Shown here one piece after another: positions 1-64,000 of a DNA stretch of 64,000 nt (positions within the stretch are counted from its first letter, which is position 1; each line of letters opens with the position of its first letter). Both the position numbers and the translations under genes were made by a program. The notes under the pieces are model-generated. The model was not told the origin of the DNA. It was given only the letters and a program-made list of their open reading frames with translations, and did not search any database. The stretch is from Cytophagaceae bacterium (lineage in GTDB: Bacteria; Bacteroidota; Bacteroidia; Cytophagales; JAIYAX01), in assembly GCA_027488815.1 (NCBI GenBank), contig JAIYAX010000023.1, positions 1-64,000 on the forward strand. The letters are read 5' to 3'.

Positions 1-225
1 CTCATCACCCCCAACGGAGACGGGCTGAACGAGACTTTTGTGATCAGCAATGTTCAGCTTTATGAGCATCGCCTTACGATCCTGGACCGTTGGGGACGTA
101 CTGTTCTCCAAACCGATCGGTACAATAACGATTGGACTACGAAGGTGGGAGGAACGTATTTTTATCGACTAGACAACAAAACCACCGGTGAGCAGTATTC
201 GGGTTGGGTGATGGTGGTGGAGTAG
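1..225 (+). CDS. C-terminal end of a gliding-motility/T9SS cargo protein (CHU_C domain), 5' partial
   Basis: The reading frame is open from base 1 and stops with TAG at 223-225, giving the last 74 residues of a longer protein. It begins with the ITPNGDGLNETFVI motif typical of the gliding-motility-associated C-terminal (CHU_C, type B sorting) domain. It continues with the usual 'LTILDRWGRTV' and 'GGTYFYRL' strands and ends in a short VMVVE tail. In this family the domain directs export across the outer membrane by T9SS. The catalytic or adhesive part lies left of the window, so the function of the whole protein cannot be stated. A heptamer-repeat tract starts directly after the stop codon. 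Confidence 0.9.
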   Translation, partial: LITPNGDGLNETFVISNVQLYEHRLTILDRWGRTVLQTDRYNNDWTTKVGGTYFYRLDNKTTGEQYSGWVMVVE

Positions 226-387
226 GGTTGGCGGTAGGCGATTAGCTGTTGGCATTTGGCGATTAGCATTTAGCACTTGGCTTTTAGCTATTGGCAATTA
301 GCTGTTGGCATTTAGCTAATGACTAAACGCTATTGGCTATTATTCGTCTCCCCATTATCAATTTTCAATTCTCCATTATCAATTATT
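226..387. repeat. Heptanucleotide-periodic repeat tract, two abutting types
   Basis: From 226 to 337 the sequence can be cut into 16 consecutive 7-mers, most fitting NNTTRGC (for example GATTAGC, TGTTGGC, ATTTAGC). From 353 to 387 five more 7-mers fit NATTNTC (CATTATC, AATTTTC, AATTCTC, CATTATC, AATTATT), shifted by one base in phase. No coding potential is seen. The period of 7 rules out a coding repeat. It resembles the short tandem heptamer repeats described in cyanobacteria, but relationship is not claimed. Confidence 0.8.
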
Positions 388-410
388 GATATTAAGTTAC
401 TTTAAAACAA

Positions 411-434
411 AAAAAGCCCGAAAGGGCTTTTTTT
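411..434. terminator. Bidirectional intrinsic terminator
   Basis: The stem AAAAAGCCC (411-419) pairs with GGGCTTTTT (424-432) around a GAAA loop. A T run follows on the plus strand and a complementary A run precedes it. It can end the CHU_C gene on the plus strand and alanine dehydrogenase (stop at 454) on the minus strand. Confidence 0.85.
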
Positions 435-453
435 GAATAAGGATCATTTGAAA

Positions 454-1566
454 TTACAGCACTTGCTCCAAAGGCGTGTAGGGCAAGTTAAAGGCATCAG
501 AAACGCCTTTATACACCACTTTTCCATTTACCACATTAAGACCGAGTGCTAGCTCATCGTTTTCCTGACAGGCTTTTTTCCAGCCTTTATTGGCCAGTTG
601 TATGGCATAGGGTAAAGTCGCATTGGTCAGTGCAAGGGTAGACGTATAGGGCACTGCACCGGGCATATTGGCCACACAGTAGTGAATGATACCGTCAATC
701 TCATAAGTGGGATTTTCATGTGTCGTCGGCTTACAAGTCTCAATACATCCTCCCTGGTCTACAGCCACGTCAACCAACACAGTACCGGGTTTCATGATTT
801 TCAACATATCACGGGTAACTAGGTGAGGTGCCTTTGCTCCGGGGATCAATACAGCTCCTACGATCAGATCTGAATCAGCGACCAACTGACGAATATTGTA
901 CTCATTTGAAAACACTGTGTCTACATTGAGCGGCAGAATATCGTCCAGCTCTCGCAAACGACTGATGTTAATGTCAAGGATGGTTACATTGGCACCCATT
1001 CCTGCGGCCATTTTTGCAGCCTGAGTTCCTACAATACCACCTCCCAGGATTAATACATTTGCTGGCTTCACACCGGGTACTCCTCCCAGCAAAATGCCAC
1101 GTCCACCCATGGGTTTTTCCAAATATTTGGCACCTTCCTGAATGGACATCCTACCTGCTACTTCACTCATGGGGATCAGCAGGGGCAAGGAACGGTCTTT
1201 TTTCTCTACGGTCTCATAAGCCAGACAAACTGCCTTGCAGGCAATCATGGCTTTGGTGAGCGGTTCATAGGAGGCAAAGTGGAAATAGGTAAAAAGCAAC
1301 TGATTCTCCTTGATGAGTTTGTATTCTGATTCGATGGGTTCCTTTACTTTGATGATCATGTCAGCCTTGGCATACACTTCCTCAATGCTGTTGAGCAAAT
1401 TCGCTCCGGCTTTTTTGTACTCATCATCGGCAAAGCCACTGCCCAGTCCTGCGGTCGACTGAACATAAACCTGATGCCCGTTTTTAACAAGGGCAGAGGC
1501 ACCGGCAGGGGTCAGGGCTACCCGGTTTTCGTTGTTTTTTATCTCTTTAGGAACTCCAATAATCAT
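454..1566 (-). CDS. ald: Alanine dehydrogenase
   Basis: Catalyses the reversible NAD-dependent oxidative deamination of L-alanine to pyruvate and ammonia in the cytoplasm. The 370-residue product has the usual family length. It starts with MIIGVPKEIKNNENRVALTP, the classic N-terminal signature of the alanine dehydrogenase/PNT family. A Rossmann NAD-binding fold follows near residue 170 (VLILGGGIVGTQAAKMA). The C-terminal 'HYCVANMPGAVPYTSTLALTNATLPY' region, shown here only as a landmark, is characteristic. It lies 23 bp downstream of the DUF1573 gene on the same strand with no obvious promoter of its own, so co-transcription is likely. A terminator follows at 411-434. Confidence 0.95.
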   Translation of the reverse strand: MIIGVPKEIKNNENRVALTPAGASALVKNGHQVYVQSTAGLGSGFADDEYKKAGANLLNSIEEVYAKADMIIKVKEPIESEYKLIKENQLLFTYFHFASYEPLTKAMIACKAVCLAYETVEKKDRSLPLLIPMSEVAGRMSIQEGAKYLEKPMGGRGILLGGVPGVKPANVLILGGGIVGTQAAKMAAGMGANVTILDINISRLRELDDILPLNVDTVFSNEYNIRQLVADSDLIVGAVLIPGAKAPHLVTRDMLKIMKPGTVLVDVAVDQGGCIETCKPTTHENPTYEIDGIIHYCVANMPGAVPYTSTLALTNATLPYAIQLANKGWKKACQENDELALGLNVVNGKVVYKGVSDAFNLPYTPLEQVL

Positions 1567-1589
1567 AGTCGTTTGTTTGGGGTGTAAAT

Positions 1590-2363
1590 TTATTTAAAAG
1601 GGTTATCGTTACGCTCTCTCATAGGGCTCTGGTTGTTCAGGCTTTCCACCACTGAGGCTTTCAGGATCACCACCGGTGCTTCCTTGGTAATGTCGTTGCT
1701 GAGAAGTTTTACTCGTTCTGCCTGCTCTCCAAGGCTTCTGGGCTGATAGTAGAATTCAATCACGCCCTCTTCTCCGGGCTTAAGTACCATTGGGCTCATT
1801 TTATAGTTGACACAGCTGCAGGAGCTCTCGATGTTCATCATTTTAAGCTCTGATTTGCCTGTGTTTTGCAGGTTAAACCGAGTCACTACCCGCTGGCCCC
1901 GCTCTACTTTGCCAAAGCCATGGTTATCTTTTTGAAGCTGCAAGATGGCTGATGCGCTGATCTCTTCGACAGAATATACTTTTTTATCCTCCTTCTTGAC
2001 CACATTGCCTTTGATGGCCAATATTTTGGTCGGAGTGCTGGCGTTGGAAGTCACGGTGATGGTTTTGTGAAACACTCCGGGCCTCCCATTGCTGTTGTAG
2101 GAAGCCTTGATGCTGCCTCTTGATTTAGGCATAATGGGATCCTTCGTATAATAAGGTGTTGTGCAACCACAGGAGGCGTTTACATTGCTGATGATCACAG
2201 GGGCGTTGCCGACATTGCTGAAGACAAAATCGTATTCTGCAATATTACCTTCTACGATGGTGCCAAAGTCATAGGTTTCCACCTCAAACCTCATTTCTCC
2301 CTGAGCCCAGGTTCTCAAGGCGAATAACGTGCAAAAGCTGATGAAGACGAGTTTCTTGTTCAT
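1590..2363 (-). CDS. Secreted protein with two DUF1573 domains
   Basis: 257 residues with an N-terminal signal peptide (MNKKLVFISFCTLFALRTWAQ). Two Ig-like DUF1573 repeats follow. The first (about residues 25-120) contains the hallmark NASCGCTTP and the second (about 145-235) the related SSCSCVNY. DUF1573 proteins are abundant exported proteins of Bacteroidota with no settled function; some are lipoproteins, but no lipobox is seen here. A good promoter lies upstream at 2411-2441, and alanine dehydrogenase follows closely, so the two probably form one transcription unit. A functional link between them is not evident. Confidence 0.88.
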   Translation of the reverse strand: MNKKLVFISFCTLFALRTWAQGEMRFEVETYDFGTIVEGNIAEYDFVFSNVGNAPVIISNVNASCGCTTPYYTKDPIMPKSRGSIKASYNSNGRPGVFHKTITVTSNASTPTKILAIKGNVVKKEDKKVYSVEEISASAILQLQKDNHGFGKVERGQRVVTRFNLQNTGKSELKMMNIESSCSCVNYKMSPMVLKPGEEGVIEFYYQPRSLGEQAERVKLLSNDITKEAPVVILKASVVESLNNQSPMRERNDNPFK

Positions 2364-2410
2364 GATTTAATCCGGTACTTACAGAGCTAATTTTAAGGAA
2401 AAAAACGGCA

Positions 2411-2441
2411 CAAACCTACATGATTTTGGACGGATCGGCAA
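2411..2441 (-). promoter_or_regulatory. Bacteroidota-type promoter for DUF1573-ald
   Basis: On the minus strand the -7 box is TAGGTTTG (2411-2418), a full match to TAnnTTTG. A TTG (2439-2441) sits 20 bp upstream as the -33 element. The expected start near 2405 gives a leader of about 40 nt. Confidence 0.7.
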
Positions 2442-2531
2442 GTATGTCCTATCCACAAGCCCTGATCTCCTTCAAACAAGGTATAGCCGAAACGCCTAGA
2501 GACTGTTAGGCTTCCGTGGAGCTTTGAAGGC

Positions 2532-2562
2532 TTTGAATAAACTGCCAATAAAGCTACTTTTG
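2532..2562 (+). promoter_or_regulatory. Bacteroidota-type promoter for the E1 gene
   Basis: TTTG (2532-2535), a 19-bp spacer and TACTTTTG (2555-2562) match the consensus exactly. Transcription would begin near 2568. This rules out the in-frame upstream start at 2524 and supports ATG at 2587. Confidence 0.75.
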
Positions 2563-2586
2563 CGGCTGTCAATATCATTTTTAAAC

Positions 2587-5004
2587 ATGCCAGCGAAGCC
2601 TAGTTCCAGTATTGAAGAAATCAAAACAAGTGCGAAGGAAACCGTTCTGTATGACTATCGCTCGGCCTATGAAAGCCGTCAGGCAAGTCTTGCTGGGCGT
2701 AAAGAAGTTTTTAGTGGCAAAGCTAAGTTTGGCATATTCGGTGATGGCAAGGAGTTGGCACAGATTGCCATGGCCAAGGCCTTTCGTAAGGGAGATTTCA
2801 GGTCAGGGTATTACCGTGACCAGACCTTTATGTTTGCCATCGGGGAGTTAAGCCTTGAGCAGTATTTTGCTCAGCTTTATGCCCACGCTGACGTACAGCA
2901 TGACCCTGCCAGCGGAGGAAGAAGCATGAATGGGCACTTTGCAACCCGATTGCTTGATGACCAGGGCAACTGGAAACCTCAAACACAACACAAAAATGTA
3001 AGTGCGGATGTGTCCCCAACCGCCTCACAGATGCCTCGCCTTCTTGGCCTGGCCTGGGCCAGCAAGCTTTATCGTCAGAATGCCTCTTTGCAGGGCATGA
3101 CAGACTTTTCATTGGCAGGTAATGAAGTAGCATTTGGTACGATAGGAAATGCCTCCACTTCTGAAGGGATGTTTTTTGAAGCCATGAATGCCGCCGGGGT
3201 TCTTCAAGTACCTATGGTCATGTCTGTTTGGGATGATGAATATGGCATCAGTGTGCCAAAGGAATACCATACCGTAAAAGGTTCGATCTCCAAAGCGCTT
3301 GATGGCCTCAGGCGTTCAGAAGATCAGAAAGGATTTGAGATTTTCACTGTTAAAGGATGGGACTATCAAGCTCTGCTCCTTACGTATAAAAAAGCTGTTG
3401 AACTATCCCGAAGAGAGCATGTACCCTGCCTGATACATGTGATCGAAATGACTCAGCCTCAGGGGCATTCCACCTCAGGCTCGCATGAGCGTTACAAAAG
3501 CCGGGAGCGTTTGCAATGGGAGGAGGAGCATGACTGTATTAAAAAATTCAGAGAGTGGATCATCGGAAGCGGACTGGCTGAAAAAGTTGAGCTTGACATC
3601 ATCGAGCAGCAAGCCACCGAGCGTGTTAAGCAAGCCCGTGCAGCTGCCTGGAAATCCTTTGTGGACAGCATGAAGCCCGATCATGAAGCGGCTTTAGAAC
3701 TACTGCATAGGATGGCTGAGCAGAGCAGCCTGATGGCAAGCCAGCTACGGGAACTTCATCAACAACTACTCAAAACCATCAACCCTATCCGTCAGGATGC
3801 AATTAAAGCCATAAAGAAAGCAGTTTGGGTTTCAGCAGGGCATGAATTGTCCGGCAGGGCAGAAGCCATAGCCTGGCTACACAAGATCGAAGCAGAGAAT
3901 GCCGAGAGGTACAATTCCTTTCTTTACAGCGGTTCTGCTGAAGCGGCTATTCATGTAAAAGAAGAAGCTCCTCAATATCAGGAAGACTCAGCCCTGGTGG
4001 ATGGAAGGGAAATCCTTCAGGCATGTTTTGATGCAGCCTTCAACAGAGACCCAAGAGTTATTGCCTTTGGCGAAGATGTAGGTAAAATTGGCGACGTAAA
4101 TCAGGCATTTGCAGGCTTGCAAGAGAAGTATGGAGAGATCAGAATTACCGATACCGGTATCCGTGAATGTACCATTCTGGGTCAGGGCATCGGCACCGCC
4201 ATGCGTGGGCTACGTCCTATTGCCGAGATCCAGTACCTGGACTACTTGAATTATGCCCTTCAAATCATGTCAGATGATTTGGCTTGTCTTCAATACCGCA
4301 CAGCCGGAGGTCAAAAAGCGCCTGTGATCGTACGCACCCGTGGGCACAGGCTTGAGGGCATCTGGCATTCAGGATCACCTATTGGAATGATTTTACATGC
4401 CATCAGGGGAATGCACTTTATCGTGCCCCGTGATATGACACGTGCCGCTGGTTTTTACAATACCCTGCTTGCCTCTGATGAGCCAGCATTGATCATCGAG
4501 TGTCTCAACGGGTATCGCCTTAAGGAACGGATGCCCTCAAATATCGGAAGAATGAAAATGCCTCTTGGTGTACCTGAGATCATCAGAGAGGGTCAGGACG
4601 TTACCATTGTCACGTATGGGTCGATGTGCAGGATCGTGGCGGAGGCAGCCGATCTGTTGATGGAGAAAGGAATTGACTGCGAAATCATTGATGTTCAGAC
4701 CTTGCTGCCTTTTGACCTTCATCACCTTATTCTTAAGTCAGTAAAAAAGACCAACCGTGTCGTATTTGCAGACGAGGATGTGCCCGGTGGTGCTTCTGCG
4801 TACATGATGCAACAGGTACTCGATGGGCAGGGGGCTTACCGCTATCTTGACGCTGCTCCATTGGCGATTTCAGCTCAGGCGCACCGTCCGGCCTATGCCT
4901 CAGATGGGGATTATTTTTCCAAACCTAATCCGGAGCAGATTTTCGAAAAGATATATGGGATGATGTCGGAAGCCAATCCTTCCGGGTTTCCTTCTCTTTA
5001 TTGA
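2587..5004 (+). CDS. 2-oxoacid dehydrogenase E1 component, alpha and beta subunits fused
   Basis: An 805-residue thiamine-diphosphate enzyme that decarboxylates a 2-oxoacid, most likely branched-chain, within a dehydrogenase complex. The first half (about 1-470) is E1 alpha, with the cofactor region GNASTSEG followed by WDDEYGISVP. The second half (about 490-805) is E1 beta, with 'REILQACFDAAF', 'FGEDVG', 'GTAMRGLRPIAEIQY' and the C-terminal transketolase domain ('QTLLPFD', 'DEDVPGGASAYM'). Fusions of this size are common in Bacteroidota. No E2 or E3 gene is nearby. The start at 2587 is chosen because the promoter box at 2555-2562 lies inside the longer frame from 2524. The usual GDG of the Mg-thiamine motif reads GNA here. 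The 3' end overlaps the convergent lipoprotein gene by 7 bp. Confidence 0.9.
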   Translation: MPAKPSSSIEEIKTSAKETVLYDYRSAYESRQASLAGRKEVFSGKAKFGIFGDGKELAQIAMAKAFRKGDFRSGYYRDQTFMFAIGELSLEQYFAQLYAHADVQHDPASGGRSMNGHFATRLLDDQGNWKPQTQHKNVSADVSPTASQMPRLLGLAWASKLYRQNASLQGMTDFSLAGNEVAFGTIGNASTSEGMFFEAMNAAGVLQVPMVMSVWDDEYGISVPKEYHTVKGSISKALDGLRRSEDQKGFEIFTVKGWDYQALLLTYKKAVELSRREHVPCLIHVIEMTQPQGHSTSGSHERYKSRERLQWEEEHDCIKKFREWIIGSGLAEKVELDIIEQQATERVKQARAAAWKSFVDSMKPDHEAALELLHRMAEQSSLMASQLRELHQQLLKTINPIRQDAIKAIKKAVWVSAGHELSGRAEAIAWLHKIEAENAERYNSFLYSGSAEAAIHVKEEAPQYQEDSALVDGREILQACFDAAFNRDPRVIAFGEDVGKIGDVNQAFAGLQEKYGEIRITDTGIRECTILGQGIGTAMRGLRPIAEIQYLDYLNYALQIMSDDLACLQYRTAGGQKAPVIVRTRGHRLEGIWHSGSPIGMILHAIRGMHFIVPRDMTRAAGFYNTLLASDEPALIIECLNGYRLKERMPSNIGRMKMPLGVPEIIREGQDVTIVTYGSMCRIVAEAADLLMEKGIDCEIIDVQTLLPFDLHHLILKSVKKTNRVVFADEDVPGGASAYMMQQVLDGQGAYRYLDAAPLAISAQAHRPAYASDGDYFSKPNPEQIFEKIYGMMSEANPSGFPSLY

Positions 5005-5639
5005 TAAGGAGGGATTGTAAACTGCTGGCTTTCGATGGTGTTGGAATTGTTGAGTGCCCGGTCTTTGATGTAGATACGGAGCTTGAGAGTATCCGTGGGT
5101 AGGAAAGTACCCAGCCCATCAAACCGCTGAAAGAAAGAGTTCTCCAGAGCTATTTTGATGGTTCCTTCCAAAGGGCCTTTTTTCAGGTCAGCATTCAGCA
5201 ATGGAAATCTGTAGTAAAAAGGATCTACCGGCACCTGGTAGGGTATGCCATCATCAAGATTGAAGTCCAGCACACGCTCAAACACTCCGGCTTTTTTGAT
5301 ATAGAAATCGCAAAAGAAATTGTAGTAATTGGGATTGGTCAGGATTTCAATCGTATCTCCTCCTGAATTGGTTCTTGCACCTAGTATGGCAAAATTAAAA
5401 GGAGGAGCAGTTTCTTCACCGGTAAGCCCCAGATCCCCATCACCATCTTTAAAGTTGATGGATATGAGCAAAGTGTCTTTCTGTGGACCTGATTGATCAA
5501 TGTATTGCAAGCTGCCAAACTCAATTTCAGGAACATTTGGATAGGAGGGAGGCCTCTCACAGGCTGAAAGCCCAATCCCTATCCCCCAAATAGTAAGATT
5601 TAACAGGAGGTATGATGTAATTTGCCTTTTAATTCTCAT
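4998..5639 (-). CDS. Predicted outer-membrane or periplasmic lipoprotein, unknown function
   Basis: 213 residues. A hydrophobic N-terminus ends in the lipobox LSAC (cysteine near residue 27), so the mature protein should be lipid-anchored. The rest is soluble and beta-rich, with an acidic turn 'DGDGDLGLTGEE' near residue 70 that could bind calcium. The family looks like a Bacteroidota-restricted lipoprotein; no named domain is recognised. Its start codon lies only 2 bp from the start of the divergent LuxE-like gene, and its best promoter box (5656-5663) is inside that neighbour. Its 3' end overlaps the E1 gene by 7 bp. Confidence 0.8.
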   Translation of the reverse strand: MRIKRQITSYLLLNLTIWGIGIGLSACERPPSYPNVPEIEFGSLQYIDQSGPQKDTLLISINFKDGDGDLGLTGEETAPPFNFAILGARTNSGGDTIEILTNPNYYNFFCDFYIKKAGVFERVLDFNLDDGIPYQVPVDPFYYRFPLLNADLKKGPLEGTIKIALENSFFQRFDGLGTFLPTDTLKLRIYIKDRALNNSNTIESQQFTIPPYQ

Positions 5640-5641
5640 GA

Positions 5642-6652
5642 ATGACGAGTCAGGACAAAGATATAATAAAAATAAAGGAACAGTTGCTTAGCGACGATCC
5701 CCTTGACTTTGAAGCCATGGCTCTTGAGGTTTTTCAATTCCAGTCAACGTACAATGAGGTGTATCGTCAGTATATCCAGTACAAAGGGATAAAGCCTTCG
5801 AAAGTGGAGCAACTTGAGCAAATTCCATTCCTGCCGATTTCCTTTTACAAGCATCATACCATTCGCTCAAGCAATGCCAAACCATTGGATTATTTTTATT
5901 CCAGTGGCACCACTTCAATTAAACGTTCATCATTGCCGGTATTTGATTATTCTTTTTATGAACAAATAAGTAAGAGAATATTTGAAGATCAGTTTGGGCC
6001 ACTGAGTCAATACCGAATTTTTGCGTTACTCCCGGGTTATCTTGAGCGTAAGAATTCTTCTCTGGTGCACATGCTTTCCTATTTTATAAAAGAGACAGGC
6101 GTGGAGGAGTCCGGTTTTTTTCTGAACAATTATGACCTGATGTTGCAAAAGATGAGAGATGGACAACACTCCGGTAAGCACGTTATGATTTGGGGTGTGA
6201 CACATGCTCTTTTAGACTTGGTTTCCCACATGAATGGTTTGAAAGTATATGACGATCAGGCTATTGTGATTGAGACCGGGGGCATGAAGGGATTGAGGAA
6301 AGAGATGGTGAAGGAAGAACTTTATGATCAATTTAGTGCTGCTTTCACTACGAAAAAGATGCATTCAGAATATGGAATGACAGAACTCTTTTCACAGGCC
6401 TATGCCGGTATTGATCAAAAACTCAAGCCCGGATTTACTTTAAGTGTAAGAATTCGATCATGGGATGACCCTGTTGCATGGTGCAGCAATGAGGAAACCG
6501 GATTACTTTGTTTAATTGATTTAGCCAATGTTGAAACCTGCTCCTTTATCGAAACAGAAGACCTGGCTAAACGATTTGTAGATGGAAGTTTCACGGTTTT
6601 AGGCAGACTGGATTACTCAGATTTAAGAGGTTGTAACCTGATGGTCATGTAG
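5642..6652 (+). CDS. LuxE-like acyl-protein synthetase/acyltransferase family protein
   Basis: 336 residues related to the LuxE/adenylate-forming superfamily. It has the phosphate-loop-like YFYSSGTTS (about residue 85), 'FALLPGYLERKNSSLVHML' (about 120), a central 'IVIETGGMKG', and 'MHSEYGMTELFSQ' (about 240), which resembles the A5 motif of AMP-forming ligases. LuxE activates fatty acids for the luciferase reductase. In Bacteroidota such proteins are found without lux genes and their substrate is unknown, so no acyl substrate is proposed. There are no neighbouring biosynthetic genes. It is transcribed away from the lipoprotein gene with a 2-bp gap between start codons. Confidence 0.8.
   Translation: MTSQDKDIIKIKEQLLSDDPLDFEAMALEVFQFQSTYNEVYRQYIQYKGIKPSKVEQLEQIPFLPISFYKHHTIRSSNAKPLDYFYSSGTTSIKRSSLPVFDYSFYEQISKRIFEDQFGPLSQYRIFALLPGYLERKNSSLVHMLSYFIKETGVEESGFFLNNYDLMLQKMRDGQHSGKHVMIWGVTHALLDLVSHMNGLKVYDDQAIVIETGGMKGLRKEMVKEELYDQFSAAFTTKKMHSEYGMTELFSQAYAGIDQKLKPGFTLSVRIRSWDDPVAWCSNEETGLLCLIDLANVETCSFIETEDLAKRFVDGSFTVLGRLDYSDLRGCNLMVM
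5656..5663 (-). promoter_or_regulatory. -7 box for the lipoprotein gene
   Basis: TATCTTTG on the minus strand is a full TAnnTTTG match, located inside the first codons of the divergent LuxE-like gene. The -33 element is weak. Predicted leader about 11 nt. Confidence 0.5.
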
Positions 6653-6680
6653 AAATTTGCTCATTTATTTAAGAAAGTGT

Positions 6681-6711
6681 TTTGCTTTTTATAAAAAAAT
6701 AATCATCATTG
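6681..6711 (+). promoter_or_regulatory. Likely promoter for the RGRP-tail protein
   Basis: TTTG (6681-6684), an exact 19-bp spacer, then CATCATTG (6704-6711), which matches four of the six fixed bases of TAnnTTTG. The leader would be about 25 nt. Confidence 0.45.
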
Positions 6712-6741
6712 CAGCCATAATCACACTAACGTAAACACAAA

Positions 6742-7146
6742 ATGGTAAAATTTAGGTTTGTAGCACCTACTGAGGGTTTTGGTGTAGTAAAAGCAACTGC
6801 ACAGAAGAATGGTAAACTCAATTTTTCAAAAGGAGCTGTAAAAATGATGGGCTTCGATAAGGTTCGTTATTTCAAGCTGGCACTTAATGCAGATGATAAA
6901 AACGATACTTCGATCTACATCATTCCTGCTAAAGACAAAGAAACGGATACATACAAAACATCAAAGGCCGGAGCATATTATTACATGCGTGCCAAAGGTA
7001 TTTTGGATGAGTTGAAAGTGAATTATGACAATGAGAATGTAGTTTACAACGTTGAAGAAATCAGCGAAGGAAGCAACAAGTATTTCAAATTGGTCAAGAA
7101 GGGAAGCCGCAGAGGCCGTCCAGCAGGAAGCAAGAAAGAAGCTTAA
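6742..7146 (+). CDS. Small basic protein with a C-terminal AT-hook-like RGRP tail
   Basis: 134 residues, starting at ATG 6742. The body (about 1-115) is lysine-rich and predicted to be globular. Its sequence, including 'VAPTEGFGVVKATAQKNGKL' and 'YYYMRAKGILDELKVNY', is one I cannot assign to a named domain. The last 15 residues, KKGSRRGRPAGSKKEA, carry an RGRP core flanked by basic residues, as in AT-hook minor-groove binders. A nucleoid or DNA-associated role is therefore an inference only. It is a single-gene unit with its own likely promoter (6681-6711) and a strong terminator at 7168-7190. Confidence 0.8.
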   Translation: MVKFRFVAPTEGFGVVKATAQKNGKLNFSKGAVKMMGFDKVRYFKLALNADDKNDTSIYIIPAKDKETDTYKTSKAGAYYYMRAKGILDELKVNYDNENVVYNVEEISEGSNKYFKLVKKGSRRGRPAGSKKEA

Positions 7147-7167
7147 TAACTTCTTCAATTGAATAAG

Positions 7168-7190
7168 AAAGGCCCTTTGGGGCCTTTTTT
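7168..7190. terminator. Intrinsic terminator between convergent genes
   Basis: The stem AAAGGCCC (7168-7175) pairs with GGGCCTTT (7180-7187) around TTTG, followed by a T run. It ends the plus-strand gene. Its T run overlaps the stop codon (7190-7192) of the minus-strand regulator. Confidence 0.85.
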
Positions 7191-8359
7191 TATGCCAATG
7201 GTCCTACGCCTGCATAGGTACGGGCGTCTTCTTCAGAGATTGCTGTTCCACCGAGAATGACCAATCGCTCAACGACATTTCTCAATTCCCGGATATTGCC
7301 TGTCCAGGGTAATTCCTGAAGGTATTTGATGGCAGTTTTGTCCATATTTTTTTTGGCAGCTCCATATTCGGCAGCTATATCAGCCAGAAACTTTTCAATC
7401 AACAGCGGTATATCATCCCTGCGTTGTGCCAATGCCGGCACCTCAATCAAAATCACGCTTAACCGGTGATATAAATCTTCCCTGAAGCGGCTTTCATTTA
7501 TTTCTTTTTTGAGATCCTTATTCGTAGCAGCAAGTACTCTCACATTCACCTTTATCTCCCGGTCGCCTCCGACTCTGGTGATTTTATTTTCCTGAAGTGC
7601 CCTCAGGACTTTTGCCTGAGCGGACAGGCTCATGTCTCCAATTTCATCGAGGAATAAAGTCCCTCCATCGGCCTGCTCAAATTTTCCGATCCTTTGTTTA
7701 ATGGCCGAGGTGAAGGCTCCTTTCTCATGGCCAAAAAGCTCGCTCTCGATCAGTTCTGATGGGATGGCAGCACAGTTCACCTCCACCAGTGGCAGGTTGC
7801 TTCTGTTGCTCTTCACATGCAGCCACCGAGCTACCAGCTCTTTGCCCGACCCGTTAGGGCCGGTGATCAACACACGGGCTTCGGTAGGGGCCACTTTGTC
7901 GATAGCATCCTTTACCTGAGTGATTGCCTTGGATTGACCAATGATCTCCGTAGAGCGATCTACTTTCTTTTTCAGCACTTTGGTTTCGGCCACCAATGTG
8001 TTTTTGTCCAAGGCATTGCGCAGTGCCAGGAGGATACGGTTGATATCCGGTGGCTTAGTGATGAAATCATAAGCCCCTTTTTTTGTTGCTTCCACTGCCG
8101 TGTCAATGGTGCCATGAGCGGAAAGCATGATAAACAAGGTCTCAATCCCAAGCTCTGATGACTTGCTCAATACCTCCATACCATCCATTTTAGGCATTTT
8201 GATGTCGCAAAAGGCAATGTCGAAGCTTTGGTTTTGCAGCATCAGAAGGGCTGTTTCTCCGTCCGGAGCCTCTTCAATTACATGCTTTTCCATCTCCAAA
8301 AGGTCACGCATGGCAGCCCGGATGCTCTTTTCGTCATCAATAATCAATATCTTAGCCAT
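7190..8359 (-). CDS. NtrC-family response regulator lacking a DNA-binding domain
   Basis: 389 residues. The receiver domain (1-120) has the acidic pair D8/D9, phosphoacceptor D52, S80 and K102. A sigma-54 interaction AAA+ domain (about 140-370) follows, with Walker A GPNGSGKE, Walker B GGTLFLDEIGDM and 'FREDLYHRLSVI'. The sigma-54 contact loop reads GAFTSA instead of GAFTGA. Full NtrC/AtoC proteins have about 440-470 residues and end in a Fis-type helix-turn-helix. Here the chain stops just after the AAA+ lid region, so that domain is absent. It would be expected to act from solution or through a partner. No cognate kinase is adjacent. Confidence 0.88.
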   Translation of the reverse strand: MAKILIIDDEKSIRAAMRDLLEMEKHVIEEAPDGETALLMLQNQSFDIAFCDIKMPKMDGMEVLSKSSELGIETLFIMLSAHGTIDTAVEATKKGAYDFITKPPDINRILLALRNALDKNTLVAETKVLKKKVDRSTEIIGQSKAITQVKDAIDKVAPTEARVLITGPNGSGKELVARWLHVKSNRSNLPLVEVNCAAIPSELIESELFGHEKGAFTSAIKQRIGKFEQADGGTLFLDEIGDMSLSAQAKVLRALQENKITRVGGDREIKVNVRVLAATNKDLKKEINESRFREDLYHRLSVILIEVPALAQRRDDIPLLIEKFLADIAAEYGAAKKNMDKTAIKYLQELPWTGNIRELRNVVERLVILGGTAISEEDARTYAGVGPLA

Positions 8360-8417
8360 AGAGGGATAACTGGTCTGGCAGTAAAAATACAGAAAGCCGG
8401 GGGCAGCTCAATAAAAA

Positions 8418-8433
8418 AGCGCCCGAAGGCGCT
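8418..8433 (-). terminator. Intrinsic terminator after the MORN-like gene
   Basis: The stem AGCGCC (8418-8423) pairs with GGCGCT (8428-8433) around CGAA. On the minus strand it is followed by a T run (8413-8418). It lies about 20 bp past the stop of the gene at 8456. Confidence 0.75.
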
Positions 8434-8455
8434 CCATTTTTAGAAAAACAAGATT

Positions 8456-8854
8456 TTATTTCGTAGCCAGCAATTGATCATTCGAGTTGTTGAATGCGTA
8501 GCGGCTGATCATCTTATCTTGGCTGTAGATGATCTCATAGCGAATGTCTTCGCCAGGCACCCATACAATGGTTTTGCCTTCCTTTTTGCCCTTTAGGTAG
8601 TTCATTTGAGAGGAGACTGTTCCGTCTTCATTGTAAGCGGTCCATTTCCCCGTTTTTCTACCATTCAGATAATAACCCACCTGCTTCACCTTGCCGCTTT
8701 CACTATATTGAGTTACCTCATAATGATTGTCGTCAAGAAGCTTGCAGGTAGTATTTGTGGAGGCTGTTACACAGGCTCCTTTCTGGTCAGTTGCCTGACC
8801 AACACCGCTGTGACCCAAGGCCACTACCAGTACAAGTACTAATACTTTCTTCAT
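8456..8854 (-). CDS. Exported protein with MORN-like repeats
   Basis: 132 residues with a signal peptide of about 19 residues (MKKVLVLVLVVALGHSGVG). Two or three MORN-variant repeats (about residues 50-110) follow, with 'GYYLNGRKTGKWTAYNEDG' and 'MNYLKGKKEGKTIVW'. This is the repeat type found in Bacteroidota periplasmic proteins annotated as MORN repeat or YwqK-like. Two cysteines (28 and 37) before the repeats could form a disulfide. The role is unknown. It has its own promoter box (8883-8890) and a perfect 34-bp palindrome just upstream, and a terminator follows the gene. Confidence 0.8.
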   Translation of the reverse strand: MKKVLVLVLVVALGHSGVGQATDQKGACVTASTNTTCKLLDDNHYEVTQYSESGKVKQVGYYLNGRKTGKWTAYNEDGTVSSQMNYLKGKKEGKTIVWVPGEDIRYEIIYSQDKMISRYAFNNSNDQLLATK

Positions 8855-8882
8855 GACTTTAATTGTTAAGTTAATGTTAAGA

Positions 8883-8890
8883 CAAAGATA
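8883..8890 (-). promoter_or_regulatory. -7 box for the MORN-like gene
   Basis: TATCTTTG on the minus strand is a full consensus match. The expected start near 8877 gives a leader of about 23 nt. The -33 region falls inside the palindrome at 8906-8939. Confidence 0.6.
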
Positions 8891-8905
8891 CGATAAGATT
8901 AACTT

Positions 8906-8939
8906 AATGTTAAGAAATTGTTAACAATTTCTTAACATT
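8906..8939. promoter_or_regulatory. Perfect 34-bp palindrome, candidate operator or hairpin
   Basis: The two 17-base halves are exact reverse complements: AATGTTAAGAAATTGTT, then AACAATTTCTTAACATT. It covers the -33 region of the MORN-like gene promoter. The half-motif TTAATGTTAAG recurs at 8871-8881 and 8904-8914. It also lies 43 bp past the stop of the LRR gene on the same strand, so an A+T-rich terminator hairpin is an alternative. Confidence 0.7.
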
Positions 8940-8981
8940 GAACGTAAGTCATTGAAAACCAATGTTAATAATTTGGTAACA

Positions 8982-9917
8982 TTAGAACCTAATATCGGTG
9001 TTCGGTAGCTTTTGACGAATGCGGGCTTGCTCCTCTGGCGAAAATTTGTTTTCTATGGCAATAAGTGTCTTCAGGCTTTTCATTTTTTCCAAAGCCTTGG
9101 GTAACTCCATCAATTGATTATAGCTAAGTACCAGTAGTTCAAGATTTTGTAACTCTGTAAGACTTTCAGGAAGTAGCTTGAGTTGGTTGTTCGACAAAAT
9201 GAGTGCTTTCAGATTTTTGGCCTTTCCCAGGTTTTGTGGCAGGCTGCTGATCCTGTTTTTCTCCAGATTCAAACTTTCCAATGAGGGGGCATAAATACAG
9301 TCGCCTGTTGCCGTAAGCAAATTATCATTTGCTTCCAGCCTTTTCAGGTTTTTGGCTTTCTTTAGCCCGGAAGGGAGTTTTTTTATTTGGTTTTTGCCCA
9401 ATTCAAGGACTTCCAGTTTTTGCAGCTTCCCAATCTGTTCCGGAACGGCCTCTAGCTTATTTTCAGATGCAATCAACACTTCAAGATCCTTAATGTTGCA
9501 GAGCTCAGCCGGAAGAAAGCGAAGTTCATTTCTGCTCAATTCCAGAAACTTCAGCTTTTTTTGATCTCCTATTTTAGAACTTAACCTGCCGATTTTATTT
9601 TGCCTGATATTCATCTCAAGCAAATTGGGCAATTGATGGAGGGCATCAGGCAAGCCTGTAAGCTCGTTTTTCATCAGGTTGATAAACTGAAGGCGGCTCA
9701 ACTGACCAACCTCAGGAGAAAGCTCTTTTAACTCAGTATTACGAAGGTTCAACACCAGCACACTGTCTTTTTCAGGTAAGGCCTCCTTCACCGAAGTGTA
9801 AATCTTCGTTTGAGAGGATGAAAGGTATTTGAAGGTATGTTGAGCCCTAATGTCATAGGCATTTAAGACGCACAACAGGCCTGCCAGGAGCAGGACAAAA
9901 GAAAGTGATTTTCTCAT
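8982..9917 (-). CDS. Exported leucine-rich-repeat protein
   Basis: 311 residues with a signal peptide (about 1-25, ending NAYDIRAQ). About ten 22-24-residue leucine-rich repeats fill residues 55-300 with the bacterial pattern LxxLxxLxLxxNxLxxLP, for example 'LEVLELGKNQIKKLPSGL'. Such proteins form curved solenoids that bind other proteins; the partner is unknown. No sorting domain is seen after the repeats, which end in 'LPNTDIRF'. It lies downstream of the PhoX-like gene but behind a strong terminator, so its promoter is probably separate; I see no clear TAnnTTTG box for it. Confidence 0.88.
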   Translation of the reverse strand: MRKSLSFVLLLAGLLCVLNAYDIRAQHTFKYLSSSQTKIYTSVKEALPEKDSVLVLNLRNTELKELSPEVGQLSRLQFINLMKNELTGLPDALHQLPNLLEMNIRQNKIGRLSSKIGDQKKLKFLELSRNELRFLPAELCNIKDLEVLIASENKLEAVPEQIGKLQKLEVLELGKNQIKKLPSGLKKAKNLKRLEANDNLLTATGDCIYAPSLESLNLEKNRISSLPQNLGKAKNLKALILSNNQLKLLPESLTELQNLELLVLSYNQLMELPKALEKMKSLKTLIAIENKFSPEEQARIRQKLPNTDIRF

Positions 9918-9933
9918 GGGGTCATAGAATGAA

Positions 9934-9966
9934 AAAGGAGGTTCCGGATAAACCGAAACCTCCTTG
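9934..9966 (-). terminator. Strong intrinsic terminator of the PhoX-like gene
   Basis: On the minus strand AAGGAGGTTTCGG pairs with CCGGAACCTCCTT (one G-U pair) around TTTAT, followed by TTTTTC. It lies 15 bp past the stop codon at 9982. Confidence 0.9.
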
Positions 9967-9981
9967 TAAAGATTGTAAGAA

Positions 9982-12900
9982 TTAATTAAAGCTGATCTTT
10001 CTTGTGCTGCGATACTCTCCAGACTCCAATTGCAGGATATAGTATCCTTTGTTGAGTTGCAGTGTTCTCAGATCAAGAACGATGGTGTTTTCACCCTCTT
10101 TCAGCTCATTTCTGTTAAAGGTAAACACTGTTTTTCCGGTCATATCAGTCAGTCTACCTTCAAGTCCTTGGACCTTGTTCAGCTTAATAGAGATGTTCAA
10201 AATTCCTTCTGTAGGATTTGGATAAACCTCCACTCTGTTGACCTCAGCTGTACTTACTTCATCATCTAGGCCTGAAACGATGCTGCCCAGGAAGAATGAA
10301 CGAGCAATGGCTACGGTAGTTGAACGATCGAAACGTACGGTGTCACCTTTGGCATCAATCAGGAATGAACTAGCATTGGCTGCAGAAGGGCTTTGTAAAC
10401 TTAAAAATCCAAAGCGGTAGTTAGGAGTGAACTGGAAGCCGCAAGGCTCTGAGCCGGCAGGTGTAGTGGCAAACAAACTCACATTTGGAGTGCTTTGATT
10501 GTGTGAAGGGGTCACCATCCAAACGTGGTCACGGCTACCATCCTGTAGTACCCAAAGGTTACCTTTCTCATCAAAAGTAAGGTTGTCATTTCCAGTACCC
10601 CATGCTTCAGTAGCGATACCTGTACCGTAATTTATTTGATAGTCGGCACCTCCCACAAAAGTTTCAAAGTTGGTTACAATGGTGTCTCCAATACCGGTGC
10701 CACTGTCAGTAAATCGATAAACCCTTGAATTGCCTTTTGAAGTGAAATACACTTTGTTGTCAATGGTACTGATCTCCACATCTTCTGGGCCGTTGAAGGC
10801 TGTTCCACCCAATGCAGCTGCAATGCTGAAGGTATTGTTGCGGTCTGCCTGGGTAGTATTGGGAAGAAGTATCCAACGACCTGTGGTACCTGTAGGCTCG
10901 GCACCTACAAGAGGTTGATTTAAGCGAAGTACATAAAGTCTACCTGAAGATAGGTTTGTCTTGTTATTGGCTACGAATTTGTAAACGCAGTTGGTTCCGC
11001 CATCTTCTGCATAGAATGCTCTCAAGCTGTCACTGCTTACCACAACGTTTTCATGCGACATGCGTCCCATTGCCCAAAGCTTCTCTTGCTTGTTGTTGCC
11101 ATATTGTCTTACTTTTTTCGTTGCAGGGTCAATTTCTACTAACCAACCCACATCAGTATATCCGTCACCGTTCACATCACCGGAGTTTAAGGTTTCTTCA
11201 GCTGTGATTATAGTACCCCAAGGAGTGATTCCTCCGGAGCAGTTACGTGTGGTGGTTGCAAGGTCATTGTTGTAAAAATCAACCGCCTGTACGGTATCAA
11301 CAATCCAGAGCTTGGTAGAGGCATTGTATCTTACATCAAGTATGGTTACACCACCCGGAGTGGTTTCGTGGTTTACACAAACTACTCCTTGCGTTGAACT
11401 GCCATTCACACCAACATAAGCCGTAAAGTCATTGTTGCCCGGTGTAACAAGGAAGGGTACATTAGGCGTTGTCTTGGTATAGGGATCGCCTTGCTTGAGC
11501 AAACGCTGGAAACGGTGAGAAGAGGGTATCACCAACACAGGTGTTTGAGCTGTAGGCTGCACCGAGGTAAAACATCCAATGCTTGAGTCATTTACTCCTA
11601 TGCAAGCACTGCCCGCAGGAGGAGGAATTAAAGGATTGCGAACTTCGAGGTCAAATGACTTGTCAGAACTTGTACCATCACGTTGGTGGATCTCAATTGC
11701 GATGGTATTCAATCCATTTACAAAAACTGATTTAGGTACTTTGTTCGTAAAATAGGTGGTTTCAGCAGCACCATCCACGATCGTTGAAGAGAAGGTGTTG
11801 TTGTCAATTGGGCCGGTTGGCATGTTTGAGCGGAACACTTCAGTACCATTTACATAAACCACAGCACCATCATCCCTTCTCAAATTGAAATCGATAGTAT
11901 CAGGAAGGCTGGTAACGTTAGGGATGCTGATTTGTCTTCTGAAATAAGTGGTGATGTATTTATTGCCAGCATTAGGTCCAAATGAAACCGGCGTGGTTAC
12001 AGGATCTCCATATCCCAACGCTCCAAATCCATAATCCCAGTTACCATCATTGAAGGCCACTGTTTCCCAGTTGGTAGGACGGATGCCCTGATCAAGGAAT
12101 TTCCAGGCGCTGAACTTGCTTAAAGGATACACTCCAATCGGCATCGGAGGCTTTTTGCCTGTCACTCTCAGTTGGAATGACAAGTCGCTGCTGGTCACTG
12201 CATCTTGATGTACGGAAACGGCCAATACATTGAGGCCATTGTTTAATGCAGTAGCTGGTACACCAACTCTGAAATAAGCGTTTTCGTCAGCCCCACCCAC
12301 CGTAGAGGATGCCAAAGTGTTGTAAGTAATCGGACCTGCCGGCATGTTACTTCTGAAGAGTTCGACACCATTTAGGTAAACAACAGCACCATCATCACGC
12401 TTGATGTTGAAGATCAATGAATCGATACCATAAACATTTGGATTGTAGGTGAAGCGGTGTCTGAAATAGTAAGAAGGGTATTTGCTGCTTGCGTTTGGAC
12501 CAAACGGGATCACAGTTGTTTCGTCGCCATCTCCGTAGCCCATTTGAGCCGGGCCATATGGCCAGATGCTGTCATTGTAGGCGAGGGTGTTCCAGTTTGC
12601 AGGAGGCGCAACACTGTCAGCACGATAAGCCCAAACAGTCGCAGTATCGATAGGGAAGATTCCGGTAGGAGCGGGGACAATGGTTGTTCCTCCACTGCCT
12701 GCATATTGGATCACAAGTTCAGGAGCATATCCAAGGTTACTATGACCCTGAGCACCTTCATAAGATTCAGCTTCTCTGGTTCCTGATCCTAGCAGGTAAA
12801 ATGCCATTGCATTGCCCGAAGCCCATCCTGGTCTGTTTACCAGAGATTGTACCAAGGTTTTGATGTCTGAGGAGCGTTGTGCAGGTCCTCTTGTTCCGGT

Positions 12901-13920
12901 GGTTCCACCTGCCCAAGAAGCTACCGTCCATACCACGCTGTCATTGGTTTTGGGTCTTACGGCAAGTTCAAATACACCATTGTCGGTGAAGGTGGCAGGG
13001 TTGTCATTGGCTTCTGCTTTGATCACCTGAACGCATGGATCTGCAGTTTTGCTGTTGTCATAAGTGAATTGTATGTAGGCATTGAGTATTTGTGCATTGG
13101 CAGGGATGCCGATGTTGGTGAAACGCAAACCGGTTATTTGCTTGGTGGTGGCGTCACCCGGACTTTCGTCCCCAATCTCAAGATCAGAAGAGCCGATGTC
13201 ATGAGCACCGCTTCCAACGTACTCTTCCATATCATCTGTATTAGTATTTACCAAAGAAGTAACGGTTACAGGAGTTGCATAAACAACCACCAATTCAGGA
13301 GCATAGCCTAAGTTCGAGTGACCCTGAGCGCCTTCATAAGACTCCGCTTCACGAGTACCTGTCCCTACAAGGTAAAATGACATCGCATTGCCGCTAGCCC
13401 AGCCAGAGCGGTTTACAACAGCTTGAACCAGGGTTTTTATGTCACTCGTACGCTGTGCAGGCCCACGTGTACCTGTGGTGCCTCCTGCCCAGCTTGCCAC
13501 TGTCCATACCACACTATCCGTTGTTTTGGGTTTGTTTGCCAATTCAAAAACAGCATTGTCTGTAAAAGTTACGGAGTTGTCTGCCGCTTCAGCCTTGATC
13601 ACCTGCACGCAGGGGTCAGCGGTTTTGCTGTTGTCATAAGTAAACTGGATATATGCGTTCACAATGATGGCACCCTGTGGAATGGTAAGGTTGGTAAAGC
13701 GTAAACCGATCAATTGCTTGGTAGTAGCATCACCCGGACTTTCGTCGCCTATTTCCAGATCTGAGGAGCCGATGTCGTGTGCTCCGCTACCAAGGTATTC
13801 TTCCATGTCGTCAGTGGAAGTGTTGACTAATCTGTTCACTGTGGTTTGGGCCATCAGCGAGGCTGCGGAAGCCATCACTGCTACAAAAAGCAATGACAAC
13901 TTACTGGTGAAGTTTTTCAT
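9982..13920 (-). CDS. Multidomain secreted PhoX-like (DUF839) protein with T9SS sorting domain
   Basis: 1312 residues. A signal peptide (1-24, ending SLMAQ) is followed by two near-identical copies of a roughly 185-residue domain (about 27-210 and 215-400) sharing motifs such as GSGAHDIGSSDLEIGDESPG. Two jelly-roll-like domains (about 410-590 and 600-765) each contain 'RRDDGAVVY(V/L)NG'-type motifs. A PhoX/DUF839 region (about 770-1220) has VNHETTPGG, SGGITPWGTIITAEETL and GRMSHENVVV. A type A sorting domain ends the protein ('VEVYPNPTEGILNIS', final KISFN). PhoX enzymes are Ca/Fe-dependent phosphatases; phosphatase activity here is inferred. The longer frame to 13995 is rejected because it lacks a signal peptide and spans the promoter box at 13947-13954. 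Confidence 0.88.
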   Translation of the reverse strand: MKNFTSKLSLLFVAVMASAASLMAQTTVNRLVNTSTDDMEEYLGSGAHDIGSSDLEIGDESPGDATTKQLIGLRFTNLTIPQGAIIVNAYIQFTYDNSKTADPCVQVIKAEAADNSVTFTDNAVFELANKPKTTDSVVWTVASWAGGTTGTRGPAQRTSDIKTLVQAVVNRSGWASGNAMSFYLVGTGTREAESYEGAQGHSNLGYAPELVVVYATPVTVTSLVNTNTDDMEEYVGSGAHDIGSSDLEIGDESPGDATTKQITGLRFTNIGIPANAQILNAYIQFTYDNSKTADPCVQVIKAEANDNPATFTDNGVFELAVRPKTNDSVVWTVASWAGGTTGTRGPAQRSSDIKTLVQSLVNRPGWASGNAMAFYLLGSGTREAESYEGAQGHSNLGYAPELVIQYAGSGGTTIVPAPTGIFPIDTATVWAYRADSVAPPANWNTLAYNDSIWPYGPAQMGYGDGDETTVIPFGPNASSKYPSYYFRHRFTYNPNVYGIDSLIFNIKRDDGAVVYLNGVELFRSNMPAGPITYNTLASSTVGGADENAYFRVGVPATALNNGLNVLAVSVHQDAVTSSDLSFQLRVTGKKPPMPIGVYPLSKFSAWKFLDQGIRPTNWETVAFNDGNWDYGFGALGYGDPVTTPVSFGPNAGNKYITTYFRRQISIPNVTSLPDTIDFNLRRDDGAVVYVNGTEVFRSNMPTGPIDNNTFSSTIVDGAAETTYFTNKVPKSVFVNGLNTIAIEIHQRDGTSSDKSFDLEVRNPLIPPPAGSACIGVNDSSIGCFTSVQPTAQTPVLVIPSSHRFQRLLKQGDPYTKTTPNVPFLVTPGNNDFTAYVGVNGSSTQGVVCVNHETTPGGVTILDVRYNASTKLWIVDTVQAVDFYNNDLATTTRNCSGGITPWGTIITAEETLNSGDVNGDGYTDVGWLVEIDPATKKVRQYGNNKQEKLWAMGRMSHENVVVSSDSLRAFYAEDGGTNCVYKFVANNKTNLSSGRLYVLRLNQPLVGAEPTGTTGRWILLPNTTQADRNNTFSIAAALGGTAFNGPEDVEISTIDNKVYFTSKGNSRVYRFTDSGTGIGDTIVTNFETFVGGADYQINYGTGIATEAWGTGNDNLTFDEKGNLWVLQDGSRDHVWMVTPSHNQSTPNVSLFATTPAGSEPCGFQFTPNYRFGFLSLQSPSAANASSFLIDAKGDTVRFDRSTTVAIARSFFLGSIVSGLDDEVSTAEVNRVEVYPNPTEGILNISIKLNKVQGLEGRLTDMTGKTVFTFNRNELKEGENTIVLDLRTLQLNKGYYILQLESGEYRSTRKISFN

Positions 13921-13946
13921 CTGTGTTAGAATTGGTTTTGTTCTTC

Positions 13947-13954
13947 CAAACCTA
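13947..13954 (-). promoter_or_regulatory. -7 box for the PhoX-like gene
   Basis: TAGGTTTG on the minus strand is a full TAnnTTTG match, giving a leader of about 20 nt to ATG 13920. The -33 element is weak. Confidence 0.5.
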
Positions 13955-14173
13955 CCCTTACACCGTTGCCCACAGGTTTCGATTACATTAAGCAATCATC
14001 AACACTTGGCAGCAGTTATGAATGAAAAGTTAAAACGTCAAAAAAGGTGCTTGGTAATCACCTGATTGTAAGGCAGGCAAATGGAAATGGCTTTGCTTTT
14101 TAAGAGAAGGCTGAAAATCGGACCTAGGCAGGATCAGGAAGAGGCTGAAAAAGGAAGGTGTTTGAAAGGCTTG

Positions 14174-14254
14174 ATGCCAAGAAGACTTTGGCATGAAGAA
14201 GTTCATTTGATCCTGAGTTGCAAACTCAGGTTAATGAGCTGCGAACTCAGGATC
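14174..14254. other. Cluster of inverted repeats in a 341-bp intergenic region
   Basis: Between the porin stop (14262) and the PhoX-like start (13920) there is no supported gene. ATGCCAA (14174-14180) pairs with TTGGCAT (14188-14194). CCTGAGTT (14212-14219) can pair either with AACTCAGG just after it (14223-14230, 3-nt loop) or, as the 11-bp arm GATCCTGAGTT (14209-14219), with AACTCAGGATC (14244-14254). The two pairings are mutually exclusive. No T run follows, so a simple terminator is unlikely. Confidence 0.65.
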
Positions 14255-14261
14255 AAGATGT

Positions 14262-15737
14262 TTATAGTCTAAATAACATTGCAAAAATTATTCTGCCTTC
14301 TGATTTCACTAGGTCGGGTCGCCAGTTTGGGTCTAAAGGAGTGGTTGAATAACCGGTTTGTGAAGTGACTCCACCCCTGCCGGCAAAATACGGAACGCTT
14401 GAATTCCGGTAAACATATTCTACTCTGAACGTGATGCTTTGATTTGGCATAAAGTCAAAGTTTGTCGAACAGTCCCAACCTGAAAACTGGTCGCCAGCGT
14501 TGGCGGTAAATGGAAATGCGCCTTCTGTCTGTGTTGGGTTATTGGGATTAGGCAATGGACTTGCCTGGCCTGTTGGGTAAAGTACCAGATAGCGACCGGG
14601 ATTGGTCATCAAACCACCACCAATTGTCCACGCACATTTGTTTTTCGCAAACCAAACTCTATTGTAAAACATGGCACTAGCAAAGTATTGAGCAAGCCCC
14701 TGAGTGCTATCACCGTCTCTAAATCCATTTACTCCTCCTCCTCTTTCAAAGCCAAAATCTCCTGTAAACGAAAAGGCCATTTTGGTAATTCCTTTTGAGG
14801 TTGGATTGTTGTAGTAGCGAAATAATACACTATTGTCTGAATGAAACCTCCTTCTGTCAGGAATACCTGCGGCATCCGTACCGTAATAATTGTTGGTCAA
14901 TAGTTTTATGCTGCTGTTGGGTGTCCAGGTAATATTACCACCTATGCCGGGCATACGATTAAATTTACCATAACTCTGCCAACCGTTTATAATCCAAGGT
15001 TCTATTTTCATTGTTTTAGTCGGGTGAATTTGGATCCGAAGACCATTGAAGAACCAGGGCGTATTATCTGAAGTAAAAGATGCCTGATATTCCCAGTTTT
15101 CGGCCTGGTAGAAGGAGTTTAAGCCTATGTAAGACATAAAAAGCCCGGCATCAATATTTATACCGTACCATTTGTTGATGTGATAACCTGCATAAGCCTC
15201 GCTCAGATGGCGATATACATTGGCTAATTGATATTGCCCTCTGTATGGACTAAAATCATTTCGAGGAATGACCTGAGAGCGTGTGCCAAACTGTGTCATC
15301 ACTCTTGCTCTTGCTCCCTTGTAGTTAAAATCACCACCAAAGTGCAATGCCGATAGTTGAAATTCATTGTTTCGTGCCAAGGCTGTTGATCCAACCACTG
15401 TATTGTCATTCGGATTGTTGAAGGAATGGGTGTAGTTGACATCCAAAAGAATGCTGGGTGTAAAATATTTAAGATCCTTCCAGATATTGTCAGTTCTTCT
15501 GTCGCTTCCATTGGCCCAGGTCAAGTCAATGCCTTCAAATGGTTCGCCTTTTTGTTGATTGATTGCTGGCATTTCATTATCTCCACTATCAGTCAAAACC
15601 ACATGTCGATTACTTAAGCTGTCCAGGAGCTCTTTTTTCAGCTGGTTAATAATTTCTTGTTTTTCTTGCTGACTAAGTGTTTGCGCAGAAATGTGAAGGC
15701 AAGTAAATACACTTACCAAAGTCAAAATCATTTTCAT
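14262..15737 (-). CDS. Outer-membrane beta-barrel porin linked to potassium uptake genes
   Basis: 491 residues. A signal peptide (about 1-19, MKMILTLVSVFTCLHISAQ) is followed by a short coiled-coil-prone segment ('QQEKQEIINQLKKELLDSL') and a long beta-strand-rich barrel ending in an aromatic/hydrophobic strand (AMLFRL), typical for outer-membrane insertion. It resembles the Bacteroidota 'beta-barrel porin-2' family, often seen beside kdp or kup genes. It starts 2 bp after kup ends, so translation is probably coupled. It would let cations cross the outer membrane for Kup; selectivity is not shown by sequence. Confidence 0.85.
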   Translation of the reverse strand: MKMILTLVSVFTCLHISAQTLSQQEKQEIINQLKKELLDSLSNRHVVLTDSGDNEMPAINQQKGEPFEGIDLTWANGSDRRTDNIWKDLKYFTPSILLDVNYTHSFNNPNDNTVVGSTALARNNEFQLSALHFGGDFNYKGARARVMTQFGTRSQVIPRNDFSPYRGQYQLANVYRHLSEAYAGYHINKWYGINIDAGLFMSYIGLNSFYQAENWEYQASFTSDNTPWFFNGLRIQIHPTKTMKIEPWIINGWQSYGKFNRMPGIGGNITWTPNSSIKLLTNNYYGTDAAGIPDRRRFHSDNSVLFRYYNNPTSKGITKMAFSFTGDFGFERGGGVNGFRDGDSTQGLAQYFASAMFYNRVWFAKNKCAWTIGGGLMTNPGRYLVLYPTGQASPLPNPNNPTQTEGAFPFTANAGDQFSGWDCSTNFDFMPNQSITFRVEYVYRNSSVPYFAGRGGVTSQTGYSTTPLDPNWRPDLVKSEGRIIFAMLFRL

Positions 15738-15739
15738 TT

Positions 15740-17698
15740 CTATTTGTTTATGGTGTTACGGGTTAATTCTACGTGATTAATTGGATGATAAATCAATGGG
15801 ATTTGTTCAACGACTACGTCGCATTTATCTAATCCAAAAGCCTTTTCATCACTTAAGCCCAATCGCTTTAAGAAGAAATAGGAGTTAAGTAGTAATCCTT
15901 CTTTCAAGGCAAATTCGTTTTCTACGGAGAGGAATTTTTCAATGACGACAAACTTGAATTCGGGTTCTGCATTGTATTTAGTGGACCCGTCCGGCCTGAT
16001 ATGTAAATTCAGCTCCTTTTGTGCTACCAGTTCTTGCACTATTTTTTTGAAATACAACTCTGTTCTTGGTTGCAGGCGGAAGCCAACATTGATGTTAATT
16101 TTAATGACCTTGTCATCAACCAGTTCAGAAACATCATACGAGAGGGTATAGGGTTGTTCGGTCCTGTTAATGTGTAGGAACCAATAGACATCTGCCCTCT
16201 TGGGGTTTTTTGAAAAAATAGAGTTAATTATTTTTTCTTCTACCTCATGTCTTTTGTCGGCTTTGGTGAGATAAATAAAGTGTGTTGCAAATTTAGGAAT
16301 GTTGTCGTCAGTACTTAATTCAGTGAGCTGAGGGACAAATTTGCCCAGATCAGCAAACTTGGTAAATCTGTTGTTTAGCTTTCTTGAATAGTACCAAACA
16401 TACATCACAAGAAAAATGAACAGTTCAAAGAACAAAAACATCCAGCGTTCTTTTATTTTGGCAACATTGGTAATGAAAAAAGACGTTTCAACAGTTGCAA
16501 AAAGAAGTAATAAGCCAAACACAAGAAATTTGTTCCATTTGAGTTTATACACAAGAAAATAGCTTACTAAAACTGTGGTCATCATCATGGTGATGGTGAT
16601 TGAAAATCCATAAGCTGCCTCCATGTGAGTAGACGATTGGAAGTATACGATCATCGCAACACAACCCACCCAAAGAATATTGTTTACGCTGGGAATATAG
16701 ATTTGTCCTTTTGTTTCAGACGGTTGTCTTACCGCTACTCTCGGCCAAAAATTTAAGTTCATTGCTTCACTTATGAGTGTGTAGCTACCGCTGATGAGTG
16801 CTTGTGAGGCGATAATTGCGGCTGCCGTTGCGATGGCAATCCCACCTAGTAAAAACCAGCTCGGCATCATTTCAAAAAATGGATTTCGACCATTTAAAGT
16901 GGACTGCCCTTGGTGCATAATCCAGGCCGCTTGCCCGAGATAGTTTGTCAACAATGCAACTTTGACAAAGGCCCATGTTATCCGAATGTTTTTTCGTCCA
17001 CAATGGCCTAAATCAGAGTATAATGCTTCTGCCCCGGTGGTTGCCAGAAATACTGCCCCTAAAAGCCAGAAACCATGTGGATACTCAACCAGTAAATGAT
17101 AGGCATAAGCTGGATTTAAGGCTTTAATTACGGAAGGGAACAACAGGATTTGCGAAAGACCTATTGTAAAAAGCATAAGGAACCAGGTAACCATGACCGG
17201 ACCAAATACACTGCCTACCTTTTGTGTGCCAAAACGTTGAAAGAAAAACAAAAGGGACAGAATGACGACCACTATAGGAACTGTTGGAATTTGCTCAAGC
17301 CCTTTGATCATCGTTAGTCCTTCAATGGCTGAGGCAACCGATATGGGTGGGGTGATTATTCCGTCTGCTAAAAGAGTTGTTGCACCAAGAATTGTTGGTA
17401 TGACTAAATGTTTACTGTATCTACGAACTAAGGCATATAAAGAAAAAATACCCCCTTCTCCATCATTGTCTGCTTTCAGAGTAAGCCAAATGTATTTTAC
17501 AGTAGTTTGTAAAACCAAAGTCCAGAAAATGCAGGAAATACCTCCGAATACAAGTGGTTCATTAATGGTTTTATCCCCTAAAATGGCTTTTAAAACATAC
17601 AGCGGACTTGTGCCAATGTCACCATAAATAATTCCAAGGGATACCAATAGTGTGGCGGCTGTTACTTTGCCATTAATGCCGTTTTTTACCTTTTCCAT
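15740..17698 (-). CDS. kup: Kup-type potassium uptake transporter
   Basis: 652 residues of the KUP/HAK/KT family, which imports K+ with protons across the inner membrane. Landmarks are 'LGIIYGDIGTSPLYVLKAIL' near the N-terminus, 'DNDGEGGIFSLYALVRR' (about 80-100) and 'TTGAEALYSDLGHCGRKNIR' (about 220). About 12 membrane segments occupy residues 10-440, followed by a C-terminal cytoplasmic domain of about 200 residues. It is co-directional with a KdpDE-like pair upstream (102-bp gap) and with a porin 2 bp downstream, which points to a regulated potassium-uptake unit without the KdpABC ATPase. Confidence 0.95.
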   Translation of the reverse strand: MEKVKNGINGKVTAATLLVSLGIIYGDIGTSPLYVLKAILGDKTINEPLVFGGISCIFWTLVLQTTVKYIWLTLKADNDGEGGIFSLYALVRRYSKHLVIPTILGATTLLADGIITPPISVASAIEGLTMIKGLEQIPTVPIVVVILSLLFFFQRFGTQKVGSVFGPVMVTWFLMLFTIGLSQILLFPSVIKALNPAYAYHLLVEYPHGFWLLGAVFLATTGAEALYSDLGHCGRKNIRITWAFVKVALLTNYLGQAAWIMHQGQSTLNGRNPFFEMMPSWFLLGGIAIATAAAIIASQALISGSYTLISEAMNLNFWPRVAVRQPSETKGQIYIPSVNNILWVGCVAMIVYFQSSTHMEAAYGFSITITMMMTTVLVSYFLVYKLKWNKFLVFGLLLLFATVETSFFITNVAKIKERWMFLFFELFIFLVMYVWYYSRKLNNRFTKFADLGKFVPQLTELSTDDNIPKFATHFIYLTKADKRHEVEEKIINSIFSKNPKRADVYWFLHINRTEQPYTLSYDVSELVDDKVIKININVGFRLQPRTELYFKKIVQELVAQKELNLHIRPDGSTKYNAEPEFKFVVIEKFLSVENEFALKEGLLLNSYFFLKRLGLSDEKAFGLDKCDVVVEQIPLIYHPINHVELTRNTINK

Positions 17699-17800
17699 TC
17701 ATCTTAAATTGATGATGCAAAGGTGGGCTGTATGCTATCGGTAAATTATAAAAGTGCTCTAGCTGAGTATAAAGATTTTATAAAGATGCTGGCTGAGATA

Positions 17801-18478
17801 TCAGTTGAAGCGATAGCCAACCCCGCTTTCGGTGATGATGTGCTTGGGTTGGTTCGGATTGTCTTCTATTTTTTTACGAAGCGTCCCTACAAATACTCTT
17901 AGGTATTGCGTATCAGTTTGATAGGCTACACCCCATATTTCTTTTAGCAGGTATTGATGGGTTAATACCCTGCCTTCATTTTTGGCAAAGAGTGCAAGCA
18001 AATTGTACTCAGTTGAGGTGAGTTTTATAAGCTCATTGTTTCTCATTACCTTTCTTGCAATTAAATCCATTTGCAAATTTCCAAAAGCAAGTAAACTGGT
18101 GTTTTCATCTGAATTGTTTCGTCGAATGCAGGAACGAATTCTTGCCAGTAGTTCACCTGTACGAAATGGTTTTGTAAGATAATCAGTGGCTCCATTGTCT
18201 AGTGCTGTAACGATATCTGATTCACTGCTTTGCACGGAAAGCATAATGATGGCTTTGGTGTACCAGGCCCGCAGCTCTTTTAAAATATCGTGTCCACTTT
18301 TGTCGGGCAGGCCAATGTCGAGTAAAATCAACTCGGGTGGATGGTTGGCCGCCATCATCACGCCTTCCTTTCCTGTCGCTGCCTGAACCACTTTGTAATC
18401 ATTGCTTTCCAGATTTATTTCAAGCAACTTTCTGATTTGAGGCTCGTCGTCGATGATAAGAATTTCCGCCTTATTCAT
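17801..18478 (-). CDS. KdpE-like OmpR-family response regulator
   Basis: 225 residues. The receiver domain (1-120) has the acidic pair in 'IIDDEPQIRKLLEINL', phosphoacceptor D in 'LILLDIGLPDKSG' and K in 'YLTKPFRTGEL'. A winged-helix DNA-binding domain (about 130-225) ends in 'IITESGVGYRFN'. The spacing and the final motif are those of KdpE. Its start overlaps the end of the kinase gene by 8 bp, as in a classic kinase-regulator pair. The downstream kup and porin genes are its likely targets. Confidence 0.92.
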   Translation of the reverse strand: MNKAEILIIDDEPQIRKLLEINLESNDYKVVQAATGKEGVMMAANHPPELILLDIGLPDKSGHDILKELRAWYTKAIIMLSVQSSESDIVTALDNGATDYLTKPFRTGELLARIRSCIRRNNSDENTSLLAFGNLQMDLIARKVMRNNELIKLTSTEYNLLALFAKNEGRVLTHQYLLKEIWGVAYQTDTQYLRVFVGTLRKKIEDNPNQPKHIITESGVGYRFN

Positions 18479-19553
18479 TTTTCAAGTTGTTCATAAATGA
18501 AGTTTCGGCAGGAATGGTAATCGTAAATACTGCTCCTCCTTCTTTCCTGTTTTCCAGGCTTATAGTACCGTTGTGAGCTTCTACAAAGCCTTTTGCAATG
18601 GATAGGCCCAAACCGCTGCCACCTGATTTTGTCTGAGGCAAGCGGTAGAATTTATCAAAGACAAACGGTATTTCGCTTTCGGGGAACCCCTTTCCGTTAT
18701 CAGAAATCGTGATCACACATTGGTCAGATAGGTGCGAAGCCGTAATGGTTATGATGGAGTTTTCAGGCGTGTATTGGGTGGCATTGTAGATAATGTTGTG
18801 AAGTACCTGCTCCATCAAGCCCATGTCCATCTTAAACAAGGGTAAGCTCTCGTTCCCACCAAAAAGAATTTGGTGTGTTCCATTTGTTGGGGAAAGCTTT
18901 TGAATGATGGAAAAAATAAGTTCGTTCAGGTCGCACCAGTCCCAATGAAGTTTGAGCATTCCACTTTCAAGACGGCTCATGTTAAGCAAGTTTTCTACTT
19001 GTCTGTTCAGGCGGGTGCTTGCAAGCTCCATTTGTGAAAGTAATTCAGACTGCTGGTCGGGCGAAAGTTTGTCCTTGGCTTCTTTTAAGGTGTCCACCGC
19101 TCCAATGATAGTGGAAACAGGTGTCCGCAACTCGTGCGAAAGGGAATTAAGTAAGGTGTTGTAGAGTTTAATGGTTTTCAACTTTTCTTCTTCGTCTCTT
19201 TCTTTTCGTTCTACTTGACGAATTTTATAGGTCAGCACGGCGTTGATGGATGCTATGACAAAATACATTAAGAACATAAGCCCATCTTCGGCATTGTCGA
19301 TATGAAAGGTCAGAATGGGGGGAATGAAAAAGAAATTCCAGATCAGGGCACTCAATAGCGCCGAAAGCACAACCGGGAAAATGTCAAATAGAATGGCATT
19401 AATGGACACAACCAATAGAAGTATCAGTGCAACCGTCTTGTAGCCTATGAAATCAGCTGAGAAGTAGCATGGAATAGCAGTAAGCACAATAAGCAAGATG
19501 CTTATTCCGTATTGTTTGGTTTTACCGTATTTTCTTGTTCCAGGTAAGTCCAA
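18471..19553 (-). CDS. Short KdpD-like sensor histidine kinase (DUF4118, no KdpD sensor domain)
   Basis: 360 residues. Four closely spaced membrane segments (about 17-110) form a KdpD-type DUF4118 module. A linker coiled coil and the HisKA domain follow with H140 in 'SLSHELRTPVSTIIGAVDTL', then an HATPase with N box 'NIIYNATQYTP', G1 'DNGKGFPE' and G2 'GSGLGLSIAKG'. Full KdpD has about 890 residues and begins with a KdpD/USP cytoplasmic sensor; that half is absent. It probably senses through the membrane module. It is co-transcribed with the regulator. A -7 box lies at 19564-19571. Confidence 0.92.
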   Translation of the reverse strand: MDLPGTRKYGKTKQYGISILLIVLTAIPCYFSADFIGYKTVALILLLVVSINAILFDIFPVVLSALLSALIWNFFFIPPILTFHIDNAEDGLMFLMYFVIASINAVLTYKIRQVERKERDEEEKLKTIKLYNTLLNSLSHELRTPVSTIIGAVDTLKEAKDKLSPDQQSELLSQMELASTRLNRQVENLLNMSRLESGMLKLHWDWCDLNELIFSIIQKLSPTNGTHQILFGGNESLPLFKMDMGLMEQVLHNIIYNATQYTPENSIITITASHLSDQCVITISDNGKGFPESEIPFVFDKFYRLPQTKSGGSGLGLSIAKGFVEAHNGTISLENRKEGGAVFTITIPAETSFMNNLKNE

Positions 19554-19563
19554 GTTTTTTTTA

Positions 19564-19571
19564 CAAAGCTA
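19564..19571 (-). promoter_or_regulatory. -7 box for the KdpD-like kinase operon
   Basis: TAGCTTTG on the minus strand is a full consensus match. The ATG at 19553 would follow a leader of only about 5 nt. The -33 element is not clear. Confidence 0.45.
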
Positions 19572-19669
19572 CTGAAGGAAGTATATAGGTTTTGTAAAGA
19601 TGTTGAGTGTCTTTATATGGGAAGGGTTGGATTTTGGTGGGGTGAATGAACTCAGGATAGAAAAGAAAC

Positions 19670-19975
19670 TTACAAGTCCACACTCAATTTTAAATGTCCT
19701 CCAAGGCCTTCCTGAATGATTCTCATTAATGTTGAAAGCCTGATGTCGCTGGCATCATTTTCTATCCGTGAAATATAGGTTTTTGTTGTCCCACATTTCT
19801 CCGCCAGCTCAGCTTGGGTTAACCCTCGTTCTTTGCGTAGCTCTTGAAGCATAACTCCAAGCTTGAAGGCTTCAAATTCCTGCTCATATTTCTCTCTTAA
19901 AGCAGTTCCACGTTTTCCGTATTGGCTGTCCAAATGATCAGCGAATGAAGTCAAATTAGTTGTTTTCTTTTTCAT
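19670..19975 (-). CDS. HigA-type antitoxin (XRE helix-turn-helix)
   Basis: 101 residues from ATG 19975. A helix-turn-helix fills about residues 45-95: 'LGVMLQELRKERGLTQAELA' and 'CGTTKTYISRIENDASDIRL'. A frame extends upstream to 20053, but those codons are the out-of-frame tail of the toxin gene, so the later ATG is preferred. HigA-like antitoxins neutralise the HigB mRNA interferase and repress their own operon. It follows the toxin gene, in the higBA order, and in the un-shifted frame the toxin would overlap this start by 20 bp. The antitoxin itself looks intact. Confidence 0.88.
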   Translation of the reverse strand: MKKKTTNLTSFADHLDSQYGKRGTALREKYEQEFEAFKLGVMLQELRKERGLTQAELAEKCGTTKTYISRIENDASDIRLSTLMRIIQEGLGGHLKLSVDL

Positions 19976-20310
19976 CGAAGTATTGTTTTCTAAGTTTTTC
20001 TGCCTGTTCAATTTCCGCTTTAGGGGTTTTTTGAGATTTCTTTTGAAAGCCATTGAGCAAAACGATCAGCTTCCCATTTGTCGAAAAAGCTGAAAACCCT
20101 GAAAATGTCTGACCCAACCTCAACTCGTATCTCATAAATGCCTGACGAATTTGTCATGTGGCTGAAAAATTTCTTTGGGACTCTTTCTGTAGTAGCAATT
20201 AACTGTAAGGTCCAGTTGAACTTTTTCTGAACCTCCGGTTTCAAGGAATTGAAAAAACTTAGGTAATAGTCCTTGTAATAACAGATTTCCCTTAGATGCT
20301 TTTCGGCCAT
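19956..20310 (-). pseudogene. HigB/RelE-like toxin gene with a one-base frameshift
   Basis: The frame from ATG 20310 encodes 'YYKDYYLSFFNSLKPEVQKK' through 'IFRVFSFFDK' like HigB/Gp49-family toxins. It then switches to a foreign 17-residue tail (WEADRFAQWL and on) and stops at 20020. The correct family C-terminus, KLIVLLNGFQKKSQKTPKAE to KQYFDEKENN, is encoded intact in another frame and ends at 19956. Removing one base (A on the plus strand, at 20076) restores FFDKGKLIVLLNGFQKK. The lost C-terminal helix carries part of the expected fold, so the product is probably inactive. A sequencing error is the main alternative. Confidence 0.85.
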
Positions 20311-20329
20311 AAGGTAGTTGTTTCGATGA

Positions 20330-20360
20330 CAAAGTTATCTAATCAGGTAACAATTTCAAA
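20330..20360 (-). promoter_or_regulatory. Bacteroidota-type promoter of the toxin-antitoxin operon
   Basis: On the minus strand TTTG (20357-20360), a 19-bp spacer and TAACTTTG (20330-20337) match the consensus fully. The leader would be about 14 nt. Confidence 0.75.
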
Positions 20361-20445
20361 ATTTAACAGAATGGTTCTAATCAAAAACTTGATTAAGCCC
20401 ATTTGCATTCAGCAAGCTGAGTTTTGAGGAGAGTACATTTGTTTA

Positions 20446-20660
20446 TGGCATCACGGCAAGCGATGCTCTTTTTCTCCCCCGCTGCAAAGGAAGGCGACTG
20501 GGGTTTATGGAATGGTGTTCTTGTCATGTGAGGACACCTGCCAAGGGGAAGGAATAGCGGGACAGTGGGTATTCATTGTTCGAGCTAGCATGAGCTCGCA
20601 CCAGTTGAGGAGTAGGGGGTAAGAATGGTTCGTGGGACACGAACCACGGCGGGGGTGAGG
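20446..20660. repeat. Structured intergenic repeat, copy 1
   Basis: It occupies most of the 373-bp gap 20311-20683, which has no gene. It contains CATGTG-AGGA-CACCTG (20525-20540), the stem CGAGCT (20581-20586)/AGCTCG (20593-20598), the shared block CACCAGTTGAGGAGTAGGGG, and the 8-bp hairpin GGTTCGTG-GGA-CACGAACC (20627-20645). It lies 23 bp past the stop of the minus-strand gene at 20684. Related copies lie at 21773, 23148, 23929 and 24772. Confidence 0.8.
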
Positions 20661-20683
20661 GAAATGGCAGTTAGCGGTAGCAT

Positions 20684-21703
20684 TTATACTTCGTGTCGAC
20701 TGTACGTCTCTAACAGTTTTAGAAATACCTCCGGATCTATTATTTTTTTATTTATTTTGTCAAAATATTCAGCAGAAAAAATTTCGAATTGTCTTGAATT
20801 ATACGGTGATTTTTTCGCCGCAATTATAAAATTGTAATCTGATAAATATCTCACCCTTAATTTAGCTCCAAACGATTCCACAACTTTACCATTAATAATT
20901 GTTGCTCCGTCATCATAATGTTCTCGACTTATTGGTTTTTTACCTAAAAGAGCATACTCTTCATTACAAAACCCACGTTCCTCTATACTTTCCTGTATTT
21001 CTTTTGCTGTATAATTGTTTAATCCAATTTGCTTTTCTCCAACACATTCAACATATATAAAGCATTTATGGTATGATTCACTTAGATAGACCGCTATTCT
21101 ATTTATCTCAAGCTCTTTAGTTTCAAGTAAAATTTTTGTACTTGAGAGCTGTTTAAATTCCTTTATAAACATTGAACTATGACCTCGAAACCACCATAAA
21201 GGATCAGATGGAAATTCGGAATCAATGTTTTGTTTGAAATTAATTGGTTCTTTAAAAACAATTTTTAGCCTTTCTACCGCAGTTTTTGAATTGTACCATT
21301 TTAATCCTCTTTGACCAGGAAACGCTCCAGTTAATCTGTTAAAATAAAACACAGTTGAAGGTTCGTAAATTGTTGGTAGTTCTTGAGGAACGTCTTTGGT
21401 TAGATATTTTTTCCTTAATATACCTAATAATAATTTAATAAAAACAAACAATGCCCAATAAATTATAAACAATCCAAACCATAAAAGCATATTATTTAAT
21501 TCAGTTCTGGAATTAAAGTATTTTATAATTGGTTGTGCAGCCGATTTAATTGATATCTTTTCATACAAACTTTTTACGATGACAAAAAATCCAGTTCCAA
21601 TTCCAATAAAAACTGCAGAAATAATTTTACTCCATACTGGGTCGGGCCAGTACTTTTGGATAAAAATGTTTTTATAGTTATTTATTTTTTTTTTAAAATC
21701 CAT
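20684..21703 (-). CDS. Two-helix membrane protein with a conserved-looking soluble domain, unknown function
   Basis: 339 residues from ATG 21703. A longer frame to 21784 would use TTG and runs into repeat copy 2, so it is not used. Membrane helices lie at about residues 16-36 (IISAVFIGIGTGFFVIV) and 60-82 (LLWFGLFIIYWALFVFIKLL). A cytoplasmic domain follows from about residue 140 to the end, with 'DPLWWFRGHSSMFIKEF', 'KCFIYVECVGEKQIG', 'EEYALLGKKPISREHYDDGA' and 'RVRYLSDYNFIIAAKKSPYN'. I do not recognise this domain. The gene is strongly A+T-rich compared with the core genes, in keeping with the accessory setting. Confidence 0.75.
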   Translation of the reverse strand: MDFKKKINNYKNIFIQKYWPDPVWSKIISAVFIGIGTGFFVIVKSLYEKISIKSAAQPIIKYFNSRTELNNMLLWFGLFIIYWALFVFIKLLLGILRKKYLTKDVPQELPTIYEPSTVFYFNRLTGAFPGQRGLKWYNSKTAVERLKIVFKEPINFKQNIDSEFPSDPLWWFRGHSSMFIKEFKQLSSTKILLETKELEINRIAVYLSESYHKCFIYVECVGEKQIGLNNYTAKEIQESIEERGFCNEEYALLGKKPISREHYDDGATIINGKVVESFGAKLRVRYLSDYNFIIAAKKSPYNSRQFEIFSAEYFDKINKKIIDPEVFLKLLETYSRHEV

Positions 21704-21772
21704 ACATTTCAAAATATTACCGCAAACTCGTTTATAGGTCTGATACCCACCAGACTTTCCTAAGTCCCTTAC

Positions 21773-22010
21773 AAAAATGACCAAATTCTATAAATCACCA
21801 AACCTTTACTCTATTATTTCTTCAGAAAAGACCTTTAAGGCCTAAAGCAACGTTCTCTATCGCCCCCTAGCATGTGAAGACGATTGGGGTTTAGCAATGG
21901 GATTCTTATCAGGTGAGGACACCTGCCAAGGGGGAGGGTTCGCACCAGTTGGGGAGTAGGGGGTAAAAATGGCTTGTGGGACACGAAGCATGGCACGGGG
22001 ACGTTTGGCG
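21773..22010. repeat. Structured intergenic repeat, copy 2
   Basis: It fills much of the 415-bp gap 21704-22118. The first 160 bp are closely similar to copy 4 (from 'CAAAAATGACCAA' through 'CCTAAAGCAACGTTCTC' to the hairpin). It includes the perfect CAGGTG-AGGA-CACCTG hairpin (21910-21925) and CACCAGTTGGGGAGTAGGGG. The rest of the gap (22011-22118) shows no gene or recognisable signal. Confidence 0.8.
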
Positions 22011-22118
22011 GCCTTGCGTAGTTGGGCTTTCACAGCATCGACTGTCTTAACCCACAAATATTTTTTAGTGATACAAAACTTTCTTTACCTCTTTCCGACC
22101 AATTATGCAAGAACGTTG

Positions 22119-22640
22119 TTACTTGCTAGGCTTCTTTTTGTATGAGAATTCATGTCTATTTATCCATTCTGTTTCTCCTGTAAATTGTACGTCTTTTCTA
22201 TTTTTGAATGTTGTCGGACTAAAAGTGTAAGTGTGTCTAAAAGTTGCAGGTCTATTGTCATTCCCGTCTTCCCCAAATTCTTCTGTAATGATCTCAATAT
22301 CACCGTTAGGTAGCGTACGCCTAGATTTTACCAATTCCTTGTCAATATATTTTCCGTCGGCTGAAATAGATATTGTATCAATTGAATTGGCACTTGTTTC
22401 ATTTGGGTAAATGTTCGAGAAAACAAATTTGTTTGTCGTACTCATTCTTTTAATTTCGACGTTTGCTGGCATACTATAAGGTTTTCCTGACGAGTAGTCA
22501 AGATAGGTCAAATAACCTTCCCATGTTCCTGATAACTCATAAAAGTCTTTTTGAATAGTTTTAAAACTAATTTGGGCACTACAAATTGTGCTAAACAAAA
22601 GTGTCATGCTTAAGGTGACACAAAGTCTTATTTTTTTCAT
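22119..22640 (-). CDS. Small secreted protein, unknown function
   Basis: 173 residues. A signal peptide (about 1-22, MKKIRLCVTLSMTLLFSTICS, cut near SAQ) is followed by a single beta-rich domain starting with 'FYELSGTWEGYLTYLDYSSG' and ending 'TGETEWINRHEFSYKKKPSK'. The 'LSGTWEGYLTY' opening resembles lipocalin-like or DUF1579-like secreted barrels that begin with a G-x-W motif, but assignment is weak. It is A+T-rich and stands alone on the minus strand between repeat copies 2 and 3. Confidence 0.7.
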   Translation of the reverse strand: MKKIRLCVTLSMTLLFSTICSAQISFKTIQKDFYELSGTWEGYLTYLDYSSGKPYSMPANVEIKRMSTTNKFVFSNIYPNETSANSIDTISISADGKYIDKELVKSRRTLPNGDIEIITEEFGEDGNDNRPATFRHTYTFSPTTFKNRKDVQFTGETEWINRHEFSYKKKPSK

Positions 22641-23147
22641 TTTTTAAGTATTTATACTTTAGTTGTCGGTTTGTCGCAAAGCCTTTCAGGTAACTACACT
22701 ATTGCCGCACTATTGTGCAAAAATGATCTGAAGCTGCAACCGTATATTGATTTGGTTGCGAAGCTTTAACCCAAAATAGTAGCAACATTGAAAACATAAA
22801 TCAAACATATCCTTTTCCCAAATACAAATCAAGTAGTCTGCTTATTCAGTTATTGGGAATTTATCCTCACAAGGGTCAATTTTCCGGGAAACACCGCCCT
22901 TCCTTAGCTTCAGGTATCATGGTACGTCTGTAAGCTCTTCTGCCTATATGAATTTTCAGCCAAATCCTTACCGCCCTGTTAGCCTTGGAGCTCTTTTGGT
23001 TCCCATGTATCGTGATTCTCGCCCAGGTGACTGTCGGTTAGTGCTCCTGTTTGCTCTATCCTCCGGCGCAGTTCAAGTTCACCAAACGCATGGCCGCCAA
23101 CGATCTGAACCTTACAACAAAACTTTGGCTGATTTCAACACTAACCG
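22641..23147. other. Gene-free stretch upstream of the secreted protein
   Basis: About 500 bp without a convincing gene on either strand. A 76-codon open frame at 22948-23178 runs into repeat copy 3 and has no start context or recognisable family, so it is not called. The segment at about 22880-23140 has higher G+C than the flanking genes and could be the decayed end of an inserted element, but I cannot identify it. Confidence 0.5.
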
Positions 23148-23375
23148 GGCTTCGGAAGAGGACGATTGGGTTGGATAGGATTCTTGTAAGGTGAAGACAC
23201 CTGCCAAGGGGGAGGGTTCGCACCAGTTGGGGAGTAGGGGGTAAAAATGGCTTGTGGGACACGAACCAAGGCAGGGGAGGATCAGATAGTCGTTTTTTCT
23301 TCGATGTGGTGGCATCGCTGCAAGCGTCATTCTCAGTCGCCCTCGTTACAAGCGAGGACGATTGGGGATTAATAG
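23148..23375. repeat. Structured intergenic repeat, copy 3 (with a second partial start)
   Basis: It contains AGGTG-AAGA-CACCT (23189-23202), CACCAGTTGGGGAGTAGGGG and a GTGGGACAC hairpin. From about 23308 it restarts with GGCATCGCTGCAAGCG, matching the left end of copy 1, and repeats GAGGACGATTGGGG. It therefore looks like a full unit joined to a partial one. It ends within 10 bp of the stop codon at 23382. Confidence 0.78.
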
Positions 23376-23381
23376 CACTAA

Positions 23382-23765
23382 TTATTTTTCAAAGTAGTAG
23401 GTATAAACTGTACCGTTAACATCACCGCCCCCTGAGAAATCTTTAAGTTGGTACCCCATGTTTTGAATCTCAGCAATTTTTCTTGTTACAATTACCATGT
23501 TGTCGATGGTATTGTCAGTACTCCTAGTATACCTTTTTAATTCAACACTTTCAGTAATACCATCAGGCTTGGAAACAATCATTGCACATGGAATATTTAC
23601 CATCCCATGTGCCTCAATTGTTCTTAAAATTAAAAAGTCCTTTTTCTCAACTAGTGTTTTGAACGCTGTCAATGCGATAATTGATGTTAGAACTCCACTA
23701 ACAATTAGGATTTTGCTTTTTCTTATCATTTTGTTTCGGTCTATTTTGTTTTTTGTTGTCGTCAT
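23382..23765 (-). CDS. Small single-helix membrane protein, unknown function
   Basis: 127 residues (ATG 23765; a second in-frame ATG at 23729 would remove 12 residues). One membrane helix or signal anchor (about 17-38, ILIVSGVLTSIIALTAF) precedes an exposed domain of about 85 residues with 'DFLILRTIEAHGMVNIPCAM', 'NMVIVTRKIAEIQNMGYQLK' and a final 'GTVYTYYFEK'. No family is recognised. No promoter of the TAnnTTTG type is seen upstream. It lies alone on the minus strand between repeat copies 3 and 4. Confidence 0.65.
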   Translation of the reverse strand: MTTTKNKIDRNKMIRKSKILIVSGVLTSIIALTAFKTLVEKKDFLILRTIEAHGMVNIPCAMIVSKPDGITESVELKRYTRSTDNTIDNMVIVTRKIAEIQNMGYQLKDFSGGGDVNGTVYTYYFEK

Positions 23766-23928
23766 GGAAATTAGTCTATCAATACTTGATGCACTAACTA
23801 TTGGTCTTTCACTATCGTTGGTGAGTGTGTTTTGTTGCCCTTAGCACGTTTATTGGTCAGGCCCTTTCGGCTTAAACAACCAAACGAAAGTGATACGCAT
23901 GATAAACATTAAGATTTACTAAATCTCA

Positions 23929-24170
23929 ACAAAAATGACCAATTTTTATCAATCACCAAACCTTAACTCCATTATTTCTTAAGAAAAGACCTATAAGGCC
24001 TAAAGCAACGTTCTCAATCGCCCCCAGCATGTGAGGACGATTGGGGTTTAGTAATGGTATTCTTGTCAGGTAAGGACACCTGCTATGGAGAGAAAAGCAA
24101 TCGAGTTTAGGTACGAGCCACAGGCTCGCACCAGCAGGGTCGCACCAGCAGGGGAGGATGTGCTGTTGGT
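23929..24170. repeat. Structured intergenic repeat, copy 4
   Basis: It lies in the 415-bp gap 23766-24180, which has no gene. Its left 160 bp match copy 2. It has CAGGTA-AGGA-CACCTG (24067-24082) and the stem CGAGCC (24114-24119)/GGCTCG (24123-24128), where copy 1 has CGAGCT/AGCTCG: a compensatory T-A to C-G change. The block TCGCACCAGCAGGG occurs twice in tandem (about 24126-24152). It ends just before the stop codon at 24181. Confidence 0.8.
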
Positions 24171-24180
24171 GACTGAGCTT

Positions 24181-24757
24181 CTATATTGTCTTTGCTTTAT
24201 CAATAGTCTTTTTTACTTTGTCAATGTCAGAAATTAGCTTTATGATTTCAGGGTCAATCCAAGTTAGTAAGTTGGTTATAGATTTGTGGACTTCTCGTGT
24301 AGCTGTAAAGTCGATGTTATTTCCGTTAAAGCAAATGGGCTCATTATGTTTAATTCTGTTTCTGAAACGTCTTACTTTATCCATTTCATCATTTACTTCT
24401 TTCCTTCCGTGTCCAACAGGTAATGACTGAAATATTTGTATGGGTTTGCTTATAGTTTCAAACGGCTCATCGGATTGAGCAAGTGATTTAAAAAACCTAT
24501 CTAACTCTGTTTGAACAGCATATTTGGTAAAAGACATAATAAAAAGCAGCAGATGCTTAAAGTCTAGTTTTCGGTCTCGACTAAAATCTTTTGGATTAGA
24601 CCTGTTTTTGTCCACAAACCGCTCATTATCAATGGTTTTAGTGGTGGAGAAAAAAAGCCCTTCTACATAAAGGGCTTCCTTCTTTTCAATATTCGAATTT
24701 ACTAATTTTTCGCAACTATTTATCTTATTTACAAAATAATTTACTCTTTTTATCTTA
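24181..24757 (-). pseudogene. Chimera: IS4-type transposase N-terminus joined to an Abi-like C-terminus, no proper start
   Basis: One open frame runs from about 24757 to the stop at 24181 without an ATG; the first usual alternative start is GTG 24615, giving 144 residues. The upstream part and residues 1-57 ('VDKNRSNPKDFSRDRKLDFK', 'KYAVQTELDRFFKSL') match the N-terminal region of IS4-type transposases of Bacteroidota. From about residue 68 ('GHGRKEVNDEMDKVRRFRNR', then IKHNEPICF) it changes to the C-terminal pattern of Abi-like/abortive-infection proteins (RNRIxHxEPI). The join looks like a deletion fusion. Whether it is translated is doubtful. It lies directly next to the AIPR gene. Confidence 0.7.
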
Positions 24758-24771
24758 ACTTAACGACATTG

Positions 24772-24791
24772 GGCTCGCACTAGCAGGGGAG
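24772..24791. repeat. Structured intergenic repeat, copy 5 (fragment)
   Basis: GGCTCGCACTAGCAGGGGA is the same block as in copy 4 (GGCTCGCACCAGCAGGG), located directly before the stop codon of the AIPR gene (24792). Only this short piece remains. Confidence 0.6.
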
Positions 24792-26669
24792 TTATGCTTC
24801 GTCAGTTGTATCTTCTTCCTCTTCATCGTTCTTCATTATGTCCACCACTTCTTCATCTTCTTTTAATTCAATAGCTTCAATAGTTTCAGGATTGATTTCA
24901 ATTTCTTCAAGTTTTCCCTTTACTCTTTCGTATTGGCTTGAAGATGTTAGGAAGCTGATAAATTTATCAAAGGATTTTTCATCCTCATTGAGATTAAATT
25001 CCTTTTCAAGATACTTGTTAATGAACTTAAATGTCTTTAGAATTATTTCTGTATCACTTGCATTATATAGTTTCTGAATATGAAGATTTATATTGATTTT
25101 GTCTCCGAATGTAGATTTACAGTATTTGGTAAACATTATTTTAAAGAGGGAAAGCACATGATATAAATTACTTGAAAAAGTATCTTCGAGGTCAAAAGAG
25201 GTTCGTTTGATAATTATGTCTAATAAATAAAAGGAGGTGACAAAATCTTCAAATTTGGAGTCATTATTAAATATTTTCTCATAAAGTCCATCTTTATGGT
25301 CTTTATGTGAAACAAAAAGCAAATCCTTTCTAGTATCTTTTCTTTGTCTGTAATTATTTAAAACACCTACAGGGTCTTGAAGTTGGTACGCTAAATAACA
25401 ATTAGCGAAAACAATATTCGGTATTCGTTTTACACCTTTGGGTATAGTTCTAAATTCTCCTCTTCGTTTTTCATACCAATAATTGGTCGAATAAAACTCA
25501 TTTTGCAATCTAACTTGAATGTCATCATTCGCCCTAAAATCTCTTTCGTTAACAGGGTTCTGTGAGTTAGTATATCTTGTAACCTTTAAGTCAAAGTCCC
25601 GTCCGCCTGATTTGAGTAATCGCAAAGTTATTAATGCTTCACTATCAATAATAGAGCGTTTTGTTGGGTTTGCCTCGCTATATGCTTTATAAATTGAATA
25701 AACAGTTTGTGCACCATTGATAATTTGAAGCCCAGTTAGTTCAATCGTGGTGGCTTCATCTCTTACCTCGGGGATAAGATATGTTATAGCAGTTAGTCCG
25801 TTGTTATAATACCAAAAATATGCAGGATTATCAGTTGCTGTTTGTTCAATTTCTTTATTAAAGTCAGACGTTATCAATGGGTTTCTGACATTCCTAAAAA
25901 ACAATGAAAAGCCATATTTTTCAAATAGTTCAAAAATAGTTTTAGGTTTAATAAGGAACACATAAGCTTCAAATGGCTTCTCAACTCTGATATAATTTCC
26001 TGAAGCAGGATTTGTCCTTTGAACCTCAATGTTTATTTTGCTTTCTTCTGGATTGTAATAATTCTCAAGTGGATTTATTGGGTCTATTTTCTTAAACCTT
26101 CTTTCAATGTAGTCAACCTTAAGCTTGTTAATGTCATAAAAATCAAATCTCGTTCTCTTGTGATTTTCGATAAAACTTTTGACGTTGTCGTCTGCTTTTG
26201 GATTGTTATTTGAAAGCGTAAGATAAATGAACTTTACATCACCATTTGCTTTCTGATGTGCTTGTAGTTCATCAATTTTTGTTTTTAGTTTAGTGCTGAT
26301 TTTTTCTTTTTTACCCCTTAAAATGGTATCGAAATCGTTAAGAGCTTGTAAGATGTCCTTTTTCTCAACTGCCTTGTTACAATTTGTTTCGATATTCCAT
26401 TTGGATTGAACGATATAGAAAACTCGTTGTCCTTGATTGTCAAAATTGTCAAAAACTATATCACAAGAACTGTCTTCGTCTCCGTCCGTTATGTAACTGG
26501 AGTAATCCGTCTTTTTGCCATAAAATTCCAAGAACCAAATCAATAAAGCATATGCCTTTTGATTGTTCACGGCACTTTTATTCTTTTTTATGTATTCGTC
26601 ATCTTTATACTTACTTATTATCTCGGTAAGTTCGGTGTCAATTATTTTATAAAAATCTTCTGTCAGCAT
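24792..26669 (-). CDS. AIPR-family protein, candidate phage-defence nuclease
   Basis: 625 residues. The N-terminal part (about 35-175) holds a possible PD-(D/E)XK nuclease core: the acidic region 'DGDEDSSCDIVFDN' followed by 'RVFYIVQSKWNIE', where Q-S-K replaces the E-x-K pair as in some restriction-type enzymes. The middle (about 240-440) is an AIPR (abortive infection phage resistance) domain with 'NPAYFWYYNNGLTAI', 'LQIINGAQTVYSIYKA' and 'VTRYTNSQNPVNERDFRAND'. The C-terminus is acidic (DEEEEDTTDEA). AIPR proteins are linked to phage abortive infection; the cleaved target is not known here. It is A+T-rich, with its own promoter box at 26687-26694. Confidence 0.88.
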   Translation of the reverse strand: MLTEDFYKIIDTELTEIISKYKDDEYIKKNKSAVNNQKAYALLIWFLEFYGKKTDYSSYITDGDEDSSCDIVFDNFDNQGQRVFYIVQSKWNIETNCNKAVEKKDILQALNDFDTILRGKKEKISTKLKTKIDELQAHQKANGDVKFIYLTLSNNNPKADDNVKSFIENHKRTRFDFYDINKLKVDYIERRFKKIDPINPLENYYNPEESKINIEVQRTNPASGNYIRVEKPFEAYVFLIKPKTIFELFEKYGFSLFFRNVRNPLITSDFNKEIEQTATDNPAYFWYYNNGLTAITYLIPEVRDEATTIELTGLQIINGAQTVYSIYKAYSEANPTKRSIIDSEALITLRLLKSGGRDFDLKVTRYTNSQNPVNERDFRANDDIQVRLQNEFYSTNYWYEKRRGEFRTIPKGVKRIPNIVFANCYLAYQLQDPVGVLNNYRQRKDTRKDLLFVSHKDHKDGLYEKIFNNDSKFEDFVTSFYLLDIIIKRTSFDLEDTFSSNLYHVLSLFKIMFTKYCKSTFGDKININLHIQKLYNASDTEIILKTFKFINKYLEKEFNLNEDEKSFDKFISFLTSSSQYERVKGKLEEIEINPETIEAIELKEDEEVVDIMKNDEEEEDTTDEA

Positions 26670-26686
26670 ATTTAAAAATCAAAGGT

Positions 26687-26694
26687 CAAAGGTA
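26687..26694 (-). promoter_or_regulatory. -7 box for the AIPR gene
   Basis: TACCTTTG on the minus strand is a full TAnnTTTG match about 12 nt (leader) from ATG 26669. The -33 element is not clear. Confidence 0.5.
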
Positions 26695-26730
26695 GTATTA
26701 ATTGTCAGTTTTCCTGTCGTTTGTTTCCAC

Positions 26731-26765
26731 CCCATCACTGTCACCCCTCAGGGGACACTGATGGG
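26731..26765. other. Long near-perfect hairpin between the AIPR gene and rnpB
   Basis: CCCATCA and TGATGGG form the outer stem. After one mismatch, TGTC pairs with GACA, and CCCC pairs with GGGG around TCA with one bulged A. No T run follows on either strand. It marks the junction between the A+T-rich island and rnpB. Confidence 0.6.
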
Positions 26766-26817
26766 AGTTGTTGATTTCTATCGAATGGCCTTTTCACAGT
26801 TACAAAAAAACAAAAAA

Positions 26818-27211
26818 TGCAAACCTGTAAGCCGGATTCTGTATCCCGACAAGTCGGGCTCTTACCATTTATCTAGCCCGGCCGTCACCGGCAGGGTCAA
26901 GCGATCTACCCGTGAAAAACCATGCAGGAACACAGTAAGGACGAGCAGCCCCCGGGTGCCCATTTGCACCCTTTTCACCTATTTGATCTTTCAGCCCGCA
27001 AGGTTTACCTGCATCTTGCATTACTGCAAAACCGGTGGGCTCTTACTCCACCCTTTCACCCTTACCCCGGCAAGCCGTGGCGGTTTCCTTTCTGTTGCAC
27101 TTTCTGTATCCCCGTTTTCAGGAGACCCTTCCCGTTAGGAAGTGCGGCGCTCTGTGCTGTCCGGACTTTCCTCTCCTGCCAACAGGCAGCAGCGGTAAGA
27201 CGGTTTGCATT
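26818..27211 (-). ncRNA. rnpB: RNase P RNA (class A)
   Basis: The catalytic RNA that trims the 5' leader of tRNA precursors. The conserved core GAGGAAAGTCCGGACA is read on the minus strand at 27159-27174, and ACAGAATCCGGCTTACAG near the 3' end at 26825-26842. The ends pair as helix P1 (ATGCAAACC at the 5' side, GGTTTGCAT at the 3' side). The length of about 394 nt fits type A. A T-rich run follows the 3' end (about 26800-26818). A -7 box lies just upstream (27218-27225), giving a start that agrees with the 5' end of P1. Confidence 0.95.
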
Positions 27212-27217
27212 TTAACA

Positions 27218-27225
27218 CAAAGTTA
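27218..27225 (-). promoter_or_regulatory. -7 box for rnpB
   Basis: TAACTTTG on the minus strand is a full consensus match, 6-7 nt before the predicted RNA 5' end at 27211. Confidence 0.6.
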
Positions 27226-27239
27226 CATCATTAAACCAT

Positions 27240-28151
27240 TCATATCCAGCGCTTACGCCTGAACCAAAAAAAGATGACCAGTATGATGCCCACCATGAGC
27301 AGCCATACCAATGGGTAACCCAGGCGGCTCTCCAGCTCAGGCATGTACTTGAAATTCATGCCATACACCCCTACCACAAAGGTGAGCGGCAGGAAAAACA
27401 CGGAGAAGACAGTCAAAACCCGCATCACGTCATTGGTACGCATGGTGGCGATGGAGATGTGCAGGTTGAGCAAATGGGTAATGTTTTCATTTAGCTGCTC
27501 AGCCTGTACCAGTACACTGTTTGCGGTCTCTTTGAGGTCTTGGTGGTAGGTGTCGATGGACTTTGATGGGTGCTTAAGGTTTTCGCAGACTTCTTTCATT
27601 AAGTAAATCAACTTGCGGTACATCCCTGCTCTGCGCCTGGCGATGTACAGGTCATGGAGCAGAAAGGCGCTTGTTTTACCATTGAAGATGGAATCTTCGT
27701 ACTTTTCAATCTGGTTAAAAGTATCCAAAAGTGGCTTTTGATAGCTGAGGAGTATCTCTTTCATGAGGGCATACAAGACATGGCGCACTTTGAAATTTCT
27801 GGTTTGCAGGTCTGAGCTAAATCGTGCTGCTATTTTCTCAATCAAAGGTTCTTCATTTCGGTGGATGGTGATTAAAAACCTGTCAGAGTAAAACACAGCG
27901 ACTTTGTTGGTCAATTTTTGCTCGGTGATGGCCTTATCAGGGCTTTTACGATCGATGACACGTGCAATGATAAAATTGACCCCTTCCATTTCTTCAAACT
28001 TGGGCAAATGGGCCGGGTCAAGGCAGTCTTCCAGTGCATTGGCATGTAGGGAAAATCGCTCTGCAAGCTCTGCCATTTCGGCTTTCTCTGGTTTGGTAAC
28101 ATCAATCCACTCCAGGTCACGGTCGCTCAGGTGAAGTATCGTTCTAATCAT
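27240..28151 (-). CDS. corA: CorA-family magnesium/divalent cation transporter
   Basis: 303 residues. A large cytoplasmic N-terminal domain (about 1-240) ends in a long helix. Two C-terminal membrane helices follow (about 243-262 and 275-297), with the signature YGMN at the end of the first helix ('LTFVVGVYGMNFKYMPEL'), which forms the entrance of the pentameric Mg2+ channel. The basic tail RRKRWI is typical. It starts 2 bp after the DUF2027-Smr gene ends, so the two are probably co-transcribed. The 3' end lies next to the rnpB promoter. Confidence 0.93.
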   Translation of the reverse strand: MIRTILHLSDRDLEWIDVTKPEKAEMAELAERFSLHANALEDCLDPAHLPKFEEMEGVNFIIARVIDRKSPDKAITEQKLTNKVAVFYSDRFLITIHRNEEPLIEKIAARFSSDLQTRNFKVRHVLYALMKEILLSYQKPLLDTFNQIEKYEDSIFNGKTSAFLLHDLYIARRRAGMYRKLIYLMKEVCENLKHPSKSIDTYHQDLKETANSVLVQAEQLNENITHLLNLHISIATMRTNDVMRVLTVFSVFFLPLTFVVGVYGMNFKYMPELESRLGYPLVWLLMVGIILVIFFWFRRKRWI

Positions 28152-28153
28152 GG

Positions 28154-29101
28154 TCAGACAAGTTTTACTTTGGTGGCACCGAAGCCAAATTTTTCTTTCT
28201 GGGCATCTTCAAAGTATTTGATGTTTTTGTTTGCTGCCAGTTTTCGGTGTATTTCCGTTCGCAGCACGCCAGCGCCTACGCCGTGTATAAAAGTGATTTC
28301 CGGCATCCCGATCTCCAAGGCCCTCTCCATCGCCTGCTGAAAACGACTCAGCTGTATGGAAAGCATCTCTGCCGGACTCAAGGCCTGGGGCATATCGGTC
28401 AGCTTTTCGATGTGCAGATCGACTACCTCGGCAAAAGGGATCGGTTTGGGTTTGAGATTTTCTGCCTGTACTTTTTTGAGCGGAAGGGTCCCGGGCAGGG
28501 GGCTGTCCGGCTGCTTGTCCAGCTGAAACACCTTTCCTTCTTTGCCAAGCAAAGGCACCGTGCCTGAGGCTTCAAAAAACTGAATACGACCGGGTTTGAA
28601 ATCGGTTTGCAGTGGCTTTTTGTCGGAACCGTAGCCACTGTGAAAGTACAAGATGCGGATGCGGTAGAGTGGCCATTTTTCCATTTGCCCGACATTGAAG
28701 CTTCCGATGCTCATGCTGCTTTTGGGTTTTAACATGCCTGCGAGGCCTCCGGAGACTTTGCCATCGCCCATCTCCTGTAGGGTAAAAGGTAAGGTGAAAT
28801 CGGTGTTGTTGATGAGCAAGGCTTCATACACATGCTCACGCTGAGGCATGTAGGCCATAAAGATGCCGGCTGCGGCAAGCACCTGTGGGCTGGTCTGCAC
28901 CGGGTAATCAGGGGTAGAGGCAGGCAAAGGATTTTTTTGCAAATGTTTCTCAGCCGGAGAAATGATCGCCAGTTCTTTCAGCAAAACCGGAATGGTAAAA
29001 CCGTCTTCAATCTCGATCTCCGCCATTTGATTGGGTAATATTCTGACCACCACACCCTCCTGTTTGTCGTGAATCAAACGAACCTTATCTCCTATATGCA
29101 T
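28154..29101 (-). CDS. DUF2027 protein with a C-terminal Smr domain
   Basis: 315 residues. The N-terminal DUF2027 region (about 1-240) starts with a small SH3-like barrel ('IGDKVRLIHDKQEGVVVRIL'). The C-terminal Smr domain (about 235-315) contains 'VDLHIEKL', 'FIHGVGAGVLRTEIHRKL' and ends 'GATKVKLV'. Smr domains, as in the MutS2 C-terminus, bind or nick nucleic acids; the HGxGxGxLR motif reads HGVGAGVLR here. Function in Bacteroidota is not known. A consensus -7 box lies only 5 bp upstream of the start codon. Confidence 0.9.
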   Translation of the reverse strand: MHIGDKVRLIHDKQEGVVVRILPNQMAEIEIEDGFTIPVLLKELAIISPAEKHLQKNPLPASTPDYPVQTSPQVLAAAGIFMAYMPQREHVYEALLINNTDFTLPFTLQEMGDGKVSGGLAGMLKPKSSMSIGSFNVGQMEKWPLYRIRILYFHSGYGSDKKPLQTDFKPGRIQFFEASGTVPLLGKEGKVFQLDKQPDSPLPGTLPLKKVQAENLKPKPIPFAEVVDLHIEKLTDMPQALSPAEMLSIQLSRFQQAMERALEIGMPEITFIHGVGAGVLRTEIHRKLAANKNIKYFEDAQKEKFGFGATKVKLV

Positions 29102-29105
29102 TTGA

Positions 29106-29113
29106 CAAAGGTA
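29106..29113 (-). promoter_or_regulatory. -7 box for smr-corA, nearly leaderless
   Basis: TACCTTTG on the minus strand is a full consensus match. With ATG at 29101 the expected transcript would start at or next to the start codon. Confidence 0.45.
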
Positions 29114-29219
29114 GGCTAAGCGCTATCATTTTTATATATCATATTCCGATCTGTCTTGCCTCCTATTTTCGAATAATCCTTTTACTTTTACCGTGTTGTT
29201 TTCGCCCTAGCGTAAGCCT

Positions 29220-30827
29220 ATGAAAACCTTTAACCAATGGATTGCAATTACCCTGTTCACTTCTTTGACAGGCCTAAGCGGTTGCATAGACCCGGATGAA
29301 TTTGATCACATCAAGGCGGATTACAATCCTTCCTTTACCGTGCCTCTTGTCAACTCTGAGCTTAGGATCAGGGAGTTTGTAAATGAAGAGGAAAACAAAG
29401 TATTCATTTTGGTAGATCCCGACGGTTTTATCCGACTGGAGTACTACGATGAGGTGTTTTCTCAGTCGGCCTCCGGATTGGTCACCATCCCTGACCAGCA
29501 GCTAACTTTGCCGGGCATCAGCACAGCACCCATCCCACCCGTACCCGGTGGGCCTGCTACCACCTTTAACTATACCGACTCGGGAACTACCTTGCTTCAG
29601 GTGCCCAACAATGCCGGTTTTCAGGAGATCACCTTTAAGTCAGGCACGGTTGATTTTCGCTTGTCGAGCAATATCCCTCAGCCACATCAAATTACGGTTT
29701 CCCTGCCTGATTTTATCTTGAATGGCAGCCCCTTGGTATTTCAGTTTAATTTGAATGGTCCGGGATTGGCAAATGTCACCCAGCAAATGGCCGGAAGGGT
29801 GGCCAACCTTGCGCCACTGGGGATTCGGAATAACATTCGGTACAGGGTTTCTGTATCAGTGCCCTACAATTCCTCAACAGGTTTCCCCGGGTTAAATCTT
29901 AGCGGTGTCAGGTTAGATTTTTCCCAGCCTGCCTTTTCAAGCGTCAAAGGATACATCGGTCAGGTAAGTATACCGATCAACTCTTCAAAAATTGAGATCA
30001 ATGTGTTTGATAATTTCGTGGCCGGAGATTTATTGGTGACCTCACCCTCCGTGGATATGCTGGTGAAAAACTCTTTTGGATTTCCGGTGAACGCCCTTAT
30101 CAGCCCGCTGAATGTTCGCTCCAATGAGTTGGGTGTGGTGAACATCACAGGGCCCTTTTTTGGAAATCCTTTTGCGCTGAATTTCCCGGATATAACTCGA
30201 ATAGGACAGTTTGACACCACACGATTAAGGATCGACAATGCCAATTCAAATGTGGTAACGGTGTTTTCCTCTGCTCCAAGAGAACTGAACTATGGCCTCA
30301 CACTTTCGTCCAACGCTCCCAACCCCAATGCCAGCCACTTTATCACCGACACGTCTAAGATCAGTGTGGATGCCAGGGTAGTGCTGCCACTTGAAGGGCA
30401 GATGAGAATCTTTACCATACAGGATACCTTCGACATTAATTTGGGTGATCTTGAAAGCCAGAACATCAAGAGGGCATTTATCAAAGTGTACATGGACAAC
30501 AAGCTGCCATTTGATACCGACATCCAGCTGTATTTCATGGACTCATCGTTTGCAATCATTGACTCCTTGCTGAACAATGAGCAGCGAATCATCGCTTCGG
30601 GCCTTATTGATGGGCAGGGTAGGGTCATCACACCGACCATCAAAGTGACCGATATACCGATACCCATAGATAAATTGAAATCTTTGGATCGGGCGAAAAA
30701 AATATTTGCCAGAGGGCGTATCAGAACTTCCAATGGCGGCTTCGTGACGGTCAGGATTTACGAGGATAACCGATTGTTCCTTCGCATGGGATTACAGGCT
30801 GACTTAACCTTCAGTGAGAACTTATGA
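29220..30827 (+). CDS. Large predicted lipoprotein of an envelope operon
   Basis: 535 residues. The signal sequence ends in lipobox LSGC ('FTSLTGLSGCIDPDEFDH', cysteine about residue 22). The mature protein is beta-rich with several repeated segments rich in N, S, P and hydrophobic strands, and I recognise no named domain. It starts a tight operon: its last 4 bp (ATGA) overlap the DUF5723 gene, whose end overlaps the OmpA gene in the same way. That suggests an outer-membrane assembly, with this protein as the lipid-anchored partner. No clear promoter of the TAnnTTTG type was found in the 118-bp divergent gap. Confidence 0.82.
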   Translation: MKTFNQWIAITLFTSLTGLSGCIDPDEFDHIKADYNPSFTVPLVNSELRIREFVNEEENKVFILVDPDGFIRLEYYDEVFSQSASGLVTIPDQQLTLPGISTAPIPPVPGGPATTFNYTDSGTTLLQVPNNAGFQEITFKSGTVDFRLSSNIPQPHQITVSLPDFILNGSPLVFQFNLNGPGLANVTQQMAGRVANLAPLGIRNNIRYRVSVSVPYNSSTGFPGLNLSGVRLDFSQPAFSSVKGYIGQVSIPINSSKIEINVFDNFVAGDLLVTSPSVDMLVKNSFGFPVNALISPLNVRSNELGVVNITGPFFGNPFALNFPDITRIGQFDTTRLRIDNANSNVVTVFSSAPRELNYGLTLSSNAPNPNASHFITDTSKISVDARVVLPLEGQMRIFTIQDTFDINLGDLESQNIKRAFIKVYMDNKLPFDTDIQLYFMDSSFAIIDSLLNNEQRIIASGLIDGQGRVITPTIKVTDIPIPIDKLKSLDRAKKIFARGRIRTSNGGFVTVRIYEDNRLFLRMGLQADLTFSENL

Positions 30828-32200
30828 GAAAGGTCTTTTTGCTCAGCCTCATGATGTGTTTGCTAAGAGGGAACACATTTGCTCAGACAGAAAACACCTT
30901 CTCCGTGATGGAAAACGTGTTTCAGTCCTCTTACTTCAATGTTTCACACATTCCAAACTACCGCCTGAGCGTCACTTTGCCGGGCTTGGGTGGATTGAGC
31001 ACCGGTCTTATCAACAATGGATTTGATTTGCGAAGCATCAGCAGAAGGGAAGCAGATACCCTGGTGATCGATGGGCAAAAGCTGGTATCCGGTCTGGCAA
31101 AAAACAACCAGATTGGCTTTAACTTCAGCACTGACTTGATAGCCATTCGCTTTAAAGCACGGAAAACCTTTTTAAGTTTTAATGTCTCGGATCGGATGTT
31201 CTTCCGGTACAACTACCCGAAAGAGTTTATGGAATTGCTTTGGTACGGAAACACCAGATACCTGGGACAGTCGCTGGAGATCAACAACCTGGGCATTCGG
31301 GCCTCCATCTATCGGGAGTTTGGGCTTTCAGCAGCGCATGAATTCGGGAAGTTGAGTTTAGGGGCCAGGGTGAAGCTCCTTCAGGGCTTTGCCAATGTGC
31401 ACACAGCTACCTCAAAAGCCAATCTCTTTACCTCAAACTCCTTTGACCAGTTGGAGTTAAACAGTGAGTTGCTGATCAACACCTCCGGCTATAATGAAGA
31501 AATTTATAAGGACTTTCAGGAGGGCAATAACAATAAAATAGAGCAGCGATCTCGTGACATCCTCACAGATTTTAGCAACAGAGGCTTTGGATTGGATGCT
31601 GCAGCTACCTACCGCCTGAATAAAAAACTAAGCTTTTCGGGTGGTTTTAACAACCTGGGAAGCATACGCTGGACCCGAGACGTGACCAACTACGAAAGCA
31701 AAGGAGTGGTTGATTTCAGAGGTGTTGAGCTTGATAAACTGATCACTGACAGCTCTGGAATCGATTTTGAAAACTATGGCGATTCGATTGCCGACCGGTT
31801 CAAGTTCACGGAGACCAAAAAGGCATACCGATCCCCTTTGCTGGCCAACTATTTTGCTTCAGCAGCCTGGAACATCACCCCTTCCACACGGGTAACCGGT
31901 ATGCTTTACCTGGAATACTTTTATGGTTTCAGACCTGCCACTACCATTGCCGTGCAACAGAAAATCAAGCGTTGGTTTGACTTTGTGGTATCCTGGAGCA
32001 CGCAATACAGGCAGTATGACATGGTAGGTGTGGCGCTGATGGTGAAGCCGGGTCCGTTGCAAATTTTTATAGCCGGGGACAACATCCTGGGTGCCATTGA
32101 TCCGTTCGGCTTGCGATCCTTTAACCTGAGGCTCGGAACAAACCTTGTTTTTGGCAGAATCAAATCACAGGATCAACTTCCTAAACCTGATAAACTATGA
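30824..32200 (+). CDS. DUF5723-type outer-membrane beta-barrel protein
   Basis: 458 residues. A signal peptide (about 1-20, ending NTFAQ) is followed by a barrel with many aromatic alternating strands, for example 'GLDAAATYRLNKKLSFSGGF' and 'FDFVVSWSTQYRQYDMVGVA', and a terminal 'LRLGTNLVFG' strand. The opening 'FQSSYFNVSHIPNYRLSVTL' is typical of DUF5723 proteins in Bacteroidota. The role is unknown. It overlaps its upstream neighbour by 4 bp (ATGA) and the OmpA gene by 4 bp, so translation of the three is coupled. Confidence 0.85.
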   Translation: MRKVFLLSLMMCLLRGNTFAQTENTFSVMENVFQSSYFNVSHIPNYRLSVTLPGLGGLSTGLINNGFDLRSISRREADTLVIDGQKLVSGLAKNNQIGFNFSTDLIAIRFKARKTFLSFNVSDRMFFRYNYPKEFMELLWYGNTRYLGQSLEINNLGIRASIYREFGLSAAHEFGKLSLGARVKLLQGFANVHTATSKANLFTSNSFDQLELNSELLINTSGYNEEIYKDFQEGNNNKIEQRSRDILTDFSNRGFGLDAAATYRLNKKLSFSGGFNNLGSIRWTRDVTNYESKGVVDFRGVELDKLITDSSGIDFENYGDSIADRFKFTETKKAYRSPLLANYFASAAWNITPSTRVTGMLYLEYFYGFRPATTIAVQQKIKRWFDFVVSWSTQYRQYDMVGVALMVKPGPLQIFIAGDNILGAIDPFGLRSFNLRLGTNLVFGRIKSQDQLPKPDKL

Positions 32201-34314
32201 GGTCGTTTTTTCTGCTGGCTTTTTGCGGTCTGTTCTTAGGGTCGGTTTATGCTCAGCAAACACCTGCTTCACATCCTTTTATGCCCAAGGATCCGGGTGA
32301 AGCCATCAACTCATCTGCCCATGAGCTCAATCCCATCCTTTCGGAAGATGGACTTACCCTGTATTTTGTAAGAGCCGATCATCCTGATAACAAATTTGGA
32401 GTGGATGGCAGTCAGGACATCTGGGTGTCAACAAGGGCTGACCTTAAGTCGCCCTGGTCAGAAGCAAAGCGACTGCCTGATGAGATCAACAGAATTCAAT
32501 ACAATGCCCTGTATGCCGTGCTGGACAGTGGTCAGACCTTTATCATCGCAGGTAGATTTGGGAAAAAGAGCCTGAACTACCATCGTAGGGGGCTATCCAT
32601 GATCAAAAAGAATGCAGACGGATCATTCAGTCAACCCATGCGGCTGAAAATTCCCCGCTATGAGCGTAAAAACAAAGGGACTACTGCTACAGCTTCTTTT
32701 CATTCAGATGGCAGCCTGATGGCCGTAGGAATGAGCAAAAACTTCGAAAGTTTCAAACAAAGGCTTTACATCAGCCAACTGAAGCCTAACGGGAAATGGT
32801 CAAAGTTGAAAAAGGTGAAAGTGGAGCGTCCCGGATATTCCAATGAGTCGCCCTTTTTCTCACAGGACAAAAAAACATTGTATTTCTCCGCCCTCAGAAA
32901 AGGAGGCCAAGGAGATTATGACCTGTACAAAATTCAGGCATTGGACGTCAAGTATAAAACCTGGTCCACACCGGAACAGCTAAGCGATACCCTCAATTCA
33001 ACAGTCTGGGAAGGTTACTACCGTGAAAATGCCAAGGGGAGCTATGCTGTATTTGCCACAAGCAACCAGTCAAGGGCAGAAGCAGCAGATATCCGTCTGG
33101 TAAAAAAATACGAAGAGAAGCCCTGGTTTGACCTGAAAATCAAATTGGTAGACAGCAGAAATGGAATGCCGCTCGATGTGAAATATTCTCCCAAGCTTTT
33201 GGTCTTAAAACCAGGTCAAGCAGTTGAAGAGATCAATGTTGCGGATAGTTTGATTGCCTATCAGCAACCTTTGAAGAACAAATACAGCTATACAGCCAAA
33301 GCAAACTATTTCAAATCTGATACCATTGAGGTGGATTTAGAAAAAGAGTTGGAAAATGGCACCCAGGAGCTCGTCGTAACAGCTACCCCTTTCCCTTATG
33401 TCGATGTGAATTTGAAAATGCAAAGCACGGATGCTTCGAAACCTTTTGCTATGACCAAACTCAAATTGCTGACAGCCAACGGCGCAGCGGTACCTTCACC
33501 GGAATATGACTACAGCCAGGGAATGGTTAAGTTTCAATTGAAGCATGGAAGCAATTACAGACTAGAGGCGATGGTGAATGACTTCATTGCCAGACCTCTG
33601 GAACTTCCTTTGAGCAATGTGAATGAGTACCAGACCATAGATACCATCATGCGTCTGAGACCTGAGGTGGTGAAGGCGGTAGTCGTTAAACTGGAGGGGT
33701 ATGTGATCGACAAAAAGACAGGCAAGCCCTTGAATCGCCGTAAGCCATTTGATTTGCTCGTAAACGATACCATCCGGATGAATGAAAGTGCCGATACCAT
33801 TTCTCCGGGCATTTATGCGCTAAGTCTGCTTCCAGGACGGATTTATGTACTAGGAGTGCAGCGTAGAGGTTATGCTTCCCTGTTTGATATTCTTGATCTC
33901 CGTACGGCAAAGGCAAGTGCCACTCTGAAAAAGGATTTAACAGTGGTGCCATTGGAAGTTGGACAAAGCATCAAAATCAACAATATCCTTTTTGAAACAG
34001 GTAAAGCGACCATTCAGAAAAGTTCCTTCCCGGAACTGGATCGTCTGGCTGAGTTCCTGAATGACTATGAAATCAAGGCTGAAATTGCCGGACATACGGA
34101 TAATGTTGGTAAGGCGGCCTCGAACCTGAAATTATCAGATGACAGGGCCAAATCGGTGGTAAATTACCTGGTGAGCAAAGGAGTTGAGTCTTCCAAACTG
34201 TCATTCAAAGGGTATGGAATGACGAAGCCAGTTGCCGATAACAAAACGACGAAAGGCAAGGCCGAAAACCGTAGGGTTGAATTCACCGTGCTCGATATCG
34301 TTTTGGAGGAATAA
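32197..34314 (+). CDS. OmpA-family protein with PD40 repeats
   Basis: 705 residues. A signal peptide (1-19, ending SVYAQ) is followed by PD40/TolB-like beta-propeller repeats (about 45-300; 'LNPILSEDGLTLYF', 'ESPFFSQDKKTLYFSALRKG'), a middle beta-rich region, and a C-terminal OmpA peptidoglycan-binding domain (about 585-705; 'INNILFETGKATIQKSSFPE', 'AEIAGHTDNVGKAASNLKLS', 'KAENRRVEFTVLD'). It anchors an outer-membrane complex to the cell wall. It is the last gene of the lipoprotein-DUF5723-OmpA operon and ends 6 bp before the convergent photolyase gene. Confidence 0.9.
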   Translation: MRSFFLLAFCGLFLGSVYAQQTPASHPFMPKDPGEAINSSAHELNPILSEDGLTLYFVRADHPDNKFGVDGSQDIWVSTRADLKSPWSEAKRLPDEINRIQYNALYAVLDSGQTFIIAGRFGKKSLNYHRRGLSMIKKNADGSFSQPMRLKIPRYERKNKGTTATASFHSDGSLMAVGMSKNFESFKQRLYISQLKPNGKWSKLKKVKVERPGYSNESPFFSQDKKTLYFSALRKGGQGDYDLYKIQALDVKYKTWSTPEQLSDTLNSTVWEGYYRENAKGSYAVFATSNQSRAEAADIRLVKKYEEKPWFDLKIKLVDSRNGMPLDVKYSPKLLVLKPGQAVEEINVADSLIAYQQPLKNKYSYTAKANYFKSDTIEVDLEKELENGTQELVVTATPFPYVDVNLKMQSTDASKPFAMTKLKLLTANGAAVPSPEYDYSQGMVKFQLKHGSNYRLEAMVNDFIARPLELPLSNVNEYQTIDTIMRLRPEVVKAVVVKLEGYVIDKKTGKPLNRRKPFDLLVNDTIRMNESADTISPGIYALSLLPGRIYVLGVQRRGYASLFDILDLRTAKASATLKKDLTVVPLEVGQSIKINNILFETGKATIQKSSFPELDRLAEFLNDYEIKAEIAGHTDNVGKAASNLKLSDDRAKSVVNYLVSKGVESSKLSFKGYGMTKPVADNKTTKGKAENRRVEFTVLDIVLEE

Positions 34315-34320
34315 GGCGGC

Positions 34321-35634
34321 TCAACCTAAGGCCTTTTTGTAAGCATCGAGGCATCTTTTTCTGGCAAAAACATGGTCAACGATAGGCTTGGGATAGTCTG
34401 AACTTGCCCACTCAGGCACCCATTTGCTGATGTACTCTTGATTCGGGTCAAACTTTCTGGTTTGTTCCAAAGGATTGAATATCCTAAAATAGGGTGCAGC
34501 ATCAGTACCTGAGCCTGCAGCCCACTGCCACCCTCCGTTATTGGACGATAACTCAAAATCCAAAAGTTTTTGGGCAAAATAAGCCTCGCCCCATCTCCAG
34601 TCGATGAGCAAATGTTTGGTAAGGAAAGAGGCCACAATCATTCTTACCCTGTTGTGCATAAAACCTGTTTCATTTAGCTCTCTCATGCCCGCATCTACGA
34701 TCGGGTAACCGGTTTTTCCTTCGCACCATGCCTTAAATTCCTCTTCGTTGTTCCTCCATTCCAACCGATCATATGCCGGTTTAAAAGCACGATCGGCCAC
34801 ATGAGGGAAGTTGGCCAGAATCATAAAGTAAAAGTCTCTCCAAATCAACTCATTCAGCCAGGTTTCAGAATTTGAAACCGCTTTACTCGCTAATTCTCTG
34901 ATGCTCAGTGTGCCAAATCTTAGGTGCAGGCCAAGTCTTGAGGTTGCAGGTAAAAAGGGGAAATTCCGTTGGTTTGCATAGTTCTTCAACAGTTCTTCTT
35001 TAAGCTCCTTGCCCGGAAAGCTCAATCCTCTGGCTTTGAAACCCATCTCTTCCAGCCCGGGCATTGCCTGCGGAGGGAGGCTGAGCAGGTGATCAAGAAA
35101 TTGCTCTGAGGGGCAGGGTACAGGCATCTGGGTATGCAATCGCTCTTTCCATTTGCGGCTGTACGGGGTAAAAACGGTGTAGGGTTTCCCTTGACCATTG
35201 AGTATTTCCTGCTCTTCGAACATGCACTGATCCTTGTAGCTGAAAACCTGAATTCCTTTGGACTCCAACAACTCAGCTATTTCGCTGTCTCTCTGTTTGG
35301 CATAAGGCTCATAGTCCTTGTTAAAGTGCACCTGACGGACAGGATAGCCGGAGAGTACGTTTTGCCATGCTTCCACAGGATCACCATGCAGTACGAGCAT
35401 GCTTTTGCCAAGTGCTTTTAATTGGTTTTGAATCTGCCTAAGTTCATGATGGATAAATTCCACCCTGCGATCGGTACGATCAGGTAGTAGGTCAAGGATT
35501 TGCCGATCAAAAATAAAGAGTGGCAACACTGGCAATCCCGAATGAAGGGCATGGTAGAGGGCTGTATGGTCATGCAGGCGTAGGTCCCTGCGAAGCCAAA
35601 CAATGCTGATCTCTTCCGAACTCAAATCGTTCAT
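34321..35634 (-). CDS. phrB: Deoxyribodipyrimidine photolyase (cryptochrome/photolyase family)
   Basis: 437 residues, slightly short of the usual 450-480. The N-terminal antenna domain begins 'ISIVWLRRDLRLHDHTALYH'. The C-terminal FAD domain has 'TSRLGLHLRFGTLSIREL', 'WLNELIWRDFYFMIL', 'NETGFMHNRVRMIVASFLTK', 'WQWAAGSGTDAAPYFRIFNP' and the 'DWRWGEAYFAQKLLDFELSS' helix that holds substrate and FAD residues. It splits UV-induced pyrimidine dimers using blue light. It lies 36 bp after tamB on the same strand. A cryptochrome role cannot be excluded by sequence alone. Confidence 0.92.
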   Translation of the reverse strand: MNDLSSEEISIVWLRRDLRLHDHTALYHALHSGLPVLPLFIFDRQILDLLPDRTDRRVEFIHHELRQIQNQLKALGKSMLVLHGDPVEAWQNVLSGYPVRQVHFNKDYEPYAKQRDSEIAELLESKGIQVFSYKDQCMFEEQEILNGQGKPYTVFTPYSRKWKERLHTQMPVPCPSEQFLDHLLSLPPQAMPGLEEMGFKARGLSFPGKELKEELLKNYANQRNFPFLPATSRLGLHLRFGTLSIRELASKAVSNSETWLNELIWRDFYFMILANFPHVADRAFKPAYDRLEWRNNEEEFKAWCEGKTGYPIVDAGMRELNETGFMHNRVRMIVASFLTKHLLIDWRWGEAYFAQKLLDFELSSNNGGWQWAAGSGTDAAPYFRIFNPLEQTRKFDPNQEYISKWVPEWASSDYPKPIVDHVFARKRCLDAYKKALG

Positions 35635-35670
35635 GAAAACGTAACTCTATGGGGGAGGAATTGGTTCGAT

Positions 35671-38600
35671 TTATCGCTCTTCTTCTTCCTTTCGGGCAGG
35701 CATTGCAGCCGGGCCTTGTGGCTTATCTTGCCCACCCTCTTCCTGTTCACCCTGTTCGGCTGGTTCTGTAAACAAGCCATTGTTCTCCTCTTCTTTTCTC
35801 TTTTTACTGATCAATTCAGTGAGTCGGTCAAAACTTTCGGTATGCTGAAGACTTACACCGGCAGTATTGGTGTTGTTGATGTTTGACAAAATGGGGTTTT
35901 GATTGACCCGGTTAAAGGCTTTGATTTTTAGTTTTCCGTAGTTATCGATCAGGTACTCCACGGTCCAGTCTCCAATGATGGAATTGAAAGAAGTTTGGTT
36001 TTGAGCGTTGGTAAAGGTACCGTCTCGAGTTACCCTGATTTTACCGTTGAGCAGGCTGTAGCTAAGCCTTAACTGCATGGTGCTCAGGGCATCCGCACTC
36101 AAGCCATTCAGGTCAATATCCACTTCCAGGTTATCACTCACCTGCGACATCCATGAGCTGAGCTGGTTGGAGAGTAGTTCAGTAAGGCTATTCCCCACCA
36201 GTTGATTCGAACCAGCAAATGAGTTGTCCGGTGAAAGCCGTCTCAGAGCGATCAGCGAGAAGACCTGACGGTTCATTTCCTGCTCGTTCGTGTGGATATT
36301 GGAGTAAAAGGCAAGCACAGCATTGTTCAAGGAAAAGCTGCCGAAGGGGCTAACCACATTTTGGGGGTAATTGCTGATTTTGATGTCAAACTTAAAAGCC
36401 GGCGTAAGCAGAGGGCCACTCAAATTAAGAAAAAGCTCGGTCGGGTATCTGCGCCTGATTTCCGGCTGCTTTACCAGGTTACTGTCTGAGATATTGAGGA
36501 TAGGCAGAAGGGATACATTTTGGGTATAGGAAGCCTTTATGTCCATGATGGCGGCAAAGGCATCCCCATTCCAACTGATTTTTGATCCTGACCGGATGTC
36601 AAATTTCTTGTTCACCACATTTAGGAAGGTGAAGTTGTAGGTTCCATTTAGGATTTCATAAGTGCCCAGCATGGTGAAATCTCCACGGGTATCGATCTGC
36701 ATCTGAATTTTGCCCTTGCCTGTTCCTTTGATGATGTCTCCGGCCCGTTTGTCAAAAATGATTTCAAATGAAGCTTCAGGAGTAAACTCCAGGTTGAAGT
36801 CCATCGTGATGCCCGAAAGGTCTGTTAACTTTTTTTGAGCAATAACTTTTGGAGCCAGGGGGTTACTGAAGCTTATAAAGTCCTGACTGCTTGAACTTTC
36901 TGTGGAGTTTATAGGGATGAAAATTTTACTCCCTTTGTTTGAAAGGGCATTGGCTTTGATGTACACATTGTCAAAATCTCCTGTGATCGCCAAAGTGCCG
37001 GTGATGACCGCAGTACCGTAGTAGTAATCATTCAGGTTTTCTGTTTTTTGAAGAACCAAGAAATCCGTCATACTGGCCGATACATCCAGTCTAAGATTTT
37101 GAAATCCCTGGTGCTTTATGAAGGCTTTGTGCACAAGAGCCGTATTCCCTCTTTCATCACGCAGTGTCGCCTGCCTGAACCCAAACTCCTGGTCGTCAAA
37201 AACAATTTTCTCACTGAAGTAATAAGTAGTGTTCAGGTACAGGATTTTAAACTTCCCTTCGCTCACTTCCACGTTCCCAGTGATTTTAGGGTCATCCAAA
37301 GAACCGTTGATCGTAAGTGAGCCCTTAACTATTCCGTCGATATCACTTACATAATCCTGAAGAAAAGGCTCCAGCAAGGTTAATCTTGCTTCCCTGAATT
37401 GAGCTTTTAATTGGAGAGCTTCATCATTCAACAGGGGATTTACATAGCCGGAGATGGAGATGATCTTCTGATTGTTTCGCTCCACATCCACTTCAACCTC
37501 TACTTTCTTTACTGATTGCAGCCAACTGCCTTTGCCGTTGATGTTCCCTACTTCAAACTTGTTAATCCTCAGGCCTTCAATGTTTACATCTCCTCCGATG
37601 GACTGCTCGGTGTAGAACTCCGCCAGTTCAATTTTGGCATTAAGAACACCCTCCAGCTGGATACCCAGCAATGGGGATAGTTGATCAATCTCAAAATGGT
37701 CAGCAATGAAGTAAAGTGGCTGCTGCTCCTCCTTGCTCAGCACACCATCCACTGAAAGCAGCTGCTCTCCAGATATCAAGTTGACCTGTTCGAATCGAAA
37801 GGTCGAGCCTTTTACAACAATTGCATTGGACTGTTCGATGGTCCATACCCTGTCGAGCACCTTGAAATAGGAAGGGTCAAATCGAATGCGGTAGCCATCA
37901 TCTGTAAAGACCAACTGCCCCTCCAGAGAAGCTGAATTGCCTTCCTTGGCCTGATCAATCGCTAAGTTGAAATCTATTTTGTCTTGATTCCAGATGCCTT
38001 CGATGAGTAAGTTTTCAGATTCCGGGAAGCCTTCAAATTTTTGCTTGCTTGAGTTGACGGTCGCCATGACCAGGAAACCTTCGTCTTCCCTGCCTTTAGA
38101 GGCATAAATGTCAAAATCATTGTCAAAGTACTTCTGTCCGTACAAGCTCAAGACATCGCTTTTAGAGTAAAGCTGTATTTGTTTGAACTCATCCATTTGG
38201 ATCGATCCGTTGATCCGGGTGGACTGACTAAGTTTGATCTCTTCCGTGAACAGCTCCAGAACGGGGTTAAGATTATTCAAGTCTGCTTTGAAGTCCACCC
38301 GATAAGGGCCGGGAACGAGCATGGGGATATTCTGGTAGTAATCCTTACTTTTTTGCTCCTGGTTGAGCAAGGCAAGGCCAAATTCAGTCAAGGTTGCTTT
38401 TAAATCCTTGTACAAAGGGATGAGAGAAAAATTACCTTCCATGGTGAAGGAAGCAAAGTCTGATCTAAAACGCAGGTCACGCTGGTGCCTCTTAAGACTG
38501 GAACTCAAAGAGGCAGCCTCACTGATCAACTGCTTATGGCCGTAGTTCAATAGTAATTCTGAAATACCAAGCATTCCGGTGATGGAATCAATGCTGAGCC

Positions 38601-40257
38601 CTTTGGTATGGGCTGCAAACTGCATGGAAAGCGTCCAAATGCTATCTCGCTTAAGTATCTTATGAATATTGACTTTTTGAATGCTACCTTCGAGATCAAC
38701 GGTCTCTTTGCCCTTCTCCAGATTAATGGTTCCGGCAGCGTACATGATGAGGTTTGAGTCATTTACGAACAGATGGCCGTCAAAGTGATTCTTTGCCAGA
38801 TTTGCATCTACTTTTACATTTTGGTAGGTGTACCCCATCAACTCTATGGAACTGATAGAAGCCTCCGTATCAATGATAGCACTGCTCAGATTAAGCCCTT
38901 CTCCATTGATCTTTCCACTCATAGAGACTTTGCCTACAAATTGTTCCCGATCGGTCCATTTTCCAAAATCAAACAGGGTAGTAGTCAATGATCCTGAGTA
39001 GCGGGTTTCTTCCACTCCTTTCAACTTCAAATTGACATCCGATACCAAATGGCCGAGTTGAGTAGTTAATTCTCCTTTGGCAACAAAGTCATTGATGAAA
39101 CCAGTAAAACTAGCCTGACCCTGAATTTGACCTAGTTTTGTCATCATCTGACCATCATTATAGCCAACGTAGGGGAGCAAGTCATCAGATTTCACACTTA
39201 AGCTTTTGGCATTCAAGCTTAGAAAGGTCTCTTCGATGGCAGGCAATCCGATGAATTCAAAGTCACCTTTCAACTGACTCCCTTTTCCAAAGCCCAACTT
39301 CGCTTCTTTTAATTTCATTCGATCTACGGTACCCTTGAGCTCCCCTGAAAGCCGGTAGATGTCATCATAATCAGCGAAAAATGAATTGAAAACAGCCAGG
39401 TCTTTGCTGTGAAGAATGGCACCATCCAGATGGCCTTCCAGTTGTACTTCACTATTAAACTCCTTAAAAGAGCGAATGCTGTCAAAAGTAAAGGCAAGCG
39501 AGTCTGACAGGTACGATTGCCCCACCCGAAAGTCGATAGCCTCAAAGAGCATCTTATGGTCGGAGTAGGTATATCGTGTACTTAAGTGATGAGCCTTTAA
39601 ACCGGATTCACGATGCCTGCACTCCAGGTGTTTTATGGGAAAAATAAGGGAGTCACTCCAAATTTGAACCTTCTTCATCACCGTTTCAATCGTGTCAATA
39701 GAAAAATGGTTTTCATCAAAGGCCTCTCCTGAAGGCCCATTTTGCTCATCATCTAGTTTGAACGTACCTGTTTCAATAAATAAATTGCCAATGCTGATCA
39801 GCGACGATGGTTCAGGTCCACTGGAGGGTTTTTCTGAAGCAAACAGATCCAGAAATCCATCCAGATTTAAGGCACCCCGGGTGGAGTCATACTTGAGGTG
39901 CAGCCAGGGTTTTGTAAGCCTGATCTGGTCAAAATTAAGTCCCATACCACTTGCCAGGGCAAACAAAGAAATATCTACCGAGCCTTCTTCAAGATAGATC
40001 ATTTGTTGTCCATCGGGCTCATAGATATACACGTTTTCGATACTGAACTTATCGACCCAATCGACCGAAATATGACCAATCATCAGGCGGTAACCTGAAT
40101 TTGTTGTTACTTTTGCGCTTAGGTAGTTCACCAGCCTTGACTGAATGAAAGGCAACTGAATGGCACCGGCCAGCAGAACTGACAAGGCAAGTACCACCGC
40201 CATAGCAGAAACCACCACCTTGAAGAACAACCAAATTGCAGCCTTGACCCTTTTCAT
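35671..40257 (-). CDS. tamB: TamB-family translocation/assembly module (AsmA-like, DUF490)
   Basis: 1528 residues. An N-terminal membrane anchor (about 8-35, LFFKVVVSAMAVVLALSVLL) is followed by a very long periplasmic beta-taco region of the AsmA/VPS13-like type. The conserved C-terminal TamB/DUF490 domain occupies about residues 1010-1460, with 'GDFTMLGTYEILNGTYNFTF' and 'FDIRSGSKISWNGD'. A low-complexity acidic tail is rich in E, Q and G. Such proteins bridge inner and outer membranes and are thought to move phospholipids or help outer-membrane assembly. It is divergent from tsaD with only 12 bp between start codons. Confidence 0.93.
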   Translation of the reverse strand: MKRVKAAIWLFFKVVVSAMAVVLALSVLLAGAIQLPFIQSRLVNYLSAKVTTNSGYRLMIGHISVDWVDKFSIENVYIYEPDGQQMIYLEEGSVDISLFALASGMGLNFDQIRLTKPWLHLKYDSTRGALNLDGFLDLFASEKPSSGPEPSSLISIGNLFIETGTFKLDDEQNGPSGEAFDENHFSIDTIETVMKKVQIWSDSLIFPIKHLECRHRESGLKAHHLSTRYTYSDHKMLFEAIDFRVGQSYLSDSLAFTFDSIRSFKEFNSEVQLEGHLDGAILHSKDLAVFNSFFADYDDIYRLSGELKGTVDRMKLKEAKLGFGKGSQLKGDFEFIGLPAIEETFLSLNAKSLSVKSDDLLPYVGYNDGQMMTKLGQIQGQASFTGFINDFVAKGELTTQLGHLVSDVNLKLKGVEETRYSGSLTTTLFDFGKWTDREQFVGKVSMSGKINGEGLNLSSAIIDTEASISSIELMGYTYQNVKVDANLAKNHFDGHLFVNDSNLIMYAAGTINLEKGKETVDLEGSIQKVNIHKILKRDSIWTLSMQFAAHTKGLSIDSITGMLGISELLLNYGHKQLISEAASLSSSLKRHQRDLRFRSDFASFTMEGNFSLIPLYKDLKATLTEFGLALLNQEQKSKDYYQNIPMLVPGPYRVDFKADLNNLNPVLELFTEEIKLSQSTRINGSIQMDEFKQIQLYSKSDVLSLYGQKYFDNDFDIYASKGREDEGFLVMATVNSSKQKFEGFPESENLLIEGIWNQDKIDFNLAIDQAKEGNSASLEGQLVFTDDGYRIRFDPSYFKVLDRVWTIEQSNAIVVKGSTFRFEQVNLISGEQLLSVDGVLSKEEQQPLYFIADHFEIDQLSPLLGIQLEGVLNAKIELAEFYTEQSIGGDVNIEGLRINKFEVGNINGKGSWLQSVKKVEVEVDVERNNQKIISISGYVNPLLNDEALQLKAQFREARLTLLEPFLQDYVSDIDGIVKGSLTINGSLDDPKITGNVEVSEGKFKILYLNTTYYFSEKIVFDDQEFGFRQATLRDERGNTALVHKAFIKHQGFQNLRLDVSASMTDFLVLQKTENLNDYYYGTAVITGTLAITGDFDNVYIKANALSNKGSKIFIPINSTESSSSQDFISFSNPLAPKVIAQKKLTDLSGITMDFNLEFTPEASFEIIFDKRAGDIIKGTGKGKIQMQIDTRGDFTMLGTYEILNGTYNFTFLNVVNKKFDIRSGSKISWNGDAFAAIMDIKASYTQNVSLLPILNISDSNLVKQPEIRRRYPTELFLNLSGPLLTPAFKFDIKISNYPQNVVSPFGSFSLNNAVLAFYSNIHTNEQEMNRQVFSLIALRRLSPDNSFAGSNQLVGNSLTELLSNQLSSWMSQVSDNLEVDIDLNGLSADALSTMQLRLSYSLLNGKIRVTRDGTFTNAQNQTSFNSIIGDWTVEYLIDNYGKLKIKAFNRVNQNPILSNINNTNTAGVSLQHTESFDRLTELISKKRKEEENNGLFTEPAEQGEQEEGGQDKPQGPAAMPARKEEEER

Positions 40258-40269
40258 TGAACAGTTCTG

Positions 40270-41277
40270 ATGGCGACTTTCATCCTTGCAATAGAAACCT
40301 CCTGCGACGAAACGTCCGCAGCGGTCATAGGTGATGGCAAAATTTTATCCAATGTTGTTTCTACACAGGCCGATCATAGCAAATATGGGGGAGTAATACC
40401 TGAGCTTGCCTCTCGGGAACATTTGAAAAATATACTACCTGTGGTCAAACAGGCTTTGGAAGAGGCAAAAATAATAAAAAGCAACCTTTCGGCCATTGCG
40501 TATACTCAGGGCCCCGGATTGATAGGGGCTTTGCTGGTGGGGAGCACCTTTGCTCAGGCACTTTCTTTGGCCCTCGGAATCCCCAGTATTGGTATCGATC
40601 ACATGAAGGCGCATGTGCTGGCTCATTTCATACGCCCACCCGTACCTGATTACCCATTTCTTTGCCTTACCGTAAGCGGAGGACATACCCAGTTGTTACG
40701 AGTGGACTCCCCTGAGCAAATGCTAGTGCTGGGCACAACACAGGATGATGCTGTTGGGGAGTCTTTCGATAAAATCGGCAAAATGCTTGGGCTGCCGTAC
40801 CCAGGAGGCCCTGTGCTTGATCGACTTGGCAGGGGAGGGGATCCACATCGCTTTAAATTCCCTATGGCCAATATGCCGGGTCTGGATTTCTCGTTTTCAG
40901 GGGTCAAAACAGCAGTCAAGTACTTCCTGAACAAAGAGATTAAGGCCAATCCATCCTTTGTTTCTGAAAATCTGGCCGATCTTTGTGCTTCGGTTCAATT
41001 TTGTTTGGTAGAGACCCTCATGATCAAATTGCAACAAGCTATTGCCGAAACTGGTATCAGAACGGTAGCCATTGCGGGAGGAGTTTCTGCCAACTCAGGC
41101 TTGAGGGCAGCCTTGAATTCCCTGCAAGAAACCGGCTTTTGCACCTCATACATTCCTGAATTAGAGTACTGTACAGATAATGCAGCCATGGTGGCGATGG
41201 CAGCCTGGTTCAGGTATCAATCAGGCTCGTTCACCTCACTGGAAGAACTGCCCTACGCCCGACAAACCCACCGATGA
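40270..41277 (+). CDS. tsaD: tRNA N6-threonylcarbamoyladenosine synthase subunit TsaD
   Basis: 335 residues, the standard length. It transfers the threonylcarbamoyl group to A37 of ANN-decoding tRNAs. Motifs are 'ILAIETSCDETSAAVIGDGK' (ATP site), 'GIDHMKAHVLAH' (the HxxxH metal ligands), 'FLCLTVSGGHTQL', 'DDAVGESFDKIGKMLGLPYP', 'FSFSGVKTAVKYFL' and 'AIAGGVSANSGLR'. The start at ATG 40270 places the ETSCDET box at the usual position. Its stop overlaps the next start (ATGA). The divergent neighbour tamB is commonly next to tsaD in Bacteroidota. Confidence 0.97.
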   Translation: MATFILAIETSCDETSAAVIGDGKILSNVVSTQADHSKYGGVIPELASREHLKNILPVVKQALEEAKIIKSNLSAIAYTQGPGLIGALLVGSTFAQALSLALGIPSIGIDHMKAHVLAHFIRPPVPDYPFLCLTVSGGHTQLLRVDSPEQMLVLGTTQDDAVGESFDKIGKMLGLPYPGGPVLDRLGRGGDPHRFKFPMANMPGLDFSFSGVKTAVKYFLNKEIKANPSFVSENLADLCASVQFCLVETLMIKLQQAIAETGIRTVAIAGGVSANSGLRAALNSLQETGFCTSYIPELEYCTDNAAMVAMAAWFRYQSGSFTSLEELPYARQTHR

Positions 41278-41663
41278 TTCTTAAATTTTCAAAAGGAGAC
41301 ACGAAAACTCATCTTTACCAGGTACGCCCGCAGGACACTGCACGCTTTGAGGCTGGAGAAGTGCATTCTGTTTGTAGTACTTTTGTACTTGCACGTGAAA
41401 TGGAGTGGGCAGGCAGATTGTTTGTTTTGGAAATGAAAGAGGCAGAAGAGGAAGGGATAGGTACCCGAATTGAACTGAAACACCGAAGCCCGGCAGCTGT
41501 TGGGACTACCCTTAGGTTTGAAGCTGAGTATCAGGGTCTTGAAAAAGAAGAAATTCTGGTACAGATTCGGGTGTTTGCAGAAAACCGCCTGGTCGCAGAA
41601 GGACTTACCGGACAGCGCATTATGCCCAAAGAGAAAATAAAGGAGTTGTTCTCAAAAATATGA
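41274..41663 (+). CDS. Hotdog-fold thioesterase, FlK-like
   Basis: 129 residues, one hotdog domain. The pattern 'EVHSVCSTFVLAREMEWAGR' with 'EEGIGTRIELKHRSPAAVGT' and a late 'AEGLTGQRIMPKEK' segment resembles the fluoroacetyl-CoA thioesterase-like family (conserved T in STF, E in the helix, and the final G-x-R). It may hydrolyse an acyl-CoA; the substrate is unknown and the classical FlK catalytic set is only partly present. It overlaps tsaD by 4 bp and lies 19 bp before smpB, so it is part of that operon. Confidence 0.75.
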   Translation: MILKFSKGDTKTHLYQVRPQDTARFEAGEVHSVCSTFVLAREMEWAGRLFVLEMKEAEEEGIGTRIELKHRSPAAVGTTLRFEAEYQGLEKEEILVQIRVFAENRLVAEGLTGQRIMPKEKIKELFSKI

Positions 41664-41682
41664 GAGCAAAGGAGATTAAACT

Positions 41683-42150
41683 ATGTCCACGAAACTAACA
41701 TTTGAGCGTAACATCAGCATTAAAAACAAACGGGCTTCGTTTGAGTACGCTTTGTTGGACCATTGGACAGCTGGAATGGTGCTCACGGGTACTGAAATCA
41801 AATCCATCAGAATGGGCAAGGTCGACTTGAGTGATGCCTTTTGCTTTTATGACGGTACTGAGCTGTTTGTAAAAGATTTGTTCATTTCACCCTATGAAAA
41901 AGGGGGGAATTGGCTCAATCATGAAGGGAAGCGTACCCGCAAACTCTTGTTGAACAGACAGGAATTGAAAAAATTAAGCTTGAAACTGAAAGATGTAGGC
42001 CTTACCATTATCCCAACCCGGCTTTTTATCAATGATCGTGGAGTTGCCAAGCTGGACATCGCCCTGGCTAAAGGAAAAAAACTCCATGACAAGCGGGAAA
42101 GTCTGAAGGAGAAAGACCAATTGAGAGAAGTCAGCAGAAATTTCAGATAA
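41683..42150 (+). CDS. smpB: SsrA-binding protein SmpB
   Basis: 155 residues. It binds tmRNA and brings it to stalled ribosomes for trans-translation. Family motifs are 'ISIKNKRASFEYALLDHW', 'AGMVLTGTEIKSIRMGKVDL', 'EGKRTRKLLLNRQEL' and 'DIALAKGKKLHDKRESLKEK' with the basic C-terminal tail that inserts in the mRNA channel (QLREVSRNFR). It belongs to the tsaD-thioesterase-smpB-NlpC operon. No ssrA gene is present in the window. Confidence 0.97.
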   Translation: MSTKLTFERNISIKNKRASFEYALLDHWTAGMVLTGTEIKSIRMGKVDLSDAFCFYDGTELFVKDLFISPYEKGGNWLNHEGKRTRKLLLNRQELKKLSLKLKDVGLTIIPTRLFINDRGVAKLDIALAKGKKLHDKRESLKEKDQLREVSRNFR

Positions 42151-42157
42151 GTGGTTT

Positions 42158-42955
42158 ATGAATTACGGTATTTGCCACCTCTCCATCATTCCTTTACGTG
42201 CTGAGCCATCTCATCGCTCGGAAATGGTTTCTCAACTGTTATTCGGAGAGAGCTATCGCATCGTGGGTAAAGATGCAAGCTCAGATTGGGCTCATATCTT
42301 CGCCAATGTCGATATGTATGAGGGTTGGATACCCTACAGTCAGGTGATGGAAATCAGTTCTTCACAGTTTCTGGAGGCCTCCGGAACAGGAGCATGTCTG
42401 CTTGAAAACGCTATGGTTAGTAGCGAGGGAGTTTCTTTTCAGTTGTTCCGGGGCTCATTTCTTCCTTTTCTGAAAGGGGATTACATTACCCTGGGCAAAC
42501 AGAAAATCAGGATCCAGTCAGCCCCGATTGGTCCTATCTCTTTTGATCTGGAAAGGCTAAGAGGAGTGGCATTGTCCTTTTTACACAGCCCTTATCTATG
42601 GGGAGGCAAAACCAGTGCGGGGATTGATTGCTCAGGGTTTATCCAGATTCTGTTTCGATTATTTGATGTCTCCTTGCCCAGAGATGCCTGGCAACAGGCT
42701 TGCATCGGTGAAAAAGTAGAAGGAATTCGTGAAACCAGAACCGGTGATTTATTGTTTTTCAAAAATACTGAAGGACGAATTGTACACGTTGGAATGGTAT
42801 TGGAAAAAGGCTCGGTAATACATGCCTCCGACCATGTACATGTTGATTTGTTCGATGAATTAGGAATTTTCAGCAAAGAGCGAAATATTTACACGCACCA
42901 TTTAGCCCATATCAGAAGAGTAAGTAGTTATGTCGAGAAAAGTGCTAGTGCTTAA
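42158..42955 (+). CDS. NlpC/P60 cell-wall peptidase with SH3 domain
   Basis: 265 residues. N-terminal SH3-type regions (about 5-60 and 70-120; 'LFGESYRIVGKDASSDWAHI', 'DMYEGWIPYSQV') precede the NlpC/P60 domain (about 130-255), with the catalytic cysteine in 'GGKTSAGIDCSGFIQ', histidine in 'GRIVHVGMVL' and a further histidine in 'SVIHASDHV'. It cleaves gamma-D-Glu-L-diaminopimelate-type bonds. No signal peptide is evident, as in several Bacteroidota homologues. The 3' end overlaps the HNH gene by 26 bp. Confidence 0.9.
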   Translation: MNYGICHLSIIPLRAEPSHRSEMVSQLLFGESYRIVGKDASSDWAHIFANVDMYEGWIPYSQVMEISSSQFLEASGTGACLLENAMVSSEGVSFQLFRGSFLPFLKGDYITLGKQKIRIQSAPIGPISFDLERLRGVALSFLHSPYLWGGKTSAGIDCSGFIQILFRLFDVSLPRDAWQQACIGEKVEGIRETRTGDLLFFKNTEGRIVHVGMVLEKGSVIHASDHVHVDLFDELGIFSKERNIYTHHLAHIRRVSSYVEKSASA

Positions 42956-43442
42956 TCAGGACTATTCAGCCCTTACTTTGTGCACAGTACCCAAAGCTTT
43001 TATCTTACTATTTCTTAACAAAGCTGAGCTTGTAAATGAGGTTGAGAATCACTATCTACATACCATTTCCAGCAGGTATCCGATGCCTTCTGTCATTCGA
43101 CTGTTCAGCTATATCCATTTGCCATACAAGGGGGTAGTGCTCACCCGGCAGAATATTTTCAAAAGGGATAATTTTCAATGCCAATACTGCACCATAGACC
43201 AAGACCTTACTTTAGACCATGTGTTGCCACGATCCAGAGGCGGAAAGAGCAGCTGGGATAATTTGGTAACAGCTTGTAAAATGTGCAACTCCAGAAAAGG
43301 AGATTATACCCCGGAAGAAGCCAGTATGCCATTGCTGAACTCTCCCTTTAAACCCTCTTTTGTCCTTTTTTTAAGAGAGTTCAACGGCGCCTTTGATGAA
43401 AATTGGGCCCCGTACCTGGGCTCCAAAATGAAATATTCCTAG
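42930..43442 (+). CDS. HNH endonuclease family protein
   Basis: 170 residues. The HNH/zinc-ribbon nuclease core is at about 85-130: 'RDNFQCQYCTIDQDLTLDHV' (CxxC and the histidine), then 'SRGGKSSWDNLVTACKMCNS' with the second CxxC and the final asparagine. The N-terminus 'KVLVLNQDYSALTLCTVPKA' is typical of the common chromosomal HNH family found in many bacteria and phage. Its cellular role is unclear. The 26-bp overlap with the peptidase gene suggests coupled translation. Confidence 0.88.
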   Translation: MSRKVLVLNQDYSALTLCTVPKAFILLFLNKAELVNEVENHYLHTISSRYPMPSVIRLFSYIHLPYKGVVLTRQNIFKRDNFQCQYCTIDQDLTLDHVLPRSRGGKSSWDNLVTACKMCNSRKGDYTPEEASMPLLNSPFKPSFVLFLREFNGAFDENWAPYLGSKMKYS

Positions 43443-43469
43443 GCAAAAACTCAGATTAGCTTTTTTTAC

Positions 43470-43477
43470 TACCTTTG
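43470..43477 (+). promoter_or_regulatory. -7 box for rpsA
   Basis: TACCTTTG is a full consensus match, giving a start near 43483 and a leader of about 93 nt. It excludes the upstream TTG start at 43475. No clear -33 element. Confidence 0.55.
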
Positions 43478-43576
43478 CGCTCCTTTCCGCTGAGTGGGAG
43501 GGAATTTATTTATTGTTTCACAAATGAAGCAGATTCGGGCCCGGAGTTCTGCTTTGTAAACCCGGGCAAATTTAAC

Positions 43577-45421
43577 ATGACGGAACCTTTAAAAGATTTT
43601 GATTGGGACAAATTTGATGTCAAAGGATTTGGCGGAAACTACAACCAGTCAGAGAAAACAGGGCTTTTGGAACTTTACGGAGAAACCGTAAACGAAATCG
43701 CCGAGAAACAGGTAGTACAAGGCACAATCGTGCAAATCACCGACCGGGATGTAATCCTGAACATCGGGTTTAAGTCAGATGGCCTGGTACCATTGGCTGA
43801 ATTCAAAGAAATGGAGAATCTCAAAATCGGAGACATCGTTGATGTTTTCGTTGAGAACCGTGAAGATAAAACAGGTCAGTTGATCCTCTCCCGCAGAAAA
43901 GCCAAGATTTTCAGAGCTTGGGATATGATTCAAGAATCTTTGGAGAAAGACCTGATCATCGAAGGATTTGTAAAACGCAGAACCAAAGGTGGTCTTATTG
44001 TAGACATTTATGGAGTAGAGGCCTTCCTGCCCGGCTCACAGATCGATGTTAAGCCTATCAGAGACTTTGACATTTTCGTGGGTAAGAAAATGGAAGTGAA
44101 AATTGTGAAGATCAACCACACCAACGATAACGTGGTCGTATCTCACAAAGTACTGATTGAGAAAGATATTGAAGCACAAAAGGCAGGTATCCTGAACAAC
44201 CTCGAAAAAGGTCAGGTGCTCGAAGGTGTGATCAAGAACATGACCAATTTCGGTGTATTCATCGATCTTGGAGGTGTGGATGGACTATTGCACATTACAG
44301 ACATCAGCTGGGGCCGTATATCTCATCCGGAAGAAGTATTGCAGCTTGACCAGAAAGTCAACATTGTAGTGCTTGATTTTGATGATGAGAAAAAGCGTAT
44401 CTCACTCGGCATGAAGCAACTACAGCCTCATCCATGGGACTCTTTGCCGGAAGAGATTCAAGCAGGTTCCAAAGTGAAAGGCAAAATCGTAAACGTTGCC
44501 GACTACGGAGCATTTCTGGAGTTGATGCAAGGTGTAGAAGGGCTTATCCACGTTTCAGAAATGTCATGGTCTCAGCATCTGCGTAACCCACAAGACTTCC
44601 TGAAGGTAAGTGATGAAATCGAAGCAGTCGTGTTAACCATCGATCGTGATGAGCGCAAAATGTCACTGGGCATCAAGCAACTCAGCGAAGATCCTTGGAA
44701 CAAGCAGGATGTGTTGGTGAAGTACGGAGTAGGTACACACCACAAAGGCATCGTTCGTAATCTGACAAGCTTTGGTTTGTTTATCGAATTGGAAGAAGGA
44801 ATTGATGGACTGGTGCACGTTTCAGACTTGTCCTGGACTAAGAAAATCAAGCACCCTTCAGAATTCATCAAAGTAGGAGAGGAGCTTGAAGTGGTTGTTC
44901 TGGAACTTGATGTTGCCAATAAGAGGCTGGCACTTGGCCATAAGCAGCTTGAGGAAAACCCTTGGGATACGTTTGAGACCATCTTTACCCCTCATAGTGT
45001 TCATAAAGCGACCGTGATCCAAAAGACAGACAAAGGAGCCATTCTCGAACTGCCTTACGGACTTGAAGGATATGTAACCCTAAAGAACATTGTTGCAGAA
45101 GATGGTACAACTGTTGATGTAGGTGATGCTTCTGACTTCAGGGTACTCGAGTTTAACAAAGATGATCGTAGAATCATCCTGACCCGTAACCGTATTCACC
45201 AATCAGCCCCCGAAGATCAGGGAGCCAAGAAGGGTAAGAAGGAAGGACGTAAATCTGATAAACCACAGAATGTAGAAGCAAAATCTACCTTGGGAGATTT
45301 ACAAGCACTGTCTGATTTGAAAGATCAGATGATGGGCGGCGACTTCAAAAAGGCTGAAAAGCCGGCAAAGAAAACCACCAAGAAAAAGGTGGCTGAGGCC
45401 GAAGATGACGAGGATATGTAG
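43577..45421 (+). CDS. rpsA: 30S ribosomal protein S1
   Basis: 614 residues from ATG 43577. Six S1 RNA-binding repeats are seen, beginning with 'GTIVQITDRDVILNIGFKSD', 'EGFVKRRTKGGLIVDIYGVE', 'EGVIKNMTNFGVFIDLGGVD', 'KGKIVNVADYGAFLELMQGV', 'KGIVRNLTSFGLFIELEEG' and 'KATVIQKTDKGAILELPYG'. A lysine-rich tail follows from about residue 545. S1 recruits mRNA to the 30S subunit, which matters here because neighbouring genes lack Shine-Dalgarno sites. The start at 43577 is preferred over TTG 43475, since the -7 box lies at 43470-43477 and the domains fit. The long leader may carry autoregulation. Confidence 0.95.
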   Translation: MTEPLKDFDWDKFDVKGFGGNYNQSEKTGLLELYGETVNEIAEKQVVQGTIVQITDRDVILNIGFKSDGLVPLAEFKEMENLKIGDIVDVFVENREDKTGQLILSRRKAKIFRAWDMIQESLEKDLIIEGFVKRRTKGGLIVDIYGVEAFLPGSQIDVKPIRDFDIFVGKKMEVKIVKINHTNDNVVVSHKVLIEKDIEAQKAGILNNLEKGQVLEGVIKNMTNFGVFIDLGGVDGLLHITDISWGRISHPEEVLQLDQKVNIVVLDFDDEKKRISLGMKQLQPHPWDSLPEEIQAGSKVKGKIVNVADYGAFLELMQGVEGLIHVSEMSWSQHLRNPQDFLKVSDEIEAVVLTIDRDERKMSLGIKQLSEDPWNKQDVLVKYGVGTHHKGIVRNLTSFGLFIELEEGIDGLVHVSDLSWTKKIKHPSEFIKVGEELEVVVLELDVANKRLALGHKQLEENPWDTFETIFTPHSVHKATVIQKTDKGAILELPYGLEGYVTLKNIVAEDGTTVDVGDASDFRVLEFNKDDRRIILTRNRIHQSAPEDQGAKKGKKEGRKSDKPQNVEAKSTLGDLQALSDLKDQMMGGDFKKAEKPAKKTTKKKVAEAEDDEDM

Positions 45422-45449
45422 TTGAACATCTGACCCTTTACGGGTCAAT

Positions 45450-45520
45450 GGTCCTGTGGCCGAGTGGCTAGGCAGAGGTCTGCAAAACCTTTTACAGCGG
45501 TTCGAATCCGCTCGGGACCT
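45450..45520 (+). tRNA. tRNA-Cys (anticodon GCA)
   Basis: The acceptor stem GGTCCTG pairs with CGGGACC (one G-U). The D loop is 'GCCGAGTGGCTAGGC', the anticodon GCA is at 45482-45484, and the T loop is TTCGAAT with stem AGCGG/CCGCT. The discriminator base T at 45520 fits tRNA-Cys. CCA is not encoded. It follows rpsA by 28 bp, with a short TGACCC/GGGTCA hairpin (45431-45447) in between. Confidence 0.95.
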
Positions 45521-45521
45521 C

Positions 45522-45554
45522 AAAAGCCCCCGATCCTTTCGGGGGCTTTTTTTT
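45522..45554 (+). terminator. Intrinsic terminator after tRNA-Cys
   Basis: The stem GCCCCCGA (45526-45533) pairs with TCGGGGGC (45539-45546) around TCCTT, followed by a run of eight T. Confidence 0.9.
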
Positions 45555-45620
45555 ACCCTTCAACCTTACATTTGGCCGATAAAATGAACTGTAAAAACAG
45601 TTAATTTGTACTGATTCTGG

Positions 45621-45653
45621 TTTGGAATTGTGAACATCTCGATACTACATTTG
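45621..45653 (+). promoter_or_regulatory. Promoter of the respiratory operon
   Basis: TTTG (45621-45624), a 21-bp spacer and TACATTTG (45646-45653) match the Bacteroidota consensus. The leader to ATG 45684 would be about 25 nt. Confidence 0.7.
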
Positions 45654-45683
45654 TGCCACCTGTAAAAACCCCAACACAGCGCA

Positions 45684-47003
45684 ATGACTGATCATTCGAT
45701 TAAAAGAACCTTAGACCTCAAGTTTGTAAGGTTACTTCCCGCTATTGCACTTCTTTTATTCTCACTCAGTTCCGCTACTGCACAAGATACAGCTCAGGCT
45801 GCACCTCCCGCAGAAGCTACGGCATCGGCAGCAGTTGCCCCTTCAGCCGATGGAATTCCTGCAGATGAAGCGGTCATTACTTCCGGCAGAGCGCTGTATG
45901 AGAATAACTGTACCCAGTGCCATGCATTCAACGAAGTAGTGGTTGGGCCTGCCCTGAAGGATGCCCATACCCGCTGGAAGTTGAATAACATGATCAGCTT
46001 CATTCGATATCCTCAAAAGTATATCGAGACCTCCAGAGACAAATATGCCCAAGGCTTATATGCTCAGTATAAGCAATACATGCCCAATCATGACTTCCTC
46101 TCCGAAGCCGAGGTATTATCCCTTGTTGCTTATATCAAGGCGGAAAGTGTAAAACCAGCCGCTGCTCCTGATAAAATTGCGGGACCTCCCATCTTTCCTC
46201 CACCAACCAAGGATTCAGGAGTATCAAACGAGCTGGTAAGCCTCATTTTTGCCATCCTCATCTTTGTCCTGTTTGTTTTTCTTGTCATTCTCGTTTTCCT
46301 GATCAATATCCTCAAGAGGTTTATTGAGAATAAAGAGGGAGTTCCGGATGATGAAAAAGCGTTGGTTGATCAAAAATTCGACCTGGCTGCCTTTTTCAAA
46401 AGCTCATTTTTCAGAACATCCGTTACCGTTATTGCGCTGTTGTTTATCAGCAAGGTAGCGTTTGATAGTATTATCAATATTGGAATTCAGCAGGGGTATT
46501 CTCCAAAACAGCCAATCGCTTTTTCACATAAATTGCATGCCGGAGAATATCAGATTGATTGTAACTATTGTCATACAGGTGCCAAGAAAGGCAAAGCAGC
46601 AGTGATCCCTTCTGCGAATGTGTGTATGAATTGCCACAATGCCATTAAGCCAGAATCACCTGAGATCAAAAAGATTTACGCTGCCATAGAAAAGGATCAG
46701 CCAATTGAGTGGGTGAGGATCCATAACCTGCCTGACCATGCTTATTTCAATCATGCCCAGCACGTTACCGTTGGGGGCTTAGAGTGTCAGAACTGCCATG
46801 GCCAAATTCAGGAAATGGAAGTAGTACAGCAATACTCTCCGCTCACCATGGGTTGGTGTATAAACTGTCACAGGGAAACAGCGGTAAACGCAGAAAACAA
46901 TGCTTACTATGATAAAATGGTAAGCCTGCACAAAACAGTCTCCAAGCAGCCTATGAAAGTAAAAGACATAGGAGGTCTGGAATGCGCCAAATGTCACTAT
47001 TGA
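45684..47003 (+). CDS. actA: Alternative complex III subunit ActA, multiheme cytochrome c with extra N-terminal heme
   Basis: 439 residues. A signal peptide (about 1-34) is followed by a mono-heme cytochrome c domain (CTQCH at 76-80), a membrane helix (about 185-210), a second membrane helix (about 248-268), and a C-terminal pentaheme region with CNYCH (293), CMNCH (314), CQNCH (368), CINCH (392) and CAKCH (434). Six hemes are predicted in all. ActA passes electrons within the quinol:cytochrome c oxidoreductase that replaces the bc1 complex. It is the first gene of the operon, with a promoter at 45621-45653. Confidence 0.92.
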   Translation: MTDHSIKRTLDLKFVRLLPAIALLLFSLSSATAQDTAQAAPPAEATASAAVAPSADGIPADEAVITSGRALYENNCTQCHAFNEVVVGPALKDAHTRWKLNNMISFIRYPQKYIETSRDKYAQGLYAQYKQYMPNHDFLSEAEVLSLVAYIKAESVKPAAAPDKIAGPPIFPPPTKDSGVSNELVSLIFAILIFVLFVFLVILVFLINILKRFIENKEGVPDDEKALVDQKFDLAAFFKSSFFRTSVTVIALLFISKVAFDSIINIGIQQGYSPKQPIAFSHKLHAGEYQIDCNYCHTGAKKGKAAVIPSANVCMNCHNAIKPESPEIKKIYAAIEKDQPIEWVRIHNLPDHAYFNHAQHVTVGGLECQNCHGQIQEMEVVQQYSPLTMGWCINCHRETAVNAENNAYYDKMVSLHKTVSKQPMKVKDIGGLECAKCHY

Positions 47004-47041
47004 TCCGGTAAATCAGCCTATTTAAGCACAGCCATCAATCT

Positions 47042-50000
47042 ATGGAGATCACTAAGAATAAAACATACTGGAAAGGACTTGAAGAACTTTCAAACGATAC
47101 AGAATTTGTAAAGAACGCTTCAAATGAGTTTCCTGAGTATTTACCCATCAATCAGAACAACAATGGGGAGAGCGAAGACTACCTGACTCATCGCCGTGAC
47201 TTTTTGAAAATGGTGGGCTTCGGAGTTGCTGCTGTTTCTCTTGCAGCTTGCGAAACTCCGGTTAAAAAGGCAATCCCATATCTGAACAAGCCTGAGGATA
47301 TAGATCCAAGTATTCCAAATTACTATGCAAGTACCTATGCTGAGGCAGGTGACTATGCAAGTATTTTGGTAAAGACTAAAGATGGTCGCCCCATTAAGAT
47401 AGAAGGTAACAAGCTGTCTTCATTAACTGAAGGAACTTTGGGTGCCAAAGTACAGGCCTCTATCCTCAATTTATACGATACCACTAGACTTGCTTCCCCA
47501 ACCCGGAAAGGGAAAGAAGCCAGCTGGTCAGAAATCGATGCTGAAATTGTTTCTCGACTAAAAGCGATGTCAGCAGCAGGGGAGGGGATCAGGATGGTAA
47601 CCAATTCCATTCTTAGTCCTTCTGTAAAACAAGCTATTGCGGAGTTCAAAGCGGCTTATCCGGGTTCAGAACAGGTTTGCTACGATGCCATTTCTATTTC
47701 AGGCCTGCTTGATGCTAATAACTCCAATTTCGGAATCAGGGCTGTACCTCATTACGATTTTTCAAAAGCTGAAGCAGTGGTGACCCTTGATGCCGACTTT
47801 TTAGGTACTTGGATCGCCCCAGAAATGTATTCACGGCAGTTCTCCAAAACAAGGAAGCTGGGTAAGGACAAAAAAACCATGTCGAGACTGTTTGCATTTG
47901 AAAGCATCCTTTCCACGACAGGTGCAAGTGCAGACCATCGTACAGCCATTAAGCCATCACAATTGGGAGGTGCTGCCATTGCGCTTTACAATGAAATCGC
48001 AAAAGGCACCGGTAATGCTACGTTGAGTGGAGGTGCCGATGTGAAGCTGATCAAAGAAGCAGCACAAGATATGCTCGCAGCCAGAGGGAAATCCATCGTG
48101 GTGTGCGGGTCAAATGACCAGAGAATTCAACTCCTGATCAATCAGATCAATCAAATGCTGGGCAACTATGGCACTACGATCGATCTTACCAGAGCTTCCT
48201 ATTTCAGACAAGGCAATGATCAGTCAGTAAAGCAACTGGTAGCTGACTTGAAATCAGGTGCAGTAAAAGGATTGATTTTCTACAATTGCAATCCGGCATA
48301 TGACTCTGCATTTGCTTCTGAATTTTCTTCAGCTGTATCAAAACTAAAGCTTAGTGTATCCATTTCAGATCGGACTGATGAAACAGCGGGACTTTGCGAG
48401 TTTGTTTGCCCCGATCATCATTACTTAGAGTCTTGGTCTGATGCCGAGCCAGTAAAAGGTTTTCTAAGCCTCGGCCAACCCACCATCAGCCCCATTTTCA
48501 AAACCAGACAGGCACTGGAATCACTATTAAAGTGGTCAGGAAGCACTGCTGATGCTGATGATTACATCAAATCGGTTTGGCAAAAGAATTACTTCACTCA
48601 GCAAAGCGCCTACCTTACATTCACTGAGTTCTGGAATGCCACTCTTCACGATGGAGTGTTTACTTACTCCACACAAGAAAGTCCAGCCTTTACAGCAGTT
48701 GATCTTAATTCAGCGGCCTCTGGAATCGCAGCTTCTTATAAAAGCTCAAATCAGCTGGAGTACAGGTTGTATGAAAAAATCGCCATAGGTGATGGCCGAT
48801 ACGCCAATAATCCTTGGCTTCAGGAGATGCCTGACCCTATCTCCAAAGCTTGCTGGGACAACTATGCTGCCATTTCAAAAAGCACAGCTCTTGGTCTGGG
48901 ACTGAAGGATGGTGACATGGTCAATGTAAGTGTTTCTGGTAAAGAGGCCCTTGAATTGCCAGTACTTGTTCAGCCAGGTCAGCCTACCGGAGTAGTGGCT
49001 ATCGCCTTGGGCTATGGACGTACTGCTGCTGGTAAATGCGGAAACCAGATTGGTAAAAATGCCTACCCTTTGCTTCGGGTAGAGGCTGATGGTGTAGTTG
49101 TAAATTACGGTGTAGTTGCAGAACTTAAAGCCAGCGGAAACAACAGAGCCTTAGCCCAAACACAAACCCATCATACCATCATGGGGAGGGCGATCGTTCA
49201 GGAGTCTACATTAAAGGAATACAAGCAAGATCCCAAAGCAGGTCGTTTTTACCCTAAAGTAGCTACGTATGAAGGTGCTAAAAAGCCAGTAGAGATTTCG
49301 CTTTGGGACGAATACCAGAGGAAAAACCATAACTGGGGCATGGTGATCGACCTTAACAGTTGTACCGGTTGTGGTGCATGCACCATTGCCTGTCAGGTCG
49401 AAAATAACGTTCCGGTGGTGGGTCGTCAGGAAGTGATCAACCGCAGGGAAATGCACTGGATCAGGATTGACCGTTATTACAGTTCAGATGCCAACGAAAA
49501 TGATCTGAAAGGTCTGGAAGAAGCGTCAGAAAATCCTGAAGTGGTTTTCCAACCCTTGATGTGTCAGCATTGTAACCATGCTCCTTGTGAGACCGTTTGC
49601 CCTGTACTTGCCACTACACACAGTTCTGAAGGTCTCAACCAGATGACGTATAACCGTTGTATCGGAACTCGCTACTGCGCTAACAACTGTCCTTATAAAG
49701 TTAGAAGGTTTAACTGGTTCAAGTACCATAATAACGTTCAGTTTGCCGATGTAAACACAGCGATGAACAACGATTTGGGTAAGATGGTCCTCAATCCGGA
49801 TGTTACAGTGCGTTCAAGAGGGGTGATGGAAAAGTGTACTTTCTGCGTACAGCGTATTCAGGAAGGAAAGTTGACCGCTAAAAAGGAAAAACGCAGACCT
49901 GTTGACGGTGAGATTAACACAGCTTGTGCTTCTTCCTGTCCATCAGAAGCCATCGTGTTCGGAGACCTCAACGATCCTAAGTCCAAAGTCGCCCAGCTAC

Positions 50001-50128
50001 TTTCAATGGAGTACTATGAAGATGGCAGCAAAGCAGCTAAAGAAGACAGGGCATACCATGTTTTGGAGGAAATCAATGTTCAGCCAAACGTTTATTATTT
50101 GACCAAGATCAGAAACAAGAAAGCCTAA
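47042..50128 (+). CDS. actB: Alternative complex III subunit ActB (molybdopterin-type fold plus iron-sulfur domain)
   Basis: 1028 residues. A twin-arginine motif (R51-R52 in 'THRRDFLKMVGFG') is followed by LAAC, which could be a lipobox. The large middle region (about 75-720) is a molybdopterin-oxidoreductase-like domain, which in ACIII carries no cofactor. The C-terminal part (about 760-1010) has four cysteine clusters: 'CTGCGACTIACQVENNVPV', 'CQHCNHAPCETVCPV', 'CIGTRYCANNCPY' and 'CTFCVQRIQ...CASSCPSEAI'-type ligands for [4Fe-4S]/[3Fe-4S] centres. It forms the electron wire at the periplasmic face. Confidence 0.95.
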   Translation: MEITKNKTYWKGLEELSNDTEFVKNASNEFPEYLPINQNNNGESEDYLTHRRDFLKMVGFGVAAVSLAACETPVKKAIPYLNKPEDIDPSIPNYYASTYAEAGDYASILVKTKDGRPIKIEGNKLSSLTEGTLGAKVQASILNLYDTTRLASPTRKGKEASWSEIDAEIVSRLKAMSAAGEGIRMVTNSILSPSVKQAIAEFKAAYPGSEQVCYDAISISGLLDANNSNFGIRAVPHYDFSKAEAVVTLDADFLGTWIAPEMYSRQFSKTRKLGKDKKTMSRLFAFESILSTTGASADHRTAIKPSQLGGAAIALYNEIAKGTGNATLSGGADVKLIKEAAQDMLAARGKSIVVCGSNDQRIQLLINQINQMLGNYGTTIDLTRASYFRQGNDQSVKQLVADLKSGAVKGLIFYNCNPAYDSAFASEFSSAVSKLKLSVSISDRTDETAGLCEFVCPDHHYLESWSDAEPVKGFLSLGQPTISPIFKTRQALESLLKWSGSTADADDYIKSVWQKNYFTQQSAYLTFTEFWNATLHDGVFTYSTQESPAFTAVDLNSAASGIAASYKSSNQLEYRLYEKIAIGDGRYANNPWLQEMPDPISKACWDNYAAISKSTALGLGLKDGDMVNVSVSGKEALELPVLVQPGQPTGVVAIALGYGRTAAGKCGNQIGKNAYPLLRVEADGVVVNYGVVAELKASGNNRALAQTQTHHTIMGRAIVQESTLKEYKQDPKAGRFYPKVATYEGAKKPVEISLWDEYQRKNHNWGMVIDLNSCTGCGACTIACQVENNVPVVGRQEVINRREMHWIRIDRYYSSDANENDLKGLEEASENPEVVFQPLMCQHCNHAPCETVCPVLATTHSSEGLNQMTYNRCIGTRYCANNCPYKVRRFNWFKYHNNVQFADVNTAMNNDLGKMVLNPDVTVRSRGVMEKCTFCVQRIQEGKLTAKKEKRRPVDGEINTACASSCPSEAIVFGDLNDPKSKVAQLLSMEYYEDGSKAAKEDRAYHVLEEINVQPNVYYLTKIRNKKA

Positions 50129-50140
50129 TCCGGTAAAAAC

Positions 50141-51517
50141 ATGCAAGTAACATCATCTGTACGTCCACCATTGGTAACCGGCGGGAAAACTGCCCACGAT
50201 GTCACCAATGATATCTGTAAGCAGATTGAAGGCAAGCCCACAAAACTTTGGTTTTTTGCGCTCACTATTTCTCTCCTCCTATTGAGTTTTGGTGTTTACA
50301 CGCTAGCCATCACTTGGTGGGAAGGGATTGGGGTCTGGGGTTTGAATAAAACCGTCGGATGGGCCTGGGATATCACCAACTTCGTATGGTGGGTGGGTAT
50401 CGGACATGCCGGTACACTGATCTCTGCGATCCTTTTACTATTCCGTCAGAAGTGGAGAACCTCCATTAACCGGGCAGCAGAAGCGATGACCATTTTTGCC
50501 GTACTCTGCGCCGGGTCTTTCATTTTAATGCACATGGGAAGAACATGGCTGGCACATTGGGCTCTTCCACTTCCCAATACGTACGGCTCACTTTGGGTAA
50601 ACTTCAATTCTCCCTTGGTTTGGGATGTTTTTGCGATCTCAACTTATTTATCTGTTTCATTGGTGTTTTGGTATATCGGTTTAATCCCGGATCTGGCAAC
50701 CATACGTGAGCGTGCTACTAAGCCAATTCCAAGAGCGATCTATGGAGCCTTGAGTTTCGGTTGGGTTGGATCAGCAAAGCATTGGTCTCGTTATGAAACC
50801 GTTAGCTTAATTCTGGCAGGATTATCAACCCCTCTGGTATTGTCGGTTCACACTATTGTATCGTTTGACTTTGCCACCTCTGTTATCCCCGGCTGGCACA
50901 CCACCATCTTCCCCCCTTATTTCGTTGCAGGAGCGATCTTTAGTGGTTTTGCAATGGTGCTGACCCTTATGCTGGTAACTAGGGCTACCTTCAATCTACA
51001 AGACTATATTACTCTGGAGCACATTGACTCAATGAATAAAGTCATCATGCTTACCGGATCAATTGTAGGTATCGCATACATTACCGAGTTCTTCATTGCC
51101 TGGTATTCAGGTGTAGAGTATGAACAATATGCCTTTATCAACAGAGCTTTTGGACCTTATTCCTGGGCATATTGGACCATGATGACCTGCAATGTGATTT
51201 CACCACAGCTTTTCTGGTTTAGCAAAATCAGAAGGAATATTGCTGCAACATTCATCATATCCATCATTGTAAATATCGGGATGTGGTTCGAGCGCTTTGT
51301 CATTATCGTGACATCTCTGCACAGAGACTACATTCCATCCAGCTGGGCGATGTTTTATCCAACACTGTATGATGTAGGTGATTATATCTTCTCATTTGGA
51401 TTTTTCTTCACCTGTTTCTTCCTATTTGCGAAGTTTTTACCGGTGATCAACATGGCTGAAGTAAAAGCTATCATAAAGTCCTCATCTGAAAACGTAGCTC
51501 AAAAAGTAAAACACTAA
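50141..51517 (+). CDS. actC: Alternative complex III subunit ActC (NrfD-like quinol-binding membrane subunit)
   Basis: 458 residues with about ten membrane helices of the NrfD/PsrC type. Conserved-looking segments include '[20 protein letters not shown]', '[20 protein letters not shown]', '[20 protein letters not shown]' and '[16 protein letters not shown]'. In ACIII this subunit holds the quinol site and is a candidate for proton movement. It follows actB by 12 bp and precedes actD by 2 bp. Confidence 0.95.
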
Positions 51518-51519
51518 TC

Positions 51520-52050
51520 ATGGCTAAAATACAAGGAGACTTTCTCGTAGGGGTGTTTGATGACGATGATGTGATCATGCACGCCATCCCTGAAATCAGG
51601 GAAAAAGGGATAAAAATATTTGAAGTTTATTCTCCATATCCTATCCATGGGGTTGATGATGTATTGGGGATCAAGCGCTCAAGGCTTACGAAAGCTGCCT
51701 TTATGTTTGGTCTTACAGGTACCATTCTGGCATTGACGATGCAGTTTTGGATGCTGGGGTTTGATTGGCCTATGAATATCGGTGGAAAGGCCCATACTCC
51801 ATTCCCAACTTTTGTTCCTGTTACTTTTGAATTGACAGTATTGCTCGCTTCCTTCGGAATGGTAGGCACCTTCCTGGTGGTAAGCGACCTGAAGCCTTAT
51901 GGCAAACCGGTTGTTTTTGATCCAAGAAGTACAGATGATAAGTTTATCCTCGTCGTAGAACTTCAAAAAAATAAAATGAGTGCTGATGAGATTTCAGCCG
52001 TTTTGAAGCAACAAGGGGCAATTGAAGTAAACCTGAAAACCATTGCTTAG
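51520..52050 (+). CDS. actD: Alternative complex III subunit ActD (DUF3341)
   Basis: 176 residues. A soluble N-terminal part ('VGVFDDDDVIMHAIPEIREK') contains 'YSPYPIHGVDDVLGIKRSRL'. Two membrane helices follow (about 60-82 and 100-125), then a short cytoplasmic tail. This is the DUF3341 family found only in ACIII operons; it packs beside ActC/ActF and has no cofactor motif. It lies 2 bp from both neighbours, so strong translational coupling is expected. Confidence 0.93.
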   Translation: MAKIQGDFLVGVFDDDDVIMHAIPEIREKGIKIFEVYSPYPIHGVDDVLGIKRSRLTKAAFMFGLTGTILALTMQFWMLGFDWPMNIGGKAHTPFPTFVPVTFELTVLLASFGMVGTFLVVSDLKPYGKPVVFDPRSTDDKFILVVELQKNKMSADEISAVLKQQGAIEVNLKTIA

Positions 52051-52052
52051 GT

Positions 52053-52703
52053 ATGATGAAGGCTAAGAATCAAATCGCATTATTTTTTGTAATACTTCTT
52101 GCAGGTTGTAAAGCCGGAGGAGACAATCCGGGTACAGAGTACGCTCCTAATATGTACCATGCTGTATCTTATGAAACTCAGTCTACGATTGTAAACCCAG
52201 AAATAGGCACGACAGTAAGTACCAGAGTAGATGGTAAAGGTGAGTATTACAGTGTTAACGCTTATAATCCCGCAGGTTCGGCAAGACTACCGGTGAAAGG
52301 CACCATCAAAAGGCGTTATTATCCAGCTAACGTCAAAATGGCTGACTCAGTAAAAAGAGATCTGATGATCTATAATATACATAGAGATAGCATTGATTTG
52401 GCAGCTAGAGTTTTGGCTAATCCTTTAGCACTTAACGACCAGATCCTAGAAGATGGTAAAGTGCTCTACATCTCTTACTGTTCAGCATGCCATGGTGAAA
52501 ATGGTCAAGGTGATGGCAAAGTAGGTGCTAAATACAAGGGCGTTCCAGCTTACAACAAAGGAAGAGTTGCTCAGGTTACCGGAGGTCATATCTTCCACAC
52601 CATTACTCACGGAAAAGGTCGCATGTGGCCACATGGCTCACAGATTAACCCAATTGACCGTTGGAAAATTGTACATTACGTTCAAACCCTCCAAAAGCAA
52701 TAA
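52053..52703 (+). CDS. actE: Alternative complex III subunit ActE (mono-heme cytochrome c lipoprotein)
   Basis: 216 residues. Lipobox LAGC (C19 in 'FFVILLAGCKAGG') predicts lipid attachment. The C-terminal cytochrome c domain (about 130-215) has heme motif CSACH in 'LYISYCSACHGENGQGDG', and the axial methionine is probably in 'GKGRMWPHGSQI'. It hands electrons from ACIII to the terminal oxidase. It lies 6 bp before actF. Confidence 0.94.
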   Translation: MMKAKNQIALFFVILLAGCKAGGDNPGTEYAPNMYHAVSYETQSTIVNPEIGTTVSTRVDGKGEYYSVNAYNPAGSARLPVKGTIKRRYYPANVKMADSVKRDLMIYNIHRDSIDLAARVLANPLALNDQILEDGKVLYISYCSACHGENGQGDGKVGAKYKGVPAYNKGRVAQVTGGHIFHTITHGKGRMWPHGSQINPIDRWKIVHYVQTLQKQ

Positions 52704-52709
52704 TTATAC

Positions 52710-54050
52710 ATGGCACATCACGTATCTATCAGTACAGACGAGCAATACGTTTTCACTGCAGGACTTAAGCGAAAACTATTTATCGCTTTTGGGGTAGGAT
52801 TACTTTTTCTCATCGTTGGGATCTATTTCTTATCCACAGCAGATCATTCAGGCACTCATGACGCACATGCTGTAGTAGCCAGTGCAGAGCATGGAGCAGT
52901 TCATGCCGGGGGAGACCACGGACATCATTACAACTGGATGACACGCATCTGGGCAAACATCTGGTTAAACAATGTTTATTTCACAGGGATCGCCGTTATT
53001 GGTGTTTTCTTTTTTGCAGTACAGTATGTGGCCAATGCAGGCTGGTCAGTGATCATCACAAGGGTCATGGCTACTTTTGGCAATTACCTGCCGATAGGAT
53101 TATTGGTTGCTCTAATCGTTTTTTTTCTGGGTGGACACGATTTGTTCCACTGGACTCACGAGTCACTGTATATCGAGAAATTGCCTGACGGCTCAAAGAA
53201 CCCTGAATATGATGCTATCATTGCAGGAAAGCAAGGTTTTCTAAATACCCCATTCTTTGTGGGTAGAATGGTGGTCTATTTTGTTGTTTGGTATCTGTTG
53301 TTTAGAGTGCTTCGCTCCTTGACAGTTAAAGAAGATGCTGAAGGAGGTACCGCTCATTACTACAAGATGATCCGTTTTTCAGCTATTTTCCTTGTGTTCT
53401 TTGCAGTTACTTCATCAACTTCTGCTTGGGATTGGATTTTATCCATTGATACCCATTGGTTCAGTACCATGTTTGGTTGGTATGTCTTCGCTTCCTGGTT
53501 TGTTACCGGGTTGTCGGCAATCACACTCACCATCGTTTTGTTAAAAGAAAATGGATACCTCAAGGCAGTCAATGAGAGCCATTTGCATGACCTGGGAAAG
53601 TTCCTTTTCGGTTTCTCAATCTTTTGGACTTATGTTTGGTTTTCACAGTTTCTGTTGATCTACTATGCCAACATACCTGAAGAATCGATCTATTTTGTCG
53701 ATCGTCTGGATGGACACGGAGGGTACTACAATCCTATTTTCTTTGTGAACATCATTCTGAATTTCTTTTTCCCATTCCTTGCTTTGATGACCAGAGATGC
53801 AAAGAGGAAATTGACCTTTCTAAAAATTGTTACTGTAGTTCTTCTGTTTGGTCATTTTCTTGACTTTTACTTAATGATCATGCCAGGAACCGTAAAAGGA
53901 AATGCGGGATTTGGATTGGTAGAGATCGGAACTTTTCTGGTTTTTGGTTCGTTGTTCGTGTATCTGGCTGCTCTGACGCTTAGCAAGGCAGCGTTGATTC
54001 CTAAGAATCACCCTATGTTAGAAGAAAGTAAGCACCACGTTGTCTATTAA
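52710..54050 (+). CDS. actF: Alternative complex III subunit ActF
   Basis: 446 residues with about ten membrane helices, a second NrfD-like integral subunit. A histidine-rich periplasmic segment (about 45-75, 'DHSGTHDAHAVV', 'HAGGDHGHHYNWM') precedes 'WANIWLNNVYFTGIAVIGVF'. The later segments 'SSTSAWDWILSIDTHWFSTM' and 'FSIFWTYVWFSQFLLIYYAN' match ActF of Bacteroidota. It completes the ActABCDEF set. A 16-bp gap separates it from the oxidase genes. Confidence 0.93.
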   Translation: MAHHVSISTDEQYVFTAGLKRKLFIAFGVGLLFLIVGIYFLSTADHSGTHDAHAVVASAEHGAVHAGGDHGHHYNWMTRIWANIWLNNVYFTGIAVIGVFFFAVQYVANAGWSVIITRVMATFGNYLPIGLLVALIVFFLGGHDLFHWTHESLYIEKLPDGSKNPEYDAIIAGKQGFLNTPFFVGRMVVYFVVWYLLFRVLRSLTVKEDAEGGTAHYYKMIRFSAIFLVFFAVTSSTSAWDWILSIDTHWFSTMFGWYVFASWFVTGLSAITLTIVLLKENGYLKAVNESHLHDLGKFLFGFSIFWTYVWFSQFLLIYYANIPEESIYFVDRLDGHGGYYNPIFFVNIILNFFFPFLALMTRDAKRKLTFLKIVTVVLLFGHFLDFYLMIMPGTVKGNAGFGLVEIGTFLVFGSLFVYLAALTLSKAALIPKNHPMLEESKHHVVY

Positions 54051-54066
54051 AATCAGCTAAAGAAAC

Positions 54067-55113
54067 ATGACTAATTTTCTGATTGTATCCGCATTAATTC
54101 TCCTTCTGGCGATCCTGTTTCTGGTATTCAGAATACAGACGCTGGTATCTGTATTGAAGGGCAGTTACCATCAAAGGGCAGGGTATTCCAATAAGGTAAA
54201 TGCTTTCCTTTTCATGGCGTTTTTGGTATTTGGACTAATCGCACTTTACTGGTCATACACTTCTTCGACCAAAGATTTCCTGCCTGAGAGCGCCTCTGAG
54301 CATGGGGTAATAACAGACAAACTCTTTTGGATTACGATGGGGATCATCACCATAGCCTTCGTAGTTACACACGTTCTATTGTTCTACTTTGCTTATCGTT
54401 ACCAGTACAGCGACAAGCGTAAAGCTGAATTCTTCCCGGACAATACCAAATTAGAGATCATCTGGACGATTATTCCTGCCGTAGTTATGGCCGGCCTGGT
54501 TTTTTCCGGTTTAAAAATTTGGACGGATATCACAGCTCCTGCTCCGGAAAATGCGACTCTCGTTGAAATTAAAGGAAAACAATTTGGATGGCAGGTAAGA
54601 TATGCCGGTTCAGATGGCAAAATTGGCGGTTACGACTACCGTTTGATCGATGCCACCAACACTTTTGGGATGGATTTTTCAGACAAATCAAATTTCGATG
54701 ATTTTGTTCCAAGAGAAATCAGGTTGCCCAAAGGAAAACCAGTACAATTCAATATCAGAGCGGTTGACGTACTCCATAGTGTGTTTCTTCCCCATTTCAG
54801 GCAGAAGATGGATGCTGTACCGGGAATGATGACAACATTTCATTTTGTACCCAAATACACAACAGAAGAAATGCGTGCAATTACTGGTAATCCTAAGTTT
54901 AATTATGAACTCGCTTGTACCGAAATCTGTGGGAGGGGTCATTTTGCCATGCGTATGATTGTGGTGGTAGAAGAGGAAGATGCTTACAACAAATGGTATA
55001 AGGAGCAAAAAAGTTGGCTTTCCTCGAACCCAGACTACATCGCTAGTGTTCCCCATTCAATGAAGAACCTTGCTTTGGAAAAAGCAGGTTTGGAAACAGA
55101 GACATCAAACTAA
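54067..55113 (+). CDS. coxB: Cytochrome c oxidase subunit II
   Basis: 348 residues. An N-terminal membrane helix (1-22) and two more (about 45-65 and 90-112) precede the periplasmic cupredoxin domain. The CuA site reads H in 'VDVLHSVFLPHFR', then 'CTEICGRGHFAMRM' (C, C, H, M). The domain ends soon after CuA with no fused cytochrome c, so the enzyme is of aa3 rather than caa3 type and should accept electrons from ActA/ActE or a soluble cytochrome. Confidence 0.95.
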   Translation: MTNFLIVSALILLLAILFLVFRIQTLVSVLKGSYHQRAGYSNKVNAFLFMAFLVFGLIALYWSYTSSTKDFLPESASEHGVITDKLFWITMGIITIAFVVTHVLLFYFAYRYQYSDKRKAEFFPDNTKLEIIWTIIPAVVMAGLVFSGLKIWTDITAPAPENATLVEIKGKQFGWQVRYAGSDGKIGGYDYRLIDATNTFGMDFSDKSNFDDFVPREIRLPKGKPVQFNIRAVDVLHSVFLPHFRQKMDAVPGMMTTFHFVPKYTTEEMRAITGNPKFNYELACTEICGRGHFAMRMIVVVEEEDAYNKWYKEQKSWLSSNPDYIASVPHSMKNLALEKAGLETETSN

Positions 55114-55131
55114 TTTTAAAAAAGTAATCAA

Positions 55132-56988
55132 ATGGCAAGCTCAGCAGTATCTACTTCAACGGCTCACGCTCACGATACACATCATGATGAGCATGAACAC
55201 CATGAGTTAAGTTTCATCAGGAAGTATGTTTTCAGTGAAGACCATAAAACCATTGGTAAGCAATTCCTGTTTACCGGGATATTTTGGGCAATCATCGGAG
55301 GTCTGCTTTCTGTATTGTTCAGAATTCAGCTAGGCTTTCCCGGTGCTGATCTTACCTTCTTAAAGCCACTTTTGGGTGGCTGGATTACTGCAGAGGGTAC
55401 ACTTGACCCCGAGTTTTATTTGGCAATGGTGACCATGCACGGTACCATCATGGTATTCTTTGTTTTAACAGCCGGCTTGAGCGGTACTTTCAGCAATTTC
55501 CTGATCCCTCTACAAGTAGGGGCGAGAGATATGGCAAGTGGCTTCATGAATATGCTTTCCTACTGGTTTTTCTTTGTATCCAGTGTGATCATGTTTATTT
55601 CACTCTTTATCAAGACAGGCCCTGCGGCTGGTGGATGGGTTATTTACCCACCGCTTAGTGCTCTGCCTCAGGCAATTTCAGGTAGTGGTTTGGGTATGAC
55701 CCTCTGGCTTGTTTCGATGGCGCTTTTCATTGTGAGTTCATTGCTTGGAGGTATCAACTACATCACCACTGTAATTAACCTCAGAACACAAGGAATGACC
55801 TTCTCCAGACTGCCGTTGACCATTTGGGCCTTTTTCCTAACTGCGGTGATTGGTCTGCTTTCATTCCCTGTACTCTTTTCAGCAGCACTGCTATTGATTT
55901 TTGACCGTTCTTTTGGTACAAGTTTCTACTTATCTGAAATCTATATTGGTGGAGAAGCTTTGCCAAACATGGGAGGGTCTCCTATTTTATTCCAGCACTT
56001 GTTCTGGTTCCTGGGCCACCCTGAGGTGTACATTGTACTCCTTCCAGCCTTGGGTATCACCTCTGAAATCATTGCTACCAACTCACGTAAGCCTATTTTT
56101 GGTTACAAAGCCATGGTGCTTTCAATGGTTGCCATTGGATTTTTATCTTTTATCGTTTGGGCTCACCACATGTTCGTGACCGGTATGAACCCTTTCCTTG
56201 GCTCAGTATTCATGCTCCTTACCTTGATTATTGCAGTTCCTTCAGCAGTAAAGGCTTTCAACTACATCACCACTCTTTGGAAAGGTAACATCGTATTTAC
56301 TCCTGCAATGCTTTTCTCCATTGCACTTGTATCCTTCTTTATCTCTGGAGGTTTAACCGGTATTATTCTTGGAAACTCAGCTCTAGACATACAGTTGCAT
56401 GATACCTATTTTGTAGTGGCTCACTTCCACCTGGTAATGGGTTCTGCATCGTTCTTTGGTCTAATGGCTGGTGTTTACCATTGGTTCCCTAAAATGTTTG
56501 GAAGAATGATGGATGAGAAGCTAGGATATATTCACTTCTGGTTAACCTTTGTAGGAGTTTATCTGGTGTTCTTCCCGCTACATTATATTGGTATTGCTGG
56601 TTTTCCACGCAGGTATTACTCCTTTACCAGCTATGATGCTTTCAGTTCCTTTACTGATTTGAACATGTTTGTAAGTATATCTGCGATCATCACCTTTTCA
56701 GCTCAGTTCATCTTCCTGTTCAATTTTATCTACAGCATCTTCAGAGGAAGGTTGGCCCCTGCAAACCCATGGAGATCAAACACTTTGGAATGGACAACAC
56801 CAAGAATTCCTGAGCACGGAAACTGGCCTGGTAAAATACCGACCGTTTATCGTTGGCCTTATGATTATTCCAAGCCTGGTGCTCCGGAGGATTTCATTCC
56901 TCAAAATGTTCCCTTGAGTGCTACTCCTGAGTCCAATCTGGAGAACGAAATGGAAGAGGCTCAAAAAGAACAAGTAGCTGCCCATTAA
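55132..56988 (+). CDS. coxA: Cytochrome c oxidase subunit I
   Basis: 618 residues with about 12-13 membrane helices. Heme a and a3-CuB ligands are seen in 'MVTMHGTIMVFFVLTAGLSG', 'FWFLGHPEVYIVLLPALGIT' (H and Y of the cross-linked pair), 'WAHHMFVTGM' (HH of CuB) and 'HDTYFVVAHFHLVMG' (heme histidines). It carries out O2 reduction and proton pumping. The N-terminus is His-rich ('AHAHDTHHDEHEHHE'). It is preceded by coxB and followed by ctaA. Confidence 0.97.
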   Translation: MASSAVSTSTAHAHDTHHDEHEHHELSFIRKYVFSEDHKTIGKQFLFTGIFWAIIGGLLSVLFRIQLGFPGADLTFLKPLLGGWITAEGTLDPEFYLAMVTMHGTIMVFFVLTAGLSGTFSNFLIPLQVGARDMASGFMNMLSYWFFFVSSVIMFISLFIKTGPAAGGWVIYPPLSALPQAISGSGLGMTLWLVSMALFIVSSLLGGINYITTVINLRTQGMTFSRLPLTIWAFFLTAVIGLLSFPVLFSAALLLIFDRSFGTSFYLSEIYIGGEALPNMGGSPILFQHLFWFLGHPEVYIVLLPALGITSEIIATNSRKPIFGYKAMVLSMVAIGFLSFIVWAHHMFVTGMNPFLGSVFMLLTLIIAVPSAVKAFNYITTLWKGNIVFTPAMLFSIALVSFFISGGLTGIILGNSALDIQLHDTYFVVAHFHLVMGSASFFGLMAGVYHWFPKMFGRMMDEKLGYIHFWLTFVGVYLVFFPLHYIGIAGFPRRYYSFTSYDAFSSFTDLNMFVSISAIITFSAQFIFLFNFIYSIFRGRLAPANPWRSNTLEWTTPRIPEHGNWPGKIPTVYRWPYDYSKPGAPEDFIPQNVPLSATPESNLENEMEEAQKEQVAAH

Positions 56989-56994
56989 TTTCCA

Positions 56995-57963
56995 ATGCCT
57001 ATTGACAGGAAGGAAAGAGCCTTCATTCAATTCGGGCAGCTTACTGTAATTCTTATCTATCTGGTAATTCTCGCCGGAGGGATCGTTAGGGCAACTGGCA
57101 GTGGAATGGGTTGCCCTGACTGGCCTAAATGTTTTGATCGATGGGTTCCCCCAACAAAAGTGGAAGAACTACCGGCTAATTATCAGATCATTTATGCTGA
57201 AAGAGGTTATGCAAGTACAGAGTTTAATGCTGTAAAAACCTGGATAGAATATGTTAACCGCTTATTGGGTGTACTTGTCGGATTTTCCATCTTCCTATTC
57301 CTGTCTTTTTCATTCTACTTTTATAAACGTAGCAAACTGACGGTGTTTTTAGCCTTTGTATCGTTTTTGCTGGTAAGCTTTCAGGGTTGGCTAGGGTCAA
57401 TGGTGGTCTCTTCGTTGCTTTCCGAATGGATGATCACGTTACATATGCTGGTCGCACTAGTGATTGTTCTTTTGGTTTTGTTTACTGTAGCTTATACCAG
57501 ACTTAAATTGAATCTTCAGCCTTCTCGTGGTTTTACACAGGTAAAACCTGAGCTTATGGTTTTTGGATATATTCTGCTTTTGGTGCTTTTGCTACAGGTG
57601 TTGATGGGAACACAAGTGCGTGAAGAAGTGGATGGACTTGCAAAAGCAGGAGTACTCAGAACAGCCTGGATTGATGAGTTAGGAGCTTTCTTTCAAGTGC
57701 ATCGGGTGATGGGAATGGCCATTTTAGTAATGGTTGTTTTCTGGCTTCGTGCTGTGGATTTAAACCAGAAATCGGGATGGCTGTCCGTATCGGGATTGAT
57801 CTACATTAGCTTGTCTATTGAGCTGTTGGCAGGTTTGTTTCTTGCTTACATGGATTTTCCAGCTTTTATGCAACCGATGCATTTGCTTATGGGTACTGTC
57901 CTGATTGGTTTGGCAGGCTTCAAAATGGCCACATTACAACTGAATACTATAATTAATCGATAA
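56995..57963 (+). CDS. ctaA: Heme A synthase (CtaA/COX15)
   Basis: 322 residues, eight predicted helices. The conserved N-terminal 'GGIVRATGSGMGCPDWPKCF' contains the paired cysteine near the heme-binding region; other landmarks are 'GWLGSMVVSSLLSEWMITLH' and 'VHRVMGMAILVM'. It oxidises the C8 methyl of heme O to make heme A for the oxidase encoded directly upstream. It is followed by ctaB after 2 bp. Confidence 0.94.
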   Translation: MPIDRKERAFIQFGQLTVILIYLVILAGGIVRATGSGMGCPDWPKCFDRWVPPTKVEELPANYQIIYAERGYASTEFNAVKTWIEYVNRLLGVLVGFSIFLFLSFSFYFYKRSKLTVFLAFVSFLLVSFQGWLGSMVVSSLLSEWMITLHMLVALVIVLLVLFTVAYTRLKLNLQPSRGFTQVKPELMVFGYILLLVLLLQVLMGTQVREEVDGLAKAGVLRTAWIDELGAFFQVHRVMGMAILVMVVFWLRAVDLNQKSGWLSVSGLIYISLSIELLAGLFLAYMDFPAFMQPMHLLMGTVLIGLAGFKMATLQLNTIINR

Positions 57964-57965
57964 AA

Positions 57966-58859
57966 ATGTCATTATCAGCAACTTACCCACTTTCAACAAC
58001 AGATACCAGAGCATACCTCTCACTGGCCAAACCTAGACTAAGTTCACTTGTTGTTTTTTCGGCCGTCATAGGTTACATACTTGCTTCTGATATTGAAGCA
58101 ATTAATGGTTGGGCACTTCTGGCATTTGGAGTAGGAAGCTTCTTAATCACCGCCTCAGCCAATACCATCAATCAAATTGCAGAGATAGATCTTGATAAGC
58201 TGATGACCCGTACATGCATGAGGCCTTTACCAACGGGTAGGCTAAGTGTTACGCAAGCCGTATTGTTCACTTTGGTTACAGGATTTGCCGGACTGGCTTT
58301 GCTGATGTTTTTCACCAATTTCCTGACGGTTTTATTTGCTTTTCTTTCATTGGTCCTCTATGCTTTTGTGTACACCCCACTCAAGAAGGTTAGCAATCTG
58401 GCCGTACCGGTTGGAGCCATACCTGGGGCATTACCTCCCCTGATTGGCTGGATCGCAGTGACAGGACATTTGGGAGTTGAAGCCTTTATATTATTTGCAA
58501 TTCAGTTTATCTGGCAGTTTCCACATTTTTGGGCAATCGCATGGGTGCTCGATGATGATTATAAAAAAGCAGGATTCAGACTGCTCCCCGGAAACGGTGG
58601 GCGTGATGTGAACACGGCATTACAGATCATGATTTATACCCTTTGGTTGATCCCGTTTGGTTTAATGCCCCTGTTTTTCGGGATCAGTGGACCCATTTCT
58701 GCATTGATCGCAACCCTGGCCGGTAGCTTTTTTTTAGCCCTGACTTTTCATTTGATGAAAGACTGCTCCAGTAAATCTGCCAAACGAATCATGTTTGCTT
58801 CATTTATATACTTACCGGTGGTTCAGATTTCATTTTTACTAGATAAGATCGGCTCATGA
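57966..58859 (+). CDS. ctaB: Protoheme IX farnesyltransferase (heme O synthase)
   Basis: 297 residues of the UbiA family, with about nine membrane helices. Catalytic aspartate-rich motif: 'NTINQIAEIDLDKLMTRT', followed by 'MRPLPTGRLS'. A second motif 'WVLDDDYKKAGFRLLPGNGG' holds the second acidic cluster. It makes heme O, the substrate of CtaA. The last four bases (ATGA) overlap the next gene. Confidence 0.94.
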   Translation: MSLSATYPLSTTDTRAYLSLAKPRLSSLVVFSAVIGYILASDIEAINGWALLAFGVGSFLITASANTINQIAEIDLDKLMTRTCMRPLPTGRLSVTQAVLFTLVTGFAGLALLMFFTNFLTVLFAFLSLVLYAFVYTPLKKVSNLAVPVGAIPGALPPLIGWIAVTGHLGVEAFILFAIQFIWQFPHFWAIAWVLDDDYKKAGFRLLPGNGGRDVNTALQIMIYTLWLIPFGLMPLFFGISGPISALIATLAGSFFLALTFHLMKDCSSKSAKRIMFASFIYLPVVQISFLLDKIGS

Positions 58860-59431
58860 CAACTCAGACCTTGGAGAAAAACTCCACCAGTTTTTCAATG
58901 CATCCTAAAAAGTTTGCATTGTGGCTATTTATTGTTTCGGTCATCATGATTTTTGCATCCCTGACCAGTGCCTATATCGTAAGACAGTCTGAAGGCAATT
59001 GGGTACAATTTGAGCTTCCGGCCGGATTTTATTTTAGTTCTGTACTCATTGTAGTGAGCTCAGTTTTTATGCATCTTGCTTATTTATCGGCTAAAAAAGA
59101 CCTTTTTAAAAGAACACAAGCTCTTCTTTTACTTACTGCATTAAGTGGAGTAGTGTTCATGTTTCTGCAATGGCGTGGGTGGTCTGAGTTGGTGGCTCAG
59201 GAGATCTTTTTTGTTGGAAACCCCTCAGGGTCATTTGTTTATGTGATTTCCGGATTGCATGCCGTGCATATCGTTAGTGCTATCATATTTGTATTGGTAG
59301 TTGTATACCAATCCCGGAAGCAAATGGTTCACAGTAAGTCACTGAATTCCATAGAAATGTGTCTTACTTTCTGGCACTTTTTGGGAGGCCTTTGGTTATA
59401 TCTCTTTCTCTTTTTAGTTTTAAACCGTTAA
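58856..59431 (+). CDS. Cytochrome c oxidase subunit III-like protein (short form)
   Basis: 191 residues, five predicted helices, beginning 'KKFALWLFIVSVIMIFASLT' with 'SAYIVRQSEGNWVQFELP', and ending in 'CLTFWHFLGGLWLYLFLF'. The helix pattern and the closing W-H-F-x-G-x-L-W motif are those of the heme-copper oxidase subunit III family. A second, larger subunit III follows, and Bacteroidota often have both. It overlaps ctaB by 4 bp. Confidence 0.9.
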   Translation: MTTQTLEKNSTSFSMHPKKFALWLFIVSVIMIFASLTSAYIVRQSEGNWVQFELPAGFYFSSVLIVVSSVFMHLAYLSAKKDLFKRTQALLLLTALSGVVFMFLQWRGWSELVAQEIFFVGNPSGSFVYVISGLHAVHIVSAIIFVLVVVYQSRKQMVHSKSLNSIEMCLTFWHFLGGLWLYLFLFLVLNR

Positions 59432-59450
59432 AAAAAACCATTCACCCGAC

Positions 59451-60230
59451 ATGGCTCATAATACTGTTACCCTAGATCAACCAGGTTCTGAGATTCAGGC
59501 AGAAATAGCAAATAGCCCGCTAAGGGTCAGCTATGGAAAACTGATGATGTGGTTCTTCCTGCTATCTGATGCATTCACGTTTTCAGCACTGCTGGTGACC
59601 TATGGTCTCATCAGATACAGTCATCCTGCTTATGATCCTGAGATCCATGGAGCAGTTTTTCAGTTCTCAACTACTTACTGGCCTTTGCCTGAATACGTAT
59701 TTGCAGGGGTACCTTTCCTACATGGTATTCACCTTCCATTGGTGTTTGTAGGTATTATGACATTTATCCTTATCCTTTCCAGCGTTACGATGGTGTTGGC
59801 TGTGGAGGCCGGTCATCGAATGGATCAGGCAGATGTAGAAAAATGGATGCTTTGGACGATTTTGGGAGGGATTGCTTTCTTAAGCTGTCAGGCATGGGAG
59901 TGGACACACTTTATTTTAGGAGAAGGTCAGGGGACAGTTGTTAAGGATTTTGTCAATGGCCAATGGGTTGAAAAAAACGTAATAGGGGCAGGCCTAAAGG
60001 AAAACCAGTATGGGCCTCCTGCTTTCGCTGATTTGTTTTTCTTTATCACCGGATTTCATGGAACCCACGTATTTAGCGGGGTGCTGCTTAACATTTTGAT
60101 CTTTTACAATACAACCGTAGGCGTATATGCCAGAAGAGGGCATTATGAAATGGTTGAAAAGGTTGGTTTGTACTGGCACTTTGTAGACTTAGTATGGGTC
60201 TTTGTTTTTACCTTCTTTTACCTTATTTGA
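59451..60230 (+). CDS. coxC: Cytochrome c oxidase subunit III
   Basis: 259 residues, seven predicted helices. Landmarks are 'KLMMWFFLLSDAFTFSALLV', 'LSSVTMVLAVEAGHRMD', the 'GFHGTHVFSGVLLN' motif of helix VI and the closing 'GLYWHFVDLVWVFVFTFFYL'. It stabilises the oxidase core and proton pumping. It lies 19 bp after the short subunit III and 22 bp before subunit IV. Confidence 0.94.
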   Translation: MAHNTVTLDQPGSEIQAEIANSPLRVSYGKLMMWFFLLSDAFTFSALLVTYGLIRYSHPAYDPEIHGAVFQFSTTYWPLPEYVFAGVPFLHGIHLPLVFVGIMTFILILSSVTMVLAVEAGHRMDQADVEKWMLWTILGGIAFLSCQAWEWTHFILGEGQGTVVKDFVNGQWVEKNVIGAGLKENQYGPPAFADLFFFITGFHGTHVFSGVLLNILIFYNTTVGVYARRGHYEMVEKVGLYWHFVDLVWVFVFTFFYLI

Positions 60231-60252
60231 TATTTAATAGTTTTCTGAACCT

Positions 60253-60570
60253 ATGGCACATACAGAAGTTAATCACGGCACCGGAGAAGTTGCAAAGCCA
60301 CAAACCAAGAGGATTTGGCAGGTATTTATGATACTATCTGCTGTAACGGCACTTGAATTTATCATCGCATTGGGCTTCGATTGGCCACATGGTTTGAAAG
60401 CAGCGATTTTTATAGGAATGACAATAGTAAAGGCTTTCTACATAGTTGCTGACTTCATGCACCTTAAACATGAAGTAAAGGTGCTGATCTGGAGTATCAT
60501 ATTACCGATGCTGTTCGTTGCCTGGCTTTTGCTGGCACTGCTGCTCGAAGGAGATTATATGCTTAACTAA
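60253..60570 (+). CDS. Cytochrome c oxidase subunit IV family protein
   Basis: 105 residues with three membrane helices (about 22-42, 48-68 and 77-98). 'MTIVKAFYIVADFMHLKHEV' is the conserved core of bacterial subunit IV (CtaF/CoxD). It is a small accessory subunit that helps assembly of the CuB centre in related enzymes. Confidence 0.9.
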   Translation: MAHTEVNHGTGEVAKPQTKRIWQVFMILSAVTALEFIIALGFDWPHGLKAAIFIGMTIVKAFYIVADFMHLKHEVKVLIWSIILPMLFVAWLLLALLLEGDYMLN

Positions 60571-60589
60571 CCTAAGGGTTAGCTCAAGC

Positions 60590-61162
60590 ATGAAAGTAGG
60601 TAAGGTTCTGTTGCTTCTTGTATTACTTGGAGCCCCGGTCCTTACCTATGTTTTTTTAAAGTCATTTGGCAAGAATTACTACGACCTGCCACGCTATAAT
60701 CCCTCAGCAATAACAAATACCGGTGATACAATTTATGCCACTTTGCCTACTGAGCTGGCATCAGTGGTGTTTCAAAAAGGGAAGTCCATTTATGTGTTGA
60801 ATGCCTCCTTTGACTCCTGTGAGAACAGTTCCATTTCAAAATCGGTAAGTAGGGTGCTGGATTTTTTTCAAGAAGATAAAGCCGTTGCAATTCAATTCTT
60901 CGCAGATAGCATTCAGCCCAATCGCTTGTTAACTATTCAATCCATAGACCTAGGATATGAAAAGAGCAGGCTACTCTCTGACTTTCTGTTTGGTTTTGAA
61001 TTACCCCTTTCAATTCTTAAGAACGAAACTATTCCAAACTGCCAGCGGTTAATATTAATGGATGGCAAAGGATATATCAGGGGGGTTTATGCCATTGAAA
61101 CTATGGAAGAAGCAGATCGCCTCATTTTAGAGATTAAAGTATTAAAGTCACAACTGAATTGA
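60590..61162 (+). CDS. Sco/thioredoxin-fold protein lacking the copper CxxxC motif
   Basis: 190 residues from ATG 60590; a longer frame starts inside subunit IV and is not used. An N-terminal membrane anchor (about 4-24) is followed by a thioredoxin-like domain. Position and C-terminus ('LILMDGKGYIRGVYAIETME') match the Sco protein usually found here. At the copper site, where Sco has TSCPxxC, this protein reads FDSCENSSISK, with one cysteine only, and the later histidine region is not seen. It may be a degenerate Sco with a structural or redox role. Its stop lies directly before the next gene. Confidence 0.75.
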   Translation: MKVGKVLLLLVLLGAPVLTYVFLKSFGKNYYDLPRYNPSAITNTGDTIYATLPTELASVVFQKGKSIYVLNASFDSCENSSISKSVSRVLDFFQEDKAVAIQFFADSIQPNRLLTIQSIDLGYEKSRLLSDFLFGFELPLSILKNETIPNCQRLILMDGKGYIRGVYAIETMEEADRLILEIKVLKSQLN

Positions 61163-61164
61163 AC

Positions 61165-61713
61165 ATGTCAGAACCTGTCTTGACACAAAAAGGTCATCAT
61201 CGATTTAAAATGCTTATATGGGTACTTTCACTTGCGATTCCGCTTGTTGTAGGTGTACTTATGATCATGCCAAAACAAGATGGTTTTAAAGCTTTTGATC
61301 CAAAGGTATTGCCACATCTGAATGCTGTAATCAACTCATTGACTTCGGTTTGTCTTCTGGCAGGGCTATACTTTATTAAACGAAAGGACGAAGACCGTCA
61401 CCGTATGTCCATGATGAGTGCATTCGTACTTTCAAGTGTGTTTCTGATTTCCTATGTATTTTACCACACTTTTGTACCTTCTACAGCCTTTGGTGGGGAA
61501 GGCTGGATCAGACCCTTTTATTACTTTGTTTTAATCTCACATATCCTTTTGGCAGTGGTTGTAGTACCGCTAGTATTGCTAGCCTTGTACTATGCATTTA
61601 CCCGTCAGATTGTAAAACATAAAAAGATCGTTAAATTCACCTATCCGGTTTGGTTGTATGTTGCCATCACTGGAGTTGCTGTTTATGTCTTAATCAGCCC
61701 TTATTACACATGA
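61165..61713 (+). CDS. DUF420 membrane protein linked to oxidase assembly
   Basis: 182 residues from ATG 61165 (a TTG two codons upstream is less likely). It has five predicted helices, with 'LPHLNAVINSLTSVCLLAGL', 'VFLISYVFYHTFVPSTAFGG' and 'RPFYYFVLISHILLAVVVVP', the pattern of DUF420/CtaM-like proteins needed for heme A-containing oxidase activity in some bacteria. The conserved histidines in these helices may bind heme or copper. It overlaps the next gene by 4 bp. Confidence 0.88.
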   Translation: MSEPVLTQKGHHRFKMLIWVLSLAIPLVVGVLMIMPKQDGFKAFDPKVLPHLNAVINSLTSVCLLAGLYFIKRKDEDRHRMSMMSAFVLSSVFLISYVFYHTFVPSTAFGGEGWIRPFYYFVLISHILLAVVVVPLVLLALYYAFTRQIVKHKKIVKFTYPVWLYVAITGVAVYVLISPYYT

Positions 61714-62000
61714 AAAAAGCTATTGCTGTAATCTTCATTATCATAGTATCTGGTCTTCTCCAACCCACATACATGATGGCGCAGTGTGCTATGTGCAGAG
61801 CAAGTGTTGAAACTCATATCAGCACCGGTGAAGATCGAATAGGACTTGGGCTGAATACCGGGATTTTATACCTGATGGTTACCCCTTATTTGGTCTTGAC
61901 AGTTATTGGTTACCTTTGGTATAGGCAATCTAGAAAGGAATATGAGCAAAAACTCAGGGTTAAAAGCATTGTTGAATCAAAAGTGTCCCAGATGCCGTAA
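61710..62000 (+). CDS. Small membrane protein with a CAMC motif next to cytochrome oxidase genes
   Basis: 96 residues from ATG 61710. A signal peptide ending near 'TYMMAQ' is followed by CAMCRASVETHISTGEDR, then one membrane helix (about 54-76, LYLMVTPYLVLTVIGYLWY) and a basic tail. The 'QCAMCRA' motif directly after signal cleavage is typical of a short family found beside oxidase genes in Bacteroidota. The CxxC could bind a metal or be redox active; this is inference. It overlaps both neighbours. Confidence 0.82.
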   Translation: MKKAIAVIFIIIVSGLLQPTYMMAQCAMCRASVETHISTGEDRIGLGLNTGILYLMVTPYLVLTVIGYLWYRQSRKEYEQKLRVKSIVESKVSQMP

Positions 62001-62334
62001 GGGCGATATTTTCGAATTTCCTGTTTTTCATTACCTGAAGTTCATGCGAATGCACCCTACCTGCCCCTCTTGTGGGCTAAGGTATGAGGTAGAACCGGGG
62101 TTCTTTTTTCTGAGCATGTATGTAAGTTATGCAATTACGGTAGGTGTTTCCCTTTTCATTGGTGCTGTCTTGCTATTTGCAGTTGAAGATGCTTCACTAT
62201 GGTTGTATATCTTCATCCCACCTGCGGTTTTACTGATTTTACTTCCTTTTACTTTTCGTATTTCAAGGCTTTTGATGATCTATGTGTTTTCAGGATATAG
62301 ATTCGACCCTGAACAAAATCAAAACCCTACCTGA
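61942..62334 (+). CDS. DUF983 membrane protein
   Basis: 130 residues from ATG 61942, overlapping the previous gene by 59 bp in another frame. Two CxxC pairs form a zinc ribbon ('CPRCRKGDIF' and 'CPSCGLRY'), followed by two membrane helices (about 52-76 and 82-104). This is the common DUF983 family, which sits near oxidase genes in many Bacteroidota and Alphaproteobacteria; function unknown. It is the last gene of the respiratory operon. Confidence 0.9.
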   Translation: MSKNSGLKALLNQKCPRCRKGDIFEFPVFHYLKFMRMHPTCPSCGLRYEVEPGFFFLSMYVSYAITVGVSLFIGAVLLFAVEDASLWLYIFIPPAVLLILLPFTFRISRLLMIYVFSGYRFDPEQNQNPT

Positions 62335-62352
62335 GTTAGCCCTCTCAGGCCT

Positions 62353-64000
62353 ATGAAATCCAGCATTTATATAAGGATTGCCTTAGTATATCTGCTGGTA
62401 TACGCCTTCCTCTATTTTCTGCTGTCCAGCTTTTATGGGAGACAATCAACCAGTCAAGTGGCTGGCATGGTTCAAAAGAAAGTAAATGGACTCATTCAAA
62501 ATGCTTTTACAGGACAAGAGTCATTTCTTGAGCTGCTAAAAACCAGTACCTCCGGCATCGACTACAGCCAATTGCCAAAACAGGAGAATATTGAGCTCCT
62601 CATTTATCGAAACGGCACCCTTGTATTTTGGAATGGGAATAAGATAAGTCCTCCCGATGAACTCATGAGAGGAGGTGAGCCGGTAAGGGTGTATGAAGAG
62701 GGTGGGAATAAGTTTATTCTGATCTCTAAAGTTTATGTCACACCGTTTAATAGCTACAAAGTCGTACAGGCCATCCACTTGTACAGCCGGTTGCCAATCA
62801 GTAACAGGTATGTGAGAACCGGGCCAGATGAGGCTGTATTTGGGCCCCTTAAGTTTTACATCGGGTATTCTCAGGCAGAAGATTTCTATCCGGTGAAATA
62901 CAAGGATAAGGTCTTGTTTTATGTCTATTCCTTGAACTCCGGCACAGAAGTACTTAGCAATGAACAGCTTTTGTTACAGCTTTTGGTGTTTTGGTTGATT
63001 AGTTTCCTCTTCACAGCGGCCTTGTTTTTTGCTTTCAGAAAAGGGAACGATAAGCCTGTTGTGAAAGCATTGGTGCTTGTTCTTGTGCTTTTGTCCATCA
63101 GGATAGGAATGCTGGCCAATGGCTTCCCATCGGCATATGTGACGTGGCCTGCATTTGATTCAAGGTTTTTTGCCAGTTCATTCATCAATCCCACTTTTGG
63201 GGATCTCCTGATCAACTTGCTCATCGCTTTGATCCTGCTTCGCTTTTTATTTAACCGGTCAAAGCAGTTTTCTTCTCCCGGGTATTGGTTTGGTGGCTCA
63301 TTTTGGCCGAGCATAAGCCTTCAGGTGTTGGCAATGATGATACCTCTGGCTGGAGGTTGGCTGGGTTACGATATTCTCTACAGCATAGCTAAAAATTCAG
63401 CAGCAGTCAATGATGTAACCATGTCACTAACCATTACTCCTTTGAGGATAATGATGAAGTTGACCTTCCTGCCTGTAGCTTATTTGTTTTTTTTATGTCT
63501 GCAGATATCAGGGCATTTGCAAGATCGTATTAAGCCGATGGCAAGAAAACAATTCTTGTATGGAGCTCTGGTACTCATTATTTGCCTGGTTGGATTGCTT
63601 ACTCAGCGGATGGAATGGATCATTGTTTTAGTGGTCATCTCCGTGGTCATGTTCTTGAGTGCTAACTTCAAGATGCATAGAGAGACTTCAACCCTCAATT
63701 TCCGGTCCTATGTATATTATACCATGGTGGTGCTTTGCATATCTGCTTTTGGAGGTCTGGCTCATACATTGGCTACTCTTGAAAGGGAACGATTTGATAA
63801 AAAGAAATTTGGTGAAACACTGCTTTCGGAAAACGACATCATCACGGAGTTTTACCTCAACGATGCCCGAAATTCGATCAGAAAAGATGCCTACATCATC
63901 AATCGCTTTTTGTACCCATTGGTGCGTAAAGACCTGATAGAAGGGAAAATCAAAAGGGTGCATTTGCCTTCCTATTTCAGTAAGTATGATTTTCATTTAA
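62353..64000 (+). CDS. N-terminal half of a large membrane sensor protein, probably a histidine kinase, 3' partial
   Basis: An open frame from ATG 62353 to the window end (549 codons, no stop). An N-terminal helix ('IRIALVYLLVYAFLYFLLSS') is followed by an extracytoplasmic domain (about 30-190), then a block of about seven membrane helices (about 203-490). The frame ends in a segment 'LLSENDIITEFYLNDARNSI' and 'IEGKIKRVHLPSYFSKYDF', which I recognise as the region before the second sensor domain in large Bacteroidota sensor kinases. The kinase domain lies outside the window, so the call is an inference. It starts 18 bp after DUF983 and could be co-transcribed with it. Confidence 0.65.
   Translation, partial: MKSSIYIRIALVYLLVYAFLYFLLSSFYGRQSTSQVAGMVQKKVNGLIQNAFTGQESFLELLKTSTSGIDYSQLPKQENIELLIYRNGTLVFWNGNKISPPDELMRGGEPVRVYEEGGNKFILISKVYVTPFNSYKVVQAIHLYSRLPISNRYVRTGPDEAVFGPLKFYIGYSQAEDFYPVKYKDKVLFYVYSLNSGTEVLSNEQLLLQLLVFWLISFLFTAALFFAFRKGNDKPVVKALVLVLVLLSIRIGMLANGFPSAYVTWPAFDSRFFASSFINPTFGDLLINLLIALILLRFLFNRSKQFSSPGYWFGGSFWPSISLQVLAMMIPLAGGWLGYDILYSIAKNSAAVNDVTMSLTITPLRIMMKLTFLPVAYLFFLCLQISGHLQDRIKPMARKQFLYGALVLIICLVGLLTQRMEWIIVLVVISVVMFLSANFKMHRETSTLNFRSYVYYTMVVLCISAFGGLAHTLATLERERFDKKKFGETLLSENDIITEFYLNDARNSIRKDAYIINRFLYPLVRKDLIEGKIKRVHLPSYFSKYDFHL

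Follow-up and report, generated by a model that had tools for sequence, protein, structure and literature searches.

The structured repeats that follow each of five A+T-rich genes in a 64,000-nucleotide stretch of DNA from a Cytophagaceae bacterium (the window) are very probably composite REP clusters, hybrid and BIME-like in make-up, that RAYTs deposited behind genes in one orientation. We base the REP identity on imperfect hairpins with a fixed mismatch, on covariation in the stem of hairpin family B, and on RAYT genes that are flanked by inverted copies of hairpins B, C and A. Several REP families that face one way at the 3' ends of A+T-rich, presumably acquired genes reverse the usual REP pattern, and the genome offers a concrete system in which to ask whether RAYTs help to insert, insulate or tame foreign genes.

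Layout of the array

The array extends from a HigB/HigA-like toxin-antitoxin pair (higBA, 19670-20310; Gp49 and HTH_3 families), which forms its left border, to rnpB (26812-27211). Between them lie five minus-strand genes in a row: a 366-aa open reading frame (20684-21784) without a Pfam or PADLOC match and with a G+C content of 0.30, a 173-aa frame (22119-22640) without a Pfam family and with one weak PADLOC match (E 0.003), a 127-aa frame (23382-23765) without a family, a 144-aa frame (24181-24615) with a weak PADLOC match to PD-T4-5 (E 2.5e-7), and the gene for a 625-aa AIPR protein (PF10592; 24792-26669), which is of the abortive-infection type and has a PADLOC AbiU match. The G+C content of the five genes ranges from 0.30 to 0.34, whereas the genes of the genome average 0.442 (sd 0.033), and the blocks 3' of each of them are more G+C-rich than the genes. 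No homology was detectable among the five array proteins when they were compared. The original prediction of five unrelated, A+T-rich minus-strand genes, with stops at 20684, 22119, 23382, 24181 and 24792, was therefore borne out, as was that of a repeat copy on the 3' side of each; the distances from copies 1-5 to the stop likewise agree, at about 23, more than 100, about 10, about 10 and 0-1 nt.

Composite structure of the repeats

The copies had been taken for one repeat; they are instead mosaics of several hairpin families, namely A, B, C and a fourth. On the plus strand, hairpin A reads CTTGTCAGGTG-AGGA-CACCTGCCAAG (also written CTTGTCAGGTG-AGGA-CACCTGCCAAGG), hairpin B follows the pattern GGYRCRAGY-NNN-RCTYGCRCC-AGC (GGTACGAGC-NNN-GCTCGCACC-AGCAGGGG), and hairpin C reads TCTC..TCGCCCTCGTT..AACGAGGGCGATTGGGG. 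Copy 1 (20446-20660, plus strand like all the others), behind the 366-aa gene, consists of a C hairpin (20467-20507), an A hairpin (20517-20549), the right half of B (20593-20612) and the fourth hairpin, GGTTCGTG-GGA-CACGAACC (20626-20646). Copy 2 (21771-22015), over 100 nt past the stop at 22119, begins with a 97-bp module shared with other copies (21771-21867), followed by a degenerate C hairpin (21854-21893), an A hairpin (21902-21934), a right half of B (21937-21956) and the fourth hairpin (about 21970-21992). About 10 nt from the stop at 23382 lies copy 3 (23158-23371), with an A hairpin (23180-23212), a right half of B (23215-23234), the fourth hairpin (23248-23268) and a C hairpin (23331-23371). 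Copy 4 (23929-24156), near the stop at 24181, again contains the shared module (23929-24025), together with a C hairpin (24012-24050), an A hairpin (24059-24091), a complete B hairpin (24106-24138) and an extra right half of B (24137-24156). Copy 5 (24772-24791) is only the 20-nt right half of B and abuts the stop codon at 24792.

Where complete, the family order in these copies is C-A-B, and B is often represented by its right half alone. Stretches of 97-103 bp are common to copies 2-4 at 92-93% identity, and the genome yielded no further match to them, which suggests later local duplication of, or recombination between, copies.

Hairpin families in the genome

The repeat occurs far beyond chance, because the 16-nt core of A, with up to two mismatches, has 26 matches in the genome versus 1 for a backwards control; the 18-letter pattern of B has 30 matches versus 2. 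Covariance models, each built from 15-18 copies and giving rough E-values, returned at least 23 A, 28 B and 36 C sites, counts that are lower bounds with up to 150 candidates scored per genome. On 300 kb of sampled stretches, the B and C models returned no site.

The stems of A and of B each contain one mismatch at a fixed position. Two versions of B, GGCACAAGTC..GACTTGCGCC and GGTACGAGCT..AGCTCGCACC, differ by paired changes at four stem pairs. In the B stem, 96% of the cells are paired and 32 are compensatory, with both sides changed; the covariation score of 0.477, versus 0.268 in shuffles, was reached by 0 of 500 shuffles. The elements share with REP/RAYT systems that they are imperfect palindromes of 20-40 nt, present in many copies between genes. 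The canonical GT(A/G)G foot was looked for and is absent from A, B and C, the foot of B being GCTG and those of A and C being C-rich. The structures that flank RAYTs of subclass 2.6 (mostly Bacteroidetes) and of class 3 likewise lack GT(A/G)G (PMC6006769). The closest atypical Bacteroidetes types are those of subclass 2.6 (RAYT group 5), a likeness that consists in the absent foot and is not a subclass assignment.

RAYT genes flanked by the hairpins

A hallmark of REP systems is the RAYT gene with inverted REPs on both sides (PMC2817692). The genome contains five Y1 transposase genes. The RAYT on contig C6 is a pseudogene broken by a TAG codon, and B hairpins flank it in inverted orientation; that on C17 is flanked by hairpin C, and that on C10 by hairpins of yet another family, CTTCGGGATT-TGT-AATCCCGAAG, with a composite of A, B and C adjoining. 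On the NCBIfam model NF047646 (REP-associated tyrosine transposase, REP_Tyr_transpos; cut-off 80 bits), the C10 and C17 proteins score 114.6 and 107 bits, respectively. The enzymes that can be tied to the repeats are RAYTs (Y1 HUH transposases); an integron or tyrosine-recombinase system finds no support.

Further such loci were found in relatives. Inverted B hairpins enclose RAYTs in four genomes (G064, G159, G132 and G268), and these B-flanked RAYTs score 87-99 bits on NF047646, above the cut-off. Inverted A hairpins enclose RAYTs at two loci of G064 (contigs C46 and C28) and at none in our genome; the A-flanked RAYTs belong to another family of the order and, at 68-72 bits, fall under the cut-off. 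The broken C6 RAYT clusters with the B-flanked RAYT of G064 (91/87), and a search of our genome for an intact cognate RAYT of A or B found none.

At C17:28209-28414, the start of the RAYT gene and the C hairpin upstream of it are tandemly duplicated. Two further Y1 transposases (C10:64000-76000 and C18:12000-24000) score above the cut-off of an IS200-type model and lie amid other hairpin families, CCCACGGTTTAAACCGTGGG and GTGCCTTTAGGCAC / CCTAACGGG.

Distribution and arrangement in the order

Among 292 genomes of the order, ours included, B is present in 46 and A in 7. Outside our genome, A was found only in genomes of the taxonomic family f20; at the sites observed, the G+C content is close to 30% in several of these genomes. 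In the relatives, A and B form mainly inverted pairs, with about 30-45 nt between the two starts, that is, REPINs. Our genome showed no close inverted pair of either A or B; its hairpins form head-to-tail chains, typically C-A-B, and A, B and C share one orientation in nearly all clusters.

The elements resemble REP/REPIN systems with their RAYTs (TnpA-REP; REPtrons) in being imperfect multi-copy intergenic hairpins, in the RAYT genes that inverted copies flank, in their location on the 3' side of genes, and in the inverted pairs seen in relatives. They differ in the missing GT(A/G)G foot, in a low copy number of about 20-40 per family, in that A and B are unpaired in our genome, and in their strong link to A+T-rich genes. 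Clusters that mix several REP types are known as hybrid BIMEs from Stenotrophomonas (PMC2817692). The mosaics described here share this feature; however, BIMEs alternate in orientation, whereas the members of our clusters face one way, oriented to the upstream gene.

The flanks of the array were also compared across genomes. The search for synteny via CorA gave best matches of about 40% identity, none of them from within the genus or family. For the AIPR protein, the nearest homologues are in G065 and G092 (58-60% identity); the 3' flanks there are unrelated to that of the array, and no B or C hairpin was found in them. These homologous genes are likewise A+T-rich, and directly 3' of them lies a different structured sequence of about 130 nt (GCCTAACATTACATTTGCG...GGTGTAACGCTATTAAATCCCGCCCTCCGCAAACATT in G065), perhaps another 3' repeat family.

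Orientation and link to A+T-rich genes

Outside overlapping open reading frames, the gene at the foot end of an A or B hairpin faces the element with its 3' end in 43 of 47 cases and with its 5' end in 4. Clusters between co-directional genes show the same preference (17 fits versus 3 for A/B, 9 versus 2 for C, together 26 of 31; p ~2e-4), and the 3'-side placement predicted from the array holds genome-wide in this form. Read along the coding strand of the gene, the foot end adjoins the stop codon, and for about a dozen elements the distance to a stop is 15 nt or less. Since the orientation of the hairpins flips along with the gene inside one contig, it follows transcription and not the replication arm. 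In known REPs, uni- and convergent sites predominate, the 3' side is preferred, and the stop codon is often provided by a GTAG foot (PMC3733652); placement on the 3' side and nearness to stops are general REP features.

The composition of the adjoining genes is not. With genes called by a simple ORF script, the genome sampled as stretches and the sites not fully independent, genes facing a foot end within 200 nt have a mean G+C content of 0.363, and 69% of them (64% without the array) lie below 0.37 versus 2.9% of 280 sampled genes. Even outside the array, the repeat is therefore tied to accessory-looking genes (Fisher p ~2e-13) rather than scattered over core-gene junctions, the outcome that would have spoken against the original prediction. 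A paired comparison over 25 clusters shows that the gene across the repeat from the foot end is less A+T-rich (Wilcoxon p ~5e-4). That REPs track A+T-rich genes, whose acquisition we infer from G+C alone, is unusual, since hairpins of this kind are as a rule a mark of old DNA. The link is not accounted for by what REPs ordinarily do, because Pseudomonas REPs avoid acquired regions ("REP deserts", PMC3390384) and because the B REPINs of G159 lie behind genes of normal composition, with no A+T-rich link. The REPINs of G159 also led us to reject a composition preference of family B as the sole cause.

Proposed origin and alternative readings

Oriented insertion or retention behind tolerant genes most likely explains the link to foreign genes. 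RAYTs (Y1 HUH) would process REPs, short imperfect palindromes, in the form of single-stranded hairpins. Three or more REP families, each linked with its own RAYT lineage, would have been laid down successively in the same orientation, presumably by RAYT-driven insertion behind genes that involved several RAYTs over time. Insertions may have been kept mainly where they were harmless, behind weakly integrated accessory genes, and an RNA effect of a hairpin near the stop possibly aided their retention. Decay, which would have left A without a RAYT found in the genome and B with a broken one, and local duplication would have followed. As to what ties the repeats to A+T-rich genes, neutral retention, an RNA effect, co-transfer and REP-mediated gene movement all remain candidate causes.

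A role of the hairpins in RNA is possible, if clearly less probable than not: they may have been kept at the mRNA 3' end, for translation control, mRNA protection or termination, and selected behind foreign genes. Such a role can coexist with the REP identity of the elements. It agrees with their preferred orientation to the stop codon and with the covariant stem of family B, although covariation is expected of single-stranded DNA hairpins too. The dozen or so elements within 15 nt of a stop fall in the range in which E. coli REPs are reported to lower translation, according to work cited in PMC12306157. On the other hand, the great majority of the genome's genes are without A, B or C elements, and a scan for intrinsic terminators made no call at any A, B or C hairpin (9 terminators in total versus 6.0 +/- 2.9 expected, near chance); terminator-like T-runs are absent from the copies. 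The proposal that the repeat processes 3' ends accordingly finds no support where it concerns intrinsic termination.

Co-transfer, in which A+T-rich donors of the order would have supplied the A+T-rich genes with REPs already on their 3' side, appears unlikely. The restriction of family A elsewhere to f20 genomes, several of which are close to 30% G+C where sites were observed, would fit this reading, as would the closest relative of the C6 RAYT, which is an f20 RAYT. However, the copies on the donor side are inverted REPINs and not A-B-C chains, and the 3' flanks of the AIPR homologues (58-60% identity) are unrelated and show neither B nor C.

Gene capture driven by RAYTs is more doubtful still. 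Here, same-orientation REPs flanking a gene would act as left and right end hairpins like those of IS200/IS605, and, in a step that we consider just as improbable, the gene with its REP would move as a single-stranded circle and build integron-like gene-REP arrays without an integrase. The likeness to IS200/IS605 lies in the Y1 HUH transposase and in end hairpins that are recognised as single strands; it ends where capture of a gene between the hairpins of our array is only putative. Genes bracketed by same-orientation REPs occur in arrays on contigs C5, C10, C16 and C29, and the gene-to-REP orientation bias is strong. The strongest point in favour is that the A+T-rich gene lies nearly always on the foot-end side and in one orientation (Wilcoxon p ~5e-4). 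Against this stands, above all, that the distance between stop and junction is not fixed (0 to over 100 nt), and that no empty site or circle was observed; moreover, the nearest AIPR relatives carry no B or C repeat. Gene mobilisation by RAYTs is not known, and a literature search for RAYT-linked gene cassettes found nothing. If it were true, arrays of acquired, defence-type genes would be built without a site-specific recombinase.

An array of cassettes handled by a tyrosine recombinase, such as a chromosomal integron, can practically be dismissed: the layout of single unrelated genes, all facing one way, each followed by a structured element and bracketed by like elements, does resemble integron cassettes, as originally noted, but the repeats are 26-41-nt hairpins of several families that match RAYT-flanking elements, the best match to an integron integrase model reached 84 bits versus a cut-off of 265, with no integrase above it, and no paired GTTRRRY/RYYYAAC attC cores were found at gene borders.

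Further features of the window

Between array genes, positions 22839-23170 form a G+C-richer stretch with a plus-strand open frame of 110 codons and without a Pfam match, possibly a relic. An Rfam scan of the window returned rnpB and a tRNA only. Just beyond the 3' end of rnpB lies a long imperfect hairpin, CCCATCACTGTCACCCCTCAGGGGACACTGATGGG (26733-26768), which is perhaps a terminator or another REP.

Follow-up and report, generated by a model that had tools for sequence, protein, structure and literature searches.

An AIPR/AbiU-family gene with a predicted Mrr-type nuclease N-terminus, a candidate single-gene phage-defence determinant in a Cytophagaceae genome

Within the window (the whole 64,000-nt stretch of Cytophagaceae DNA analysed here), an uninterrupted ORF with an ATG start encodes a 625-aa protein that is the sole AIPR-domain product of the source genome. 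The gene is located 3' of rnpB (26812-27211), in a low-GC stretch (32% versus 43% for the window), and its features are the following:

24792-26669, minus strand: AIPR/AbiU-family protein, complete 625-aa ORF, with dN/dS values of 0.06-0.08 against the two nearest relatives, L006 and L008
24996-25901, minus strand: AIPR core domain, residues 257-558 (PF10592, E 3.5e-40 to 4.1e-41)
26055-26669, minus strand: predicted Mrr-type PD-(D/E)XK nuclease domain, residues 1-205, from comparison of alignment A3 with Mrr_cat and from an AF2 model
26460-26462, minus strand: D70 codon, predicted metal ligand, invariant in alignments A2, A3 and A4
26400-26408, minus strand: Q88-S89-K90 codons, predicted QxK active-site motif of the Mrr type, with Q88 and K90 invariant in A2, A3 and A4
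26687-26694, minus strand: promoter box TACCTTTG, a TAnnTTTG-type element that begins 25 nt upstream of the ATG
24655-24677, no strand assigned: terminator-like stem downstream of the AIPR gene, listed on the plus strand and followed by a run of T on the minus strand

The first-pass annotation, made from the sequence alone, had described an AIPR protein with its own promoter box in a variable island, and these three points were borne out. The TACCTTTG box is conserved in L006 and L008, where it reads TAGCTTTG and TAACTTTG and its position is unchanged. Boxes of this type occur in the window at 0.48 per kb per strand, and no -33 element matching the box was evident upstream of the AIPR gene. 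The neighbouring Abi-like remnant (24181-24615, minus strand) does exist but is a chimera that joins a stretch matching the N-termini of IS4-family transposases (residues 1-50, 47-49% identity) to one matching the C-terminal portion of PADLOC PD-T4-5 (residues 70-131, E 2.5e-7); it carries an RNRIKH (R-x4-H) motif. Around the chimera is a 20-nt direct repeat (24123-24142, 24137-24156 and 24772-24791), the last copy of which directly abuts the AIPR stop codon. The core of this repeat has no exact match elsewhere in the source genome, and it is possibly a recombination scar. Elsewhere in the window are a gene for a 366-aa protein (20684-21784, minus strand), which Pfam, PADLOC and NCBIfam all left unmatched and whose N-terminus apparently contains membrane segments, and a toxin-antitoxin-like pair (19670-20310, minus strand) in which an HTH protein comes after a Gp49/HigB-like protein. 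Integration at the 3' end of rnpB was considered and rejected, a repeat of that end not being found downstream in the window.

Family membership is established by concordant profile matches. The AIPR domain scored 139 bits against a gathering cut-off of 25 (hmmscan), and the PADLOC AbiU model (PDLC02357) is matched over most of its length, with residues 68-555 covering model positions 74-515 of 537 (E 2.8e-34). PHROG 1841, annotated as an "Abi alpha-like abortive infection mechanism", is matched by residues 20-557 (E 4.4e-55), and both the AIPR and AbiU models recognise all 17 full-length close relatives that make up alignment A2. As the first-pass annotation had proposed, the gene is thus a candidate of the defence type. 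It is an ordinary AIPR/AbiU member, and the kind of system is one already known.

A single scan of GTDB genomes retrieved 19 relatives with identities between 25% and 93%; they come from Bacteroidota, Cyanobacteria, Gammaproteobacteria and other groups, and viral contigs added four more. Their occurrence is patchy, with relatives found in 4 of 59 genomes of the same order; AIPR proteins at large were detected in 40 of 296 sampled genomes of the phylum, and their carriers include prophages, satellites and plasmids. Values of dN/dS from 0.04 to 0.11 in both halves of the gene, calculated against L006 and L008, document purifying selection. DNA similarity to L006 (89%) and L008 (85%) runs from about 40-55 bp upstream of the start to the stop codon, and similarity to the 87-93% relatives breaks off at the same two points. 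The mobile unit therefore looks like the gene with its promoter, and these sequence comparisons demonstrate horizontal movement as a lone gene.

The two N-terminal motifs singled out by the first-pass annotation are found at residues 65-74 (DEDSSCDIVF) and 87-91 (VQSKW). D70, Q88, S89 and K90 are invariant in A2 (17/17), which gives the conserved D-x(n)-QxK arrangement of Mrr-type enzymes. In A3, a set of 24 N-termini including distant AIPR proteins partly chosen for having QxK, the sole invariant columns are D70, Q88 and K90, with G63, D66 and I188 nearly so. These residues and the predicted fold bear on the reading in which the N-terminus is a HEPN RNase that stops infection by cutting RNA. 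PMC3506569 does give AIPR proteins an N-terminal HEPN domain, but the 17 relatives share no conserved R-x(4-6)-H pair and have H138 as their lone well-conserved histidine, the modelled N-terminus is alpha/beta rather than all-helical, and the survey PMC3710099 lists AbiU2 with AIPR unmentioned. A HEPN N-terminus was rejected on the missing motif and is extremely unlikely.

When compared one by one with Pfam, single N-termini gave weak leads: of the 24, four hit Mrr_cat (lowest E 0.0045) and, as frequently, four hit VWA (lowest E 0.0084). The VWA identity, judged from these single-sequence leads of similar strength, was set aside, since the invariant residues suit a D/QxK site and profile comparison backs Mrr_cat. 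For the latter, an alignment of Mrr_cat (PF04471) was assembled from genomes of the phylum. The A3 profile matched it with an hhalign score of 41.8 (E 5.6e-6; maximum of 14.3 in 40 column shuffles), a match favoured by the partial selection of the distant A3 members for QxK, a bias from which the count given below for 27 proteins chosen by their core is free. This register pairs D70 with the aspartate of Mrr, and QSK with QAK. The close family alone yielded the same register with a score that is not significant (16.2; shuffle maximum 17.7), so that the nuclease call depends on the distant AIPR proteins as intermediates. At the profile level, this establishes that the N-terminal family is related to Mrr_cat.

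When the protein itself and two profiles were searched against PDB sequences, no meaningful solved structure was returned. In the AF2 model, whose mean pLDDT is 77.6, the N-terminus is alpha/beta, with helices at residues 3-20, 34-50, 103-117, 126-140 and 157-169, and strands at 68-76 (carrying D70), 82-90 (carrying QSK), 144-151 and 173-178. The PD-(D/E)XK-like core proposed by the first-pass annotation is supported: D70 and QSK lie on neighbouring strands, and the model fits such a core except at beta-1, which is barely formed, with pLDDT of about 62 around residues 61-70. Taken together, profile and model support well, if indirectly, the prediction that residues 1-205 adopt a nuclease fold of the ordinary Mrr kind.

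The glutamine of QSK had been regarded as an unusual replacement of the ExK glutamate that could mark a distinct subgroup, a view that has to be abandoned. QxK is what active sites of the Mrr family normally contain: reviews assign a PD-QxK catalytic site to E. coli Mrr and to MspJI-family and type ISP enzymes, and D-x(10-12)-QxK to BisI relatives (PMC12707154, PMC3874165, PMC4926085). Among 27 AIPR proteins selected by their core domain alone, 16 have a hydrophobic-QxK motif (15 found by script and L049 by eye), ahead of which a D-x-G-x-D-like motif is typically present. ExK occurs at this position in none of the 27, which makes glutamine the rule among AIPR proteins having this N-terminus. 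The motif is absent in about 11 of the 27, many of them 690-870 aa long, which may form another clade; AIPR function thus need not depend on QxK. Proteins lacking the motif, as well as the weak first core strand, would suit a PD-(D/E)XK-like domain serving in DNA binding or regulation rather than in cleavage. This is very unlikely for the protein studied here, in which D70, Q88 and K90 belong to columns that are invariant amid mostly variable N-terminal ones, as expected of an active site. A catalytic Mrr-type domain is the preferred reading.

The genomic neighbourhoods of the relatives make a strong case for a defence context. Three full-length relatives (43-45% identity) are found between psu and the integrase gene (int) of P4-like satellites, a site described in PMC9122126 as a reservoir of anti-phage systems; a figure legend in that paper includes AIPR among the domains at the P4 site, and its main text names no validated AIPR gene. 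No near match to the satellite relative was found in E. coli genomes. Another relative (L009, 60%) lies right next to a HaeII-type system, after its C5 methylase and HaeII endonuclease genes. This arrangement raises the possibility that the nuclease assists restriction-modification (RM), cleaving DNA in a particular methylation state or serving as a fallback upon RM failure, and it would agree with the frequent association of AIPR with RM (PMC3506569, PMC2292703) and with the frequent modification dependence of Mrr-type QxK nucleases (PMC12707154). Against it, the window and most relatives have no adjacent RM gene, and no convincing partner gene recurs across the relatives, the neighbours seen to recur being the backbone common to the satellites, a syntenic pair in cyanobacteria, a single ABC-type ORF match and an ORF pair in L015 and L016. 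An RM accessory role is therefore unlikely. The L015/L016 pair (L015:9823-11069 and L016:10703-11410) consists of weakly related small ORFs of unassigned family that lie downstream of the AIPR genes of two gammaproteobacterial relatives, and one of them has a weak HSDR_N match.

The reading that we consider probable is that of a solitary, AIPR-gated Mrr-type DNase, i.e., a single-gene defence effector acting on phage infection. In this scheme, the N-terminal ~200 residues would form a metal-dependent (D...QxK) DNase, and the AIPR core with the helical C-terminus would be the sensing or regulatory part, restraining the nuclease until a phage cue is received. Once activated, the protein would cut DNA and halt phage replication, and this cutting would probably harm the host too, giving an abortive outcome. 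The DNA substrate, control by the AIPR core, the phage trigger and the abortive outcome are what we infer from domain content and context. More tentatively, QxK-type AIPR/AbiU proteins in general might be self-contained Mrr-type DNases gated by their AIPR core, and AbiU-type abortive infection might then proceed via DNA cleavage. AIPR proteins are widespread and carried by mobile elements, and their mechanism is unsettled, one review having assigned them a HEPN RNase domain. A DNA-cleaving AbiU, if true, would contrast with that assignment, and the conservation of an Mrr-type D/QxK site across distant AIPR proteins offers a simple and directly testable DNase hypothesis.

Comparison with known systems places the protein closest to AbiU, with which it shares the AIPR core and the long model match reported above. 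Lactococcal AbiU is made of abiU1 and abiU2 (PMC3985639), whereas the gene described here stands alone, and neither the AbiU (PDLC02357) nor the AIPR (PF10592) record names a nuclease domain. The match to PHROG 1841 is nearly full-length, with no sequence difference found, and its annotation is silent on mechanism. MzaE, from the MZA system, has a segment of the AIPR core in common with the protein (residues 208-394), but the score of 57 bits is far below the NCBIfam equivalog cut-off of 1050 and the other mza genes are absent next to the AIPR gene, which places it outside MZA. DndB has been grouped with AIPR (PMC3506569); in hhalign, the AIPR core scored 22.1 against DndB/DGQHR, represented by few DndB sequences (shuffle maximum 17.7), and DGQHR was not aligned to INGAQT. 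Finally, type IV restriction nucleases of the Mrr_cat family (PF04471) align at the D-x(n)-QxK site and its flanking region, although the 625-aa protein itself has no Pfam-level match to this family. Mrr and MspJI have winged-helix or SRA reader domains, in place of which an AIPR core is found here. With a known AIPR/AbiU family and a front end that very probably is a DNA-cleaving domain of the ordinary Mrr kind, the gene is a good test candidate rather than a new kind of system.
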